Shown: positions 1 to 64,000, counted from the stretch's first letter. The stretch is 64,000 nt of DNA from Methanosarcina sp. MSH10X1 (GCF_004099695.1 NZ_SCHL01000008.1:1-64000), one strand, 5' to 3'. The notes: a model not told the origin generated them from the letters alone. Numbers and translations are program-made.

Positions 1-58
1 CCTTTCTTACTCTTTCTCCTTCAAACATTGGGGAAATCTCAAATGGGAATTCTGCCAT
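1..58 (-). CDS. cdhC: acetyl-CoA synthase beta subunit CdhC, N-terminal 19 codons (partial)
   Basis: The minus strand reads ATG at 58-56 and continues MAEFPFEISPMFEGERVRK before leaving the window, which matches the conserved N terminus of CdhC, the subunit carrying the acetyl-CoA-forming A cluster of the archaeal CODH/acetyl-CoA synthase complex. A strong ribosome binding site GGAGG lies at 68-72, nine bases before the start. It follows cdhB by 24 bases, so the order cdhA-cdhB-cdhC is that of the known Methanosarcina cdh operon. Only the start is visible, so nothing can be said about the catalytic residues. Confidence 0.85.
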   Translation of the reverse strand, partial: MAEFPFEISPMFEGERVRK

Positions 59-82
59 TATATTTCGCCTCCTAAATAGAAA

Positions 83-595
83 TTATAAAAAGTCAATTAG
101 CTCATCAAGGGCAGCATAGTGGTCTGCCTTACTCAGGTTCCCGAAGGACATCGTTGCGTTCTGGATGTAACCTCTTTCAAGTGCAATTGTTTTCGTGTTG
201 CTGAAGTTCTTTGCTGCGGACAGTACCTGGTTGATGTAGAATTTTTTGAATCCTACGGTTATAATCATGTCGTAGTTTCCGTTTCCGTCAAGACCGGGCC
301 AATTGGGATCTGTCAGGTAGAAACCGAGCATATGGGCGTTGATGTATTTTGCGTCCACGTCTTTGTCAGCAAGGGTTGCCAGGGAACTCCCGGTTGCAGC
401 AATCGGAATATTTGCGGTCTTTGAAATCTTTACTACACGGTCAAGGAGTTCCGGGTCGAGGGTCAGGGTTCCTACCATTAGAAGAGGCCTCTTTGCCTTT
501 GACATAAGCTTTGCAGCCATTTCAGGAGTGGTTGTCTTGGCAGTTGTCACTCCATAGCTGGTAAACAGTTTTGTGTTCTTAGTAGTGTCAACCAT
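83..595 (-). CDS. cdhB: CODH/ACS epsilon subunit CdhB
   Basis: A 170-residue cytoplasmic protein of the usual CdhB length. CdhB is the small subunit that forms the alpha2-epsilon2 CO dehydrogenase component with CdhA, and its fold resembles a nucleotide-binding domain of the DHS-like class. The central part (residues 30-120) shows the expected pattern of short hydrophobic strands, for example PLLMVGTL and YDMIITVGF. It has no Fe-S cysteine motifs, as expected. The gene starts two bases after the cdhA stop, which suggests translational coupling. Identity rests on operon position and general similarity to the family. Confidence 0.93.
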   Translation of the reverse strand: MVDTTKNTKLFTSYGVTTAKTTTPEMAAKLMSKAKRPLLMVGTLTLDPELLDRVVKISKTANIPIAATGSSLATLADKDVDAKYINAHMLGFYLTDPNWPGLDGNGNYDMIITVGFKKFYINQVLSAAKNFSNTKTIALERGYIQNATMSFGNLSKADHYAALDELIDFL

Positions 596-597
596 CT

Positions 598-3021
598 TCA
601 GGCCTCCTTACAAAGTCTCTTGAGGTTAGTTGGCTGTGCCGAGACGTCGAATTTGATCTTCGGACCGGATATGATTTTCTTCTTCTTCCAGTCAATTTCC
701 CATCCGCGTTCTGCTTCAAGCTTCTTCAGGAGTGCTTCACGGTTAGCCAGCGGGAGGTCAGCTTCGTTCCTGACAAACTTCCACCAGTCTTCAGGTACTG
801 TTCCACCAAGGTATTTCTTATGGAGCTCCATCCAGTGGGTCAGTTTAATAGCTCTGCCCATGCTGTTATCGGACGGGCGGATGCAGGCTTTTGCCATCAT
901 CGGAATCGCTTCCTGCCAGGTCTCTGCTGTGGTCAGGAGGAATTCGGGTGCTGGTGGGATTGCCATTTCCTGGCCGTTCCTTGCATCGTAAACTTTCCAC
1001 TTGTCCTCTTCATAGGTCTTGGCAATCAGAGCTCTCCTGTACTTGGAGGAGTGTGGACCGAGCACTGCAGGGATACCCAGGATGTTACAGCCGGTACCAA
1101 TTGAGGAGGCCTTCTGTGAGAATGCACCCCATGCAAGCCCGCAGGCACCTACACGGTTCAGGACATAGTCTGCGATCTCGGCAAGGTTGCCTTCAAGGGT
1201 TCTCTGGGCAAAAATAGCTGCGACCTTCTCGGCTGCTCCGGTAATGTGGGCGTTCGATACACAGGATCCGATGTTGACAAGTCCTCCGCACTGGAACCCA
1301 CCTGGATACCTTTCATATAGAGTCTTGCCGTCTTCGTCCTTGAACATACCAATATCCATTGCTCCACAACCGGTCGTAACTACGATGAAGTTCCTCTTTA
1401 GGAATTCTTCTGCAATGTAGTAGACGTCCTTTGTGCCTTCTGCATAGTTCGGGCATCCGATAATTGCAATAATACCTGGTGTGGTGCCCATGACGAGGTT
1501 GAGACCTTCTGCACGAATCTCGGCGTCAGAAACCTGGCCTCTGCCTGCTCTCATAAAGCCTTTCTCTTCAGCGATCTGCTTCTGGGTGACCTTTTCAATC
1601 AGGTTGAGGATTGGGATTTCTTTCTTACAGACCTGTTCACAGCGGCGACAGCCGATACATGGGTCGTGGAGTTCCTCGAGATATGAGTAGTCTCCCTGCT
1701 TTGCAAATCCCATGGCTTCGGGAATGTCGAGTTCCTCAGGGCAGGCAATCAGGCAGGCTCCACAGTCTGCACATTTTGCAACCCAGTTTGCGAGTTCTTC
1801 ATCAGTAGGGATTGCAGTGATACCGGAAGCATCACGGATGGGAGCCATTTCCATAGTGAGTCTGATACAGAGCTCTCCGAGCTTATCATAGTCCAGCATC
1901 ACACAGCCGGGAATCTTCCCTGACTTGAGCTCCTCAATGGTCTCATTAACATCTGCATCGGTTCTGTTTGGAAGTCCAAACATGATCTTGGGATTGGATG
2001 CGATGACCGGAATCATGAGCTTCTGAGCTTCAGGTAAAATGTCACCACGGACACACTGTTCGTCAACAACAATGACATCTGGCATTCCGGAGCGAATTAC
2101 CTTGAGTTCCTTGGACATAGAACCGATGACCTTTGCATATGGGGGTCTCCTGTCAGCTTCCTTGTATCTTGTAAGATCAATTGCGGTACAGCAGAGCCCG
2201 GCAATTTCCATTTTTTCAGTCAGGTCGTGCGCTTCCATGTAGTCCATCATGTAGGTGACACCGCCTACATTATGCCCTATAACGCACAGGAAGGGCTTGG
2301 ACTTGTCAATTGTCCCCATACCGATTTCGATAAGAGGGGCATCCGGGTCAGCTCTCGGGAAATCATAGGCGGCTACCTGTACAACATCGGAAATTTCCAT
2401 GCCTACATGGTCCAGGCTACCGCTGAAGAGGGCTTTTGAGTCGTAATCGATCTCTGCGGATTCCTGGCCTGCATGGACGGTTGCAAGGAGCTGGGTGAGC
2501 TCTTCTTCAACATATTCCATTGCTGGCTTTATTTCACCCAGGTTCTTGGGGCTGAGCCCTGTGCTGATTGTGATATTCGGAGTAAGCACATTTGATTGCC
2601 CGAGGTTGAGGGGTAAGTCTTCTCCAAATTTTTCAATCAGGTGGTCAAGCAGGTGACGGCCATGGGCTGCGTGGCAGGCAGTACCTGTAATCACGCGGAG
2701 GAAGAATTCTCTCCCATTGTGGCCCTTCATGTCAATACCACAGGCACCTCTCTTGTTTCCAGAAAGGTCACAGGGTCCGTAAGTACAGTAGCAGCACTGG
2801 TCACACATGGGGGTAATAACAGGCTCGTAACGGTCAAGCAGTTTGAAGTTCCAATCATCCCTGTAAGACTCGAGTCCTGGGAAAAGTGTGGGACCTGCTT
2901 TGACGAGCTCCTTTGCTTTTTCTTCAGCAGCCTCCTTTGCTGCCCCTACAATATTATTGATAGTGATCTGAACGGATTCAAGATCCTCTATAGAAAAAGT
3001 CCCAGTAGTTAATTTGCTCAT
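598..3021 (-). CDS. cdhA: CODH/ACS alpha subunit CdhA (Ni-Fe-S CO dehydrogenase)
   Basis: An 807-residue catalytic CO dehydrogenase subunit, which oxidises CO or the carbonyl of acetyl-CoA to CO2 in acetate cleavage and runs in reverse in carbon fixation. N-terminal cysteines at about 73, 76, 77, 79, 84 and 94 are the B/D cluster ligands. Two ferredoxin-type 4Fe-4S motifs follow ([12 protein letters not shown] at 417-428 and [11 protein letters not shown] at 455-465). C-cluster candidates are His250 and Cys323, Cys552, Cys587 and Cys627, in motifs such as GHNVGG and GSCVSNAH. The start is ATG at 3021 with GGAGG at 3032-3036. It is the first gene of the operon, preceded by a long leader. A 23-codon degenerate copy of its start exists at 4129-4200. 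Confidence 0.97.
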
Positions 3022-3442
3022 TTTAGCTTTACCTCCTAAATACGCTTAAAGTCACTTCATCCGACGATTCTTGAAAGTTCCAGCTATTTAAATAACATTT
3101 TTAGTAAATCGTTTTTAAATTTTTATAGAATCTACACACTTACAATACAGAATCAAGTACAGTAATTTTGGCAGGTAAACCCTTGAATTTCTAGAGTTTC
3201 GGGGCCGCTGCTTTTATTTTTAACTCAAGTGGGTAAGTTCTATACAGTAAACGTTGTGATCTCGGAAAAACAAACGAGATCTAGAGACTGTCCGAAAAGT
3301 TCTATGTCTGTTGTAAAATTTACAATTGAGCATCCAATTGGACATTTAACTGGATAATTAGTGTTTATTATCCGGAATCCGTTCATTTGTATTAATAATT
3401 GTAGAAATTACAGCAGGCTATAGACTTTTCAGATATACTCTT
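3022..3442 (-). promoter_or_regulatory. long 5' leader of the cdh operon (copy A)
   Basis: If transcription starts about 25 bases downstream of the TATA-like box at 3463-3471, the cdh mRNA carries a leader of about 420 nt. A long leader that regulates expression has been reported for Methanosarcina cdh operons, which fits. Within it the arms 3292-3310 and 3424-3441 are inverted repeats centred on CCGAAAAGT and ACTTTTC, so the first ~20 nt of the RNA could pair with a segment ~130 nt further on. The single difference in copy A (C:A on the plus strand) becomes a G:U wobble in the leader RNA. The same arms occur in copy B. A small MITE cannot be excluded as the origin of this inverted repeat. 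Confidence 0.6.
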
Positions 3443-3460
3443 AAATTACACATTAGCGAT

Positions 3461-3475
3461 GTATTATAAATAATT
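3461..3475 (-). promoter_or_regulatory. probable cdh operon TATA box (copy A)
   Basis: The minus strand reads TTATTTATAATAC here, a good archaeal TATA box, about 440 bases upstream of cdhA. The box and about 20 bases downstream are conserved in the duplicate at 4486-4500. The position of the transcription start was not measured; it is inferred from normal TATA spacing. Confidence 0.55.
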
Positions 3476-4002
3476 TGCACTTTTGTTCTGTTTAAATATA
3501 ATAATAGACATCCTTTTCGTATAATATAAATCTAAAATATTTTAATCCTTTAACTCTTTATAGGAAATGAAAAACAGCATCAAGTGTTCACCTTTCATAA
3601 GATCTGAAAATAAACTTATTCGAATAAAGGCAAAGCGAGAGCACCGGTGGTTAGCAGAATTCTATGTTAAAACAGTTGTAAAAGGCAGAAAATAGCTACT
3701 GGACCAACGGACGTGTGATACAAAACTATTAAGTAAACATTATAGTTATAACTGTATTTTTTAGAGTTGGGAACTTCCCGCTATTGGTTTAGGTTTAAAA
3801 TGCAGAATCTTAAAAATGGATTCAAGCTTATCAGTTAACGAATAATTTAATCACATGGCGTTAGTTATTTATATTACCCCTCTTCTGCGTAATTTGACTG
3901 TAGTTTGAGTTAAGTGGAATCTCAGAAACTCAAAAGCTACTTATTGCAGACCCAGTATAATTTTACTAATTGCTCTCATAATTACTAGTAATTATTAACA
4001 TA

Positions 4003-4056
4003 GGGCTGCTGTTATAATGGGAATATCCCGGAAAATTTTCTAAAATGATCTCAAAA
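4003..4056 (+). pseudogene. DUF134 gene fragment 1
   Basis: This stretch matches the helix-turn-helix part of the intact DUF134 gene at about 5610-5665; both contain the words GGGCTGCT/GAGGCTGCT, TATCCCGGAAAA and TTTTCT/TTTCT in the same order. It has no open frame of its own and ends where the cdhA fragment begins. Confidence 0.65.
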
Positions 4057-4128
4057 AATCCTGGGAAAGCTTGCAGCCTGCTTTAACGGGTTACTTTACT
4101 TTTTCTTCAGCAACCGTCTGTCTCAATT

Positions 4129-4200
4129 CTAAAAATTATTGATAGCTGTTTGAACAGCTTCACAATTTCTTATAGAAAAAATTCCAGTTAACTTACTCAT
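4129..4200 (-). pseudogene. truncated cdhA start (23 codons) behind a duplicated leader
   Basis: The minus strand begins at ATG 4200-4198 and reads MSKLTGIFSIRNCEAV followed by QTAINNF and a TAG stop, against [18 protein letters not shown] in the real cdhA. Homology in DNA continues beyond the stop to about 4060. A GGGAG-like ribosome binding site lies upstream. It is clearly a duplication remnant, but its frame from the ATG is intact for 23 codons and it sits behind a preserved promoter and leader, so a short peptide could still be made. Confidence 0.75.
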
Positions 4201-4471
4201 TTAGCCTTATCTCCCAAACACGCTTAAAGCTACTTATCAGGTGTATCTTCAATATCTAGGATCCTTCGATATCAGTAAACATTGTGATCTCAGAGAAATA
4301 AAAGAGATTTTAGAGACTGTCCGAAAAGTTCTATGTATATTGTAAAGTTTACAATTAGGTTCCCAATTGGACGTTCAATTGGACAATTAGTGTTTATTAT
4401 CCGGAATCCGTTCATTTGTGATCACTTATTGTATAAATTACATTAAGTCCCATACTTTTCGGATAGCTCTA
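4201..4471 (-). promoter_or_regulatory. orphan cdh-type leader (copy B)
   Basis: This is the duplicate of the cdh leader. The inverted repeat arms at 4311-4329 and 4454-4471 match better than in copy A: CCGAAAAGT pairs perfectly with ACTTTTCGG, and TTAGAG pairs with CTCTAA outside it. It precedes only the 23-codon cdhA remnant. If transcribed from the duplicated TATA box it would give a short RNA sharing structure with the real cdh leader. Confidence 0.55.
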
Positions 4472-4485
4472 AATTACACATAAGC

Positions 4486-4500
4486 GATGTATTATATATA
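4486..4500 (-). promoter_or_regulatory. duplicated cdh-type TATA box (copy B)
   Basis: The minus strand reads TATATATAATACATCGC, equivalent in position and sequence to the box at 3461-3475 of copy A. The TATA core is intact despite divergence nearby, so the duplicate promoter may be active. Confidence 0.5.
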
Positions 4501-5039
4501 GTTTTCATTTGTGTTCGATTCAAATATAATAATAGATATTTTCTTTATATTGTTTTATATTCAAATTCATTTGAGCTGTTAATTCATGATGGGATATGAA
4601 AAACGATACCTTGCGCCCACTTTTAATACTATATTAGAATGCAACTATTCGAATAAGAGGTAAAAAGAAAGTACCGGTAATTAGTAGAATTTTACGTTAA
4701 ATCAGTTGTAAAAGGCAGAAAGTAGCTACTGGACCAACGGACGTGTGATACAAAACTATTGAGTAAACATTATAGTCATAACTGTATTTTATAAATTTTG
4801 GAGCTTCTAGCTATTGGTTTAGTGTTTAAAATACATAATCCTAAAAATGGATCCAAGTTTATCAGTTAACGGACAATTAATTATTAAGCGTTAGTTATTT
4901 ATATTACCTCTCTATTGCGTAATTTGGCGGTCGATTGAGTTCAATGGAATCTCAAAAAGCCCAAAAGCTACTTATTGCAGACCCAGCAAAATTCTACTAA
5001 TTTTCTCTTAATTATTAGCAATTGTTAACGTATTACAGG

Positions 5040-5110
5040 AAGAGCTTCAGACTATTCTTCTTTGCATCTTCTTATTGCAATCCTCTTATTAATATTGTGA
5101 ATGCAAGAAT
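5040..5110 (+). pseudogene. DUF134 gene fragment 2
   Basis: The plus strand matches the intact gene at about 5560-5594: GAAGAG, TT, AG, CTATTC, TCTTTGC and CTTCT occur in the same order and spacing. Beyond about 5075 the similarity fades, with a weak echo around AAGAATGG. It marks the distal end of copy B. The remaining 5111-5431 is AT-rich and holds no recognisable gene; it should contain the DUF134 promoter. Confidence 0.6.
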
Positions 5111-5452
5111 GGCTACGGTCGCCAAAAATAGGGATTTAACAGCAAGACTAATGAAGAAACATAAAATACAGGAAGCAAACTGAAATAGAGAATATTGAAA
5201 CTTAAAGAGTTTCATTCCTCACTGCACAGTCAAAAAATAAAAATTTACGCAATGAATTATAGATATGATTAAGGAGAAAATTCGTTCTGGGGATATCGGT
5301 ATCAAAAATTTAATTGCTCAATAATTTCATTGTAGATTTGAAAAATCTAGATATAAATGATATTTAGCGTGCTGTTAAGGTCAATACTTTAAACGCTTTA
5401 TGAACTATATAGGTCGATAGATATTTATCAGGTGTCGCATAAGAGTAATCTG

Positions 5453-5965
5453 ATGGTCAATAAAGTTAAGCGCAGGGTGTCTTGCTTTCCAAAGGCTACC
5501 TATTTCAAGCCCAGAGAAGTTCCTCTTTGCTGCCTGGAAATCGCCACCCTCTCCATAGAAGAGATTGAGGCTATTCGTCTTTGCGACCTTCTACAAATGG
5601 AGCAAAATGAGGCTGCTAACAGAATGGGAGTATCCCGGAAAACTTTCTGGAGCGACCTCCAAAAGGCACGACAAAAGATAGCTGATGCTCTTGTTAACGG
5701 AAAAGCTATAGAGATTTCTGGTGGGGAATATGTTAATACAGGTGAATGCAGGGTCAATTTTCTTTGCAAAGAATGTGATCATGTGTGGGAACCAGAATTC
5801 AACCAGTATCGCCCCACAAGCTGTCCGAACTGTGGGTCCAGTCTAATTTTCCGTATTGGCGGCGATGGATTGGGAAAAAGATTCATTGATAATAAAATCT
5901 GCTGCCCCAGAGTAAAGGAAAGAAGCATAGATTCCAGTGAAGGAAATAAAGAACAGCGACAATAA
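5453..5965 (+). CDS. DUF134 family DNA-binding protein with C-terminal zinc ribbon
   Basis: A 170-residue protein. The first about 95 residues are a DUF134 domain, a sigma-70 region-4-like helix-turn-helix (ISIEEIEAIRLCDLL-like segment, then AANRMGVSRKTFWSDL). A zinc ribbon follows with Cys pairs CKEC and CPNC at about 104-132. Family members are putative regulators or Fe-S/redox-associated DNA-binding proteins. The frame is open back to GTG 5432, but homologues begin close to the KVKRRV segment, so ATG 5453 is preferred; neither start has a clear Shine-Dalgarno site. Two broken pieces of the same gene lie upstream in the duplicated cdh region, so this is the surviving copy of a locus amplified together with the cdh promoter. 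Confidence 0.85.
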   Translation: MVNKVKRRVSCFPKATYFKPREVPLCCLEIATLSIEEIEAIRLCDLLQMEQNEAANRMGVSRKTFWSDLQKARQKIADALVNGKAIEISGGEYVNTGECRVNFLCKECDHVWEPEFNQYRPTSCPNCGSSLIFRIGGDGLGKRFIDNKICCPRVKERSIDSSEGNKEQRQ

Positions 5966-6502
5966 TAGCTAATTAGCCGATACCGGAATCAGGGCGATGG
6001 GATACTACTAAAATTGTCTACCAAGGACACATCCAGCTGCATGTGTATTTTACTAAAACAAACAGGCAAGAAAAAAGAAAATAAATATTGATCTCATATA
6101 CTGATAAAACTTATTCTCCCAGAATCCGGTTTCGAGTCCGGAGCCTGTATAACTTCAAAAAGAAAAAGCTGAAAAAATTTTCTTTTAAGAAATTTTCTTT
6201 TAAATAGCCATCCAATCTTCCGTCTCCCATTGCACTTCGCGAGCATGTGGGCGTGAAGGGAAGTTTCCATATAAGTGCTAAAAAGGAATTTTACAGTTTA
6301 CGTTATCTACGAGTTCACTCCAAATTTATAATCGCTTTTCTAAATTCTGTATTGAAGTTTTAAAGCGATTCTCTAACTGTAAAAATCCGTCTTAAAAATT
6401 TTCATAAAATTAAAATTAAGTTGGTTTGAAATTTATTCAGTGTTTGAGCTCGGAGAAACTACCAAGTAAAGTCAGAGTAATTGTAGATCAGGATGTGACT
6501 GC
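5966..6502. other. intergenic region with one copy of a short dispersed repeat
   Basis: No gene was recognised. A small hairpin TCCGG/CCGGA lies at about 6124-6146. The segment 6231-6300 (CACTTCG, CATGTGG, CGTG, GGAAGTT, AAAAAGGAATTT) is repeated at 6938-7005 on the other side of the next gene. Confidence 0.5.
6231..6300. repeat. short dispersed repeat, copy 1
   Basis: It shares CACTTCG, GA, CATGTGG, CGTG, AG, GAAGTT and TAAAAAGGAATTT, in the same order, with 6938-7005. The two copies flank the AhpD-like gene in the same orientation, so they could be the footprint of an insertion or of a duplication. No terminal inverted repeats or transposase were seen. Confidence 0.55.
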
Positions 6503-6859
6503 GTGAATAAATTCGTCAAAGATAAAATAAATCAAAGTATGAATGATAGAAAACAACATCATTCCCGGTTTTTAGAAAATTGCAGCACTTATGACTCTTT
6601 TCTTGAATTAGAAAGGAAAGCATTTGAAGCTGGTAGTCTTTCACGGAAACATAAGGAACTTATGGCTCTGTCTATTTCTATTGTTACTAAATGTGAACCC
6701 TGTATTGAATGGCATGTTCAACAGGCTTGTTTAGCAGGTGCATCAGATAAAGAGATATATGAGACTATAGATGTGGCCATTGAAATGGGAGGAGGTCCCG
6801 CAGCCGCTTACTCGCGATTTGCTTTGAATGCATTGGATTTTCACAAAGAAAAAAAATAG
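6503..6859 (+). CDS. AhpD-like / carboxymuconolactone decarboxylase family protein
   Basis: A 118-residue protein with the AhpD-type redox motif CEPCIEWH: Cys64, Cys67 and His71, preceded by the helix KELMALSISIVTK and followed by the conserved GASDKEIYETIDVAIEMGG segment. Such small proteins act as disulfide-based peroxidase partners or redox proteins; no lyase function is implied by the family name. The start is GTG 6503 with only a weak GGA upstream; ATG 6539 is an alternative. The stop is TAG, which Methanosarcina can decode as pyrrolysine, but a readthrough product would add only about 21 unconserved residues. The gene is flanked by two copies of a short repeat. Confidence 0.85.
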   Translation: MNKFVKDKINQSMNDRKQHHSRFLENCSTYDSFLELERKAFEAGSLSRKHKELMALSISIVTKCEPCIEWHVQQACLAGASDKEIYETIDVAIEMGGGPAAAYSRFALNALDFHKEKK

Positions 6860-6937
6860 AAATTTTTACTTGCCGTTTCTTATGGCAGTTGCAGGCTCTA
6901 CTTTCCTCTTTTTTCCCAGTAACCGCCCGATATCTGC

Positions 6938-7005
6938 TCACTTCGTGATCATGTGGACGTGGAGGAAGTTCTCAAATCAGTTTATTAAAAAGGAATTTGA
7001 TAAGT
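6938..7005. repeat. short dispersed repeat, copy 2
   Basis: Second copy of the repeat at 6231-6300, about 700 bases away in direct orientation, lying between the AhpD-like gene and the ABM-fold gene. Confidence 0.55.
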
Positions 7006-7126
7006 TAGAGGCATCAGGAAAATCAAATAGAAAATGCGAAACAATTCGGGACAAAATAATAACCATAAGTATATAAATGCATATTTCGCAGGTCTATGTG
7101 CGGAAAATGAACTAGACAGGTGAAAG

Positions 7127-7453
7127 ATGATGGGGGATAAGGAAATAATATACGCAGCTGAGATCTGGTCTGTGAAACAGGGGAAAGAAGAAGAATTTCT
7201 GAATATCTGGACAGATCTGGCTAGCTGGACCAAGGCTAATGAGATGTGTAGCACCGGAGTTGTCTTGTTGCAGGATTTAGAGCAAAGGAATCGGTTTATA
7301 TCATTTGGTCCGTGGAAAACTTCAGCGTGCGTGCAGGCATGGCGTCAGCAACCGGAATTTAAAGCAGCTTTTGTGAAACTGAAAGAATTGTGTGATGAGG
7401 TAAAACTGAGTACGATGAAAAGCGTGTTTAACATTCCACAGGGCACTGTGTGA
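7127..7453 (+). CDS. antibiotic biosynthesis monooxygenase (ABM) fold protein
   Basis: A 108-residue single-domain protein with the dimeric alpha/beta-barrel ABM pattern: a first strand IIYAAEIWSVKQGKEEEF, helix FLNIWTDLASWT, a strand GVVLLQDLEQRNRFISFGPW, then W-rich helix AWRQQPEFKAAFVKLKE. Such proteins are small quinol or heme-type monooxygenases or stress proteins; the substrate cannot be read from sequence. AGGTG at 7118-7122 is the ribosome binding site; two consecutive ATG codons (7127, 7130) are possible starts. After the stop, 7454-7805 has no intact gene; a short open stretch at 7478-7558 (CGGCYKISVNPEASPKVSPV) looks protein-like but was not identified. Confidence 0.75.
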   Translation: MMGDKEIIYAAEIWSVKQGKEEEFLNIWTDLASWTKANEMCSTGVVLLQDLEQRNRFISFGPWKTSACVQAWRQQPEFKAAFVKLKELCDEVKLSTMKSVFNIPQGTV

Positions 7454-7805
7454 TGTAGAATGGACGATGTAAATTAGTTCACTATAGTCTGCGGTGGCTG
7501 CTATAAAATTTCAGTAAATCCTGAAGCCAGTCCGAAGGTAAGCCCCGTAAACTACAAGGTACCTTTTCTGGGCTCTGTATAGTTTGCGAGGCTGTAAGTT
7601 CAGTTAAACAGTTGTTAAAAGTTAGTGTTAACAGTATCAATAATTATTTAAAGTACGGAAGAAGTATATAATATTTAATTGTATTGTGCGCTAACCCTTG
7701 CTTTATTAAAAATATTTGTATTGTGATAATACATTAAAACTAACTGGTTAACAAGAATGATTCAATATTCAAAAATGTTTGAGAGTTTTTGAGGGTATTC
7801 CGATA

Positions 7806-8063
7806 ATGACAGTATCTGTAGATAACGAAAAGACCTGTTATATGACACCATTATCTATAGGGTTTCAGAAAGTAACAAAAGAGAAGTTTCACAAGTGGCT
7901 TGAAGTGCGATGTGAACAGCTTCATGAGCAGATAAAGAAAGATGGTAGATACGGTTACCGTTTCTTTAGTGGTAGCCATTTTATGTATGCTGTCAAATTC
8001 CATCATGATGACACATATGATGTTTACAGATTACAAAGAGTTACTGGCAAGGGGGTTAGGTAA
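7806..8063 (+). CDS. hypothetical protein, 85 residues
   Basis: Not recognised. The protein is basic and aromatic-rich (RYGYRFFSGSHFMYAVKF in the second half) with no signal peptide, membrane segment or metal motif. The frame is open back to TTG 7779, but ATG 7806 with GAGGGT about 10 bases upstream is the better start. Its stop TAA overlaps the ATG of the next gene (TAATG), so the two are translationally coupled. AT content is higher than in the core genes, consistent with an accessory origin. Confidence 0.55.
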   Translation: MTVSVDNEKTCYMTPLSIGFQKVTKEKFHKWLEVRCEQLHEQIKKDGRYGYRFFSGSHFMYAVKFHHDDTYDVYRLQRVTGKGVR

Positions 8064-8290
8064 TGAAGTTTTCATATAAGGTATGGTTGGCAGTTGGTCT
8101 TATTTTACCACTTAACAAAGAGGGAAAGCTTGTGTTTGAACCATATAAAGGGTTCATGGCTGATTTACACGAACTGAAATATCTTGAAAACGAAATGAGA
8201 AACGGAAGGCAATTAAAATCCGCTGTAGATAGTTTGGAGTTTAAAATAATGGGTAATACAATGAAGTGGAAACAAGGTGAAAGATGGTGA
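8063..8290 (+). CDS. hypothetical protein, 75 residues
   Basis: Not recognised. Begins one base inside the preceding stop codon (TAATG). Residues 5-17 (YKVWLAVGLILPL) are hydrophobic but short, and the rest is charged (ELKYLENEMRNGRQLKSAVDSLEFKIMG), so it may be a small amphipathic protein rather than a membrane protein. Forms a coupled pair with the 7806 gene. A two-gene arrangement of this size recalls toxin-antitoxin or phage-derived pairs, but no family match was seen. Confidence 0.5.
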   Translation: MKFSYKVWLAVGLILPLNKEGKLVFEPYKGFMADLHELKYLENEMRNGRQLKSAVDSLEFKIMGNTMKWKQGERW

Positions 8291-8355
8291 AATAGACTTA
8301 CTTAACTATGTGAATGTATCTAAAAATTTGCGTTACTAGACATATTGTGATTGTA

Positions 8356-9033
8356 ATGAAAGATTCATATCTAATAGAAATTAGGTTGTTAGGAAAGTCC
8401 AAGTGTGAAACCCGTAATTTAATTTTACAAACAAGTAAAGAGTATAATATTCAAGTATCAAGACCTATACCTCATATTACTTTAGTCGGCGGATTTAATG
8501 CCAATAATGAAGCTAAATTGATACAGGATTTTGAATCGATAAGTCGCAAATATGGATTAATTAGTTACCTTATTGATGGCATTGACATATTTCCAGATAG
8601 CGGTGTCGTTTATTTGGATGTACAACCTAGCAAGGAACTCATTTCTTATCGGCGAGAGTTAAGGGATAAGTTACAAAGATATTGTAACTTATGTGAATAT
8701 GATTTTTTTGAACCTTTTGAATTCCATTCAACAATCGCGATGCATTTAAGCCGAGAAAAAGCAGAATATGTTAAAAAAAAGATAAGACATGATAAAAAAT
8801 ACAGTCATCGGATACTTCGAGCTACATTACTAAAGAACGGAAAGATACTAGTTGAATATGATTTTGTTTTAAGAAGAATGCTAAGTAGACGAAAAGCATT
8901 AAGTAAACAGGGTTTAAGTAAAACATTCAAGAAATTAAACGATGTGAACAATCAATGGTTTCCTCCTGAGACACATGGTAAAAGCTTTTTAATTAGGATT
9001 TGGAAGAGCTTGATATCAAAAGTACATTTATAA
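8356..9033 (+). CDS. 2H phosphoesterase superfamily protein (2'-5' RNA ligase-like)
   Basis: A 225-residue protein carrying both HxT motifs of the 2H phosphoesterase superfamily: HIT in PHITLVGGF at residue 40 and HST in FEFHSTIAMHL near residue 124. Members cleave or form 2',5' or cyclic phosphodiester bonds in RNA or nucleotides. The last 50 residues form a basic tail (RRMLSRRKALSKQ) that could bind RNA and are not part of the core fold. The frame is open back to 8314; ATG 8356 is chosen because the domain starts just after it. No Shine-Dalgarno site is visible. AT-rich coding suggests an accessory gene. Confidence 0.75.
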   Translation: MKDSYLIEIRLLGKSKCETRNLILQTSKEYNIQVSRPIPHITLVGGFNANNEAKLIQDFESISRKYGLISYLIDGIDIFPDSGVVYLDVQPSKELISYRRELRDKLQRYCNLCEYDFFEPFEFHSTIAMHLSREKAEYVKKKIRHDKKYSHRILRATLLKNGKILVEYDFVLRRMLSRRKALSKQGLSKTFKKLNDVNNQWFPPETHGKSFLIRIWKSLISKVHL

Positions 9034-9162
9034 AATAATTAATGTGTCTGTTATTTTAATGTTATTTCTCATAATTTAATCGGTAGCCAAACAAACATTA
9101 TGAATTAATTTTCTTACATACTTTGTCGATACTTATCTCTACTTTGTACTATAAAAACGCGA

Positions 9163-9202
9163 TTTAATATTGAGTTAAGCTACATACTAGCTCAATATTA
9201 AA
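9163..9202. terminator. inverted repeat between convergent genes, probable bidirectional terminator
   Basis: TTTAATATTGAG (9163-9174) is perfectly complementary to CTCAATATTAAA (9191-9202), with a 16-base loop. It lies between the converging 2H phosphoesterase and old yellow enzyme genes. Confidence 0.5.
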
Positions 9203-9327
9203 ATGGGTTCCGTGAAGTCCATGGCTGCTAAACAGATTATGCGCTTTTCGGGAGGGCAACCACTAAGGGTTATAATTCGTTTGATATTAGCCGCTGAAGA
9301 CTTTACAGTACCACATTTTGAGCCACA

Positions 9328-10419
9328 TCATCTCTTTACCAGGGCCGGATAATCCGTGTAGCCTTTCGCGCCGCCCCTGTAGAAGGTAGCCACATCCGGC
9401 TCGTTCAGCGGCGCATTCTTCCTGAAGCGCTCAGGCAGGTCAGGATTGGCAAGGAAAGGTACTCCAAAGGCAATCAGGTCTGCTTCGCCGCTGGCAATGG
9501 CTTCGTTCCCGCTATGGAGGCCATAACCACCGTTCAGTATGAAAGTCCTTTCGAAAATTCTGCGCAGGGTAGGCCCAAGCCGTGCCTCCGGTGGTACAAA
9601 TCCCATCCGGCCTCCTATGGGCTCGATTAAATGAAGGTAGCCCAGGCCGGTTTTGTTCAGTTCTCTGGTGAAATAGGAAAAGGTCTCCTGGGGATTGGCG
9701 TCCGACATAGAATGCCCGGTATTGTGTGGGGAGATACGGTAGCCGACACGGTTGCCGCCCCATACCTCGATTACGGCTTTCGTGACCTCAAGCGGCAGGC
9801 GGGTCCGGTTCTCAAGGCTGCCGCCGTACTCATCAGTTCGCGTGTTGGACCCGCTCCGCAGGAACTGGTCAAGGAGGTAGCCGTTAGCGCCATGAATCTC
9901 TACGCCGTCGAAGCCTGCGGATCTGGCGTTCTCTGCCGCCTTCCGGAATTGTCTGACAATTTCCGGCACTTCGTCAGTCTTGAGGGCTCTGGGCACCGGA
10001 ATTGGCTTTTTCCCACCGGGGGTGTGAATAGAGCCTTCGACCGGTAGCGCGGATGGTGCGACGGGGAGAGTGCCGCCCAGTAAGTCGGAGTGGGAAACCC
10101 GCCCTACGTGCCAGAGCTGGATAAAAATCCTGCCTCCAGCCCGGTGGATGGCGTCCGTCACCTTCTTCCAGCCGTCCACCTGTGCCGCAGAGTATATTCC
10201 CGGTGTATGCATGTAGCCCACCCCCTGAGGGCTAACCTGTGAACCCTCGGAGATAATCATGCCTGCCGAAGCTCGCTGCACATAATAAGTCGCCGTCATT
10301 GAGACCGGAACGTCGGCATCCCCTGCGCGGTTGCGGGTCAGCGGCGCCATCACCATGCGGTTTGGCAGCGTGAGATCGCCCATCCGATACTGCGAAAAAA
10401 GATCTAGGTTTTCTGCCAT
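9328..10419 (-). CDS. old yellow enzyme family NADH:flavin oxidoreductase
   Basis: A 363-residue FMN-dependent ene-reductase of the classical OYE type (NemA/xenobiotic reductase-like) that would reduce activated C=C bonds or nitro groups with NAD(P)H. The N terminus has the FMN-site pattern LPNRMVMAPLTRNRA (18-32). QLWHVGR is at 101-107. The substrate pair is HGAN (His176, Asn179) with Tyr181, followed by LLDQFLRSGSNTRTDEYGGS. The frame extends to ATG 10428, but GGAG at 10430-10433 is nine bases before ATG 10419, which is preferred. GC content is much higher than the neighbours at 7-9 kb, and the protein looks bacterial, so transfer is likely. It ends a three-gene minus-strand cluster. Confidence 0.93.
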   Translation of the reverse strand: MAENLDLFSQYRMGDLTLPNRMVMAPLTRNRAGDADVPVSMTATYYVQRASAGMIISEGSQVSPQGVGYMHTPGIYSAAQVDGWKKVTDAIHRAGGRIFIQLWHVGRVSHSDLLGGTLPVAPSALPVEGSIHTPGGKKPIPVPRALKTDEVPEIVRQFRKAAENARSAGFDGVEIHGANGYLLDQFLRSGSNTRTDEYGGSLENRTRLPLEVTKAVIEVWGGNRVGYRISPHNTGHSMSDANPQETFSYFTRELNKTGLGYLHLIEPIGGRMGFVPPEARLGPTLRRIFERTFILNGGYGLHSGNEAIASGEADLIAFGVPFLANPDLPERFRKNAPLNEPDVATFYRGGAKGYTDYPALVKR

Positions 10420-10482
10420 GATAATCATCTCCGTTAAGCCTGGCTGGTTGCTGGTTCGGATTTCTCCGATTATAAAAGCTGC

Positions 10483-10710
10483 TCAAATCTCTTGATTGAA
10501 CCCGATGATTATAACATCGCCGATCCTGACAAATGGGAAACCGATACTCCCAGTGCCCCTCATCATCCCGGCCGCTATCTTATTTTGCTCGCTCCCGATA
10601 GCGAGATCGTAAACTACGAAATCGAATGGTATGCCTCTGGACCGGGAAACTTCCTTTGTTTTCCGGCTTATCGGGCAGGTGCTTATATTATACATTGATA
10701 CTTTTGTCAT
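10483..10710 (-). CDS. glutaredoxin-like protein with a CxxS active site
   Basis: A 75-residue thioredoxin-fold protein: MTKVSMYNISTCPISRKTKE, then a strand FDFVVYDLA, and GFPFVRIGDVIIIGFNQEI containing the cis-proline segment FP and the C-terminal glycine turn. The active site is CPIS, so it has a single catalytic cysteine in place of CxxC. The start at ATG 10710 has GGAG six bases upstream; the long upstream extension of the frame overlaps the debranching gene and is not coding. It lies 62 bases after that gene and 63 before the OYE start, suggesting one transcript. A role as redox partner of the oxidoreductase is inference from position only. Confidence 0.75.
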   Translation of the reverse strand: MTKVSMYNISTCPISRKTKEVSRSRGIPFDFVVYDLAIGSEQNKIAAGMMRGTGSIGFPFVRIGDVIIIGFNQEI

Positions 10711-10772
10711 ATGTTCTCCTGGTTTTATCGCTAACTCCATTTCTTTCAACTTATTCTGTCTGGTTTCGGCAG

Positions 10773-12956
10773 TTAATACTCGATGATCACATTGATATCC
10801 CCGCTCTTCTTGGATACGTTGACCAGCGTCTCCTCTTCGACCCGCCTGAAATTCAGGTCGGTCACTGTGTTTCCGACCTTTACATTGTTGAACTGCACGT
10901 TGTCCAGCCATGAAGGAAGATGGGGCTTGTTAATGATCAGCCGGTTATTCAGTGCATCGGGAGATATTCCCAGGCTGGCTGTGAGCATAAACGGCATGGT
11001 TCCGGATGCCCACGCCTGTGGGCTACAGGCTACCGGGTATTTAACGGGGATACCATACTCCGAGCGCGTCAGCCCGGCGAAGCACTCCGGTAAACGGTAA
11101 CCCTCGAATGCCCTGGCTGCCTCATACATTCCTGTGAACAATAAGGACATCTCATTGATGAATCCATACTTTCTCAAACCCATAGCAATTATCGCGTTGT
11201 CATGCGGCCAGACCGTGCCGTTGTGGTACCCTAACGGATTGTACCGCTTCTCTTTCGCGGACAGCGTGCGAATGCCCCATTCGGTGAACATATCATCTCT
11301 GAAGATTCTGTCTACCAGGTGTTTTACGTATTTCTGATCGATGATTCCTGCCCACATGCATTGCGCCGGGTTAGACGATATCACGTCACATACACCTTCA
11401 GCGTCCAGTGCCTGGGCGAAAAATTGCTTATCCTTCATCCAGAATTGCCGGTTGAATCTCTCTTTAAGTTCCCCTGCCTCCCTTTCCAGTCTGGCCGCGT
11501 CATTTCCCCTACCCAGCTGCCTGAAAAGCGGCGCAAGTCCTTTTTTCGCCATGTACACATATCCCTGTGCTTCGGCAACGGCGATCGGTTGTTTCGCCAG
11601 CGTGCCATCTGAACGGCTAATTGAGTCCGGGGAGTCTTTCCAACCATGGTTGTAAATGCCCAGTGGGGATTTCACCGCATAGTAGGCAAAGCCATTTCCT
11701 TCCATATTGGCATAGATATCGATCCATTTCAGGGCCTGGTCCACATTGCCTTCCAGCTGTTTGATCAGTTCGATATTCCCCGTCCAGTTCACGTATTCAG
11801 TCAGAAGAATTAGAAACAGGGGCGTAGCGTCGACAGTGCCATAGTATGGCGTCTGGGGGATCAGGTTCAGGTTAGCCAGCTCGCCCAGCCTCAGTTCGTG
11901 AAGTATTTTTCCGGGCTCCTGGTCCCTCCAGTCATCTGATCGGCTGCTCTGGAACTTTGCGTTCACCAGCAGCGTGCTTTTTGCCAGCCCCGCCTCAAGA
12001 GGCAATAGCTGGAGTGCCGAGATAATGCTATCCCTCCCGAATAGTGCATCGTACCAGGGTATTCCCGCGGAATGGAACATATCTCCTTTAATGGTCATGC
12101 GCATCGTGTTCAGGTCAGCCAGCGAGCGAACCATGATGCTATTGAAAATTTCGTTGCTGGTCGGTATATTTTCGCAGCATTCGAGAGCCTCGACGTAGGA
12201 TCTCATGATCTGGTTCATTCGCTGATCGGGATTTTCCACTGGTCGTTCCGGCTCCTGGCCGGGCTTAATCTCCTCGACGGAGATTTCCAGGTTAACTGTC
12301 TGCAACCCGTGGGCGGCTATCTTCAGCTCAAAGGTGCATATTTTCCCTTCTACCCTTGTGGGCGACGGTTCAAATGCAATGATTGTGTTACGAAGGCGCT
12401 TGTCTTCCCCCTCGTAGGATAAGTAAAGGTTTTTACCATCGAATCTAGCCGGCAACACTTCCGCAGCTGTCGGAGGGGCAATGCCCCTGATGGTGAACAT
12501 ATCTGCAAAATCTGCATCGAGCTCAAAAGTCAGGTTCAAGGTCACGGGAAACGTGTTGAAGTTTCGGATAGTATGGCTTTGCCGGATGCAGCCCGGTATG
12601 GTCGTGGCCATAGTGCCGAGAAGCGTTTCTTTAGCGATGGTGGTGCCCATGCAATCCTTTAGTTCCGGGTTGGTGACTATAAGTGTGGATCTGAAACCTC
12701 TCCCATCGCTGGATAAAACCTGAGTTGGAGGTATATCCATGAGTCTTATGAGAAAACCGCTCAGATACCTGCAGTCGTGGTAATAGAGGCCATACCCGTA
12801 ATTTTCTGTAATAGGTATCTCGCCATCCTCTTGCGTTATGAATGCCAGCTCGTTATTCCGTATGACCATCTCGTTGATAATGCTGCTGGACAGGGTATGC
12901 TTCTTGTATATATCCCACGCTTCGCGGATTCCCTCTCGTTCAGAAGGCTTTAGCAT
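10773..12956 (-). CDS. glycogen-debranching-type amylo-alpha-1,6-glucosidase family protein
   Basis: A 727-residue protein. The N-terminal ~260 residues form the beta-rich domain typical of the bacterial debranching-like family (YGYGLYYHDCRYLSGFLIRL). The C-terminal (alpha/alpha)6 glucosidase domain contains GIPWYDALFGRDSIISALQL, PYYGTVDATPLF, NHGWKDSPDS, YHNGTVWPHDNAII and CSPQAWASGTMPFML. Related enzymes hydrolyse alpha-1,6 or other alpha-glucosidic links; the exact substrate is unknown. The start ATG 12956 has GAGG about seven bases upstream. Gene and cluster are GC-rich compared with the flanks, and with the glutaredoxin-like and OYE genes appear acquired together. No other glycogen gene lies nearby. 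Confidence 0.88.
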   Translation of the reverse strand: MLKPSEREGIREAWDIYKKHTLSSSIINEMVIRNNELAFITQEDGEIPITENYGYGLYYHDCRYLSGFLIRLMDIPPTQVLSSDGRGFRSTLIVTNPELKDCMGTTIAKETLLGTMATTIPGCIRQSHTIRNFNTFPVTLNLTFELDADFADMFTIRGIAPPTAAEVLPARFDGKNLYLSYEGEDKRLRNTIIAFEPSPTRVEGKICTFELKIAAHGLQTVNLEISVEEIKPGQEPERPVENPDQRMNQIMRSYVEALECCENIPTSNEIFNSIMVRSLADLNTMRMTIKGDMFHSAGIPWYDALFGRDSIISALQLLPLEAGLAKSTLLVNAKFQSSRSDDWRDQEPGKILHELRLGELANLNLIPQTPYYGTVDATPLFLILLTEYVNWTGNIELIKQLEGNVDQALKWIDIYANMEGNGFAYYAVKSPLGIYNHGWKDSPDSISRSDGTLAKQPIAVAEAQGYVYMAKKGLAPLFRQLGRGNDAARLEREAGELKERFNRQFWMKDKQFFAQALDAEGVCDVISSNPAQCMWAGIIDQKYVKHLVDRIFRDDMFTEWGIRTLSAKEKRYNPLGYHNGTVWPHDNAIIAMGLRKYGFINEMSLLFTGMYEAARAFEGYRLPECFAGLTRSEYGIPVKYPVACSPQAWASGTMPFMLTASLGISPDALNNRLIINKPHLPSWLDNVQFNNVKVGNTVTDLNFRRVEEETLVNVSKKSGDINVIIEY

Positions 12957-13715
12957 GCAAATTCCTCATAACCCAGTATCAGTTTTATACATTGGCTGCC
13001 ACCCTGGACGGTTCCTTTCACGGATAGTAAGGGAGCATACCCCGCCCATGGCCCTCGATAAACTCTTACTGATCCGGCTGCAGAATGAAAGTAGAACCGG
13101 TTAAGTCTGGTTTATATTAAATTATGAAACCTTTTCCATATGGTCCCACTATCTAAGAATGATCTTTGCCGTCTTCATAAGCCTGCAAAATCAGTAACTA
13201 CCTTTTTAGCTCGATTCTTAGAATTTTATTGATCTCTTCAATGCTCCCGCAATCATTAAACTGGTTATTGTCTCAGCCTCGGCACAATCCATATTGTGAG
13301 ACGCTTACAATTTAACTTTGAATTAATAAATTACGCTCTCTGGACAATAACTTCTATGACAATTATTATGTCATTTTTATTTAAATATTCATAGCTTGCC
13401 TGATAGTTGCAGGCAGTTAAACCACACAATCTTATTCTGAAATGCCACAAACGGCGCTTTGTAAAAATCGTAGTAAATCTAAAATAAGTACCGCTGGTAC
13501 TTTGTATCTCGCCCGGCTCGGTAGGGAGCCTGCTGGCTGATTCGCAGCCTTCATTCTACAGGATGGGTTTCCAGAGCTTCCATCCCGGGCTTTGCGAATT
13601 TTTAATAACTCATTTTTTCAACTCGAAAATGGGATAAGGTGTGAAATGGCAGAAACAGAAGCAGGCTTTATCATCGGATTATATAGTGCAGCTTACGATT
13701 GAAAGGAAATAAAAA
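12957..13715. other. intergenic region without recognisable gene
   Basis: About 760 bases upstream of the debranching gene. It contains a GC-rich island (13500-13610) within AT-rich DNA but no open frame or motif that I can name. Confidence 0.4.
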
Positions 13716-14030
13716 AGGTGTTCTGTTTCCGGTGCCACTGGAATTCTTGCAGGCTGGAATTCCCTTGCCGGTTTGGTTTTCGGGGTCATCCTTCTTGATT
13801 TCGGGATGCAGAGTGCCATTATTGCCAATCAGCAAATAATTTAAGGGCTTAAGCCGCAAGCACGCAACCGGGTAAATAGTCTGCTTATGGTAGGGATGTT
13901 TATCTGCGGCAGCCTGGGGTCTGGAGGTGCAGTGCTGGCCTGGAAGGTAGCAGATTGGCAGGGGAGTTGCCAGTTTTTCCATTGTTCTATCACTTACGCC
14001 CTGTCTGGTGCCGCTTTTGCTCCGGCATAA
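13716..14030 (+). pseudogene. MFS transporter remnant (C-terminal part)
   Basis: The plus strand reads, in a single frame, LAGLVFGVILLDFGMQSAII, then ANQQII, a TAA stop at 13842-13844, then GLKPQARNRVNSLLMVGMFI and CGSLGSGGAVLAWKVADW, ending at TAA 14028-14030. This is the signature of a drug-efflux type MFS protein (the usual pattern is ...LLDLG.Q...NQ..IYAL.PEAR.R.N...M...F.GG..GS). The stop replaces the expected Tyr codon of IYAL. The 5' part of the gene is missing, so it is a decayed fragment. The opposite-strand open frame at 13671-13982 is a shadow of it. Confidence 0.75.
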
Positions 14031-14605
14031 CCATTCATGAATAAATTTAAGAATCGGATGGATTACTGATATTGTTTATTTCTTGACCTGTAAAGTTCAA
14101 TAGAATATATTCTTCTGCAGGAGCAGAGGTCGGAAACACCGGGAAATGCTACAGGAGCAGGAAAAACAGAAAAATATTGCCCGGTAATGAAACACTAAAT
14201 TTCCGGACCTATAAGTGGTAACTCTCCAATTTTGATAAAGCCTACCCACCTGAAAACTTTAATTTATTTTGAAGAATTATTTAAGTATTAAATCTAGAAT
14301 TTACTATAATTTTATGAATCAAAAACGAGTAAATACTAGTGTCAATATTTTATTCTATATGTTTAGAATTATTTTATTTAAGTTATAAATTATTATGCAA
14401 GATATAAGACAAGAGGCCAAACGCAATAATACAAACCAGGCGATGGTACTATTGTATTTATTTAAAATTGAAAAATACCTCATTAAATCAATAAACTTTT
14501 ATTATATATAAGAAGAAATAAAGAGTAATACAACAGTTGCAATGATTCGTAATTAATTATTGGTAGTCAGGCATTTTGCCACCTGCTAGAGAGATTAAGG
14601 AGATA
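14031..14605. other. AT-rich region upstream of the sensor kinase
   Basis: No gene seen. It should hold the promoter of the kinase; several TATA-like words occur (for example ATTATATATAAG near 14502-14513) about 90 bases before the chosen start. Confidence 0.4.
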
Positions 14606-17476
14606 ATGACAGCTAAAATGGATCAATTTCCGGCAGTAAATTCGAATCCCGTGCTCAGTGTTGCAAAGGACGGAGTTATCCTTTACTCAAATGAGGCAGG
14701 GAAACCCTTATTGTACGATTGGGGAGTAAGAGTCGGAGAAAAATTGCCTTTACATCTCGAAATTTTTGTTCAGAGGGTAATCTCCCGGAAAAATATTGAA
14801 AAAATAGAAGTGAATATGGGGAAAAAAGTATACTTAATTGTTTTTCATCCCTTGCCTGAACAGGAATGCGTAAACATTTACGGATTTGACATAAGTGACA
14901 GTGGAAAGCTTGAGGGAAAACTTCGGGAAAGTGAAACTCAAGAAATGACGAGCCTGGAGCTTGCCAGTGTCATTGATGTTAAAGCGATTCAGTCTCTTAT
15001 GAGTGATTTTTATACGCTTGCTCATATCCCAATGGCCTTGCTTGATCTTAAAGGCAATATTCTGGTAAGCGTCGGATGGCAGGAAATCTGTACCAGGTTC
15101 CACAGAGCTAATCCTGAAGCCTGCAAGCATTGTATCGAGAGCGACATAAATCTAACTGCGGGCGTTGCTCCCGGAGGATATAAGCTGTACAAGTGCAAGA
15201 ACAATATGTGGGACGTAGTAACTCCAATTATCGTAGAAGAGCAGCATGTCGGCAATATCTTCTCAGGACAGTTCTTTCTTGAGGACGAGCCTCTGGACTA
15301 TGAGCGTTTCCGATTCCAGGCCAGAAAATACGGTTTCAATGAAGAAGAATACATAAAAGCACTTGAAAAAGTTCCTCGACTTAGTAGAAAAGCTGTAGAT
15401 ACAAGCATGGCTTTCTTCATGACCTTTGCTAATATGATCTCACAACTAAGCTACAGCAATCTCAAGCTGTGTCAATCGCTGGCAGAGCGTAATGCCGTCG
15501 TAGATGCATTGCGAGAAAGCGAGAAACGTGAACGAGCCCGTTCGGATGAACTGGCAGTGGTGCTGGATGCCGTACCTGTCTCCGTTTATATAACACATGA
15601 CCCTCAGGCGAGTAAGATAAGTGGTAACCGTCTCTCCTACGAATGGCTAGGAATTCCTGTGGGTAGTAACTTATCGAAATCCGCTCCTGAAGAAGAGAAG
15701 CCCGATATGTTCAGGTTACTCAAGGATGGAATCGAACTCCAGCCTGAAGATATGCCGTCGCAGTTGTCGGCTAAAGGCATAGAGATAAACGACTGCGAAC
15801 TGGATATAATATCTGCTGATGGCGAGATACGGCATGTACTGGGCAATGCCAGACCCCTGCGCGATGAACAGGGAAACCTGTACGGTTCCGTCTCTGCATT
15901 CATAGACATCACAGAGCGTAAGAAGGCGCTGGAAACGCTCCGATATAGCGAAGACCAGCTCCGGGGGCTGTTCCAGAATGTTAAATCTGGAGTTGCACTC
16001 ATCGACGAGATCGGCATGTTCTCACTTGTCAACCCGTCATTTATGCAGATGTTCGGCCTGGATAATGAACTCGACATTCTAAACGTTAATAGTCAGGATT
16101 GGAGCCGATGGAAAGTTTATGGAGAGGATGGTAAACTGCTACATATTGATGATCATCCTGTTCGGAAGGCGGTGAGAACCGGTAAGCCTGTGAAAGGCCA
16201 GCTCGTTGCAGTGCAGAATCCCGGTGCTAATGAACTCACCTGGATGTTGATAAGCGCCGAACCGGTCCTGAAAGAAGATGGTCACATATACAGGGTAATC
16301 TGTACTTATCATGATATTACCGAGCGCAAGCGAGCTGAGGAAGCCCTTAAAAAAGCACGCGATACTTTAGAAGAAAAAGTTAAAGAGCGTACAGCCGAAC
16401 TTCAAGAAGCTTACAATTCGTTAAAAGAAAGTGAAGAGCGCCTTGCTGACTCTCAAAAAATAGCTCACATTGGAAACTGGGACTGGAACATTGCAACCAG
16501 TGAGGAATACTGGTCTGATGAACTATATCATATCTTTGGGTTTGACCCGCAGTTTGAGCTAAACCACAACACATTTCTAAATTGTATACACCCAGATGAC
16601 TTAGATTATGTAACTAATGCTATTAACGAAGCATTAGATGGAAAGCCGTATTACATTGATTATAGAATAATCTTGCCTGACGGAGAAGAACGTATTATTT
16701 ATTCTGAAGGCGAAGTTTTTTTTGATGAGAACAATAAGCCTGTTCGAATGAGAGGAATAGTTCAGGATATTACTGAACGTAAAAAAGCAGAAGAAAGTCT
16801 GGCGAACATTGAGATTGCCCGTAAAAAGGAAATTCATCACAGGATCAAGAATAATTTACAGGTGATCTCCTCCCTGCTCGACCTTCAGGCTGAACAGTTC
16901 CGAAACCGAGCAGATATCAGGGATTCGGAAGTCCTGGAAGCCTTTAGAGAAAGCCAGGACAGAGTTACATCTATGGCTTTGATACATGAGGAACTTTACA
17001 GGGGCGGCGGATTTGAAACACTAAACTTCTCGCCTTACATTGAGGAACTAGCTAATACCCTTTTCCAGACCTACAGCCTTGGAGATACCGGGATCAGCTT
17101 GAGTATGGATCTGGAAGAGAACCTTCTCTTTGATATGGATACTGCTATTCCTCTGGGGATAATCATTAACGAACTTGTTTCCAACTCCCTTAAACATGCA
17201 TTTCCTGACGGAAACAAAGGAGAAATTCGAGTCAACCTTCACAGGGAAGAATCCACAGGACTTAAAAGTGAAGGGTATGAGAGTACAGGTAGCAGTTACA
17301 CTCTGACGGTTTCCGATAATGGGGTGGGCATACCTGAAAATCTTGATGTTCAAGATCTTGATAGTCTTGGCATGCAGCTGGTAACTTCCCTTGTAGACCA
17401 GTTAGATGGCGAACTTGAACTGAAAAGGGCTAATGGGACGGAATTTACCATAAGGTTCACAGCAGCAGAAAAATAA
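14606..17476 (+). CDS. PocR/PAS multidomain sensor histidine kinase (HisKA_2 type)
   Basis: About 956 residues, soluble, without membrane segments. In the 966-residue open frame the order is: an N-terminal PAS-like region, a PocR sensor domain at about 120-290 (with CEHC-like cysteines in EACKHCIES and CKNNMWD), a PAS domain at about 315-430, a second at about 455-590, a coiled linker, a third at about 625-735, then HisKA_2 with the phospho-acceptor IHHRIKNNLQVISSLLDLQ near 752-770 and HATPase at about 815-965 (NELVSNSLKHAFP, DNGVGIP). PocR domains bind small ligands, often via conserved Cys. The frame is open to TTG 14576; AAGGAG at 14597-14602 favours ATG 14606 or 14618. No response regulator gene is adjacent. 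Confidence 0.9.
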   Translation: MTAKMDQFPAVNSNPVLSVAKDGVILYSNEAGKPLLYDWGVRVGEKLPLHLEIFVQRVISRKNIEKIEVNMGKKVYLIVFHPLPEQECVNIYGFDISDSGKLEGKLRESETQEMTSLELASVIDVKAIQSLMSDFYTLAHIPMALLDLKGNILVSVGWQEICTRFHRANPEACKHCIESDINLTAGVAPGGYKLYKCKNNMWDVVTPIIVEEQHVGNIFSGQFFLEDEPLDYERFRFQARKYGFNEEEYIKALEKVPRLSRKAVDTSMAFFMTFANMISQLSYSNLKLCQSLAERNAVVDALRESEKRERARSDELAVVLDAVPVSVYITHDPQASKISGNRLSYEWLGIPVGSNLSKSAPEEEKPDMFRLLKDGIELQPEDMPSQLSAKGIEINDCELDIISADGEIRHVLGNARPLRDEQGNLYGSVSAFIDITERKKALETLRYSEDQLRGLFQNVKSGVALIDEIGMFSLVNPSFMQMFGLDNELDILNVNSQDWSRWKVYGEDGKLLHIDDHPVRKAVRTGKPVKGQLVAVQNPGANELTWMLISAEPVLKEDGHIYRVICTYHDITERKRAEEALKKARDTLEEKVKERTAELQEAYNSLKESEERLADSQKIAHIGNWDWNIATSEEYWSDELYHIFGFDPQFELNHNTFLNCIHPDDLDYVTNAINEALDGKPYYIDYRIILPDGEERIIYSEGEVFFDENNKPVRMRGIVQDITERKKAEESLANIEIARKKEIHHRIKNNLQVISSLLDLQAEQFRNRADIRDSEVLEAFRESQDRVTSMALIHEELYRGGGFETLNFSPYIEELANTLFQTYSLGDTGISLSMDLEENLLFDMDTAIPLGIIINELVSNSLKHAFPDGNKGEIRVNLHREESTGLKSEGYESTGSSYTLTVSDNGVGIPENLDVQDLDSLGMQLVTSLVDQLDGELELKRANGTEFTIRFTAAEK

Positions 17477-17742
17477 TCAGGCGTTGTATCCAGCGGCGTA
17501 GATAAAGGAAGATTAAATTTGATAACAAATAGAAGAAATATGTTATTCAGGCCATTTTTTACGTTAAAAGATACACTTAAAAAGGACTCTTCCGAATCCA
17601 ATAAAATATCCAGTTTTTTCATATGCTTTTTTCTTCGTGGTGTCCTTAACAGTCACATCCGCAAGTGCAGCTATACTCGATCTTTATAATAAAATAAGTA
17701 GATTTTTAATAAAATTCAGGATATGAAAAGATTTTGAGTGAG

Positions 17743-18321
17743 TCAATGAGCCTTGCGAACAGCAGCCAAACCTTTCCAATCTTCCATGTCAAGTTCCGGC
17801 TTTTCTGCCCGGTATTTAGCATATAATGCTATTCCCACAGGATCTTCAAGGATCTCGACTCTGACACCTTTCTCGCGTAGCATGTTTTCATTGCCCGAAG
17901 CGTTTGTAACATCGCCGACAACTACACGGTCGAATTGGCGCATATATATCAACGTGGCGCAAATGTCGCAGGGGCTGAGCGTTGTGAAAATCGTGGTATT
18001 ACTGAAGTCTTGCCTTCCCGCATTGCGTATAGCCGAAGTTTCACCGTGGTTGTAAGGGTCGCTATCCTGCACAAGCGTATTATGCCCTTTGCCGACAATC
18101 CGACGTGTGTTATTATCAATAATGACGCTACCGATGGGGCAACCACCTTCATCGTAGCTCTTCTGAGCAAGTAAAACTGCTATACGCATAACGTTACGTT
18201 CGCTCAGTTTCACAAAGAATTTATCTTCAACTATCGCAGGAAGACTTTCCGTGGGCAAATGGGCAATGACATTAAGCAGCTCTTCTGTAACAGGCGTGTC
18301 CTGTGTAATGAAGTGTTTCAT
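17743..18321 (-). CDS. yeast-type cytosine deaminase-like nucleoside deaminase
   Basis: 192 residues with the zinc deaminase core: KSYDEGGCPIGSVIID, GKGHNTLVQ, catalytic HGE at 92-94 and PCDIC (Cys118, Cys121). HGE in place of HAE, together with IFTTLSPCDICATLIY and VVVGDVTNASGNENML, places it near fungal-type cytosine deaminase (cytosine to uracil) rather than CMP/dCMP or guanine deaminase. The first ~40 residues are an extension not needed for the fold. A weak GAGC precedes the start ATG 18321. The neighbour purA is co-oriented but 540 bases upstream and probably separate. Confidence 0.82.
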   Translation of the reverse strand: MKHFITQDTPVTEELLNVIAHLPTESLPAIVEDKFFVKLSERNVMRIAVLLAQKSYDEGGCPIGSVIIDNNTRRIVGKGHNTLVQDSDPYNHGETSAIRNAGRQDFSNTTIFTTLSPCDICATLIYMRQFDRVVVGDVTNASGNENMLREKGVRVEILEDPVGIALYAKYRAEKPELDMEDWKGLAAVRKAH

Positions 18322-18862
18322 AAGCTCTATTTTTCAAAGAATAATGTAATAAGACTATGGATAAGATATGGCTCAGGGTAGCAGAGCCGGGCGGTGAGAG
18401 CGTAATAAGGGAGCGCCGGCCCGATAATGGAAGAGAAGGGTCAGGGTGAGGTCATGGCCAATGGGAACCATAATCCTGTGAAGAAAAAGAAACCTCAAAT
18501 TTAGTGTCAGGAATGTGTTTAAAGTTACAAACATTTCTAAATGGATCTTAAATCCATTGCCTGATAGGTATTCCCCAGCACAACCAGAAGAAATGTAATT
18601 AAGAGAGAAATATTATCTCTTTTCGATAAACCAAAAAATGAGCTTCAAATTCATATGAATGTCATAAGGTGTTATTTTATGAATCAGATCTTTGGCTAAT
18701 GTTATGTCAATAACACCTAACCTGTGTGTTAGTAAAACCAAACTTCAGGTCAAAAAAGCCATAAAATAGGTTATAAATACAATTGGATATGTGTAATCAC
18801 ATATCCACCGGGTTAATGTATACATTTCAAGGTAACTGGTATTGCAGGTCTACTAAATAATA
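18322..18862. other. intergenic region with two strong inverted repeats
   Basis: No gene was recognised. AGGTGTTATT (18667-18676) pairs with AATAACACCT (18709-18718), and GGATATGTG (18785-18793) pairs with CACATATCC (18798-18806). The latter is 57 bases after the purA stop and may end its transcript. Confidence 0.5.
18785..18806 (-). terminator. short perfect hairpin downstream of purA
   Basis: A nine-base stem GGATATGTG/CACATATCC with a TAAT loop. Read on the minus strand it is followed by AATTGTATTTATAACC, a T-rich run, which fits a terminator for purA. On the plus strand it follows a TATA-like TTATAAATA by six bases, so an operator role is a second possibility. Confidence 0.45.
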
Positions 18863-20137
18863 TTACTCTTTTTTAAAAGTTTGTGCCCTGCCCGGACCAA
18901 CGGAAATATAGTTAATGGGTACTTCCATGAGTTCTTCCAGCCTGTTTACATAATTTCTGGCATTTCCCGGGAGCTCCCCAAAGGCTTTTACTTCTGTAAG
19001 GTCAGTTTCCCAGCCAGGAAGGTCCTCATAAACAGGCGTGCACTCAGCGAGATCCTCTGTAAGTTCGGGAGGATATTCAAGCTTTTCTCCCCTGAATGTG
19101 TAGCCTGTGCAGATCCGGATTGGATCCAGGCCTGTGAGTACATCCAGTTTAGTCAGGGAAATCTCGGTATAGCCGTTAAGAGCAATGGCTTTCTTCAGCA
19201 GGGGCAGATCGAACCATCCGCATCTCCTGCTCCTGCCGGTAGTTGTCCCGAACTCTCCTCCGGCTCTCTGGAGCCTTTCTCCCAGTTCTCCCGTAAGCTC
19301 TGTAGGAAGCGGGCCCTCACCCACCCTCGTGATATATGCTTTCACTATGGCAATCACATTATTTACTCTTGTAGGGCCGACTCCGAGGTTAGCACAGGCA
19401 GAGCCTGCAATTGTAGAAGAAGAGGTTACGAATTTCTGGGTTCCGTGTATAACATCAAGATGAGTACCCTGGGCAGCTTCAGCCATCACATGTTTTCCTT
19501 CATCAAGAGCCTTATTGATCTCCCTGGAAACATCTGTTACATAAGTGGCAAACTGCTCGCCCAGCTCAAGGTATCTCTCTATCAGTGCAGGGTCCCGGAC
19601 GATTTTCGGATCTCCTCCCATTGCAGCTATTTCTTTTTCTTTCTGGGGAGCAAGTTCCTCAAGTCTCGCAAAAAAGCGTTCGCGGTCCACAAGTTCAGCC
19701 ATGCGGAATTCGTCTCTTGCTATTTTATCGATGTAAGCATAGCCTATCCCGCGTTTTGTGGTTCCGATTTTCTTTTCTCTGGACGCTTCCCTTAGCCCGT
19801 CCAGCTCTATATGATAGGGCATGATTATGCTTGTCTTCGCATCGACTCCGAGTTTTCCGGTATCTACCTTTACGCCGTGTTTTTTAAACATTGTAATTTC
19901 TTCGGCAAGAACCTCAGGATTCAGGACAACCCCAGGCCCGATCAGTACTCTGGCATCAAGCAGAATACCTGATGGAATCAGGTGCAGTTTGTAAACCTCG
20001 TCTCCTACCCTGACCGTATGGCCCGCGTTGTTCCCTCCCTGGAAGCGGGCAACAATGTCATAATCTTTTGCAAGAAGGTCGACAATTTTGCCTTTTCCCT
20101 CGTCACCGAACTGCGCGCCTGTGATTATCGTAAACAT
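18863..20137 (-). CDS. purA: adenylosuccinate synthetase
   Basis: A 424-residue enzyme of normal length that joins IMP and aspartate with GTP to form adenylosuccinate in AMP synthesis. Motifs include the P-loop-like GDEGKGK at 11-17, NNAGHTV near 37-43, GTTKRGIGYAY with the usual active-site Arg/Lys, and GTTTGRSRRCGWFD in the second half. The start ATG 20137 is followed directly by the catalytic MFTIITGAQFGDEGK segment. No other purine gene is adjacent. Confidence 0.97.
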   Translation of the reverse strand: MFTIITGAQFGDEGKGKIVDLLAKDYDIVARFQGGNNAGHTVRVGDEVYKLHLIPSGILLDARVLIGPGVVLNPEVLAEEITMFKKHGVKVDTGKLGVDAKTSIIMPYHIELDGLREASREKKIGTTKRGIGYAYIDKIARDEFRMAELVDRERFFARLEELAPQKEKEIAAMGGDPKIVRDPALIERYLELGEQFATYVTDVSREINKALDEGKHVMAEAAQGTHLDVIHGTQKFVTSSSTIAGSACANLGVGPTRVNNVIAIVKAYITRVGEGPLPTELTGELGERLQRAGGEFGTTTGRSRRCGWFDLPLLKKAIALNGYTEISLTKLDVLTGLDPIRICTGYTFRGEKLEYPPELTEDLAECTPVYEDLPGWETDLTEVKAFGELPGNARNYVNRLEELMEVPINYISVGPGRAQTFKKE

Positions 20138-20332
20138 AAAGCCCTGATTCGGGCTTAACCGTTAATAACTTTTTGTTTCATTCCCCGAGTCCCGTCTCTG
20201 GTGGACGGTCCAAACTCCTCCCTAGAACTATGCAGTGTACTGCTCTTTTAGCTTCGCTCAAGAGGGCTAATTTTGGCACAGAAATTTAAAATATATCTTT
20301 CTGGAAACCGGGACGGAAAATGGGAATAAGGT

Positions 20333-20713
20333 TTAGAAGAAGGAAGCTCTGAAAATCAGCAGGCTGAGGAGCATAAGTATTATTGCAAGGATTGTTGCAG
20401 TTTTGGCGCTTTCTTTGTCGCTTCCGAAAATAATCGGTATGGGGCCGAGCATGATCACTCCGCCTGTTTTGATTTCGGACTTCGGACCCTTTTGAGGGGG
20501 GCTTCCATGGAATGGGGTCTCCGCATCAGCGGGGCTTTCATTACGGGTTTCTCTTCCGAATGTGTCTGTTCTGTTTGAGTGAGTCTGCATTGATCCGGAT
20601 TCCTGGCGTAGGCTCAGAGCTATACCGATAATAATTAGCAGAAATCCTGTAAGTATTGTAAAAATCCCAATAGAAAAAAGCATATTTCCATCAATCAGCG
20701 TTTCTTTTTCCAT
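20333..20713 (-). CDS. DUF131 (TIGR00304) family membrane protein, two segments
   Basis: 126 residues with a first membrane segment at about 11-32 (LFSIGIFTILTGFLLIIIGIAL), a polar loop, the family core GGVIMLGPIPIIFGS, and a second membrane segment at the C terminus (ILAIILMLLSLLIF). The function of DUF131 is unknown. The central loop (about 35-85) is Ser/Thr/Pro-rich and longer than in its neighbour. Its start overlaps the end of the adjacent paralogue by 19 bases, so the two form a coupled pair. Confidence 0.8.
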   Translation of the reverse strand: MEKETLIDGNMLFSIGIFTILTGFLLIIIGIALSLRQESGSMQTHSNRTDTFGRETRNESPADAETPFHGSPPQKGPKSEIKTGGVIMLGPIPIIFGSDKESAKTATILAIILMLLSLLIFRASFF

Positions 20714-20940
20714 AGGAACAGATAGAGAATTGACACTATTAATCCAAGTCCCAGCATATTTGTCGTTATTTCAGGAGAAGAGCCAAATACTATCGGGATT
20801 GGACCGATCATGATTAGTCCGCCCACCTGACTGCTTGCAGGATGCTGGAAAATGGTGAGAACTATGCCCAATAATAATATAATGAAGCCCAGGAATGTGA
20901 CTGTTGCGCCTACTCTCAGAAAATCTTGCGATGTACGCAT
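20695..20940 (-). CDS. DUF131 (TIGR00304) family membrane protein, short paralogue
   Basis: 81 residues: membrane segment at 10-30 (VGATVTFLGFIILLLGIVLTI), then GGLIMIGPIPIVFGS as in the adjacent paralogue, then a second membrane segment ending in LWKKKR, which suggests a cytoplasmic C terminus. It is upstream of, and overlaps, the 20333-20713 gene. Tandem DUF131 genes are probably an old duplication; the shared core sequence supports this. Confidence 0.8.
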   Translation of the reverse strand: MRTSQDFLRVGATVTFLGFIILLLGIVLTIFQHPASSQVGGLIMIGPIPIVFGSSPEITTNMLGLGLIVSILYLFLWKKKR

Positions 20941-21184
20941 GTGGAATGATATAATGCTTGTATTATTAAATCTATCTTTTAAACTTTTTATATCTGTGAC
21001 TCACTTGCGTCGTTTCTTAACTTAATTTGATAATTTTTATATAATGTGCCTGATCTCCGCCTCCACAGTAAAGAAAATTGACGATTGCTTTTTAATGGTT
21101 TATAATAGGATACCTTTTACCGGCAAGATTGTCCTCTCAAGCCGGGGAAAAATTTATATCATTTTGTCCTTCCCGCCCAGGCTT

Positions 21185-21272
21185 GAGCCAATAAAGAGCC
21201 AATAAAGAGCCAATAAAGAGCCAATAAAGAGTCAATGAAGAGCCAATGAAGAGCCAATGAAGAGCCAATAAA
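21185..21272. repeat. 11-bp tandem repeat, eight units
   Basis: GAGCCAATAAA is repeated eight times without gaps; units five to seven carry TCAATGAA or CCAATGAA variants. A ninth degenerate unit (GGGCTAAATTA) follows. The period of 11 is close to one helical turn. No gene covers it. Confidence 0.95.
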
Positions 21273-21920
21273 GGGCTAAATTAGAAAGTAATGTTGAAAA
21301 CCAGTATTTTTAGATTTTCTTTCTGCCTTCTTCTAGGGAAGCTTGCTGGTATCTGGAGAACGCGACAGTACATATAATATAGAAAAAGAAGGATATGAGG
21401 ATTGAGCGGAGTATAAAAATCGGCAAATCTCAGTCGAGTTTCCGAAAACAATTTAATTGAACAATTGAATAGATCCTTAGTCGGGATACTAAATATGCAG
21501 TCTGGATTAAACATGTTACAGATGTCGCAGGAAATTATATATACCCTTTTTATATTTATGTATGTATATTAACTCCCGGCATCTTAATATATACTGTGAA
21601 AAGTTAAGAGTACCTTTTAAATGTCATTTTAACCTTTGATATGTGTAAATCTTACTATAACGGGGGATTTTATGAAAAAGAATTCTTCCCTGTTTTCCCG
21701 TTTCTCAGGCTTTATCTGTTTTAAAAGCCGGGACGGAATATAATAACCTGAGATTTAATATACAGGTGGACAATCTCTCCGGAAATATCCTGAAACCTTG
21801 ACCGGCTTGATGGCTCAGGCTAAATAATCGGTTACGGAGCCGAATAGCAAGTTTTCAGGCCAGTTTGCCATTAAATCACCATCTACAAATCAACAATTCC
21901 TGAGTGAACTGATCTTTAAA

Positions 21921-21930
21921 CCATATATAA
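21921..21930 (+). promoter_or_regulatory. probable TATA box of PAN
   Basis: CCATATATAA lies 35-44 bases before the PAN start, with AGGTG at 21952-21956 as ribosome binding site. Spacing gives a very short leader. Confidence 0.45.
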
Positions 21931-21964
21931 GCTCAATATTATGCGATAAAAAAGGTGTTTTAAA

Positions 21965-23206
21965 ATGTCAGAAGACAGTGCAATAAGATCTTCTCTAGAA
22001 GATATCAAAACAAGGGTAGAGTTCCAGCTTGAGTGCGGGAAGATCGATGCTGAAGATGTGAAGTCTCTCTTAACCGAAATAGAAATCATGAGGGTCCAGA
22101 ACGAGAACATGAAGGCCCGGCTTCTTGAGGCAAGTGTGGCGACAGGCAGGCACCTTCAGGAAATCAATAAATTGAAAGCTCACCTGGAACAGCTTACCGA
22201 GCCTCCTCTCTTTATTGCAACTATTCTTGAGGTAAACGGAGAAATCGCGCTTATAAGGCAGCATGGGAACAACCAGGAGGTTCTTACCCAGATCCCTGAA
22301 GAATGCATCGGAAAGATTGAACCCGGCATGAGAGTTGCAGTAAACGGGGCATACTCAATTATCTCCATAGTAAGCAGGGCTGCCGATGTAAGGGCTCAGG
22401 TTATGGAGCTCATAAACTCGCCTGGGGTTGACTACAGCATGATTGGCGGGCTGGACGAGGTACTGCAGGAAGTCCGGGAAAGCGTTGAACTTCCGCTTAC
22501 CGAGCCTGAACTTTTCGAGGATCTCGGAATCGAACCTCCTTCAGGTGTTCTGCTCCACGGTGCCCCGGGTACGGGCAAGACCCTTATTGCAAAAGCCATA
22601 GCCTCTCAGGCAAAAGCAACCTTCATCCGGATGTCGGGCTCGGACCTGGTCCAGAAGTTCGTAGGCGAGGGCTCAAGGCTTGTTAAAGATATTTTCCAGC
22701 TTGCGCGGGACAAATCCCCAAGTATTCTCTTCATAGATGAAATCGATGCTGTCGGTAGCATGAGAACCTATGACGGAACCAGCGGCTCGGCTGAAGTCAA
22801 CAGGACAATGCTTCAACTCCTTGCTGAGATGGACGGTTTTGATCCTAAAGGCAATGTAAAAGTGGTTGCTGCGACCAACAGGATTGACCTGCTTGACCCG
22901 GCTCTCCTCAGGCCTGGCAGGTTTGACAGGTCGATCGAGGTTCCGCTCCCTGATGATATAGGAAGGGTTGAAATCCTTAAGATCCATACCCGCAAGATGA
23001 ACCTGGCAGATGACGTGGACTTCGAGAAACTCGCAAAAGTCATGAAAGGCATGAGCGGGGCGGAAATCAGCGTTATTGTCAAGGAAGCCGGAATTTTTGT
23101 GCTGCGCAGGCGCGGTAAACAGATTACCATGTCAGACTTCCTGAAAGCACACGAAAAGGTCGTAAACACCGAGGAACCCACAATTCCCCAGGCTATGTTT
23201 GTATAA
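21965..23206 (+). CDS. proteasome-activating nucleotidase PAN
   Basis: A 413-residue AAA+ ATPase that unfolds substrates and feeds them to the 20S proteasome. Order: an N-terminal coiled coil (about 20-75), an OB domain (about 80-140), then the AAA+ module with Walker A GAPGTGKT (199-206), Walker B ILFIDEIDAV and the second region AATNRIDLLDPALLRPGRFDR. The C terminus is MFV, so the docking HbYX motif has Phe in place of the usual Tyr. A TATA-like box and AGGTG precede it. tRNA-Glu follows downstream. Confidence 0.95.
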   Translation: MSEDSAIRSSLEDIKTRVEFQLECGKIDAEDVKSLLTEIEIMRVQNENMKARLLEASVATGRHLQEINKLKAHLEQLTEPPLFIATILEVNGEIALIRQHGNNQEVLTQIPEECIGKIEPGMRVAVNGAYSIISIVSRAADVRAQVMELINSPGVDYSMIGGLDEVLQEVRESVELPLTEPELFEDLGIEPPSGVLLHGAPGTGKTLIAKAIASQAKATFIRMSGSDLVQKFVGEGSRLVKDIFQLARDKSPSILFIDEIDAVGSMRTYDGTSGSAEVNRTMLQLLAEMDGFDPKGNVKVVAATNRIDLLDPALLRPGRFDRSIEVPLPDDIGRVEILKIHTRKMNLADDVDFEKLAKVMKGMSGAEISVIVKEAGIFVLRRRGKQITMSDFLKAHEKVVNTEEPTIPQAMFV

Positions 23207-23421
23207 TCGGTCCTGGTAGCCCAAGCTTGAAAGTCAAAACCGAATTACTCTTCAAATTTAAGGAAAACTCTTCTGTAAAGTTCTCCTCAAGCATGCCGGA
23301 TAGGACAAAACCTACCGGCAGTTCCTTCTTTTTTGAACTGTCAAACGAAAGGTTTATATTTTATAAATTACTTGAAGATATGCTGCCTGAGAGGCAAAGC
23401 ATAATAACAGGACAACAAACT

Positions 23422-23496
23422 GCTCCGATAGTGTAGCTCGGCCAATCATTCAGGACTCTCACTCCTGCGACTGGGGTTCAAATCCCCATCGGAGCA
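23422..23496 (+). tRNA. tRNA-Glu (anticodon CTC)
   Basis: Acceptor stem GCTCCGA pairs with TCGGAGC, the anticodon stem CAGGA/TCCTG encloses loop CTCTCAC (anticodon CTC), and the T arm has GGTTCAAATCC. The discriminator is A and CCA is not encoded. No intron. Confidence 0.95.
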
Positions 23497-23772
23497 CTTT
23501 CCTTTTTACAACATTTTTCTTTTTACAATACTTTTAATCCAGAGTTTTTATCAATTGTTTTTTACCGGATTTCTTAGTCATCTAAAATTGATTCACTATC
23601 TAAAATTGATTCACTAATTCTCTCAATTCATTCTGCCAGCTTATTTCCAAACTTCGTAATATCTATTTATCTTCCTATCTTCCCATTATTGCCTGATCTT
23701 TCTACAGGATAGTTTTTCTTTGATCGGCGTTTAGTGATTATTGATCGGAACCAGAGGAAGCGGATTGGAATT
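23497..23772. other. short spacer with a direct repeat
   Basis: CTAAAATTGATTCACTA occurs twice in tandem at about 23581-23614. No gene. Confidence 0.5.
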
Positions 23773-24741
23773 ATGAGAACAGAAAGCCTGCCGGACATTC
23801 CGGATATTGGAAAAAAGCTTCTTGGCTACCTTTATGGCACTGCCTGTGCGGATGCCCTCGGACGTCCGGTAGAACACCTGACCCTTGAGCAAATCAAAGA
23901 TAAGTACGGAGAAAAAGGAATTCTTGAACTCCCGCCCAATTCCCCCTGGACTGATGATACCCAGTTGATGCTTGTACTTGCCAGGGCTCTGCTTAGGGGA
24001 GCAGAACTTGAAATTCCCGGGCTTATGGACAGGATAGCAGAGGAACTTGTACTCTGGCTGGATGAACCTGACATGGGTGCAGGGGCGACTACCAGAGGTG
24101 CAGCGCTAAGCCTTAAGGACGAGATTCACTGGAGCGAATCCGGAATCGGCTCGAAAACCTGCGGAAGCCTTATGCGGGCTGGAATTCTTGGTTTTGTTTA
24201 CCGGAACGATCCCCAAAAGCTGGCTAAAGTCGCCCTGATTTCGGGCAAAATTACTCATTCCCATCCGGTTGCAGAGGCTGCTTCCATTGCAGGAGCATAT
24301 TCAGTTAAACTTGCCCTTGACGGGGTAGAACCGGGAGAAATGTTTGAGCCTCTTCTTGAGGTAACTCAGGGAATCTCTAAGGAATTTACTCATGCCCTGG
24401 AAAATTCGTATAAATTGGCTTACAGTGACATCGGAGATGAGGAAGGCTTGAAGAAGCTCGGACAGGGCTGGTATGCTGATGAAACTTTTGCCCTGGCATA
24501 CTTCTGCATATTGCGTTCTCCGGATGACTATAGAAAAGCAGTACAGACCGCAGTGAATATTACCGGGGACTCGGATTCGGTTGGGGGTGTTGCAGGAGGC
24601 ATTCTTGGAGCCAGGCTGGGGATTGAAGCCATACCTGTTTCCTGGGTTGAGGCACTCAGGGATAAGGAAAAACTGGGGGAAATGGTCGGGCCTCTGCTTG
24701 AAAAGCATTATCAGGTTTCAGAGGGTAAATTTAGAGAATAA
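23773..24741 (+). CDS. ADP-ribosylglycohydrolase family protein
   Basis: 322 residues with the Mg-dependent hydrolase signature: LLGYLYGTACADALGRP at the start, SPWTDDTQLML with the metal-binding TDDT, GAGATTRGAAL, and GDSDSVGGVAGGILGA near the C terminus. Enzymes of this family remove ADP-ribose from protein or from DNA/RNA, or act on dinitrogenase reductase (DraG). The frame is open to GTG 23734; ATG 23773 is chosen because the domain begins shortly after. A DraG-like role is possible because a nifB lies at 57 kb, but no nif operon is present in this window. Confidence 0.9.
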   Translation: MRTESLPDIPDIGKKLLGYLYGTACADALGRPVEHLTLEQIKDKYGEKGILELPPNSPWTDDTQLMLVLARALLRGAELEIPGLMDRIAEELVLWLDEPDMGAGATTRGAALSLKDEIHWSESGIGSKTCGSLMRAGILGFVYRNDPQKLAKVALISGKITHSHPVAEAASIAGAYSVKLALDGVEPGEMFEPLLEVTQGISKEFTHALENSYKLAYSDIGDEEGLKKLGQGWYADETFALAYFCILRSPDDYRKAVQTAVNITGDSDSVGGVAGGILGARLGIEAIPVSWVEALRDKEKLGEMVGPLLEKHYQVSEGKFRE

Positions 24742-24793
24742 CTTGAAGCCTTGAAGCTCTATTCAGGCCTTGAGATTAAACTGAGGTCTTAAA

Positions 24794-25303
24794 ATGGGAT
24801 TTTCCAAAAAAAACGTTTATTCCGGGAAAGGTGACTGTCCAGAAAAATATCTTTCTTCCCAAAAGGACATCTTCTCCGGAAAGGGCGTCTATTGTTTGAT
24901 ATTTGAAAATCGAGCATGCAAGCTTGAGATAGGTAAAAAGGGTGAGCTCTCTTTCCTGTCGGGGTTCCACATATATGTGGGATCGGCTCTGGGACCCGGG
25001 GGCCTTAAAAGGGTAAGGAGGCATATCAATCTCTCCCGGAACCGGGACCGGAATCCCAGATGGCATGTAGATTATCTTCATCTGAATCCTGCTTTCAGAC
25101 TGGTTTCAGCGGTTTATGCTTTTACTTCTGCCCGGTTTGAATGTACACTTGCTGGCAGGATAGGAGGAGATTCGGTATCGGGCTTCGGGTGCACAGACTG
25201 TGCATGCAGTTCTCATCTTTTTTATAGAAACAAAAATCCGGTTTTAGAGATTACTGGAGCTTTTGAAGCTCTGGGACTTCATGCCGTTGTATTTGAACTT
25301 TAA
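24794..25303 (+). CDS. DUF123 / GIY-YIG-like endonuclease family protein
   Basis: 169 residues. After a ~30-residue polar N-terminal extension, the core has KGVYCLIFENRACKLEIG, FLSGFHIYVGSALGPGGLKRV, RRHINLSRNRDRNPRWHVDY and the Cys-rich GFGCTDCACSSHLF, the pattern of the Uri/DUF123 superfamily of predicted nucleases. GAGGT lies seven bases before ATG 24794. It follows the ADP-ribosylglycohydrolase by 52 bases and may be co-transcribed. The role is unknown. Confidence 0.85.
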   Translation: MGFSKKNVYSGKGDCPEKYLSSQKDIFSGKGVYCLIFENRACKLEIGKKGELSFLSGFHIYVGSALGPGGLKRVRRHINLSRNRDRNPRWHVDYLHLNPAFRLVSAVYAFTSARFECTLAGRIGGDSVSGFGCTDCACSSHLFYRNKNPVLEITGAFEALGLHAVVFEL

Positions 25304-25423
25304 ATCTTAATTTTAATTTCAATTTTAACCTGATTTCTTCTTTGATACCAACAGGAAAGCTTAAGGTAAAACAGGATTTTATCTAGTTATAAGAAATTGG
25401 GTTGTTTAATCAGGGGATATTCA

Positions 25424-26965
25424 ATGGAACAATTTTCTTTTATTGCCTGCATGCCTGATAGGCCCGGAGCACTGCATAGGGCGGCGGAAATTGTTACGCG
25501 GTACGAAGGGAATATTAACAGGATTCAGTACGACCACAGGATAGATATGCATACTGTTTTCTTTGAAGTGACCGCTGCTCCGCAGGCTTATGAAAAGATC
25601 CGTGAAGAACTGGAAAAGATAGGCTATCTCCAGACTTCTCTTCAGCCTGTAGCTTTCCTGAAATTCCATATTTATCTTCCTAACTGCCCTGGTGCTTTAT
25701 TTGACCTCCTGAATCATATTACCTCATCGGGAGCAAACATTACTCTTCTTGATTTTGATGATCGGGGACAGCATCCTGAAAGGCTTGTAGTGGGTCTTAA
25801 CATCGAAAATCCGGGTATGATCGATACCCTCCTGAACAGGCTTAAATCAAGATACAGGCTCGAAATTCTCGAGTACGATACAACCGGGGAGAAACTTGAT
25901 GATACCGTATTTTATCTCCGGCTGGCGCAGAAGCTCAGATCCTTTCTCGGGAGTGCGGAAGATGCTTTTCTGATGAGGTTCCTGCACGATATTAACCATA
26001 TTGCCCAGGAACTCTCAAACCTTCGGAAGGACCCTATTGAGGTTTTTGAGAATATTCTCAAAGTTGGGGATTGTCTTAACAGGACTTCAGGGGATAATTT
26101 TTATGCCGACGTACAGAGGATCAGAGTAAGGGATGATATTGAACTTCTGTGTTTTCAACTTCCCTGCGGGGGAAATATCTATCTCTTCGATACTCCTTCC
26201 GAAAGGGTCATGATCGACACCGGGTATGGGATTTATTTCAAGGACATTGTGAATATGCTCCAGCATTACGGGCTTGGGGATTTAAGCCTGCTCAAAAGAA
26301 TTTACATAACTCACGCCGATGCCGACCATTGTGGGGCTGCAGGTTTTTTTCCTGCGCCATCCTATCTTAACCGCGAGACTTTTTTGATCACGCGGGAAAC
26401 CAGCAGAGCCTATGGGTCCAGCAACCAGGGTTGTATTCTGGAAGAAGTTTATACGAAAATAATAAATCTTTTTTCCAGGTTTACTCCTCCTGAAAACATA
26501 GTTCTCTTGCCCGAAATCTCCCTATCAGGCAAAACAGTTGAAAAGCGAGGTTCATTTCCTGTTATTACCCGGTTCCTGATAGGCGACCTGGAATTTGAAG
26601 CCCTCGCAGGTATGGGCGGACATATGCATGGAGAGGTTTTTTACCTGTGTCCTGAGGAGGGGCTGCTTTTCCCCGAAGATGCCGTGATCAATTTTAGAAG
26701 CCTGACCCCTGCTAGAACGGAATATAATGTTCTGGCTGATTATCTTATGACATCGGTGAATGTTGACAGCAAGCTCGCGCGAGAGGAACGAAAGGCTCTT
26801 ATTTCTCTCATTTCTGAGATCGACGATAAGCTTGCCGGAAAGAACAGGAAATGCCTTATCTGCTGTGGGCACGGTTCAATATCCGTAATGGAAGATGGAA
26901 AGCTTGTCGAATACACTGGTTCAGAAAGGTACGTTGCAGGGCAAAAACATATCTCGGTTTCTTAA
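25424..26965 (+). CDS. ACT-domain metallo-beta-lactamase-fold hydrolase
   Basis: 513 residues. Two ACT-like domains open the protein (about 1-70, FIACMPDRPGALHRAAEIV; about 75-150, FHIYLPNCPGALFDLLNHI), each with the ligand-binding DRPGAL/NCPGAL loop, followed by a helical linker (160-230) and a metallo-beta-lactamase domain from about 240. The metal motif reads THADADHCG, so the second histidine of HxHxDH is replaced by Asp, as in some diiron or hydrolytic variants. GGHMHGE and CCGHGS supply later ligands. The frame is open to TTG 25397; GGGGAT places the start at ATG 25424. The substrate is unknown; ACT domains suggest amino-acid control. Confidence 0.85.
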   Translation: MEQFSFIACMPDRPGALHRAAEIVTRYEGNINRIQYDHRIDMHTVFFEVTAAPQAYEKIREELEKIGYLQTSLQPVAFLKFHIYLPNCPGALFDLLNHITSSGANITLLDFDDRGQHPERLVVGLNIENPGMIDTLLNRLKSRYRLEILEYDTTGEKLDDTVFYLRLAQKLRSFLGSAEDAFLMRFLHDINHIAQELSNLRKDPIEVFENILKVGDCLNRTSGDNFYADVQRIRVRDDIELLCFQLPCGGNIYLFDTPSERVMIDTGYGIYFKDIVNMLQHYGLGDLSLLKRIYITHADADHCGAAGFFPAPSYLNRETFLITRETSRAYGSSNQGCILEEVYTKIINLFSRFTPPENIVLLPEISLSGKTVEKRGSFPVITRFLIGDLEFEALAGMGGHMHGEVFYLCPEEGLLFPEDAVINFRSLTPARTEYNVLADYLMTSVNVDSKLAREERKALISLISEIDDKLAGKNRKCLICCGHGSISVMEDGKLVEYTGSERYVAGQKHISVS

Positions 26966-27215
26966 TAAAGTTCATGAAAATGAAAAAGCGGGAACTTCTA
27001 CATGGAAAATCAAGAAAATTAGATAACTGACCTGATCTATAGGCTACAATTCAATAAATCTCTTTCTGGAGCTGTTTTCAGAGCTATTTTACTATATTTT
27101 GTGATTCTGCAGAATCAATCATAGTATCGATCGGGGGTAAATCCGACCTTTTTATATTTCAAGTTTTATATAAATTATTTAGGGATACTGATATTGACAA
27201 TTCTGGAGAAGCTGG
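26966..27215. other. intergenic spacer
   Basis: AT-rich, with no open frame or repeat noticed; lies between convergent genes. Confidence 0.4.
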
Positions 27216-27533
27216 TTACTCTCCTCCTCTCCCTCCAAAACCCTGGCTGCTGCCTCCGGTTGACGAGCCACCTCCACCTGACCCACCAGTGCCGGTTCCA
27301 CCGAAACCCTGACTTTTTCCTCCCGCACCCCCACCGGCTGTTCGACCTGCTCCTTCTATAGCTTTCATGATAGAGTCGGATGATTCGTATTCTCTATCAG
27401 GAAGTGTTTGCAGGTCTTCTATTATGTCGCTGGAAGCGTTTTGTCTTCTGGCTTGTTCTACAATTTGCTCTTTTCTCGCTGGAAACTGCATATTTCTAAA
27501 AACTTCCTGCATTGTACTGGCACTTGCCCTCAT
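27216..27533 (-). CDS. DUF2795 domain protein with glycine-rich tail
   Basis: 105 residues. The first ~60 (MQEVFRNMQFPARKEQIVEQ, then ARRQNASSDIIEDLQTLPDR) match DUF2795, a small helical domain with PAxKxxLVxxA and LPDREYxS signatures. The last ~40 residues are almost only Gly, Ser and Thr with GFGG motifs, so a flexible or aggregating tail. A polypurine AAGGTG is just upstream of ATG 27533. The function is unknown. Confidence 0.75.
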   Translation of the reverse strand: MRASASTMQEVFRNMQFPARKEQIVEQARRQNASSDIIEDLQTLPDREYESSDSIMKAIEGAGRTAGGGAGGKSQGFGGTGTGGSGGGGSSTGGSSQGFGGRGGE

Positions 27534-27733
27534 ACCTTTTCACCTTCCCCATGTTTTATGGATTTACCCCCGATTTAAACAATTATATTAATCCTATAAA
27601 TAAATACTCGGTTATATATTTTAAAATCAGGGCGCTTGTTACTGGAAGTTTCCCTACTGAGTGATATTACTTCGTCAAAGAGCGCTGTAAAAATCCGGTA
27701 TGAAGGGTTGAGAAAAGTGTGCTGTAATATGAA

Positions 27734-27818
27734 TGCGAGGGGTGCGATTCGAACGCACGAATTCCTACGAAAATGGGTCCTAAGCCCATCGCCTTTGACC
27801 TGGCTGGGCAACCCTCGC
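27734..27818 (-). tRNA. tRNA-Leu (anticodon TAG)
   Basis: 85-nt class II tRNA. Acceptor GCGAGGG/CCCTCGC; the anticodon stem ATGGG/CCCAT encloses CTTAGGA (anticodon TAG); there is a long variable arm; the T arm has GTTCGAATC. The discriminator is A and CCA is not encoded. Confidence 0.95.
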
Positions 27819-27909
27819 ACGAATGTCTGATTTTATTTTATGTACTTCATTAACTTCATTAATATATATAAAAAAGAGCAATCTATATTTTTTCTCTAAA
27901 AAATATTAA

Positions 27910-27981
27910 TGCGCCGACCGGGATTCGAACCCGGGTTTTGGGCTTGGAAGGCCCAAGTCATAGCCACTAGACCATCAACGC
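27910..27981 (-). tRNA. tRNA-Gly (anticodon TCC)
   Basis: 72-nt tRNA. Acceptor GCGTTGA pairs with TCGGCGC including G:U pairs, the anticodon loop is CTTCCAA between TTGGGC-type stems, and the T arm is GGGTTCGAATCCC. The discriminator is A and CCA is not encoded. It lies 92 bases from tRNA-Leu in the same orientation. Confidence 0.95.
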
Positions 27982-28038
27982 AAACTGCAACACATCTAGA
28001 GGTATTTCTTATATATATTCTTTTCGCTATCCGGGTCT

Positions 28039-28190
28039 CGCAAGCCTTTTCAAAAAATCGCTTGATCGCAAGCCTTTTCAAAAAAGGCTTGAGCGAAAAC
28101 CCCCGGGAAACGGCGTGATAAATCGGCGCAACGCAAGCCTTTTACAAAAAAGCTTGAGCGAAAACTTTTTTTAAAAAAGTTTTATCAAAA
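28039..28190. repeat. palindromic repeat family, three units
   Basis: CGCAAGCCTTTT begins three direct units at 28039, 28067 and 28132. Each is followed by a complementary A-rich arm (the second is a near perfect AAGCCTTTT...AAAAAAGGCTT hairpin). The block ends with AAAACTTTTTTTAAAAAAGTTTT. It lies downstream of convergent genes and resembles terminator-type repeats; a related palindrome occurs at 55382-55470. Confidence 0.8.
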
Positions 28191-28922
28191 ACTAATGCTT
28201 TATTTAGACCGGTGTAACCGGAGCGTGATAAACCGGCGCAACGGTTTCGGCACAACGGTTGCGGGTCAACAGTTTTGATCAAGCGACGCCATGTTTGTGG
28301 TCAAGCCGATTGATATCAAAATTACAGCCCTTATATCTCAAATTTTAGTGGGTTATAAAGTTAAAAAATCCTATTATCTCTAATGACTACTGGTTAAGTG
28401 CAGGTGTGCGCTGGAAGTTGCATATTGAAGTGTCAGGGATGGATATTACATATGGTCTGCTGATAATTAGTATTTAAATATCTCCTTTTATATAGCTATT
28501 TGTTATATATCTTAATTTTATACACATAGTTTTATCTTATTGTCAACCTGTTTTTCGTATAAGACTGATCTTTTTAACGCATATATTTTAGAGTATATTC
28601 TCCTGGATATACTCCATATGATATTATTTTATTACTCTGTTAAAATCAGGCTTTTTGTTATATTTTCTATTTTTTATTAATTTTTAAATAAAAAAGGCTG
28701 TCTTTTTGTATCTATCTTTTAAAATTATTCTATTCTGATATCTGCACTAATCCAACATTCAAAGTGTGAAAACAATTTTGTCCCCCCAAGGGGGATACAG
28801 GTAGAATTTCTTTATACCATACTGAATGGATATTTTATCTTTCTTTTTAATAACTGATTAAATATTCAGGACTTAACAAAAACTTAATGTAATGATCGCG
28901 TTATACGGAGTTTTAGATGGAT
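28190..28922. other. intergenic AT-rich region
   Basis: No gene seen; upstream of the ccmE relic. Probably holds its old promoter. Confidence 0.4.
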
Positions 28923-29310
28923 ATGAAATAGAACACTGCTTGCGCTTTTTCTAACTGCTGGCGTGTTCTTTATAGACATATGCGGCGTTGAGTCTTCGGT
29001 TAGTCGTTTTGTGATAGCTGATGTTTTGTCTGTTCCCACAGATCCGTTCAGGGCAAAAGTGAAATCCCACAAAATAGGAGTAAAATCCCAGGAAATGAGA
29101 GTAAAGTGCAGGAAATTATAGAATACGGAAATTTGAGGTGGCATTCAGACTGACAGTTTTCGAACCAGAGACGAAAACAATGAGAACTTGAAAGTTCATC
29201 TAGGATATACAGGCAGCTTTCCCTCCAATCTTGCTGAAGGAAAACAGGTAAGTATTAGCTGAACCATGTCTCTGAACCTAAGTTTGAAGCGGATAATATC
29301 GCTATTGGGC
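28923..29310 (+). pseudogene. ccmE (cytochrome c heme chaperone) pseudogene
   Basis: From ATG 28923 the plus strand can be read, with three frameshifts, as a CcmE-like protein. After a one-base loss near 28927 it runs LLALFLTAGVFFIDI (membrane anchor), SRFVIADVLSVPTDPFRAKV and KIGVKSQEMRVK. After a second one-base loss near 29107 it runs VQEIIEYGNLRWHSD. After a four-base insertion (GACTGACAG) near 29151 it runs SFRTRDENNENLKVH, then LGYTGSFPSNLAEGKQV. This is the V.Y.G.LPD.F.EGQ.V signature of CcmE. A last fragment SEPKFEADNI (about 29268-29301) suggests an internal deletion of the heme-binding region. The gene is clearly inactive. GGAG upstream of the start is intact. Confidence 0.65.
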
Positions 29311-29338
29311 GCCCGTCCAAGCACACGGAGTAATATTG

Positions 29339-30196
29339 ATGAACATTGAAGAGTGGGAAGAATACAGATATGTTGAATTCGGAATAAATACCTTCATTAC
29401 TCAAATGAAAGAACCCAGTTTAAAAAAAATGGTAGAACATGTCTGTAATACCGGAGGAAAGCGAATAAGACCAATTATACTCCTTCTCTCCAGTGAGATA
29501 TGTTCAGGTACGTACCACCAGAGCCTTGAAGCAGCTCTTGCTGTAGAAATGATGCATTCGGCTTCTCTTATTCACGACGACCTGCTGGACCAGGGGCTTA
29601 TTAGAAGAAACCTGCCTTCAGCTCCTGAAAAATTTGGCCCGTCGAAAGCACTTCTTTGCGGGGACTATTTAATTGCAAAGTCAATTGAACTTATTTCTCC
29701 TTATGGGGAAAGAGTAATCAAAGACTTCGGGAAAGCCGGAATGGATATGGCCGAAGGAGAAGTCCTTGACCTGAGGTTTGATAAGGACAATTTCGGGGAA
29801 AGCAATTATTTCGATTGCATTTACAAGAAAACAGCTTCTTTATTTGCGATCAGCGCTTCCATAGGGGCATATACCGGAGGGGCTGACGAAGCCCTGGCAG
29901 GGCGTTTTAATTTCTTTGGAAATTCTCTGGGAACGGCATACCAGATTGTTGATGATATTCTTGAGTTTCTGGAAGTGGTCGAAGGCAAGGAATCAAAATT
30001 CACATCTGAGACTCTGCCGCACGTGTACATGATGAATCTGTCAAAGGAAGAAGCAATACAAAAATCCATAGATGCCGTAAAGTTGCATGTTAATGCCGCA
30101 AAAGAGACCCTTCTAACATTCAAAGAATGTCCTGCAAGGGATAAACTCTTCCAGATTACTGATTATATCACTGTTGATATGCTTGAAAATGTCTAA
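29339..30196 (+). CDS. polyprenyl diphosphate synthase family protein
   Basis: 285 residues of the trans-isoprenyl diphosphate synthase fold: GGKRIRPIILLLSSE, the first Asp-rich motif DDLLD within SLIHDDLLDQGLIRRN, GDYLIAKSIEL, and KTASLFAISASIGAYTG. The second Asp-rich motif reads DDILE instead of DDxxD, so its metal site is altered. The frame is open to TTG 29336; CGGAG at 29326-29330 favours ATG 29339. It may have 134 bases to the following radical SAM gene, suggesting an operon and a shared isoprenoid pathway. Chain length cannot be read from the residues before the first motif with confidence. Confidence 0.88.
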   Translation: MNIEEWEEYRYVEFGINTFITQMKEPSLKKMVEHVCNTGGKRIRPIILLLSSEICSGTYHQSLEAALAVEMMHSASLIHDDLLDQGLIRRNLPSAPEKFGPSKALLCGDYLIAKSIELISPYGERVIKDFGKAGMDMAEGEVLDLRFDKDNFGESNYFDCIYKKTASLFAISASIGAYTGGADEALAGRFNFFGNSLGTAYQIVDDILEFLEVVEGKESKFTSETLPHVYMMNLSKEEAIQKSIDAVKLHVNAAKETLLTFKECPARDKLFQITDYITVDMLENV

Positions 30197-30330
30197 TCGA
30201 CCGGCTCTTACTGAAAAATGAGTTGCAATCCGCCGAATTTCCTGATTTAAAACGTGAAAATGATATCATTCAGGTTTTATCTAATCTAATAACTCTTCCA
30301 ATTTTGCCACTAACTTAACCAGGTGTATCC

Positions 30331-31509
30331 ATGCGAGTATATGATAGTCCGGTGCTTAAAGTAAATGCCAGTACAGAAAACGAAAAAATGGTGCTTGATG
30401 CCGAAGGTCCTCTTTCTCAGCTTGCAAAACCCTTCCTCAAGCGAATAAACAGCATTTTTGCGGAAGAAAAACCTATCTCAATGAATGAGAACGAGATTAT
30501 TTTCTCTACATGGATCCCACCTATTCCGGGACCTGTTTTCAGTCGCGTAATAAGTGCTGAGATTGCAGCCATCAGGAAAAAGAGAGTTCCTGATCAGTTA
30601 TCAATAGGAATTACTGCCCGTTGTCCCAATCGCTGCATCCACTGCGGAGCAGCCGATATTAAGCCGGAAAAGGAACTGACCCTTGATGAGATTTCCGGGG
30701 CTGTGAACCAGAGCCTGGATCTTGGGTCTTATCTTATCTCTTTTGACGGCGGGGAGACCATGCTCCGAAACGACCTTCCTGAGATGGTAGCCAGAGTAGA
30801 CAAATCCAGGGCAATCGCTACCTGCTTTACCTCAGGCTTCAAGCTTTCCGAAGAAAGGGCAAGGGAACTTAAAGCTGCAGGTCTTTACGCCTCAAGAATC
30901 AGTCTGGACAGCCCATTTGAAGCTGAACACGACCGCATTCGGGGTCGAGAGGGGGCATACAGGGATGCAGTTGCCGGAATAAAGAACGCGAGAGATGCAG
31001 GGATCCTTACAGATATGTTTGTGGTCGTTTCCCCTCACAACATTGACGACCTTGAGGAATTTTATAACCTTGCAGTTGGCCTTGGGATGCATGAACTCTC
31101 GATCTACGAAATAATTGCAGTCGGACGCTGGCTTGATCACGAGGATGAAGTGATAAGTGAGAAAGATGTCTCACGGCTTGAGAGATTCCAGAAAGCAATG
31201 AATGCCAGACCTGAAGGTCCCAGAGTGACCGCTTTCCCATACTTTATGGGTCCCAGCCTGTTCGGGTGCTTTGCGGGAAAACGCTGGGTGCACGTTGCTT
31301 CGGATGGGGAAGTTATGCCCTGTGCTTACACTCCTCTCTCTTTTGGAAATATCTGTGAGGAGTCTCTGGAAGCCATCTGGAAGCGTATGGGCAAGCATAA
31401 CGCCTACAAAAAGGATGCCGCTTATTGCATGATGCGCAACCCTGATTTTCGGAAGGAATATATTCATACCATTCCTCAGGGCGCAAGAATTCCTTACAGA
31501 CTTAAATAA
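30331..31509 (+). CDS. radical SAM protein with SPASM-like C terminus
   Basis: 392 residues. The radical SAM cluster motif is CPNRCIHC (about 106-113, CxxxCxxC), followed by FDGGETMLRNDL, SGFKLSEERARELK and DSPFEAEHDRIRG. The C-terminal part (from about 300) has GCFAGKRWVHVASDGEVMPC and AYCMM, a partial auxiliary-cluster (SPASM/twitch) arrangement. The N-terminal ~90 residues are specific to this subgroup. It lies downstream of the polyprenyl synthase in the same orientation. Its reaction is unknown; a modification of an isoprenoid or a small peptide is a guess from context. Confidence 0.85.
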   Translation: MRVYDSPVLKVNASTENEKMVLDAEGPLSQLAKPFLKRINSIFAEEKPISMNENEIIFSTWIPPIPGPVFSRVISAEIAAIRKKRVPDQLSIGITARCPNRCIHCGAADIKPEKELTLDEISGAVNQSLDLGSYLISFDGGETMLRNDLPEMVARVDKSRAIATCFTSGFKLSEERARELKAAGLYASRISLDSPFEAEHDRIRGREGAYRDAVAGIKNARDAGILTDMFVVVSPHNIDDLEEFYNLAVGLGMHELSIYEIIAVGRWLDHEDEVISEKDVSRLERFQKAMNARPEGPRVTAFPYFMGPSLFGCFAGKRWVHVASDGEVMPCAYTPLSFGNICEESLEAIWKRMGKHNAYKKDAAYCMMRNPDFRKEYIHTIPQGARIPYRLK

Positions 31510-32265
31510 CATTTTTTATGTTATTTTTAGTTCGGTATTTTAAATTACAGCTTCGGAGAATAAACGTTTTCAGGGCTTTTTTCCCGAAATACTCCTTTTT
31601 TTCACGGAAAACAGACTGATTTCCCAACTTGAAAGTTGAATACTGAAATCTGCATACCGGATTCATCTGTTATTGGGGGTCGGACAGGAGCCTATTTTAA
31701 AAAGTTAGCTTTCGAAAGGTCTGGTTTTTTTGAAACTCGGCTTAACCGAATGAAAATTTTCACCAATTTCCGCCTGAAAGTAAGTTCTGTACTTTGGTTC
31801 AAAAAGCCTTTAAAAGCTTCCGTTCCAATGAAGAGTGGCTAAAATGCCTTCTATAATATCATCCATTTATAATTTTTTAACTGACTTTAATACAGTTTTG
31901 AATATATACATCGGATTTTATCTCTTATAATTAGGGTTACGCTTTACATTTTATTTTCAGGTTTTCAATTTGATAATTTTTCATTACTTAATTATATTTC
32001 ACTGTCGGGATCGAATTATTTTTTACTGTTATATTTAATCTTTTTCATTTTAATCGTATATTTCACTATTTATATTTCCCATTTTCTTAAAAATTTCTTA
32101 TACACTGGATGTATCATGATTTTTCATTATATTTTCTCTCCTCTTCTTTGATAAAACCGAAGCTGTTATATAGTTCTTTCACGAAGGATTTGTTAACTAC
32201 CTCCATTGGAGTAGAGATTTTTAATTATTAATTTATATATTAAATTTTGAGAGACGGAGATTCAC
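31510..32265. other. intergenic region upstream of the ATP synthase operon
   Basis: AT-rich 756 bases. TATA-like words occur at 32166-32173 and 32231-32240; GGAG at 32256-32259 is the ahaH ribosome binding site. An open frame at 31636-31842 starts with IPDSSVIGGRTG, which resembles the first strand of PIN domains but then diverges; I do not call it a gene. Confidence 0.45.
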
Positions 32266-32595
32266 ATGGCTAAAAATGAAATCTTATCTGAAATAAAAAA
32301 AGCTGAGGAAAGCGCCAAATCAATGGTTGACGAAGCCATTGACGCTAAAAACAAGCGCATTTCCGATGCTCGGGCTGAAGCCAGGGAAATCCTGAAACAG
32401 GCCGAAATTGATGCACATAAAGCTTCACAAGACTCTTTTAAAGAGGGTGAAAAAAAGATCCTGGAGGAAAGAGATAAGATCGTCATCGATGGTGAAAAAA
32501 ACGCATTAGCCATGTCCCAAAAAGCTCAAGCTAACATCGACAAATCCGTCAATTACCTAGTACAGGAGTTTGAGAGGGCGGTCCTTAATGAGTAG
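32266..32595 (+). CDS. ahaH: A1Ao ATP synthase subunit H (peripheral stalk)
   Basis: 109 residues, mostly one long Ala/Glu/Lys-rich helix ([34 protein letters not shown]) as expected for the stalk subunit that pairs with AhaE. First gene of the ahaHIKECFABDG operon. The last codons overlap the start of ahaI. The stop TAG is followed two codons later by TAA, so any pyrrolysine readthrough would add only two residues. Confidence 0.93.
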
Positions 32596-34537
32596 ACCTA
32601 AAGAGATGACAAGGGCCGTTATTGTCGGGCACAAAAGCATTCTAAAAGAAACCATCGATGCATTGCATGATACGAATCTTTTTCACGTCGAAGATTTTGT
32701 TGAAGACGAGTCTGGTTTTAAGATCAGCAAGCCATTTAAAAACGCAGAAGAAGTCTCTAAAAAGCTTGTGAAGATCCGCTCTATCGCCAATTATTTGGGG
32801 ATTGAAAGCAAAAAACCGGCAGTTCAGAAATCTGATGCTGTCTTACGGGAACTTGACTCGAAGTTGAATGAACTGGATAGGACAATCTCAGCTAAAACGG
32901 AAACAATTTCCCAGCTTGAAAACGAATTAAAGGACCTGGATTCCCAGAAAAAGGAAATCCTGCCTTATCTGTCCATCAACCTCGACTTCGAATACTACCG
33001 TGGCTACGAGAGTCTCAAGGTTTTCGCAGGCACTGTAAAAGGTAGCCTGGAAGCGAGTCAGATTTCGAGTATCACCCAAGCTTACGAACTGTACTATGAC
33101 CCTCAATCAAAAGCAGTTGTACTGTTTGTAGCTAAAAATGATGCTGACAAAGTCTACGAATTACTTCAGGGTCTTGGATTCAAAGAACTTAGAGTTCCAG
33201 ACAGAGGTGGTGTCCCAAGCGAACTGTTAAGATTCATTGAACAGAAAGAAGCCGAAGTCACCAGAAGGATCGAATCCTTGAAGGGTGAGATCGAGTCCTT
33301 GAAAACCAAGTACGCCGATTTTATCCTTGCCAGCGACGAAGTCCTGAGTATCGAGAGTCAGAAAGCAGAACTGCCTCTTAGAATAGCTACATCTGCAAAC
33401 GCGTTCATAATCGATGGCTGGACTCCCACCGAAGATTACGACAAGGTTGTCAGTGTAGTTAACAGTGCCACTAAAGGCAAGGCATATGTCACCAGCCTCG
33501 AAGTTCATGAAGAGGAAGAGGAACATGCCCCTGTCGAGTACAATAACTCAAAAACTGTGGCACCGATGCAGGAAATTATGGATCTGTATTCCAGGCCCAA
33601 ATATACTGAAATTGATCCATCGGCAGCGATTTTCATCACCTTCCCGCTGATATATGGAATGATTCTCGGAGACATCGGATATGCACTGATATTGGGAGGG
33701 CTTGCGCTGGCTATCAAAGCAATGGTAAAGTCAGATGCAGTGAAGCCTCTCATGAATATTCTTATCTATTGTCAGTTATGGTCAATTCTCTTTGGAGTTC
33801 TTTATGGTGAGTTCCTTGGATTCTCGCTTGCAAGTTTGCATACCGCACATGGAGTGACGGCAGGCTTGATTCCGGGTTGGGAAACTATCACGCTCTTTGA
33901 GAGTATCGGAGGCGAGGCATTTACTTTCCCGATTCACAGGTCTCACATGGTAATGACTATGATTGCAATAAGTGTCTTAGTAGGACTGATTCATTTAAAT
34001 CTTGGTTTCCTGTTCGGATTTTCAAACATCGCCAGGCACCATGGAATGAAACATGCAGTCCTTGAAAAAGGCAGTTGGATCATTATCGAGCTTGGTGTGC
34101 TCGTTGCAGTTCTCGGCTATTTTGGCGGCAATTCAGTGCTCACCTATGTTGGCGCTGGTATTCTTGTTCTCGGTGTCGTGATGCTCACCATGGGTGAAGG
34201 TATCAAAGGCCCGATCGAGTTGCCATCTCTTATGGGGAATGCACTTTCGTATGCCCGTATTATCGCAGTCGGTCTGTCTTCGATTTACATCGCAGGTACG
34301 GTAAATGATATTGCTTTCAAAATGATTTGGGCTGATCATTCTCAGATCGGCTTCGCAGCAGTAGCTGCAATAATCGTATTTATACTCGGACATGGCCTTA
34401 ACACTGTTCTGAGTATTATCGCTCCCGGACTGCATGCACTCAGGTTGCAGTATGTAGAATTCTTCGGAAAATTCTATGAGGGCGGGGGCAGAAAATTCAA
34501 CCCATTCGGATATATAAGAAAATACACGGAGGAATAA
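32588..34537 (+). CDS. ahaI: A1Ao ATP synthase subunit I (a-type, ion path)
   Basis: 649 residues. The N-terminal ~340 residues form the cytosolic stator arm with coiled-coil segments (about 75-130 and 225-265), followed by about eight membrane helices from about 345 ([24 protein letters not shown]) to the C terminus. The conserved Arg for ion transfer is in [16 protein letters not shown] near residue 560. The frame is open to 32570, but ATG 32588 fits homologues and overlaps ahaH by eight bases. It makes the ion channel with AhaK. Confidence 0.95.
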
Positions 34538-34541
34538 AAAC

Positions 34542-34787
34542 ATGACAGACGGAGCAACAGCAGGTCTCTTTTTGGACGCAGCAGGAATGAAAGCACTCGG
34601 CGCATCAATCGCAATCGCAGTAACTGGTCTTGCATCTGCAATAGCTGAGAAAGATATCGGTACAGCAGCAATCGGCGCAATGGCAGAAAATGAGGGATTA
34701 TTCGGTAAGGGTCTGATCCTTACTGTCATTCCAGAAACCATTGTTATCTTCGGTCTTGTCGTTGCATTGCTTATCAATTCTGCTTAA
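34542..34787 (+). CDS. ahaK: A1Ao ATP synthase subunit K (c-ring proteolipid)
   Basis: 81 residues with two membrane helices (ALGASIAIAVTGLASAIA and LILTVIPETIVIFGLVVALL). The ion-carrying Glu is in IPETIVIFG of helix two. One hairpin per subunit, unlike the duplicated or tripled forms of some archaea. A 13-bp hairpin begins at its stop codon. Many copies of this subunit are needed per enzyme, so extra stability or processing of this mRNA segment would be useful. Confidence 0.95.
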   Translation: MTDGATAGLFLDAAGMKALGASIAIAVTGLASAIAEKDIGTAAIGAMAENEGLFGKGLILTVIPETIVIFGLVVALLINSA

Positions 34788-34814
34788 ATTTAAGAGCACT
34801 CTGCTCTTAAATTT
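34786..34814 (+). promoter_or_regulatory. 13-bp perfect hairpin at the ahaK stop codon
   Basis: AAATTTAAGAGCA (34786-34798) pairs perfectly with TGCTCTTAAATTT (34802-34814) with a CTC loop. Its 5' arm overlaps the TAA stop. It is not followed by a clear T-run and the operon continues, so mRNA stability or processing is more likely than full termination. Confidence 0.75.
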
Positions 34815-34815
34815 C

Positions 34816-34964
34816 TTAGAGCATTGCTTTAAGCTTACCTGGACTTTTTTCCTTACCAGGCAAGCTTGGAGCAATTATAGTGCTCTAAGCTCCCCTTAGG
34901 TATCGTTGCACTCTAAGCAGCTTAGAGTTTCTGCTCTAGGCTTTAGAGCACTTTTTTGCTCTAA
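34816..34964 (+). promoter_or_regulatory. cluster of nested hairpins between ahaK and ahaE
   Basis: Outer arms TTAGAGCA (34816-34823) and TGCTCTAA (34881-34888) enclose a stem AAGCTTACCTGG/CCAGGCAAGCTT (34831-34867). Further stems are CTCTAAG/CTTAGAG (34911-34927) and TGCTCTA/TAGAGCA (34932-34950), then CTTTTTTGCTCTAAA. All are built from the same short word and its complement. The structure probably controls expression between the c subunit and the downstream stalk and catalytic genes. Confidence 0.7.
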
Positions 34965-34984
34965 ATTTATTTGGAGGTGTAAGC

Positions 34985-35536
34985 ATGGGACTAGAGATCG
35001 TTGTAAAAGACATCCAAGAGGGTGCAAGAGCTGAGGTTTCCCGTATTAAAGCCGAAGGCGATGCAAAGGCCTCCGAGATCATAAATGAAGCTAAAGATAT
35101 TCAGAAGAAGATGCTCGGAGACAGCCTTGCCAAGTCGGAAGAGGACCTCCAAAATCTGCACCAGCAGGTCATATCAAGTGCAAACCTGGAAGTGAAAAGA
35201 ATTACGCTTAACAAGCGTAAGGAACTTCTAGATAAAGTTTATAGTCAGACAGTTGAAAAAATCAAGTCAATGCCGGCATCCAAAAAAGAAGAGCTGTTGA
35301 AGATTATTCTCAACAAGTATGAAGCTAGCGGTGCTAGAGTTTACTCTTCTAAGGAGTCAGAAGAGACCGTCAAAAAGTTAACTTCTCTGTCTTACGCTGG
35401 CAATATTGATTCCATCGGCGGAGTTGTTCTGGAAAACCAGGATGGAACAATCAGGTTAGATTTCACATACGATTCAATCCTGAAAGACGTGTATGAACGT
35501 TCATTGAAGCAGATATCTGATATATTATACGGGTGA
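34985..35536 (+). CDS. ahaE: A1Ao ATP synthase subunit E (peripheral stalk)
   Basis: 183 residues: a long N-terminal helix (about 1-85, rich in Ala, Lys and Glu) and a globular C-terminal domain with SIGGVVLENQDGTIRLDFTYDS, as in archaeal E subunits. GGAGG lies nine bases before the start, after the structured spacer. Pairs with AhaH. Confidence 0.95.
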   Translation: MGLEIVVKDIQEGARAEVSRIKAEGDAKASEIINEAKDIQKKMLGDSLAKSEEDLQNLHQQVISSANLEVKRITLNKRKELLDKVYSQTVEKIKSMPASKKEELLKIILNKYEASGARVYSSKESEETVKKLTSLSYAGNIDSIGGVVLENQDGTIRLDFTYDSILKDVYERSLKQISDILYG

Positions 35537-35542
35537 TGTTTG

Positions 35543-36625
35543 ATGCCGCTTTTGGAGAATCTCTGGGGGAAAAAGCCCTCACGAAAATCCGATAAAAAGA
35601 AAAAAGGCAGTTCTAACTATGCTTATGCCGTAACCCGTGTCCGCGCGATGAAAAGTAAGCTGCTTCCTAAAGAATCGTATCCCCGGCTTCTTAACATGGG
35701 GATTGATGAAATCACCCGCTTTATCCAAGAGTCTGAATACAAAAACGATGTTGACGAACTGGCAATGAAATATAGTGGTGGCGATCTGGCAGAACATGCA
35801 TTGAACAGGAATCTTGCGCTCACCTATGATAAGTTGGTAAGAATCACTACAGGAGAATTGAACTATCTGGTTGTCGCATATCTGAAAAGATATGACATCT
35901 GGAACATAAAGACACTTCTCCGTGGTAAACTCTACAACGCGTCTGTTGAAGATATCCTGGAATCTCTGATTGCTGCCGGGGAGTTTACTTACACTTCTAT
36001 GTCAGAACTTGCAGCCAAGGCTACATACCAGGAAGTCATTGAAGGCCTGAAATATACTGAGTACTACCCCTTGCTGCAGAAATTTGACGGAACCAACCTG
36101 GCATATATAGAAAACGAACTTGACAAGATGTATTATGCAGGCTTGTTTGAAGCAATCGGAAAACCAAGATCCAAGGACCGCAAGCTCTTTACCAAGGTTG
36201 TCAAACTGGAAGTAGACGTTAAGAACCTGATTAATCTCTTCAGGCTGAAAAAAGCAGGAGTCGTTCAGCTTGATGAAATCATGCCCCTCATGATTGAAGG
36301 TGGTCTCGAGTTAAAAACCGAGAAACTGGCGTCTCTACAATATGACGAATTTGTCAACGAGCTTCAAAGAACTCAGTACTGGGATGCAATCTCAGGCGTT
36401 ACAGGTTCGGACATGGCTTCTCTGAACACTCTCGAAAGCAGGCTCACAAGATATTATCTTGAATCTTCAACCATTCTTTCGCATGTATCTCCGATCACAG
36501 TTGTACCTATTCTGGACTATATCATTCATAAAAATAATGAGGCTACCAATCTCCGGATCATTTTCAGAGGTAAAGAAACTGGCCTCAGTGATGAGTTAAT
36601 CAAAGACCAGTTGGTGATTATTTAA
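35543..36625 (+). CDS. ahaC: A1Ao ATP synthase subunit C (central stalk socket)
   Basis: 360 residues, helical, with the three-fold V-type d/C pattern (for example [20 protein letters not shown] and [19 protein letters not shown]). Couples the central rotor to the c ring. The frame includes a preceding TTG (35540), but ATG 35543 is the natural start. Its stop TAA overlaps the ahaF ATG by one base. Confidence 0.93.
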
Positions 36626-36927
36626 TGGAGTTAGCAGTGATTGGAAAGAGCGAATTTGTTACAGGGTTCAGGCTGGCTGGCATCAGTAAGGTTTATGAAA
36701 CCACTGACATCAAGGCTACAGAGTCCGTTATAAAATCTGTGCTTGAAGATAGAAGTGTTGGAATCCTTGTAATGCATAATGATGACATTAGTAATCTGCC
36801 GGAACTTTTGAGGAAAAACTTAAATGAGTCTGTCCAGCCTACAGTAGTAGCGCTAGGAGGCAGCGGAGCAGGCTCAAATTTAAGAGATAAAATAAAACAA
36901 GCGGTAGGTGTTGATCTGTGGAAGTAA
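36625..36927 (+). CDS. ahaF: A1Ao ATP synthase subunit F (central stalk)
   Basis: 100 residues with the Rossmann-like fold of F subunits: [33 protein letters not shown], and [10 protein letters not shown]. Overlaps ahaA by ten bases, so translation is coupled. Confidence 0.93.
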
Positions 36928-38654
36928 AAGGTGAAATTTATCGTGTGGCTGGGCCTGTCGTCACCGCTATCGGCTTGAATGCAAAGATGTATGACCTTTG
37001 CAAAGTCGGTAACGAAGGGCTGATGGGCGAAGTCATCCAGATAGTAGGAGAGAAAACTATCATCCAGGTATATGAAGAGACAGGAGGCGTCAGACCAGGA
37101 GAACCCTGTGTCACTACAGGTATGTCTCTTGCCGTGGAGCTTGGTCCAGGTCTTCTTTCCAGTATTTATGACGGGGTTCAGAGGCCACTGCATGTCCTGC
37201 TTGAAAGGACTGGCGGTTTCATTGGCAGAGGTGTCACTGCAGACGGACTTGACCACCAGAAACTCTGGGACTTCAAACCTGTTGTCAAAAAAGGCGACCA
37301 CGTAAGTGGTGGAGAGGTTATCGGTGTTGTTCAGGAAACCGTGAACATTGAACACAAGATTATGGTGCCTCCTGACGTCTCCGGTACAGTTGCCGATATA
37401 AAAGGTGGAAACTTTACTGTTGTAGATACCATCTGTACCTTAACTGACGGGACAGAACTGCAAATGATGCAGAGATGGCCAGTCAGAAAACCAAGGCCGG
37501 TAAAGAGAAAACTTACTCCTGATAAGCCTCTGGTCACAGGGCAGAGAATCCTTGATGGGCTTTTCCCTGTCGCAAAGGGAGGAACTGCTGCAATTCCAGG
37601 ACCTTTCGGTTCGGGCAAGACTGTTACACAGCAGCAGCTTTCAAAGTGGAGTGACACCGAGATTGTGGTCTACATCGGCTGCGGTGAGCGCGGAAACGAG
37701 ATGGCAGATGTTCTGTGGGAGTTCCCGGAACTTGAAGACCCGCAGACTGGAAGGCCACTCATGGAGCGTACCATCCTTGTCGCTAATACTTCAAACATGC
37801 CTGTGGCTGCAAGAGAAGCATCCGTATATACAGGAATGACACTTGCGGAATACTTCCGTGATATGGGATATGACGTCTCCCTGATGGCAGACTCCACCTC
37901 AAGGTGGGCAGAAGCCATGAGAGAAATTTCTTCCCGTCTTGAAGAAATGCCTGGTGAAGAAGGTTACCCTGCTTATCTGTCTGCAAGGCTGGCAGAATTC
38001 TACGAGCGTGCCGGAGTTGCAGAGACTCTCTGTGGCGAGAAAGGTTCAATTACTGCTATCGGTGCAGTATCCCCTCCCGGCGGTGACTTCTCCGAGCCTG
38101 TCACTCAGAACACCCTGCGTATCGTGAAGGTATTCTGGGCTCTGGATGCAAAGCTGTCTCAGAGGCGTCACTTCCCGGCAATCAACTGGCTGAACAGTTA
38201 CAGCCTGTACAAGGAAGACCTTAATGACTGGTTTAATGCTAACGTGGCCCCCGACTATGTTTCTATGAGGGAAAAGGCAATGGATATGCTGCAAACAGAA
38301 TCCGAACTGCAGGAAATCGTGCAGCTTGTCGGTTCTGATGCTCTGCCGGAAGAACAGCAGCTCCTGCTTGAGATTACCCGTATGATAAGGGAAATCTTCC
38401 TGCAGCAGAATGCATTCCACCCAATAGATACCTACAGCCCGTTCGCAAAACAGTACCGGATCATGCAGGCCATTATGAAATGGGGAGACGCTGCAATGGA
38501 TGCCTTGAAATCAGGTGTACCTTCTTCGGAAATTGTCAAGATGGAATCAAAGGACGAGCTCCCCAAGGTAAAGTTCGAAGAGGACTTCGATGGTTCTTTG
38601 AATGCGGTCCTTGCAAAGATGGATAAGGAATTTGCAGCCCTGGGAGGTAAATAA
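36918..38654 (+). CDS. ahaA: A1Ao ATP synthase catalytic subunit A
   Basis: 578 residues of normal length. Order: N-terminal barrel (about 1-75), the A-type insertion domain (about 110-190), then the nucleotide-binding domain with P-loop GPFGSGKT at 228-235, the catalytic ERGNEM region, [15 protein letters not shown] and the C-terminal helical bundle. Starts with GTG 36918 inside ahaF. This subunit hydrolyses or makes ATP. Confidence 0.97.
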
Positions 38655-38656
38655 GC

Positions 38657-40039
38657 ATGGCAAAAGAATATAAGACAATCACTCAGATTGCAGGGCCTCT
38701 TATCTTTGTCGAGAAAACAGAGCCTGTAGGTTATAACGAAATCGTTAACATTAAAATGCCTGATGGAAATGTTCGTAGAGGTCAGGTGCTTGACTCCTCC
38801 GCCGACATTGTGGTTGTCCAGGTTTTCGAGGGTACTGGTGGGCTTGACAAGGACTGCGGTGTAATCTTCACCGGAGAAACCCTGAAGCTTCCCGCATCCA
38901 TTGACCTTCTCGGCAGGATCCTTTCCGGCTCAGGAGACCCAAGGGATGGCGGACCAAGGATTGTGCCCGACCAGTTGCTGGATATCAACGGAGCCGCAAT
39001 GAACCCGTACGCCAGGTTGCCTCCTAAAGACTTTATCCAGACAGGTATCTCCACAATCGACGGGACAAACACCCTGGTTCGCGGACAGAAATTGCCTATT
39101 TTCTCAGCATCAGGTCTCCCACACAATGAAATTGCCCTGCAGATCGCAAGGCAGGCTTCAGTGCCCGGTTCCGAATCCGCTTTCGCAGTGGTGTTCGCAG
39201 CAATGGGCATCACCAATGAAGAAGCCCAGTATTTCATGAGCGACTTTGAAAAGACAGGCGCTCTGGAAAGGGCAGTTGTGTTCCTGAACCTGGCAGACGA
39301 CCCTGCTGTCGAGCGTATAGTTACCCCGCGTATGGCTCTTACAGCAGCCGAGTATCTGGCATACGAGCATGGCATGCACGTTCTCGTCATCCTGACTGAC
39401 ATTACAAACTATGCAGAAGCCCTTCGTCAGATGGGTGCCGCCCGTAACGAAGTGCCTGGTCGCCGTGGATATCCTGGTTACATGTACACTGACCTTGCAA
39501 CTCTCTACGAGCGTGCAGGTATTGTCAAAGGTGCCAAGGGATCAGTTACTCAGATTCCGATTCTGTCAATGCCTGGTGACGATATTACCCACCCGATTCC
39601 TGACCTCTCAGGGTATATTACTGAAGGCCAGATCGTGGTTGCCAGAGAACTGCACAGAAAGGGTATTTACCCGCCAATTAATGTGCTGCCGTCCCTGTCA
39701 AGGCTGATGAACTCAGGTATTGGACCCGGCAAGACCAGGGAAGACCACAAGGCGGTTTCTGACCAGATGTATGCAGGTTATGCAGAAGGGCGTGACCTGA
39801 GAGGTCTCGTCGCAATCGTCGGTAAGGAAGCTCTGTCCGAAAGAGATACCAAGTTCCTAGAGTTCGCTGACCTTTTTGAGAACAAGTTTGTCCGTCAGGG
39901 CAGAAACGAGAACAGGACAATCGAGGATACTCTGGAAATTGGATGGCAGATTCTCACTCACCTTCCTGAAAACCAGTTGGGTAGAATTGACAACAAATAT
40001 ATCCAGAAATATCACCCGGCGCACAGAAAGAGTAAGTGA
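38657..40039 (+). CDS. ahaB: A1Ao ATP synthase regulatory subunit B
   Basis: 460 residues. Has the same fold as subunit A but a degenerate P-loop ([18 protein letters not shown]), as is normal for the non-catalytic B subunit, and [20 protein letters not shown]. Begins two bases after the ahaA stop with ribosome binding site GGAGG inside the ahaA end. Confidence 0.97.
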
Positions 40040-40044
40040 TTGCC

Positions 40045-40674
40045 ATGGCTCAGCAGGACGTAAAACCAACTCGGTCGGAATTAATTAACCTTAAGAAAAA
40101 GATCAAGCTATCTGAAAGCGGGCACAAGCTCCTGAAGATGAAGAGAGATGGTCTTATCCTTGAGTTCTTCAAGATCCTTAACGAAGCAAGGAACGTCAGA
40201 ACCGAGCTGGACGCTGCCTTTGCAAAAAGTACAGAGAAAATCAATTTAGCCTCTGCTGTAAATGGAATGGTTGCAGTCAGGTCAACCGCCTTTACAGCAA
40301 AGGAGTCTCCTGAAATCCAGCTTTCAGGGCATAATATTATGGGTGTTGTGGTGCCAAAGATCAGCTCTACTGGAGTTCGCAAATCCCTCTACGAAAGGGG
40401 CTACGGTATTATCGGGACAAACTCGTATATCGATGAGACTGCTGATGCCTATGAGGACCTTGTAGAAAAGATCATTACCGCTGCAGAGCTGGAAACAACA
40501 ATGAAAAGGCTCCTCGATGAAATCGAGAAGACCAAGAGGCGTGTAAACGCTCTCGAGTTCAAAGTCATTCCCGAACTCATTGCGACCATGAAGTTCATCC
40601 GTTTTGCCCTTGAAGAGATGGAAAGGGAAAACACCTTCAGGCTGAAGAGAGTTAAGGCAAGAATGAGAGATTAA
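40045..40674 (+). CDS. ahaD: A1Ao ATP synthase subunit D (central rotor)
   Basis: 209 residues with the two long helices of the rotor subunit at the ends (PTRSELINLKKKIKLSESGH and KVIPELIATMKFIRFALEEM). The frame is open to GTG 40036, which would overlap ahaB, but ATG 40045 matches homologues. Confidence 0.94.
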   Translation: MAQQDVKPTRSELINLKKKIKLSESGHKLLKMKRDGLILEFFKILNEARNVRTELDAAFAKSTEKINLASAVNGMVAVRSTAFTAKESPEIQLSGHNIMGVVVPKISSTGVRKSLYERGYGIIGTNSYIDETADAYEDLVEKIITAAELETTMKRLLDEIEKTKRRVNALEFKVIPELIATMKFIRFALEEMERENTFRLKRVKARMRD

Positions 40675-40687
40675 ACTTGATTTGAAC

Positions 40688-40855
40688 ATGGCAGCGTGTG
40701 ACGACCGACCGAATCTGGTTGAAAGAGCAATACTTAAGTTAGGTGAACCCAAAAACCAGGCCCGCCTGTTGCAGGTGGCCTGGAGGATTTCCCTTTTAAT
40801 GATGATCCTGGGGTTCATTATTATTATAAGGACAATTTATCCGGAGTTTATGTGA
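40688..40855 (+). CDS. ahaG: A1Ao ATP synthase subunit G (small membrane protein)
   Basis: 55 residues starting MAACDDRPNLVERAILKLGE and ending with a membrane helix (ISLLMMILGFIIIIRTIY). It ends the operon, as in other Methanosarcina aha operons where ahaG is the last small gene. It begins 13 bases after ahaD. Too short for standard gene callers but the position and hydrophobic C terminus support it. Function is not established. Confidence 0.8.
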   Translation: MAACDDRPNLVERAILKLGEPKNQARLLQVAWRISLLMMILGFIIIIRTIYPEFM

Positions 40856-41110
40856 ACTGAATTTCAGGATGTTTTTTATCCTGAAAACAGTCACAAACTT
40901 TTGTTTTTATTTGAAATTATCTAATTTGGCACGTAATTTTTATAACCGTTTTACGAATTCTACCTGTTACCCTGCTGTTATTTTACTGAGACTCATATCT
41001 CTCCGGTGCCTGCAATCCATGGTTCAAATTTTAATCCATCAGTAGTATTGCTTGACGTTTTTAATTACTTAGAAAGCTATTTTAACGACAAACAGCTATC
41101 TTTATTTTAT

Positions 41111-43414
41111 ATGAAAAACGAAGCAAGGCTTCTACATATTACCGGTACAGTGCAGGGTGTGGGTTTTCGTCCCTTTATATATCAGCTTGCAAAAGCTAAT
41201 GGGCTTTTCGGATACGTGAAAAATCTGGGAAATTATGTAGAGATCCTTATAGAAGGAAATCAGGAAAGCCTTGATAATTTTCTTAGAGAACTTCCGGAGA
41301 AGAAACCTCCCCTTGCTAAAGTTACGGAAATCAAAACAAAAAATGTCCCCTTTTCGGGGTATTCTGAATTTATTATCGTACCCAGCGAATCAGGGATTTT
41401 TGAAAATTCCATAATCCCTCCTGATACGGCTATTTGCGAACAGTGCAGGTCTGAAATTTTTGATCCTTCTTCCAGATACTACCGTTATCCCTTTACAGTC
41501 TGCACGAACTGCGGGCCTCGATATACGACAGTCCGAACCCTTCCTTATGACCGGGAGAATACCACGATGGCAGATTTTCCCCTCTGTCCGGAGTGTCAAA
41601 AGGAATATACTGACCCTCTTAATCGTAGGTACCATGCCCAACCTGTCTGCTGCCCAAAGTGCGGACCAGATATCTGGCTTTCGGACGCCGAAGGAAATGT
41701 ACTGGCAAAAGGCTATAAAGCAATTACATCTGCCTCGGATTTCCTTCAGAGGGGCTCGATTCTTGCTATAAAAGGATTCGGGGGTTTCCATATTGCCTGC
41801 AATGCGCGAAAGGAGGAGCCTGTAGACGAGCTCCGAAGGCGGTTAAAACGCCCTGAACAGCCTTTTGCAGTTATGGCAAAGAATGCTGCAGTTGTTGAAA
41901 CTTTTGCAGACGTTGAGGGCGCAGGTAAGGAATATCTGACATCCTACCGCCGCCCTATTACCGTGCTTCCCATGTCAGAGGAATTCAACCTGGCAGAATC
42001 GGTTTCTCCTAGTCTGCATAACATAGGAATCATGCTCCCCTATACAGGCACGCAGAACCTGCTTTTTGACTGTATACCCGATGCTGTATACGTCATGACC
42101 TCGGCAAACCTCCCAGGAAGGCCCATGGTTGTCGAAAATAAAGAGTCACTTGAAAAACTTAAAGGAATTGCCGATTTTTACCTGCTGCACAACAGGGTTA
42201 TTGCAAACAGGAATGATGATACGGTTATCCGGATTGTGAATGGACAGGCTGCCTTTATCCGGCGCTCACGCGGTTTTGTCCCTGAACCAATAGAACTGCC
42301 TTTCGAGGTCGAAGCTTCTATAGGGGTGGGGGCTGAAATGAATTCCACGGTTACTGTAGCAAAAGGGAAGCTTGCCTATATCTCTCAGTACATAGGCAAT
42401 ACCAGTCATGTGGAAACCTTCAAATATCACTCCGAGGTTGTCAGGCACCTTATCCAGCTTACCGGAATCGACCCCCTTCGCTGGGGCTGTGACCTTCATC
42501 CCGCGTTTAACACAACCCGTTTTGCACTGAGGATGGGAGGGGAGAATACACTTAAAATTCAGCACCATCATGCCCACATGCTGGCACTGATGGCTGATAA
42601 CTCCCTGCCCCTCGATTCCCGGATTCTCGGAATAGCCCTGGATGGTGTCGGATACGGAAGTGACGGTACAGTCTGGGGAGGGGAACTCTTTGAATCCTCT
42701 TACCTGGAACACAAGCGCATTGGACACCTGCTTCCTCAGCCAATGCCAGGGGGAGACCTTGCAGCGAGGGTACCTTCAAGAATGGTTCTGGGTATCCTTT
42801 TTGAAAGGCTCGGGAGAGCAGAACTGGAAAAACTTCCTCTTATCTTCCCGCAAGGTACCATGGAATTTTCAACTGTAATGAAACAGCTCGAGGCAGGAAT
42901 AAATATTGTCCAAAGTAGCAGTACAGGTAGAGTGCTTGATGCAGCTGCTGCAATGCTTGGAGTTTGCAAAATAAGAACCTATGATGGAGAGCCAGCAATG
43001 AAGCTTGAATCTGCTGCAAGGAAGAGTACCCATACCGTTGATCTTCCCGTGATCATTAAGAAAGACATGAATTCAGGACTTCCCGTACTTGACACTACTG
43101 AGCTTCTTATGGGCGTATATGATCTTTCCGGAAAGTACTCCTCTTCTGATCTTGCTTTTGCGGTTGAAGAAAGTCTTGCGAAGGGAGTTTCAGAACTCGC
43201 CGCATCTCTGGCTGCAAAAAGGGGGCTCGAAAAAATAGGCTTGAGTGGAGGGGTTGCCTATAATGATCACATTACCTCGTGCATTGCAGAAACTGTTAGA
43301 GAAGCAGGTTTTGAATTTCTGGCCCATTGCCAGGTTCCATGTGGAGACGGATGTATTTCCTTCGGTCAGGCTCTTGCGGCAGGGTTAAGTATAAAACCCG
43401 AGAAAAAATTCTGA
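41111..43414 (+). CDS. hypF: hydrogenase maturation carbamoyltransferase HypF
   Basis: 767 residues. Order: acylphosphatase domain (GTVQGVGFRPF at about 13-23), two zinc-finger units (CEQC...CTNC and CPEC...CPKC at about 105-190), a YrdC-like adenylation domain (FGGFHIACNA) and a Kae1-like C-terminal domain with HHHAHMLALMAD. HypF makes the carbamoyl-AMP that gives the CN ligands of [NiFe] hydrogenase. The frame is open to 41006, but the domain starts just after ATG 41111, so that start is used; no ribosome binding site is visible. No other hyp gene is adjacent. Presence implies [NiFe] hydrogenases elsewhere. Confidence 0.94.
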   Translation: MKNEARLLHITGTVQGVGFRPFIYQLAKANGLFGYVKNLGNYVEILIEGNQESLDNFLRELPEKKPPLAKVTEIKTKNVPFSGYSEFIIVPSESGIFENSIIPPDTAICEQCRSEIFDPSSRYYRYPFTVCTNCGPRYTTVRTLPYDRENTTMADFPLCPECQKEYTDPLNRRYHAQPVCCPKCGPDIWLSDAEGNVLAKGYKAITSASDFLQRGSILAIKGFGGFHIACNARKEEPVDELRRRLKRPEQPFAVMAKNAAVVETFADVEGAGKEYLTSYRRPITVLPMSEEFNLAESVSPSLHNIGIMLPYTGTQNLLFDCIPDAVYVMTSANLPGRPMVVENKESLEKLKGIADFYLLHNRVIANRNDDTVIRIVNGQAAFIRRSRGFVPEPIELPFEVEASIGVGAEMNSTVTVAKGKLAYISQYIGNTSHVETFKYHSEVVRHLIQLTGIDPLRWGCDLHPAFNTTRFALRMGGENTLKIQHHHAHMLALMADNSLPLDSRILGIALDGVGYGSDGTVWGGELFESSYLEHKRIGHLLPQPMPGGDLAARVPSRMVLGILFERLGRAELEKLPLIFPQGTMEFSTVMKQLEAGINIVQSSSTGRVLDAAAAMLGVCKIRTYDGEPAMKLESAARKSTHTVDLPVIIKKDMNSGLPVLDTTELLMGVYDLSGKYSSSDLAFAVEESLAKGVSELAASLAAKRGLEKIGLSGGVAYNDHITSCIAETVREAGFEFLAHCQVPCGDGCISFGQALAAGLSIKPEKKF

Positions 43415-43634
43415 AAGAATCTTCCGATCGGCTGGTCTGCGATTTCTTAATAAGAAGGTTTAATTTTATTCAGGGAGTCCCGGATTTGGGACCTTTCCAG
43501 CATTCCTATTCTAATTTCTATCTTTTTTAGCGGGGTTTGAGTGCAGGTATTCTCATTGTACTGAAATTTGGTCAGAAAGACTGAAATACAAAATTAAATA
43601 AATGATCCATGCTTAGATAGAAAAGGGAGCATAA

Positions 43635-44090
43635 ATGGGGCTAGGTAGTGTACGCATTAGAGTTGTCACAAGCAGGGACGAAATTTCCGGCCTGGAAGCA
43701 GAGGAGAGGGCAGTACACCTTGCTTTCAGACCATCAGACCGGGATCTTTTCAGTCTGGTCAAGGCATGTCCCGGCATAGAACTACTTCAACTTCCCGCAT
43801 CTTCCTATGAAGGACTTTCAAAATTTATCAAGATGTACCTTGCTTCTTCAGGGATCCACCTTGTAAAGGGAGATGTCAGCGGGCACTGGCATGATCTTAA
43901 CAATTATTTTGTAATACCAGCTTATGTGCTTGAAAAAATAAAAGAATTGAAAGTCCAGGGACGAACTGAGGATGAAATTATAGGGGAGATCATAAATATA
44001 AGAAAAATTAGCCCTGACATGATTCTTCATCTGCTTCACAGTTCTTTCCTGGTACCAGGCCCTGAGCGGCCACGAATGAATAAAGTTTAA
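43635..44090 (+). CDS. DUF1699 family protein, paralogue 1
   Basis: 151 residues: VRIRVVTSRDEI, EERAVHLAFRPSDRDLFSLV, CPGIELLQLP, YLASSGIHLVKGDVSGHWHD and YFVIPAYVLEKIKELKVQGR. The family is found in Methanosarcinales and has unknown function. GGGAG precedes ATG 43635. A paralogue lies 3.3 kb away with the same motifs, and a coiled-coil gene lies between. Confidence 0.85.
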   Translation: MGLGSVRIRVVTSRDEISGLEAEERAVHLAFRPSDRDLFSLVKACPGIELLQLPASSYEGLSKFIKMYLASSGIHLVKGDVSGHWHDLNNYFVIPAYVLEKIKELKVQGRTEDEIIGEIINIRKISPDMILHLLHSSFLVPGPERPRMNKV

Positions 44091-44121
44091 ATAAAAGGTT
44101 TTTGCTCTAACTTCCAGCGGC

Positions 44122-45375
44122 TTACAGGCGTTTCCACCATTTTCTTGAGGCTTTCTGTTCTTCTATCTGCTTTAGCCCTTCGGATGCGAGTTTCTGTTGC
44201 ATTCTATATTTTCGGTTTTCCTCGCTAATCTTCGAAAACGCTTCTTCTTTACTTGCAAGGGTTCCTTTTAATTGCTTTATAAATTCTTCCCTTTCTCTAA
44301 GCTGGACTGCCAGCTTTTCTTCTCCTTCATAACCTGAAAGCTGCTTCTCAAGTTTTTTCAATTTCTCTTCAGCTGTGGCAAGCATAGCTTCCATAGTGTT
44401 TATTTTCCTTTCTTTCACGGAAAGCTTCTCTTCAATTTTCCTCATCTCCCCTGCCTTTGCAATGACCTCCTCAGCCAGGGTCTTAAGGTCTTTATCTTTT
44501 ATGGATATATTTTTCCCAAGGTCTTCTATTTCTTTTTCCTTTGCCGAGAGCTTCTCATCAAGGGCGTTTATTTTTTCGGTTTTCTCACGGAGTTCCTCAG
44601 TAAGGCTTTCGATCTTTTCTTCTTTTTCTATAAGGCTGGACTCAAGGTTTATGGCTTCCTCACTCTTATCCGTAAGTTTTTCCTGAAGGGCTCGCAATTC
44701 CAAATCTCTCTCCAGGAGAAGTTTTTCATGCCTTTCAAGCTCTTCTCTTAACCTGCCCAGTTCTTCATCTCTGGTTGCAGCCTGTTCGTCAAGGGCTTTT
44801 ATTTTCCGGATTTTTTCTTCAAGCTCCTCTTCCAGGTTTTCCAATTCAAGCTGCCTGCTGTCAGGCTGGAAACAAAGGGAATTTACTCCTGAACCATCTC
44901 TATTCTCTTCTGCACTAAAAGCCGGAGAAACTTCATTTTCACTATGAGAAACCTGCAACTCTTTTTCGTTGGAGAGGAGACTGATATGCCCTCGTGTGTT
45001 TTCACAGACCCCTGCCCAGGCAAGGATGGAAGCTATAGAGTTTACTCTCTTAAATACGGTATCGCCTATCCTGCACCCGTAGACCTTGCTGGCAATGTGA
45101 CCTTCCAGGGTATCCAGGCCAAGGTTAGAATCTCCCAATCTCGAATTTGTCGCGTTTCCTTTCTTTGTCTTCCCTCCATTTTCTCTTATGCAGTTAATGG
45201 CTTCGGAAAAGATCTCCCAGGGAAGAAATGGCTGGGTTTTAAGGTTGTCAACATAGACCCCATCCGTTTCTGATCGAGCTTCAAAAAAATGCTTCCCGCT
45301 CATCAGCGGAATCTTTGCCGGATTTCCTTTCTTATCAAACTGGTTCTTTATTTTTGAGATAACAGGATCTTCCAT
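44122..45375 (-). CDS. coiled-coil protein with unknown N-terminal domain
   Basis: 417 residues. The first ~145 form a globular domain that I do not recognise (contains GVYVDNLKTQPFLPWEIFSE and GHIASKVYGCRIGDTVFKRV). From about 180 to 400 it is a continuous Glu/Lys/Leu coiled coil with repeating ALEEKLxxKEKEI-type units. The basic end is RKWWKRL. GAGG lies about eight bases before the start ATG 45375. The long coiled coil suggests a structural or scaffolding role; no transmembrane segment. Confidence 0.7.
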   Translation of the reverse strand: MEDPVISKIKNQFDKKGNPAKIPLMSGKHFFEARSETDGVYVDNLKTQPFLPWEIFSEAINCIRENGGKTKKGNATNSRLGDSNLGLDTLEGHIASKVYGCRIGDTVFKRVNSIASILAWAGVCENTRGHISLLSNEKELQVSHSENEVSPAFSAEENRDGSGVNSLCFQPDSRQLELENLEEELEEKIRKIKALDEQAATRDEELGRLREELERHEKLLLERDLELRALQEKLTDKSEEAINLESSLIEKEEKIESLTEELREKTEKINALDEKLSAKEKEIEDLGKNISIKDKDLKTLAEEVIAKAGEMRKIEEKLSVKERKINTMEAMLATAEEKLKKLEKQLSGYEGEEKLAVQLREREEFIKQLKGTLASKEEAFSKISEENRKYRMQQKLASEGLKQIEEQKASRKWWKRL

Positions 45376-46047
45376 GCACGAGCCTCTTCAAAGTAATATC
45401 TGAAGTATAATTAACATGACATTTTATAAAAGTTGTGTGATTTTCCGGGCATTTTTTAGTTAATTGCCCGTGTTTCCAGGGAGAATAACCCTGGTTTCCT
45501 CCTGAAAGGAATTTCACTCAGTCTGGAGGCTGGCGGGGAGATATGTAGGAATTATAAGTAATTTTCTGGGTAATGAGCCGAATCCGGAGGTTTGATTTTC
45601 CCGATAAACCTGTAAATACCATAGCAGGCACTCGATTATTTACAGCCCTGAATCTTCCATTGAATATTTCCCTGCCGGGAAAATAAATACTGCTGACCCG
45701 ATAAATCCTGCTGGTACAAAATTAAAAGTCAGGGTTTTGTAGAAATATCGGCTCTGTAGAAATCCTCTGAAATAATAAATCTTAACAAATTAAAACTGAA
45801 TTGCCTTATTCAATTTTGCTGAAGAACTTTAAGTCTATTAATGACGATTAAGTAGGTTTTCTACAGAGCCAAAAAAATCACAGTTCTGGATTCAAAATTA
45901 TAGCAGCCTCCAGAGATAAGTAATTATGCTGTAATTTTGGGGAATTCAATGTAATTTTGGGAATCTTGAAGAAGCACTCTATTCCAAAAAGCAGGTAGAT
46001 GTCCTGTAACTGTGATTCTAAAATACAGGTTTGAGGGGGTAACTGAC
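45376..46047. other. intergenic region holding a MITE-like element
   Basis: No gene. It contains the inverted-repeat element at 45750-45870. Confidence 0.5.
45750..45870. mobile_element. MITE-like element with 13-bp terminal inverted repeats
   Basis: GGCTCTGTAGAAA (45750-45762) and its exact complement TTTCTACAGAGCC (45858-45870) bound a 121-base AT-rich stretch without coding capacity. Similarity extends a few bases inward (CCT). No clear target duplication is seen. This is the pattern of a miniature element mobilised by a transposase elsewhere. Confidence 0.7.
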
Positions 46048-46290
46048 TTGGAAGAAGAAATAAAAGCTCAGATAATAAACGCTCAGATGGAAAAAAGTAA
46101 ACGTATAAGTGAAGGAATGAAAGCTCAGATAGGGACCCGTAGAAAAAGGGGATCTAATTCTGGAGACGACTCTCAGGGTAGAGGAATTATGTCCAGGTCC
46201 TACTATCTGGACGTTATTTTCATTCAGATAGTGCTTTTGCTGCTGCTATATGGCGTCTGTGTGTTTGTAGTACCCACGTTGCCGGCCTGA
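46048..46290 (+). CDS. small protein with one C-terminal membrane helix
   Basis: 80 residues, tail-anchored: a charged N-terminal half (EEEIKAQIINAQMEKSKRIS, TRRKRGSNSGD) and a membrane segment IFIQIVLLLLLYGVCVFVVP at the C terminus. The frame is open to GTG 46012, but GAGGGGG at 46032-46038 points to TTG 46048 as the start. Function not recognised. Confidence 0.55.
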   Translation: MEEEIKAQIINAQMEKSKRISEGMKAQIGTRRKRGSNSGDDSQGRGIMSRSYYLDVIFIQIVLLLLLYGVCVFVVPTLPA

Positions 46291-46492
46291 ATGTCTGTAT
46301 TTTGTCTCTGGTGTAGGCTTAAATCTTTTCGGTGGAGTGAATCTCCTTCTACCGAAAATTTCCATATTTCATGCAGACCTTTTGTTCTGTTTCCTCTTTT
46401 TTAAGACAGTAATTTTGATTTATAGCCGATTTTAAAATATCAGTTAATTTTAAACACAAGTTAGAGCTTTAAACATAATTAGTTTTAAAATT

Positions 46493-46618
46493 TTAATCAA
46501 TTCTGAAATGTTAGTCACTTTTAAAATGTTAATCACTTTTAAAATGTTGGTTAATTTTAAAATGCTTGTCAATTCTGAAATATTAGTCAATTTTAAAATG
46601 TTAGTTGACTTTAAAAAA
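46493..46618. repeat. 18-bp tandem repeat, seven units
   Basis: Seven adjacent units of consensus TTAGTCAATTTTAAAATG (46493-46618), some with TCTGAAAT in place of TTTAAAAT. A partial unit precedes it. It lies in the 620-base gap between the small membrane protein and a DUF1699 gene; no gene covers it. Confidence 0.92.
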
Positions 46619-46911
46619 TTTGATACTGCCCTGACCTGGAGAAAAGTAGATCATGTTTAACAAAAATTCTTTTTTTTGCTGGTTTCATAATGAAAGCTTC
46701 CTGCAAAATATTCCCAAATATTTCTTTAAGTTTTGTTAAAAATACTGTTCTACATATTGATTTTTATTCTCTAGATAGAAATTCTGTAACATTAAATTTG
46801 AAAACGCTAATAAAAATTCTTTTTAAATGATTCCGGTAATTATAGAAAAATATTTAATGAAGAATTTTTTACTATCATGTGAAAAAAATAAATAGATATG
46901 GAGGACAAACT

Positions 46912-47319
46912 TTGAAAATAAGGGTTGTGAGTTCAAGAGAAGAAATCTTTACACTGAATCCAAATGAGAGAATAGTGCATCTGGCCTTCAGGCCTTCAAA
47001 CAAGGATATTTTCTCACTGGTTGAGAACTGTCCTAAAATTGAGGTCATACAGCTTCCTAAATCTTACAGGCGCACAGTCTCGAAATCCATAGAAATGTTC
47101 CTTGAAATGCAGAGAATCCAGCTTATCGAAGGCGATGTTTGGGGCCACAGGAAGGATATAAACGAGTACTACCGTATTCCTTCATCAATCATTGAAGAGA
47201 TAAAGGAACTCAAAACTGAAGGTAAATCCACTGAGGCTATTGAGGAAAAGGTCTCAAGGGAAAGCAAACTTAACCCTGAGATGGTTGCTTACATCCTTAG
47301 AAAGGATGTTATTGCCTGA
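46912..47319 (+). CDS. DUF1699 family protein, paralogue 2
   Basis: 135 residues: KIRVVSSREEI, NERIVHLAFRPSNKDIFSLV, CPKIEVIQLP, IQLIEGDVWGHRKDINEYYR. Strongly similar to the gene at 43635. GGAGG at 46900-46904 is 7 bases before TTG 46912, so TTG is the start although the frame is open to GTG 46879. It is downstream of the 18-bp repeat. Confidence 0.85.
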   Translation: MKIRVVSSREEIFTLNPNERIVHLAFRPSNKDIFSLVENCPKIEVIQLPKSYRRTVSKSIEMFLEMQRIQLIEGDVWGHRKDINEYYRIPSSIIEEIKELKTEGKSTEAIEEKVSRESKLNPEMVAYILRKDVIA

Positions 47320-47938
47320 GAAGCTGAAGCAGTAGCTTTACCTTCTCATCAATTTTACTTTTCTTATATTTTTGTTCCATATTATTTATGTTCAGGCTTT
47401 TCTTCACAATTTACTTTCTTCTTAATTTCCGCTTTTTTCGTAATTTCCGTTTTTCTTCATCTGATCTTCTGCATAATTTCAGCCTTCATACCTTTTATCT
47501 TCTTAATTTGACCTCTGAAATTTTATTACTCAACAACTTTTAATACTTTAATATTTTTATTATTCTTTTATTTATTAAACTCTTTCATTTTCTCTGGAAG
47601 TGCTTTTCAATCTTTTGTATACTTTTACAGTGTAAGCTAAACCCGAGTGAATCGGCTTTTAGAAGTAAAGCTTCTCCTGTGAGTACTTAGACCTGGATTA
47701 TACTCAAAAAATTCCTTACTAAAGTACTGAAATTACAGGAAAAACCGATTTTGAACGCAGTTTTAAATCTGATGGGATAAACTGGTTTTTTACTGATGCC
47801 AGAGAAGATAAACAGTCAATCTGATGAAAAGGCGGGTAATTGTACAGTAAATGAATAAAAGGTTAATTGGACGTAAATGCCTGATTGAATGATAAAATCT
47901 ATAGAGGATGAAAATAGTGAGATTTATCTATTGCTTTT
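47320..47938. other. intergenic region, no feature recognised
   Basis: T-rich, 619 bases between convergent genes. Nothing specific seen. Confidence 0.4.
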
Positions 47939-49954
47939 TCATCCTTTATTGCTGAACCATATTATAAATCTCGTTTTGCCGTTGCTTTGAAGTGCAATAC
48001 AGCCATCAATCTGTTCCACGAGAATATTTACAAGCTCAAGTCCCAGAGAATGCGGGTTTTTGAAATCATATTCTGCGGGAAAACCTTTTCCATTATCCTC
48101 TATTGCCAGTGCGAATTGTAAATCTCTTCCATCAGGGCAATTTCGTTCTGTCCATGAACCTTCAGGCTTTTGCTGTTTCTCGTAATCTTCTGTCCGGCTT
48201 AGAAATATGACAATTTCTCCTTTCCTTCCGGAAGGAAAAGCATGCTTCAGGGCATTTGAAACCAGCTCATTTACAATAATCCCGAGCGGGATTGCGGTAT
48301 CCATACCCAGATAGACCTTATCAAGTTCGAGCTTGAGGCTGATTTCCTCATTCCCCACTCTATATGAGTTAAAAAGGTCTGCGGTCAGTTTCCGCAGGTA
48401 GTCTGCAAAGTCAAGGGTATCGATTTCATCCCCTTTGTAAAGTTCTTCGTGGATAATAGCCATGGAAGTAACTCTGTTCTGGCTTTCCCTGAAGGCTTCA
48501 AGCATTTTCGCATCACTGAATCTTTCAGCTTCGAGGCTTAATAAGGATGAGATCACCTGCAGGTTGTTTTTGATTCTATGATGAATCTCTTTTATACGCG
48601 CCTGATCAATTCGCTGAAGGGTTTCTTCAGCCATTTTACGTTCTGAAATATCACGGATCAAACCCTCTACTGGCCCACGCGTTCCGGAATCTGCCGGACT
48701 TCTCTGGAGAATTTGCCATACCCATCTTATATCCCCGGTCCTTTTTTTTATACGGTACTCTATTTCAATTGAGGTATCCGGGTCAGCTATCACTTTCTCC
48801 AGAGTTTCGAGGGCAAGAGACCGGTCTTCAGGCATAATTATCTCCACCCAGTTTCTCTTGTCCGAAAGAAAATCTTCTTTGCTATAGCCTGTAATCTCTT
48901 CAACTGCCCCGTCCATGACTAAAAGCTTAAAATTTTTATCAACTTTGAATACTATATGGCCGCGGATATTCTGTACAAGTGGATAGTCAGCTTTTTCCCC
49001 GATCTCAGAGCTGGCTATTATAACTCCGCTTCTCGGATTATCTCTCTTTACCCCAAGTAAACTGTAAATTTTACCCTGGTCATCCCTGAGAAAAACCGTC
49101 TCTCTCCTCAAAGCTTCTTCACTCTCTCTAAGCTCTCTGAAGAGAAGGGTATAAGGATCGTCAAATCCTGTCTCGATCACAGCTTTATAAATGAAGTAAA
49201 AAGACAGCATTTTGAAGAAATGCCCCAGAAAATTAAAAAATCCGTAGACATCGATGTAAAGGGTAAAAGCCAGTTCTCCGAAAATCGTTGCTACTATTGA
49301 CGCTGCAATCAGCCCGTAGATATGCTCTTCGAACCGCTCCCTTTTTGAATACAGTAAAGTAAGCGAGCAAAGGAGAATAAAAGAGATAACGTACTCACTT
49401 ATTATTTTAAACCGGGTAAGTCCCGATCCTTCGATATAGCTGTCAGGAAAATTTCTGAAGAATAAAATCGATAGAAAACAACCAGTTGTGATCCCTGCAT
49501 AAACGAAAAAGGTTCGCCAGAAGAATTTTTCTTTTCCCTCAAGGTCAAACTTCTTTCCATTATTTTTATTTGTGTTGATTAATAGCAGCGAGGCTATTAA
49601 AAGGGACAGACTTTCCATATATCTTGCTGCAATCCACAGCTGAGTCGGGATATTTGTATCATACTGTGGAAATATTTCTATTCCTCTATATGTGAAGGTA
49701 TGGATCAAATCAAGATTTGCAACAAAAAAATAAGCAATCCCTATAAACACAAGAAATCTATTCTCAAGGCGTTCCCTGGATTTCCATACTATCAGGAAGA
49801 TCACATATGCCACGAATATGCTGAAAAATTCTGCCAGCGTATGGAAGAGAAGATAATTCTTAAGGCTAACAAGGTAAAGTAAGACGCCTGCAACTATCCA
49901 GAGTATTATTTCGTAGTATACAACGACTCTATTTTCTTCTTTATTTTCCGGCAT
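47939..49954 (-). CDS. MASE3-type membrane sensor histidine kinase (HisKA_2)
   Basis: 671 residues. About seven to eight membrane helices in the first ~275 residues resemble a MASE3 sensor (YYEIILWIVAGVLLYLVSL, NLDLIHTFTYRGIEIFPQYD, IAARYMESLSLLIASLLLIN). A PAS domain covers about 310-435. HisKA_2 carries IHHRIKNNLQVISSLLSLEA near 452, and HATPase (NELVSNALKHAFPSGRKGEI, DNGKGFP) spans about 530-670. It resembles the kinase at 14606 from the histidine onward. The ribosome binding site is AGGAA directly before ATG. No response regulator lies next to it. Confidence 0.9.
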   Translation of the reverse strand: MPENKEENRVVVYYEIILWIVAGVLLYLVSLKNYLLFHTLAEFFSIFVAYVIFLIVWKSRERLENRFLVFIGIAYFFVANLDLIHTFTYRGIEIFPQYDTNIPTQLWIAARYMESLSLLIASLLLINTNKNNGKKFDLEGKEKFFWRTFFVYAGITTGCFLSILFFRNFPDSYIEGSGLTRFKIISEYVISFILLCSLTLLYSKRERFEEHIYGLIAASIVATIFGELAFTLYIDVYGFFNFLGHFFKMLSFYFIYKAVIETGFDDPYTLLFRELRESEEALRRETVFLRDDQGKIYSLLGVKRDNPRSGVIIASSEIGEKADYPLVQNIRGHIVFKVDKNFKLLVMDGAVEEITGYSKEDFLSDKRNWVEIIMPEDRSLALETLEKVIADPDTSIEIEYRIKKRTGDIRWVWQILQRSPADSGTRGPVEGLIRDISERKMAEETLQRIDQARIKEIHHRIKNNLQVISSLLSLEAERFSDAKMLEAFRESQNRVTSMAIIHEELYKGDEIDTLDFADYLRKLTADLFNSYRVGNEEISLKLELDKVYLGMDTAIPLGIIVNELVSNALKHAFPSGRKGEIVIFLSRTEDYEKQQKPEGSWTERNCPDGRDLQFALAIEDNGKGFPAEYDFKNPHSLGLELVNILVEQIDGCIALQSNGKTRFIIWFSNKG

Positions 49955-50285
49955 TTCCTGTCTCTTATAGTGTTTATTTCACATTTCCTTGATTTTTCAG
50001 CTTCTTTCTTGAATATTCTGGTCCGAACTTAGCTGCATTTCTTTCCAGGTCTGAGCTTTCAGTTACCAGGCAGGAATCCTGCTTAAATAAATTCTATGTA
50101 TTTATATTTAATTAATTATGTTATTAATCTGTCTGCTATTTAATTACCTTCTGAACACTTATACTCACGACTTATTGTCGGAATCAATTTCATCTAAACC
50201 TTTTTATTGCAACCAGTTTTTGAGGCTGGAGCCGGATAGCCAGTTATTTATGGAAAGGCAATTAATATAGAAATGGGGGACATTA

Positions 50286-50558
50286 GTGACCGCATCAAAA
50301 TTTTCTGCTGAGTTGACATCGGTAGTGACGGACAAACTTCAAATTGCACCTGATGATTATATTGATGTCAGAATCTACCTGGAGCCGGATGTAATTCTTG
50401 AAAAGGTAAACGCCGAGCTTGAAGCAAAAGGGTTGAGAATCCGAACGATTATCGAGGGGCCTGATGTACTGGTAAAGGGCAGTATTGCGGTAAAGGATTT
50501 GCATGAAATCAACGCAGTTGCCGAAGTGGATAGAATCGAGCACGACCATGTCCTTTGA
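50286..50558 (+). CDS. hypothetical protein, 90 residues
   Basis: Not recognised. Starts with GTG 50286 after GGGGGA. Soluble alpha/beta pattern: SAELTSVVTDKLQIAPDDYI, VRIYLEPDVILEKVNAELEA, TIIEGPDVLVKGSIAV. The strand-helix-strand layout with a hydrophobic core recalls protease-propeptide-like domains, but this is not a firm assignment. Confidence 0.6.
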   Translation: MTASKFSAELTSVVTDKLQIAPDDYIDVRIYLEPDVILEKVNAELEAKGLRIRTIIEGPDVLVKGSIAVKDLHEINAVAEVDRIEHDHVL

Positions 50559-50792
50559 ACGGATGAATGTAAAGCCGAGCTTAATCCTTTCGTTTAATCC
50601 TTTCTTAATCTTTTTTACTTTATCAGTGTATTACTCACATACGTTTGCAATAATTATTTCTAAAAATAGAAGTTGAAAAGATAAGAAGTTCGGGATCTGG
50701 TTTTCAGGATGTCTGGAGCTCCTTTTCCTGGCGGCCCAGGAGGAACCCTAAATTGTGACGAATTATGACCTCTGGGACACTGAGGTATTATT

Positions 50793-51680
50793 TCATTTGA
50801 AAAGCAGGCCTGGGAAGTTCATATTCTTTTTCTGGAACCCTGCAGCGTTTTTGTGCCCGCCGCCGCCGTATTGCTCGGCGATTTCGGCACAATCGGGGGA
50901 GTCAGCATTCCCAGAGTCAGACCTGAGGCTGAATACTACCATATCTTCCATAGCCTGCCACATGACAGCAATATCATACTCAGGTTTCTTGTAGATGAAT
51001 TCTCCAAGTTCGGAAATACTCCCGGTACTGTTTACGAGCCTGGCTCGCCAGTTATGGAAAATAAAATCCACGCCACGGTCGAAGGCTTTCTGGAGCTTGT
51101 ATTTTTGAGCCTCAAGGAGTAATTTGCCAATAGAGATCATTTGATCTACGGTGTCCCCGTACTCCGAGCCAAGAAGTATGTCCCAGGCTGGATCATCAGG
51201 GGTTTTCACCATCAGACTGAAGCCTGCATTGAAAGCCCGGGTCTCGGGGTATTCAAACCTCCACATATCTTTATCCCCAATATAGGCAACGGCTGGAGGG
51301 GGTGAAGTGTTCTCAGGATGAGTGAATTCCCATGTGAGTACGCAGGCTGCATTTTCAAGGGATCGGATTCCGGGAATACTGCTCGAACTCCACAGGTCAG
51401 GATATTTCTCCATGGCCGTCCTGTGATGATCTATCCATATCAATCTGGGCCCGCAAGCCTTTACAAATTCATCCATTCTGTCACTTGCAAAATCAACAAG
51501 CCACACTTTCTCGGCTGCCTTTATTTCTTCCTCAGTCCATGGCTCTTTGCCGTAGTTTATAGCAACAAACTTTATGGCAAATTCGTTTCTTTCGTAGTGA
51601 TTCGCAGCGACAGCGGCTGCACAGCTCCCATCATTATCGTCATGGTAATAAATCAAAATCGTGCGTTTCTCATCGGTCAT
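50793..51680 (-). CDS. DHH family phosphoesterase
   Basis: 295 residues. N-terminal DHH domain: YYHDDNDGSCAAAVAA (metal-binding DNDG), VDFASDR and WIDHHRTAME (DHH). C-terminal DHHA1-like part ends with YGGGGHKNAAGFQ. Such enzymes hydrolyse oligonucleotides or cyclic dinucleotides or act as exopolyphosphatase-like phosphoesterases. Starts at ATG 51680 with AGGA/GGGG upstream. Confidence 0.9.
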   Translation of the reverse strand: MTDEKRTILIYYHDDNDGSCAAAVAANHYERNEFAIKFVAINYGKEPWTEEEIKAAEKVWLVDFASDRMDEFVKACGPRLIWIDHHRTAMEKYPDLWSSSSIPGIRSLENAACVLTWEFTHPENTSPPPAVAYIGDKDMWRFEYPETRAFNAGFSLMVKTPDDPAWDILLGSEYGDTVDQMISIGKLLLEAQKYKLQKAFDRGVDFIFHNWRARLVNSTGSISELGEFIYKKPEYDIAVMWQAMEDMVVFSLRSDSGNADSPDCAEIAEQYGGGGHKNAAGFQKKNMNFPGLLFK

Positions 51681-51700
51681 TTCCTGTTCCCCTTATTTTA

Positions 51701-52336
51701 AAGGATCTCTTATTAATTCTAGCTTTTTCTCACTGTATATTCGTTCCAGAAGTATTACCTGCTAGCCATACTTTTCAAACGCATTATATGTTGGAATTCA
51801 ATTTATAGGACATTTATCCAATCACTAAAATGGATATGTATGCATTATCTGTCAGTATCCACTATTAATAGAGCCCAGTAATGGCTCTTTAAGCTCCTTA
51901 TTTCTCTTAAAAAAGCAAAATTTCTACGACTCCGGGCATGCAAAAGCGTGACGAGCTAGATATAGAATTGTAGAATTGTAGAATATTAGAGAACAGTCAA
52001 TTTGACGAATGACCCTTACTACGATCTCTCAGCTGCTTCCATTCATTGTAGTTCATAATAAATTTAGTATATCAGGCATCTTCAGTGTTCAAACCTCTCT
52101 AAAACCTTCTGGCAAATACTTTAAAATAAAAAATAAAACTCGATGTCGAAGATATAGAATCAAGTGATAACACTTTTAATAATAATATTTTTAAACATCT
52201 AATTCAATATAAGTATATAGTAGCCGAAGAGGGGAATAGAGTTGGCTGAAAAACGGGGATAATAAATCAACACTAAAACCTCTTGCGAGCTTGGTACAGG
52301 ATTTTGTGAGAAATTTCTGGAGAAAAAGGAGACATA
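51701..52336. other. intergenic region without recognised gene
   Basis: 636 AT-rich bases between divergent genes; presumably both promoters lie here. Nothing else seen. Confidence 0.4.
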
Positions 52337-52354
52337 ATGAAGGGAGGAGACAAA

Positions 52355-52696
52355 ATGAAGGAGTTTTGCAATATCTGTGGTCGGGAGCTGCTGGAAGACG
52401 TGCTGGTCGTGGATACCAGCCAGGATATGAAACCAATTAAATTCAAGGACGTTCACGGGGATAAGTCTGATCTGATATGCGTTGAGTGTGCAGCTGAATC
52501 GGTTGAGAATCCGCCCTTCTTATGTTCCAGATGCGGGCAGCCAGTCGAATTGGGCGAGCACTTTTATGTATTAAGGATAGGAACCATAAAACCCGGCGGT
52601 CCGAAAATAAACCTTAAAGAAGTATCCCCTGACGAAAAATGCATCTGTATCACTTGTTATGAAGAATTCGTGAACCCTGAAGAGGAAGAAGGATAA
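52355..52696 (+). CDS. zinc-ribbon protein
   Basis: 113 residues with three Cys pairs: CNICG near the start, CVEC and then CSRCG in the middle, and CITC near the C terminus, with a very acidic end (NPEEEEG). The arrangement suggests two zinc sites. Two starts have ribosome binding sites: ATG 52337 (AAGGAG) and ATG 52355 (GGGAGGAG); the second is stronger. Function unknown. Confidence 0.7.
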   Translation: MKEFCNICGRELLEDVLVVDTSQDMKPIKFKDVHGDKSDLICVECAAESVENPPFLCSRCGQPVELGEHFYVLRIGTIKPGGPKINLKEVSPDEKCICITCYEEFVNPEEEEG

Positions 52697-52788
52697 TAAA
52701 CGGATAGCTCTGTTCCCTGCTCTGCCGTTAGTTTTTAATCCCCGGGCAGAATAAGGGTCAAGTTCTAGAGATATTATAAGTGGAAAAA

Positions 52789-52811
52789 ACAGAACTGAAA
52801 ATCAGTTCTGT
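52789..52811 (+). terminator. perfect 10-bp hairpin terminator
   Basis: ACAGAACTGA pairs with TCAGTTCTGT, AAA loop, and is followed by TAATAGCTTTTTCTTCTTTT, a T-rich run. It ends the zinc-ribbon transcript. Confidence 0.7.
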
Positions 52812-52845
52812 TAATAGCTTTTTCTTCTTTTCTAGTTTTTCTTTT

Positions 52846-52901
52846 ATCTAGATTTCAATCCTGAATCTAGATTTCAATCCTGAATCTGGATTGAATCCTG
52901 A
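52846..52901. repeat. 19-bp direct repeat, three units
   Basis: ATCTAGATTTCAATCCTGA occurs at 52846-52864 and 52865-52883, then a third, variant unit to 52901. No gene covers it. Confidence 0.85.
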
Positions 52902-53063
52902 GAATCACAGAATTCTAAAACTGCTACGGAAAACTAAAATTCTATAAATTCAAAAATAAGATTTTTAGTCTGAAATGCATACTGTCATCCAGATATTCTC
53001 AGCAAAAGAGATCTTTGAATCTGAAGAAGATGAAATTTAAAAGAAAAACAAAAAAATAAAAAG

Positions 53064-53135
53064 AGCCTCGGGCGGGATTTGAACCCGCGACCTCGTCCTT
53101 ACCAAGGACGCGCTATACCCCTAAGCCACCAAGGC
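53064..53135 (-). tRNA. tRNA-Thr (anticodon GGT)
   Basis: 72-nt tRNA. Acceptor GCCTTGG pairs with CCGAGGC (one G:U), the anticodon stem CGTCC/GGACG holds loop TTGGTAA (anticodon GGT), and the T arm is GCGGGTTCAAATCCCGC. The discriminator is T, the usual archaeal Thr base. CCA is not encoded. Confidence 0.94.
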
Positions 53136-53342
53136 ACTGTTGCTCTAAGAGCATCTCCAAAATATCACACCAGAGATATAAAGCTTTCGACTGACAGCAG
53201 GCGCAGGGGGAATTTCCGGGCCACTGTTGGAAATTTTGCAGGACTAATTAAAATAAATTAAGAAACCGGCTTCGAAAAAGCCTGAGTATTTTGATTTTAT
53301 TGCCCGGTTAGGTTCTTTTTTTCGATTCTTTTTGCATTTCTT

Positions 53343-53855
53343 TTATATACACCAGCGTTCATCGATAGGGAAGCGCTCGTTGATCCACATAAGGACGTGA
53401 TTTTTGTGGACTATCTTGTAGGAGCGGGAAAGGACAGGTATGCCGTCAAAGGTGGATTCGCCCTCAAGGATTTCAAGTTCGCCCATGTCGCGCCTGGTTT
53501 CAAGGTTGTGACTGCGCAGGATACGGCCGATAGGGATGTCCGCCCGCATGAGCTGTTCCCGCATGGTATCAGGCATGCGTTCCAGCGGGGAGAGGGACCT
53601 TGCATGGACAAAGTCTGTGCCGCCCGCAGCAAGCCTGACTATCCGGTCGTTTACTTCGCTTCCTTCTCCCACGCCCAGAAGGCCAGCCATCGCTTTATCG
53701 GCTTTGATTGTGTGCTGGGACTCGGTTGTCACACTCACCGGGTGTCTGGTCATTATCTCCAGAAGAAAGGTCACAGAGCCGTCAGTCCCGCAGCAGACCC
53801 GCAGGCAGGTGGGAATCTCAAAGCTTTTCAGTTTTTCCAGAAAATCCGTGTTCAA
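53343..53855 (-). CDS. DUF98 chorismate-lyase-like protein
   Basis: 170 residues of the DUF98 family, related to chorismate pyruvate-lyase (UbiC fold): LEIMTRHPVSVTTES, VNDRIVRLAAGGTDFVHARS, and the C-terminal RSYKIVHKNHVLMWINERFP. Such enzymes release pyruvate from chorismate to make a hydroxybenzoate. In Methanosarcina the aromatic part of methanophenazine needs a similar precursor; this link is inference. The start is TTG 53855 supported by GAGGT seven bases upstream. A DUF5611 gene precedes it on the same strand with a 68-base gap. Confidence 0.8.
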   Translation of the reverse strand: MNTDFLEKLKSFEIPTCLRVCCGTDGSVTFLLEIMTRHPVSVTTESQHTIKADKAMAGLLGVGEGSEVNDRIVRLAAGGTDFVHARSLSPLERMPDTMREQLMRADIPIGRILRSHNLETRRDMGELEILEGESTFDGIPVLSRSYKIVHKNHVLMWINERFPIDERWCI

Positions 53856-53923
53856 AAAGATACCTCAAGGCAGGGATTCCAGGTAATGGAAATCTCAAAA
53901 CAGGAATAAAGCCGTCAGGAGTT

Positions 53924-54238
53924 TTACTCCTCTCCGACTTCCTTCTTGGCATTTTTTATACGCTCTTTTGCCGAGTATCCAGTCGCCTTATTCAGGAAAT
54001 CCCTGAAGGCTTTATTGGTCTGCAGGACAATTTCGTCGTCAGTTACGGTTTTGTCGGAAACTGTGTCTACAGCGAGCATCTTATTCTCGATCCAGATTTT
54101 TATCTTTGACAGAGCTCCGTAGGAGGTCTCAAGGACTCCTCCGTTTCTGGAAATCTCCCCGGAAAAACATTCCTCCATTACCGAGTAAATCCTGTCAATA
54201 TCAGGTTTAAAACCGCGCTTTAATTTATACTGTTGCAT
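53924..54238 (-). CDS. DUF5611 family protein
   Basis: 104 residues, soluble: MQQYKLKRGFKPDIDRIYSV, VLETSYGALSKIKIWIENKM and VLQTNKAFRDFLNKATGYSA. The alternation of strands and the final amphipathic helix resembles the methanogen DUF5611 family of unknown function. GAGG lies six bases before ATG 54238; the longer open frame to 54334 has no such signal. Upstream of DUF98 in the same direction. Confidence 0.6.
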   Translation of the reverse strand: MQQYKLKRGFKPDIDRIYSVMEECFSGEISRNGGVLETSYGALSKIKIWIENKMLAVDTVSDKTVTDDEIVLQTNKAFRDFLNKATGYSAKERIKNAKKEVGEE

Positions 54239-54909
54239 TGCTATCCTCTTATAAGAGATTTTCATCTCAGATAAAGTTTGCTTAGAATCAGTTTGCTTAG
54301 AGCCTCTCCCTTCATATTCCATCAAATTCTTCACATATTAATTCACACGGCAGTATCTTTTCTCACGCTTCAGCATATTTCATTGCATTTTCAGATCTGC
54401 CCCTAATAATTCAGCTTTGCTGATACTTAACATTGGATATTAATTTAATCTGAATTCCCTGTAATTATGCTTTATTTCGATCGGCTTTTTATGCAGCTAT
54501 TTCTTCTTTTATCCGTATTTTATCTACCTTTTTTTCTGTAAGTTTATGTATGATTTACTTACAATAGTCTGCATTCAATTGCATATAAACTCATAATTTA
54601 GCATCTGGATTTTTATGGTGTAATTTTATAAATTCAACATTATACCTTGAAAATTAAATATTCCGTGTATAATAGACAATGTTCGCGAGAATCAATCATA
54701 AATATGATTATGCCTATCATAAGTTGATACAAAAAAGATATCTGATTACCTGCCTATATATTTTAATGTCTAATTTGATTTACCCTATCGATTACTTTAA
54801 CAATGAACAAACAAAAAGCCTGTCTGCTTGAGTGAGTCGGCCTCTTTTGATAGAAACCGATAGAAACTGATAGAAGTTATAAGTAAAAAGAATGAGAAGG
54901 TGACCCCAA
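54239..54909. other. intergenic region without recognised gene
   Basis: AT-rich, about 670 bases between divergent genes, presumably holding both promoters. Nothing else seen. Confidence 0.4.
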
Positions 54910-55218
54910 ATGCATAAAATGCTGAATCTGGAAGAATTAATTGCTTCAAAACAGCTTGAGAAAGAAAAAAAGGGAGAATCAGGCGATCTGCAAATTGAAG
55001 AACTTTACGACCTTGTAATCCCCCCAGGTACGGTTGTATCTATTATTTACGATATCGTTGAAGAATTCGGGCTCGAACCATTAACCAGGAAGATATTTGT
55101 TGGCGTAGCAAACAGTGAAGAAAGGGAACTCCTTGTTCTGCGCGGTCCTCTGGAGAAAGTTCAGGCTGCTGAAAAATTCCTCTATGATGAGATGAAAGCC
55201 TGGATAGAAAACCGGTAA
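54910..55218 (+). CDS. hypothetical protein, 102 residues
   Basis: Not recognised. Charged N-terminal helix (LNLEELIASKQLEKEKKGES) followed by an alpha/beta domain: IPPGTVVSIIYDIVEEFGLE, KIFVGVANSEERELLVLRGP and a final helix KVQAAEKFLYDEMKAWIENR. AGAAGGTGAC upstream serves as the ribosome binding site. Convergent with mmp2 across the tandem repeat at 55317-55470. Confidence 0.65.
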   Translation: MHKMLNLEELIASKQLEKEKKGESGDLQIEELYDLVIPPGTVVSIIYDIVEEFGLEPLTRKIFVGVANSEERELLVLRGPLEKVQAAEKFLYDEMKAWIENR

Positions 55219-55316
55219 CCCGATTGGATTTTTGTAATCCGGTTAAATTTCCTCAGTTCGCGAGATTCCCTCAGGTAAGCGACCTGGGGATAATAAATCC
55301 CGGATTGAAAAATGGC

Positions 55317-55470
55317 AATAAAACTTTTTAAGAAAAAGTTTTTGGTAGAAATCCGTACTTGAGAGGCCTTGTGCTTTTTTGATAAAACTTTTTCTTAAAA
55401 AGTTTTTGGTAGGAATCCGTGCTTGAGAAGCTTTGTGCTTTTTTGATAAAACTTTTTCTTAAAAAGTTTT
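55317..55470. repeat. 64-bp tandem repeat with a palindromic core, 2.4 units
   Basis: Units start at 55317, 55381 and 55445 (partial). Each contains the palindrome AAAACTTTTTCTTAAAAAGT and TTGGTAGGAATCCGTGCTTG, then TTGTGCTTTTTT. The third unit ends at the mmp2 stop codon. It lies between convergent genes and can act as a two-way terminator. The palindrome also occurs at 28157-28180. Confidence 0.9.
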
Positions 55471-56449
55471 ATTCCGAACCTATGCCCGTAATGCTTTCCC
55501 CTGAGAAATCAAATACCGTTACTCTACCTGTTTTATCGTATATATCGAGTTTCGATCCGGCTTCGATTTTTCCGATAACGGAAGCGGTAAGCCCTGCCTC
55601 TTCAAAGACTTTTATGCATTCTTCCGCCTTTTCCATATCTGCGGTAAATACATAGCCTGTTCCAGGATGTACTTTCAGCCATTGCTCAAAATCCACATTC
55701 TCGGGTTTAGGGATTTTCCGAAGGTCCACGCCTGCACCAACTCCGCTTGTTTCACAGAGCATTCCAAGCGTACCTATAAGCCCGGGATTGCTTATGTCTT
55801 TGCCTGCAGTAGCAAGCTTCCGTTTTGCGATTTCCTGGGTTACGAGATAGGTTTCCCTGATTGCTGCCGGGGTTTTAAAAGATGTAGTGTCCCAGCTGTA
55901 AGGGGAATTCGGCCCGATTTTTCCGTCCATGTCATAAGCCGCAATTATCAGGTCTCCAGGCCTGGCGGTATCGCTCCGGATTACACAGTCTCTTTTGACT
56001 ATCCCTATAATGGCAACTGAAATGGAATTGTACTCAGTATCAGGATGAACGTGCCCGCCTACAACCGGAACTCCGAATTTCCTTACCCCTTCAGCCAGAC
56101 CTTCCATAAGTTCCTTGCAGGCTTTCTCGGAATTTGAGGAAGCTATATCTACCATGGCAAGAGGCTTTCCACCCATTGCAGCTATATCGTTTACATTAAC
56201 CACTACAGCCCCATAACCTGCCCACCAGGGGCTGGCGTCCAGTATCCTCCCCCATATTCCATCGGCTGCAAAGAGGATAACATCGTCTCCTCCTATATCG
56301 ATAACTGCCGCATCGTCTCCAAAATCAACGATTGCGTTCTCATACTCCGGGCGGACGGCTTCGAAGATTGAAACAATATCCTCAATCTGTTTTTTTCGGG
56401 TAACCCCTTCAAAGGTTTTTATCCTTTCTGCAAGCTCTTCCAGGTTCAA
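55469..56449 (-). CDS. methanogenesis marker protein 2 (AIR synthase-related)
   Basis: 326 residues of the AIR synthase/ThiL/SelD fold: VDFGDDAAVID (metal-ATP site), FAADGIWGRILDASPWWAGY, VVVNVNDIAAMGG, VVGGHVHPDTEYNS and LVAAYDMDG-like IIAAYDMDGKIGPNSPYSWD. It matches the conserved Mmp2 family found in methanogens; its substrate is unknown, presumably an ATP-dependent phosphotransfer. The stop codon lies in the terminal repeat unit. Upstream DNA contains paired palindromes shared with the divergent ferredoxin. Confidence 0.88.
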   Translation of the reverse strand: MNLEELAERIKTFEGVTRKKQIEDIVSIFEAVRPEYENAIVDFGDDAAVIDIGGDDVILFAADGIWGRILDASPWWAGYGAVVVNVNDIAAMGGKPLAMVDIASSNSEKACKELMEGLAEGVRKFGVPVVGGHVHPDTEYNSISVAIIGIVKRDCVIRSDTARPGDLIIAAYDMDGKIGPNSPYSWDTTSFKTPAAIRETYLVTQEIAKRKLATAGKDISNPGLIGTLGMLCETSGVGAGVDLRKIPKPENVDFEQWLKVHPGTGYVFTADMEKAEECIKVFEEAGLTASVIGKIEAGSKLDIYDKTGRVTVFDFSGESITGIGSE

Positions 56450-56508
56450 TTTCAGGCTTCCTTTTTTTTAAATTTGGGTACATAGTGATATAATGAGTAT
56501 ATTAGCAG

Positions 56509-56579
56509 TGTACCGGTAGTACTACAGATACGAGAGTCAGTAGGACTGATATGATGATCAGAACACAAATACCGGTACA
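56509..56579. promoter_or_regulatory. paired TGTACCGGTA palindromes upstream of mmp2
   Basis: TGTACCGGTA (56509-56518) and its complement TACCGGTACA (56570-56579) form an inverted repeat 61 bases apart; each contains the 8-base self-complementary word TACCGGTA. They lie in the 396-base gap between divergent mmp2 and ferredoxin and look like operator sites. Confidence 0.6.
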
Positions 56580-56791
56580 GCAATAATGCAAGTGTTAACG
56601 TATCGATAAGAACAGCATTGTTTTAAGCTATCGATGAACTTCGATAGGTTACAAACCTTTCCCTGTGAAAGATTACTCTGAGATATTTTGGTGACTACCT
56701 ATTAGTTTATCCTTTATCTCTTTTTTTCTTTGTTTCGCAGGAAAGAAGCGACAGCTTTTTATAAGTTCATATGTCCTATTAAGGCAACCTA

Positions 56792-56810
56792 ATATATTTT
56801 TATATATATA
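56792..56810 (+). promoter_or_regulatory. probable ferredoxin TATA box
   Basis: An AT-rich ATATATTTTTATATATATA block lies 36-54 bases before the ferredoxin start, with AAGGAG at 56831-56836 as ribosome binding site. Confidence 0.45.
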
Positions 56811-56845
56811 AAGATCTCTTACTGATAGAATAAGGAGTGAAAAAC

Positions 56846-57022
56846 ATGGTAGCAAAAATTAATGTCGATTCCTGTACCGGCTGCGGAAGCTGTGTAGACG
56901 AATGCCCGGCAGCTGCAATTTCCCTCAACGACAATGACATTGCAGTTGTAGATGAAAGTGAATGCCTTGACTGTGGCGCATGCGAAGATGCCTGTCCCAA
57001 CAGCGCAATCACAATTGAATAA
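56846..57022 (+). CDS. 2[4Fe-4S] ferredoxin
   Basis: 58 residues with two clostridial-type clusters: [12 protein letters not shown] and [12 protein letters not shown]. Low-potential electron carrier, the type used with CO dehydrogenase, Ech hydrogenase or Rnf in methanogens; its partner cannot be read from sequence. AAGGAG is about ten bases before ATG 56846; the GTG at 56837 in the same frame is unlikely. Divergent from mmp2. Confidence 0.93.
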
Positions 57023-57194
57023 TTTTTTAAGTAGGATCTTAAGTACGTCTTTAAAACAGATCTGAGAAGCGGAGTGCTTCTACTCCGCCTCTAAGATTCC
57101 TTCTCCCGAATTCTGATTTGAAACGTTCTCAATTCCAGCGCTAAAAATCCCTGATTTTACTGATAAGGTATTCCGGTCCCGCTTATTACGCTTT

Positions 57195-58163
57195 TCAAGT
57201 TTCCTGTTTTCCGTTTTCCTTAAGTACTTCTCTTGCCCTTTCAGCATCTTCTTTTGTCTGGATTTTTATAAGCTTTCTGCGCTCTTCGCTCATCTGTGAC
57301 ATATCCTGAGCAAGAAGTCCGTAAGCATCAGCTCTGCATTGCCTGCAGTGGCGCATTTGCAGGACATAGGGTTCGCACGCCTGCTGGGCAGCTTTCCGCT
57401 CTTCTGCACTGGGCGGTTCAATGTTTGCAAAGGCTCCCTGGTTGATAAGGGGCATGATATTCATTATATAGACCCCGAGCTCGTTGAGTTTTCTGGCAAT
57501 CTCAACTACATGCTTATCATTAACACCCGGGATAAGCACGGTGTTAACCTTGACAACTATGCCTGCATCGACAGCCGCTTTGACACCCTCAAGCTGGTTT
57601 TTTATCTGGATTTCCGCGCCTTCAACTCCCCTGTAGATCTTCCCATGATAGACTACATGATCCACGATTTTTGCCTGGATCTCGGGATCAATTGCGTTTA
57701 TCGTTACCGTTAATGTGGAAACCCCCACACGTAGAATATCCTCAAGCTTTTCGGGGAGCAGAAGCCCGTTTGTACTCATACAAAGCGTTAGCTCAGGAAA
57801 TTCCTTTTTTATAAGTTCAAAGGTCTCAAAGGTCTCCTTGTTAGCCAGAGGGTCTCCAGGACCTGCGATTCCGACAACCTTGATGAAGGGATAGTCTGCC
57901 AGGACCTGCCTTGTCTTTTCAAGGGATTCCTGCGGAGTAAGAACCTTACTCGTAACCCCCGGGCGGCTCTCGTTTACACAATCAAACTCCCGGACGCAGA
58001 AGTTACACTGGATATTGCATGACGGAGCCACAGCCAGGTGGATTCTCCCATACTTGTGCTGGGCTTTCCTGTCATAGCAGGGATGTTCGGCAATCTTTCT
58101 CAGGAGTTCCTCTTCAAATTTAGGGCTGTCTATGTCACTTATAAGATTGTTTTCTTCTGGCAA
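57195..58163 (-). CDS. nifB: NifB FeMo-cofactor radical SAM protein, short form
   Basis: 322 residues. Order: HPCYD near residue 30, radical SAM cluster CNIQCNFCVREFDC (about 50-63) followed by NESRPGVTS, VGIAGPGDPL, TVTINAID, and the auxiliary cluster MRHCRQCRADAYG near 270. It is the short archaeal form without the NifX-like C-terminal domain. NifB makes NifB-co, the 8Fe-9S-C core of nitrogenase cofactors. No other nif gene is nearby, which is usual in methanogens. A possible small ORF starts on the other strand 71 bases upstream. Confidence 0.95.
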   Translation of the reverse strand: MPEENNLISDIDSPKFEEELLRKIAEHPCYDRKAQHKYGRIHLAVAPSCNIQCNFCVREFDCVNESRPGVTSKVLTPQESLEKTRQVLADYPFIKVVGIAGPGDPLANKETFETFELIKKEFPELTLCMSTNGLLLPEKLEDILRVGVSTLTVTINAIDPEIQAKIVDHVVYHGKIYRGVEGAEIQIKNQLEGVKAAVDAGIVVKVNTVLIPGVNDKHVVEIARKLNELGVYIMNIMPLINQGAFANIEPPSAEERKAAQQACEPYVLQMRHCRQCRADAYGLLAQDMSQMSEERRKLIKIQTKEDAERAREVLKENGKQET

Positions 58164-58234
58164 ATGCGTTCTCCTCCGTTCGGAGTTTATAAGTATAGTA
58201 TATACAGTCTAACTTCAGTGAAGGGGGATTTAGA

Positions 58235-58339
58235 ATGTCTAATCCAACCTATGATGCCCCCCTTGATATAGATTGTGGAATTTCTCTGGAGTCCTGGAGA
58301 AATACAAGACACCTTGTCGGAGCTCATCCCCTGCTCTGA
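58235..58339 (+). CDS. possible 34-residue microprotein divergent to nifB
   Basis: ATG 58235 is preceded by AAGGGGG about eight bases upstream and by TATA-like TATAAGTATAGTATA near 58188-58204. The frame reads MSNPTYDAPLDIDCGISLES and then WRNTRHLVGAHPLL, followed by TGA. Compact, with one Cys and two His, not a membrane protein. The strong ribosome binding site is the main evidence; no family was recognised. Confidence 0.35.
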   Translation: MSNPTYDAPLDIDCGISLESWRNTRHLVGAHPLL

Positions 58340-58545
58340 TTTTATGTTACTCGACATTAAAATTTCTCTAATTATATATAAAAACCCATGTAGTATATCG
58401 GATTTCTCAGTGAATCTACTGGACCGCCGTGAATTTTATTGAATCATGGTTAATTCATCTCCCAGTGAATTTTTCGGTAGGTGGGAGTAATTACGAATAT
58501 TGTCAGAGTGAACATTATCAGATAAATGTCACCGGATAATTATTG

Positions 58546-58908
58546 TCAAATCGGTCCATCTGAGAAATTATCCATTTCGCACCATTTTCCTTCTCCTTCC
58601 CAGACTCTGACCAGGAGGGGAAACCCGAACTTACCCAGAAGGCGGGAGTGAATGTGCTGGCACAGGTACTCGGAACTGGGGAATTCGAGGATTTCATTTA
58701 GCAACATATGGTCGTATTCTGTCAGGGTTTCTTTGACTCCCTTCTTCAGGTCGTAGAAGTCTATGACCATTCCACTTTCCCTGACCTCTCCTTCTATTAT
58801 GACCTCAATTTTATATGTATGGCCGTGCACTCTCCCGCATTTTCCATGCCCTGGAAGGTAGTGGGCACTGTCGATATAATCAATAATTCCCAATCTCATT
58901 TTTGCCAT
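58546..58908 (-). CDS. queD: 6-carboxytetrahydropterin synthase QueD
   Basis: 120 residues of the PTPS fold. Zinc ligands are in SAHYLPG and VHGHTYKIEV; the catalytic Cys is in GKCGRVHGH; the substrate Glu is near EGEGKWCEMDNF. Makes 6-carboxy-tetrahydropterin from 7,8-dihydroneopterin triphosphate on the path to preQ0 and archaeosine in tRNA. It ends the queC-DUF366-queE-queD operon, 79 bases after queE. Confidence 0.93.
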   Translation of the reverse strand: MAKMRLGIIDYIDSAHYLPGHGKCGRVHGHTYKIEVIIEGEVRESGMVIDFYDLKKGVKETLTEYDHMLLNEILEFPSSEYLCQHIHSRLLGKFGFPLLVRVWEGEGKWCEMDNFSDGPI

Positions 58909-58987
58909 TTCTCATACACCCCATTTCAATTAAGCCTTTTTTAAATATTTTTCTAACTCAATGTCTTTTTTATCCTTTTAATTCCGG

Positions 58988-59755
58988 TTATAAGCAACCC
59001 CACATCCTGTGGGTCTGGGGGATAATTCGTGTGTCTATAATTTCAAGCAGGTTCTTCTGAAGTTCCATAATGCTCTGTACGGATGCCTGTATAGCTCCCG
59101 GATTCATCGGGTCGCGGCCAATAGGGGTTTCAGGTTGAAGAACCACACAGGATACGTAAGAAGCTATAGCTTCTACAACCGGATTTACCGTTTCCAGTTC
59201 TGTGTTCCTGTCTACCACAATCTTGCAAAAACAATCTCTTGAATGGCTTTTTCTCAAAAGCCTGAAGCATTCTACTGTATTTTCCATATGGGCTTCGCGG
59301 GCTTCAGGTCCGATACCTCTCAGTGACTCGGGAAGTTTGAAATCTCCAGATACGTAAGTAACCTTTTCAGTAAGTTTTCTGGCCTGTTCAGGCAGGGTCA
59401 TATTGGATTCCAGGTAAAGCGGCGAGGGTATACTCAGCCTTTCTATAAAATCCGCATACAGGAGAGGCTCTCCCCCGGTCAGGGAGACTGAATGAAGTTT
59501 CTTGAAAGGCTGGAGTATAGCTTCCAGATGAGCGACACTTACAGGATTCTTGATTTTCTCAAAATAGCCGCTTCCTTCCACCTGCTCATAATCACATGTT
59601 CCCGGATTTGCAAAGTCCGTATCACAGTAATTACAATTCAGGTTGCAGCCCGAAAAGCGGACAAAAGCTTGCCTTGTCCCAACATACGGGCCCTCTCCCT
59701 GGACTGAGCAGAAAACTTCCCTTATAGGAGCAGACAAAGAATCCGAAGCTGGCAT
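58988..59755 (-). CDS. queE: 7-carboxy-7-deazaguanine synthase QueE (radical SAM)
   Basis: 255 residues. The N terminus has VFCSVQGEGPYVGTRQAFVR and FSGCNLNCNYCDT, the CxxxCxxC cluster motif of QueE. LTGGEPLLYADF follows. It makes CDG from carboxy-tetrahydropterin. The ATG overlaps the DUF366 stop by one base (TAATG). Confidence 0.93.
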   Translation of the reverse strand: MPASDSLSAPIREVFCSVQGEGPYVGTRQAFVRFSGCNLNCNYCDTDFANPGTCDYEQVEGSGYFEKIKNPVSVAHLEAILQPFKKLHSVSLTGGEPLLYADFIERLSIPSPLYLESNMTLPEQARKLTEKVTYVSGDFKLPESLRGIGPEAREAHMENTVECFRLLRKSHSRDCFCKIVVDRNTELETVNPVVEAIASYVSCVVLQPETPIGRDPMNPGAIQASVQSIMELQKNLLEIIDTRIIPQTHRMWGCL

Positions 59756-60315
59756 TATACCACTCCAAGGGGCCTGGATTTTCTCAGGTCCTTTTCTATA
59801 TCCTCAAACTCGCGGACATAAGCCTCCCCGACAGCCTGCATAAAGCTTGCAACCTGCTGCTCTTCCCCTATTCCGGCATCTCTAAGATTTCCGTATACAT
59901 CGTGAAAAATATTAATGCCGAAGTGTATTTTCTGGGAAACTGCAGAGGTGCTGGCAATCGAGACTGTCAGTTTTTTCCCCTTCAAGAAAAGATCGTCTCC
60001 TTCCCGTGTTGTCTGCACACCGAGGTCTGCAAGATATTCTCTTACAAGGGCTGTAAAAAGGCGCTGCCGCGCATAGATAAGCTTCAGGTCAGTAGAATCA
60101 AAATGTTCTATAATGAAACTCACCATATCTTCGGACCAGATTGACTCATTTGCTCGCCTATCTTCAAGGTCGATCATATGCTCGATCTTTACGTCGCAGG
60201 TTCCTCTGAACACTACAACTGAGTCCTCCTGAACTCCAAAATTGTTGTAAGCCCAGAGAGAGGAAATCTGGCTCCCGTCATAATCAAATTTCTCAGGTAA
60301 AACAATGCATTTCAT
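59755..60315 (-). CDS. DUF366 family protein in the archaeosine operon
   Basis: 186 residues: VLPEKFDYDGSQISSLWAYN, VVVFRGTCDVKIEHMIDLED, IYARQRLFTALVREYLADLG, and HFGINIFHDVYGNLRDAGIG. The family is of unknown function and occurs in archaea. It is placed between queC and queE with a one-base overlap to queE, so a role in preQ0 synthesis or in moving the base into tRNA is likely. The function is not shown. Confidence 0.8.
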   Translation of the reverse strand: MKCIVLPEKFDYDGSQISSLWAYNNFGVQEDSVVVFRGTCDVKIEHMIDLEDRRANESIWSEDMVSFIIEHFDSTDLKLIYARQRLFTALVREYLADLGVQTTREGDDLFLKGKKLTVSIASTSAVSQKIHFGINIFHDVYGNLRDAGIGEEQQVASFMQAVGEAYVREFEDIEKDLRKSRPLGVV

Positions 60316-60413
60316 AGAATTCTCTCTGTAATTTTAGCTGTAAACTTCTCTACAAGTTTTCTGTAAACCTTTTCTGACCCAGCTTTCTCCGCATTCGGTC
60401 CGGTTCTTCCGGC

Positions 60414-61109
60414 TCAGACCCCAAGCCTTTCCAGAAGAGGATCCTTGACTCCTGCGTTTCTAAATGCACGTGCTCTACGCACGCAGCTCTCGCATTCTCC
60501 ACAGGGATTCTCTCCTCCGTGATAGCAGCTCCAGCTGTATTCAAGAGGAGCTTTTGTTTCGAGAGCTCTTCTGACAATTTCGGTTTTCCCAAGTTCAATC
60601 AGAGGAGCCAGGATTTTCACTCCATTCCGGGTAGAATATGAAAAAGCCTTATCCATTGCCTGCACATAAGCAAGAGAATTGTCAGGGAAAGTCCCGGCTT
60701 CTTCTCCGTTAAAGCCCACTACAATGTAATTACATTCCTTGCTTTCAGCAAAGCTCGCTGTGATATTAAGCATTACCCCATTTCTATTAGGCACCCAGAC
60801 CGCCTTTGCTGAAGCATCTGTAATTTCTGCAGGTGCGGTTTCGCCAATGTCCTCAAGTGACAAAGATGGGACTTCAAGATTCCTATTAACAAGAGAAGTA
60901 GATGTGATCTCCGAAAGCCAGTCAAGTTTGATAATCCTGTGCTCAATTCCGAAATACTCGCATACCTTCCGTGAGTACTCTATTTCCCTCTCTCTGGCTC
61001 TCTGCCCGTAATCAAAAGTAATAGCCATCTCAATATCAAAATCTTCCGCTGCAATTGATAACGCCGCAACCGAATCAAGCCCGCTGCTGAGGAGGGTTAT
61101 AGCTTTCAT
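60414..61109 (-). CDS. queC: 7-cyano-7-deazaguanine synthase QueC
   Basis: 231 residues. Nucleotide-binding [12 protein letters not shown] (SGxDS), [27 protein letters not shown], and the zinc site [20 protein letters not shown]. Converts CDG to preQ0 with ATP and ammonia. First gene of the four-gene operon; 98 bases before DUF366. The product feeds archaeosine at tRNA position 15. Confidence 0.95.
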
Positions 61110-61569
61110 TTTTACTCACTACTTAAACTTACTATCCTGATTCACTAGTTCAACTGATAGCTAAATTCAACAGAAAATTAAGCTGATTATTTATATCCAG
61201 CAGGGATTTTCCTGAGCTATTCTTTCAGGATTACCCAAAGCTATTCTTTCAGGATTCTCCGGATATTCTTCAGAGATTATCCCAATAATACCAGCAACTC
61301 GTATTTAAACGTAGCTGTCTCCACAATGGTCGTCTTGAGGCTTGATTTATGACGATGTATTCCCCGGCTTCGCTCGCGGTACAACAATGGAAAAACAGTT
61401 CCGTTTTGGGGCTTAAGTATAAAGTTCTGCATCTAAAACCCGAGTCTAAAACTTTACTTGTAAACCTTAATTCCTGAAGAAGCCTCTAAAAAATCTGATT
61501 TAGCGAATTCTTTTTAGTAAATCCCACTATATATTAAATAGGGAAATCTAATCGAAGAGGTGGGATTAC
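61110..61569. other. intergenic region between divergent queC and phosphoesterase
   Basis: Contains a short direct repeat (GCTATTCTTTCAGGATT at 61217-61233 and 61241-61257). No gene seen. Confidence 0.5.
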
Positions 61570-62070
61570 TTGATTGGAATTATTTCGGACTCACATGATA
61601 ACATGAACGCTCTCCGGAAAGCCGTGGAATTTTTTAATGAAAGAGGGGTGAAAAACGTGCTTCACGCAGGAGATATTATCTCTCCTTTTACTGCAAGAGC
61701 CTTTAAGGAATTGAAGCCAAAACTTTACTTTGTATTCGGCAACAATGACGGGGATAAACTAACACTTACAAAACGGCTTGAGGAAATCGGAGCTGTTTCC
61801 TGTGGATATTTTGGAGACCTGACGATTGACGGGCTGCATATTGCCCTTTTGCACGGGACAAATGAAACCCTTGTCAGAGCCCTTGCCAGGTCCGGGGAAT
61901 TTGACGTGGTAATCCGGGGTCACACGCATGAGCCGAATGTTAAAATTATTGAAGGGGTCACGGTGATAAATCCTGGGGAATCTTCAGGCGTGCTTTCCGG
62001 AAAATCAACAGTTGCAGTTCTTGAAATTTCAAACCTTAACGTTGAGATAACTCAGCTTGACCTTGACTGA
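61570..62070 (+). CDS. MJ0936/YfcE-type metallophosphodiesterase
   Basis: 166 residues. Metal motifs: ISDSHDNMNALR, HAGDIISPF, VFGNNDGDK, HG in ALLHGTNET and RGHTHEP near the end. A small calcineurin-fold phosphodiesterase. It starts with TTG 61570, supported by GAGGTGGG about nine bases upstream. Confidence 0.92.
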   Translation: MIGIISDSHDNMNALRKAVEFFNERGVKNVLHAGDIISPFTARAFKELKPKLYFVFGNNDGDKLTLTKRLEEIGAVSCGYFGDLTIDGLHIALLHGTNETLVRALARSGEFDVVIRGHTHEPNVKIIEGVTVINPGESSGVLSGKSTVAVLEISNLNVEITQLDLD

Positions 62071-62280
62071 TTTCGCTCATCTATTTTTAACGTTTTTTGA
62101 ATTTGTTTTGCTTTCTAAGGCAGTGAGGCCTGATTAGCTGGCGGTAATACCGGAAATTATATTAATTCTCGCGCAATTTCCATTTCAACCTTTTTTGAAA
62201 CAATTTCTTATTAAGGTTGCACCTCTGACAAAAGTGTACCTTTCATAAAGATTGTATCTCTCACCAAGGATGTAACAGCT

Positions 62281-62694
62281 ATGAAACCAGCAGGAACTGA
62301 ACCTACAGATTCTCTTCCCGGCATGTCGGATGAAAGGGAAAAGGTCTCAAGGAAAAGGAAAAATACCCTTATTTTTGCCTGTTCAGGCCTTTCTAATACA
62401 GGAAAACTTACGATGCAGGCAGCATCGGCTCTTGCTTTCAGGAGGCCTGACCTGTACCGGGCTGCGGCAGCTCACAAAGGGATTGATGCTGTTGAGGATG
62501 CTGTATCAGACGGTTTCAGGATTCTTGCCCTTGATGGCTGCACGGACCGCTGTGCCACAAAAAAGCTTGATGAAGCCGGATTGAAAGCTGATGCATATCT
62601 GATGGTTATAGAACTGGGTATCGAGAAAACGAGACCTTCGGATGTAAAGCCTGAGTATGTGGAGAAAATTATAAAGGCTATAAAAGAAACCTGA
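62281..62694 (+). CDS. DGC-domain putative zinc-binding protein
   Basis: 137 residues. After a ~25-residue polar leader, FACSGLSNTGKLTMQAAS and the DGC motif ALDGCTDRCATKKLDEAG define the family of small Cys-rich, probably metal-binding proteins. ATG 62281 is the start; there is no clear ribosome binding site. Confidence 0.8.
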   Translation: MKPAGTEPTDSLPGMSDEREKVSRKRKNTLIFACSGLSNTGKLTMQAASALAFRRPDLYRAAAAHKGIDAVEDAVSDGFRILALDGCTDRCATKKLDEAGLKADAYLMVIELGIEKTRPSDVKPEYVEKIIKAIKET

Positions 62695-62731
62695 TCAGCC
62701 TTCGAGCGTTATTTTATTGCCTTTTATATCA

Positions 62732-63433
62732 TCAGTATCCCCGCCTGAGAATAGCTATGAGTTCATCGGCATGGGGCATTCTCTCTTTAATTTTAGTGCA
62801 GACTGCGTCAATATCGTAGTCAAGGCGCAGGTTTTCTACTTTCCCGCTTTCGGTATCAAAAATGGCACAGCTTGCCCTGGGGTCTCCATCTCTTGGCTGC
62901 CCTACCGAACCCGGATTTATTATTGTCAGATTCCCGAGTTTCCTGTTCATAGGAATATGGGAGTGCCCAACTATGAGAAAATCTGCTTCCAAAGGTTCCG
63001 CTGCCTCATCTATCATGTTCCGGACCTCCTCGTCTGCAGTTTCGGGTTTTATGTATTCAAACATGGAACGGGGGCTTGCATGGGTCAGGTAGAGCCTTTT
63101 TCCGCCGATTTCTTCCCGGATGAGAAGAGGAAGTTTCTGAAGGTACTCCATTCTCGCTCTGTCAAGGATATCCCAGGTATATTCCCTGGTTGCTATCGAG
63201 AGGTGCTTGTATTTGTACCCGCACTGGCAGTCTACTTTAAAAGCAACGGCGTTATCATGGTTTCCCCGTATTACTGGAATCCCTTTCATACGCAGGAGGT
63301 CAATGCATTTATCCGGATCAGGCCCATAATCAACAATATCTCCGAGACAGATGGCTCTATCATAGGGGATTGCCAGAACAGTCTCGAGAGCTTCGTAATT
63401 GGCATGGATGTCGGCAATCAGCAGGATTCTCAT
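62732..63433 (-). CDS. calcineurin-like metallophosphoesterase
   Basis: 233 residues. Metal motifs: IADIHANYEALE, LGDIVDYGPDP, RGNHDNAV, LTHASPRS and VGHSHIPM. A cytoplasmic phosphoesterase with unknown substrate, distinct from the smaller one at 61570. Begins at ATG 63433. Confidence 0.92.
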   Translation of the reverse strand: MRILLIADIHANYEALETVLAIPYDRAICLGDIVDYGPDPDKCIDLLRMKGIPVIRGNHDNAVAFKVDCQCGYKYKHLSIATREYTWDILDRARMEYLQKLPLLIREEIGGKRLYLTHASPRSMFEYIKPETADEEVRNMIDEAAEPLEADFLIVGHSHIPMNRKLGNLTIINPGSVGQPRDGDPRASCAIFDTESGKVENLRLDYDIDAVCTKIKERMPHADELIAILRRGY

Positions 63434-63550
63434 GTTTTCCCCTTTTGTAACTTCATTTTATATTTTGTTTTTCATTTTCATACTTTTGTATATTTTTATT
63501 CACACGTTTTATCATTTATATTTCTTCAATTACGTTTTTTTCACTATTTA

Positions 63551-64000
63551 TCAAACGCGTAGTCCACGCATCCCGATTCCCATTATTAGCAAATTGGTTT
63601 CCATAGGCGGATGATTCCAGCCTTCAGGCGAGATTGTCTTTCTCTCCACTGAAATTTCAACCTGGTTCCCGCTAAGGCCGCAGTCTTGCATGTAATCCAT
63701 AACAAGCTTTTTACCAAGCTCGGTAGCAGTTCCAAGGGCTTCCGTGTAGGTCTCGAACTTCAGCCTGCTGTCCGGGGCAAATACAAGGAAATCCTGTTCC
63801 GGGGACATCAGGCTTGCCGGACGTATCAGAATCTCAACTCTTTTAATACCCTTTCCTACGAGTGCTCCTACCGCGTTTCCGACCTCGGCATACTCAGGCA
63901 CCAGAATCTCTGCATCAATGAGTTCTTCCAGTTCTTTCCTGTGCGCCCGGACAGGCCCACCAAGCAACACGACCGGGATATCCAGTTTGAATCTGGCAGG
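63551..64000 (-). CDS. hydantoinase/oxoprolinase family protein, C-terminal part (partial)
   Basis: The frame enters from the right edge as PARFKLDIPVVLLGGPVRAH and reads about 149 residues to its stop. VVLLGGPV and VPEYAEVGNAVGALVGKGIK match the C-terminal ATP-grasp-like ASKHA core of the hydantoinase A/oxoprolinase family (the NAVGA motif follows the GGP motif). Methanogen members of this family have unknown substrates. The remainder of the gene, including the catalytic N-terminal part, lies beyond the window. Confidence 0.75.
   Translation of the reverse strand, partial: PARFKLDIPVVLLGGPVRAHRKELEELIDAEILVPEYAEVGNAVGALVGKGIKRVEILIRPASLMSPEQDFLVFAPDSRLKFETYTEALGTATELGKKLVMDYMQDCGLSGNQVEISVERKTISPEGWNHPPMETNLLIMGIGMRGLRV

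Follow-up and report, generated by a model that had tools for sequence, protein, structure and literature searches.

A MITE-derived leader duplicated upstream of a Methanosarcina cdh operon probably encodes an antisense RNA to the paralogous cdh2 operon

Introduction

Methane production from acetate has CODH/ACS as its key enzyme, and the division of labour between the two Methanosarcina cdh operons is known to involve unexplained post-transcriptional control. Upstream of the cdh1 operon in the window (the whole 64-kb stretch of Methanosarcina DNA that was analysed), the cdh promoter and leader are present twice, together with pieces of the genes on both sides. The promoter-leader copies survive while the coding parts are dead, as an earlier note on this DNA had already observed.

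Organization of the duplicated locus

The tandem duplication proposed in the earlier note is real. In pairwise alignment, copy A (3245-4057) and copy B (about 4265-5030) are 81% identical over 765 nt (E = 6e-195), and collinear direct repeats at 3245-3971 and 4273-5002 run at a fixed offset of 1028-1031 with 80-89% identity. The cdhA 5' pieces at 2880-3057 and 4063-4235 are 74-83% identical, and the DUF134 pieces at 3997-4057 and 5604-5664 are 75% identical. Near 4060 a DUF134 piece abuts a cdhA piece, as had been claimed, and the duplicated unit held the 5' ends of both genes. A genome-wide search found no third copy of the unit in this genome. The features of the locus are as follows.

598-3021, minus strand: cdhA of the cdh1 operon, CODH/ACS alpha subunit (TIGR00314, 1040.8 bits)
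3022-3284, minus strand: cdhA-proximal leader (copy A) downstream of the MITE, with RBS, AT-rich stretch and H2
3233-3284, minus strand: small U-loop hairpin H2 of the copy A leader
3285-3440, minus strand: MITE-derived hairpin of copy A, 5' part of the cdh1 leader, with TIR-like ends and TNA-type flanks
3356-3373, minus strand: 18-nt core of the hairpin in copy A (RNA GGAUAAUAAACACUAAUU), antisense to G000:C1:3377-3394 in the cdh2 leader
3441-3473, minus strand: promoter A, with TATA box at 3462-3473 and a downstream motif common to DUF134 promoters
3531-3870, no strand assigned: upstream block A, of ordinary conservation, with gene-conversion tracts
3871-4062, plus strand: DUF134 pseudogene fragment A
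4059-4200, minus strand: dead cdhA 5' fragment of copy B, a 23-codon frame and then a stop
4201-4312, minus strand: residual leader of copy B, with RBS-like sequence and degraded H2
4313-4469, minus strand: MITE-derived hairpin of copy B, body of the proposed sRNA (covariance model R1 match, 110.2 bits)
4385-4402, minus strand: 18-nt antisense core of copy B, 18/18 Watson-Crick to cdh2
4470-4501, minus strand: promoter B, with intact TATA box and the shared downstream motif
4563-4900, no strand assigned: upstream block B
4901-5085, plus strand: DUF134 pseudogene fragment B
5453-5965, plus strand: intact DUF134 gene, HTH protein and candidate regulator (PF02001, 4e-25)

The order of elements is the same in both copies, as the earlier note had it, except that about 150 nt between RBS and hairpin are deleted from the leader of copy B. 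A conserved upstream block is present too, but at its far end (from about 3871 and about 4901) the DUF134 pseudogene has already begun. The inverted repeat reported in the leader exists, but it is actually a MITE of about 155 nt (3285-3440 and 4313-4469). ATG 5453 is the likely true start of the intact DUF134 gene, because its relatives align from MVNKVKRR or MVNRVKRR. Both window copies of the hairpin have a 24-nt insertion that is in no other Methanosarcina genome of the alignment, and for this reason the high A/B identity in parts probably represents gene-conversion tracts.

Distribution of the array

Of 31 Methanosarcina genomes, 14 have an array of two, three, or four promoter-leader copies at this locus, M. 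spelaei MC-15 and Methanosarcina sp. KYL-1, DH2, and 2.H.T.1A.6 among them, and four genomes of two other genera have two copies in the same arrangement. Comparison of these cdh loci speaks against a local decay product, as the array is old and common to 18 genomes of three genera. Where present, it lies upstream of one of two cdh operons. Every array-bearing genome has at least two cdhA genes, fragmented assemblies aside, and the Methanosarcina genomes without the array have one.

All array copies point towards cdhA and keep their TATA boxes. In barkeri-type arrays the copies are a few hundred bp apart and the cdhA fragment is absent. The cdhA and DUF134 pieces are dead wherever translated, mostly frameshifted or with an early stop, and none of the eight cdhA fragments translated has a conserved open frame. 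Selection on truncated CdhA peptides was considered and rejected, as most of the eight fragments are frameshifted, early-stopped, or startless, and the barkeri-type arrays have none. By sequence, the distal copies are intergenic and non-coding units with predicted promoters of their own, having TATA boxes and, in the eight cdhA fragments translated, no conserved frame.

Origin of the leader hairpin

At its 5' end the predicted transcript forms a long imperfect hairpin of ~150 nt (z = -4.9 in copy A, z = -2.0 in copy B). When covariance model R1 of this hairpin was searched against the genomes, matches above 90 bits were found in cdh1 arrays only. Weaker full-length matches came in dozens, dispersed over several genomes. 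Model matches number 47 in G001, 38 in G002, and 26 in G020, with array and opposite-strand ones counted in. The weak matches inspected are MITEs of about 125 bp with ends GAGCCTATCCGAAAAGT, most of them flanked by TTA or TAA (TNA) target duplications. Full-length elements of about 870 bp with the same TIRs as the cdh hairpins are present in G001 and G002, and that of G001 encodes an IS5_3 transposase (NF033580, 265 bits).

Judged by these sequence relationships, the leader hairpin is a domesticated MITE of an IS5-family IS. It shares with the MITEs of this family the ends, the TNA duplications, and the ~870-bp parent with an IS5 transposase. Unlike mobile MITEs, the cdh hairpins are fixed at a single locus, their core is derived, and their conservation extends across genera. 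The first ~40 nt are near-identical between array and MITE sequences and the apical core differs; the core is regarded as derived because the dispersed MITE relatives are without it. Strong matches sit only at the cdh1 locus, arguing for fixation of the cdh MITE copies there. No dispersed MITE copy was found in this genome. The cdh1 hairpin is absent from cdh2-type leaders, and a search of cdh2 promoters with the joined flanks gave no convincing empty site. A search of Rfam 15 covariance models gave no match except a chance one (E = 4.4), and in the literature on MITEs in Methanosarcina no paper relevant to this case was found.

Complementarity to the cdh2 leader

Over all 18 nt, the hairpin core GGATAATAAACACTAATT (RNA GGAUAAUAAACACUAAUU) is perfectly reverse-complementary to AATTAGTGTTTATTATCC in the cdh2 leader, and it is the most conserved part of the predicted RNA. 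In this genome, the 18-mer sites are G000:C1:3377-3394 in cdh2 and 3356-3373 and 4385-4402 in the window. The cdh2 18-mer follows a conserved TATATAG, starting 28 nt after it, and lies about 351-380 nt upstream of the cdhA start codon (371 nt in this genome and in G029). It is predicted to be +1 to +18 of the cdh2 mRNA, with the start at AAUUAGUGUUUAUUAUCC, and the complementarity ends at this predicted +1.

With at most one mismatch allowed, the 18-mer is restricted in the 31 genomes to two loci, sense in the cdh2 leader and antisense in the cdh1 array, bar one match in G010, which lies inside an apparent coding sequence and was dismissed as a target, being judged a chance match. A reversed-pattern control gave zero matches. 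In a search of 112 genomes of the family, the 18-mer turned up outside Methanosarcina only in the two genera that also bear the array. The hairpin's adjacent 18-mer, which is just as conserved, served as a negative control: a search of 10 genomes gave it no partner at other loci except one match with two mismatches, and a second target for this neighbouring stretch was not retained. The predicted duplex of this genome has -24.6 kcal/mol, while 20 shuffled targets have a mean of -13.0 and a best value of -19.4; for G001, duplexes with shuffled targets reach -24.5 kcal/mol.

The cdh2 18-mer is also conserved in the array-less genomes G006, G010, G013, G015, and G029, and because it is kept there it must have a function of its own. 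In G016 it is changed to AATTAGTGTTCATTATCC; the array of this genome may fall in an assembly gap.

Co-variation of the distal copy with cdh2

Both loci are present in 18 genomes, and in every one of them the distal copy is complementary to its own genome's cdh2 at 18 of 18 positions. Variants of cdh2 are present in G022 (GTGTG), G023 (GTGTCC), and G038 (ATTACCC), and each distal copy has the exact matching change. These are three events only, independent of one another; the permutation p for distal/cdh2 matching is 0.0002. The cdhA-proximal copy matches cdh2 perfectly in 7 of 17 genomes (Fisher p = 1e-4 versus distal), and in G022 and G023 it did not follow the cdh2 change, whereas the distal copy did. 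As the survival of promoter and leader is explained by this exact, co-varying complementarity to the predicted 5' end of the cdh2 mRNA, copy B is read as an sRNA gene. Quite probably, it encodes a trans-acting antisense sRNA that controls the paralogous cdh2 CODH/ACS operon.

The main rival is a shared protein-binding site, with one regulator binding the same 18 bp, as DNA or RNA, at the cdh2 start and in the cdh1 array, and the sites co-evolving with its specificity. It would yield matching variants at both loci as well and would account for the 18-mer in array-less genomes. It is disfavoured and appears unlikely, as the proximal copies of G022 and G023 stayed behind when the distal ones changed, the 18-mer has opposite orientations with respect to transcription, and different surroundings, at the two loci, and the match has its end precisely at the predicted start of cdh2, a boundary not called for in a DNA operator.

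Conservation of the distal copy

The hairpin is kept in the distal copy of all 17 genomes examined with mean pairwise identity of 0.86, and the promoter identity of distal copies is 0.82. Their cdhA fragment, DUF134 fragment, and upstream block have about 0.69-0.71. Barkeri-type distal hairpins are 0.92 identical, with 0.65-0.68 for neighbouring sequence, and are nearer to each other than to the proximal copy; plain gene conversion from the functional leader is therefore disfavoured there. Elsewhere, conversion or re-duplication is seen as an identical tract in G020 and as near-identical copies in G038. The upstream block was discarded as a candidate second RNA, its conservation being ordinary (~0.69) and its local high identity explained by conversion.

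Another rival, in line with the earlier note, takes copy B for debris of the tandem duplication whose similarity is owed to time and gene conversion. The coding parts are indeed dead, and the insertion shared by the window copies and the tracts of G020 and G038 are clear traces of conversion or re-duplication. Nevertheless, this explanation is highly improbable: across 17 genomes only the promoter and hairpin of the distal copies are conserved, and conversion from the proximal copy cannot create a cdh2 match that the proximal copy lacks.

Within the hairpin of distal copies, the 18-mer has an identity of 0.976 versus 0.834 for the rest. This bears on whether the array provides extra promoters only, copy B being a tandem upstream promoter that adds read-through transcription to the cdh1 operon. 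The common orientation of the copies, their TATA boxes, and the short spacing in barkeri-type genomes would fit such a role. It is very unlikely, since extra promoters would account neither for an 18-nt core more conserved than the remaining hairpin nor for a distal copy that tracks cdh2, and copy B is about 1.4 kb from cdhA in the window.

In the RNA structure alignment, 95.8% of cells are paired, and covariation is not clearly above shuffles. A strand-specific test of G.U versus A.C gave 34 versus 17 events, but was discarded because the unpaired background is equally biased.

Proposed sRNA and mechanism

The predicted sRNA would extend on the minus strand from about 4469 down to about 4313 or about 4265, with the 18-nt antisense in an internal stem-loop. 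In the proposed history, an IS5-type MITE landed where the transcribed region of an ancestral cdh1 operon begins, beside DUF134, and became the 5' hairpin of the cdh1 leader. The leader-bearing unit would then have been duplicated in tandem; its coding ends died, and promoter and hairpin presumably stayed under selection in the distal copy.

The sRNA probably pairs in trans with the 5' end of the cdh2 mRNA. It may act there on the cdh2 leader, through start-proximal folding, elongation, or 5'-end stability; masking of the RBS is unlikely, because 350-380 nt separate the site from the start codon. As the sRNA promoter copies the cdh1 promoter, the simplest logic would be isoform switching, in which firing of cdh1-type promoters alters, and at a guess lowers, cdh2 expression. 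Blast matches of 34-37 nt with 88-89% identity connect the cdh1 promoter with the DUF134 promoters of G002, G012, and G019, and a TATA-plus-downstream motif is common to cdh1, array, and DUF134 promoters. This common motif suggests possible common control of all three by the DUF134 protein. The sequence comparisons show the array, the MITE origin, the conservation, the complementarity, and the co-variation, while transcription, duplex formation, direction of effect, and the role of DUF134 as regulator are inferred.

Relation to known systems and significance

In Methanosarcina mazei, sRNA41 is a trans-acting RNA proposed for post-transcriptional control of ACDS/CODH-ACS, and it masks ribosome binding sites inside the polycistronic mRNA (Buddeweg et al. 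2018, as reviewed in PMC5867862). The proposed sRNA is likewise an archaeal trans-acting RNA directed to the same enzyme complex. As far as the description of sRNA41 in that source goes, the two are set apart by the target, here the very 5' end, as predicted, of a leader of ~370 nt, and by the gene, here a duplicated MITE-leader of the paralogous operon.

Regulation through the methanosarcinal cdh 5' leader has been reported (Anderson et al. 2009, as cited in PMC5112694), and the earlier note had alluded to such regulation. To the extent that the citing source describes it, the published leader is like the cdh2-type leader here in leader-based cdh control, and the latter has 371 nt in G029. 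The cdh1 leader of the window differs from the published one, being MITE-derived. The published cdh leader studies reportedly concern the 371-nt cdh2-type leader, a leader of 371 nt being said to belong to M. thermophila cdh. We know of no antisense partner described for the published cdh leader.

All in all, the locus probably holds a MITE-derived antisense RNA gene that poses as a decayed duplicate and couples the two CODH/ACS operons via the 5' end of the cdh2 mRNA, tracking its target by co-variation across three genera of Methanosarcinaceae. The finding supplies a concrete candidate regulator and target site for cdh operon control, as well as a candidate archaeal case in which a domesticated transposon fragment works as a trans-acting regulatory RNA. 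If the sRNA reading is true, a "pseudogene" duplicate can conceal an RNA gene.

The array-linked CODH/ACS operon cdh1 and its paralogue cdh2 lie in the same orientation and only ~10-13 kb apart in three compared genomes (G036, contig C1; G037, C2; G023, C41), which suggests that both arose by tandem duplication and were separated later. In genome G009, CdhA of cdh2 (L071) is 96% identical to window CdhA, while the array-linked CdhA of cdh1 (L098) is only 86% identical, and this sequence pattern suggests gene conversion between the cdhA paralogues.

A further MITE-like hairpin was found in G023 at L052:4593-4727 (+) (nhmmer E 1e-17), downstream of DUF134 and in opposite orientation.

The cdh1, array and DUF134 promoters have in common a TATA box and a ~20-bp motif downstream of it (TCGC..A.GTGTAATTT), also carried by DUF134 promoters at L057, L058 and L059.

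Features of the window
3441-3473, motif-bearing promoter A (cdhA-proximal)
4470-4501, motif-bearing promoter B (distal)
~5405-5452, motif-bearing DUF134 promoter
6503-6859, small carboxymuconolactone decarboxylase-like gene (PF02627), after DUF134
7127-7453, small ABM-domain gene (PF03992), after DUF134

The motif is possibly the operator of the DUF134 protein. If so, this protein would control cdh1, the proposed sRNA, and its own gene.
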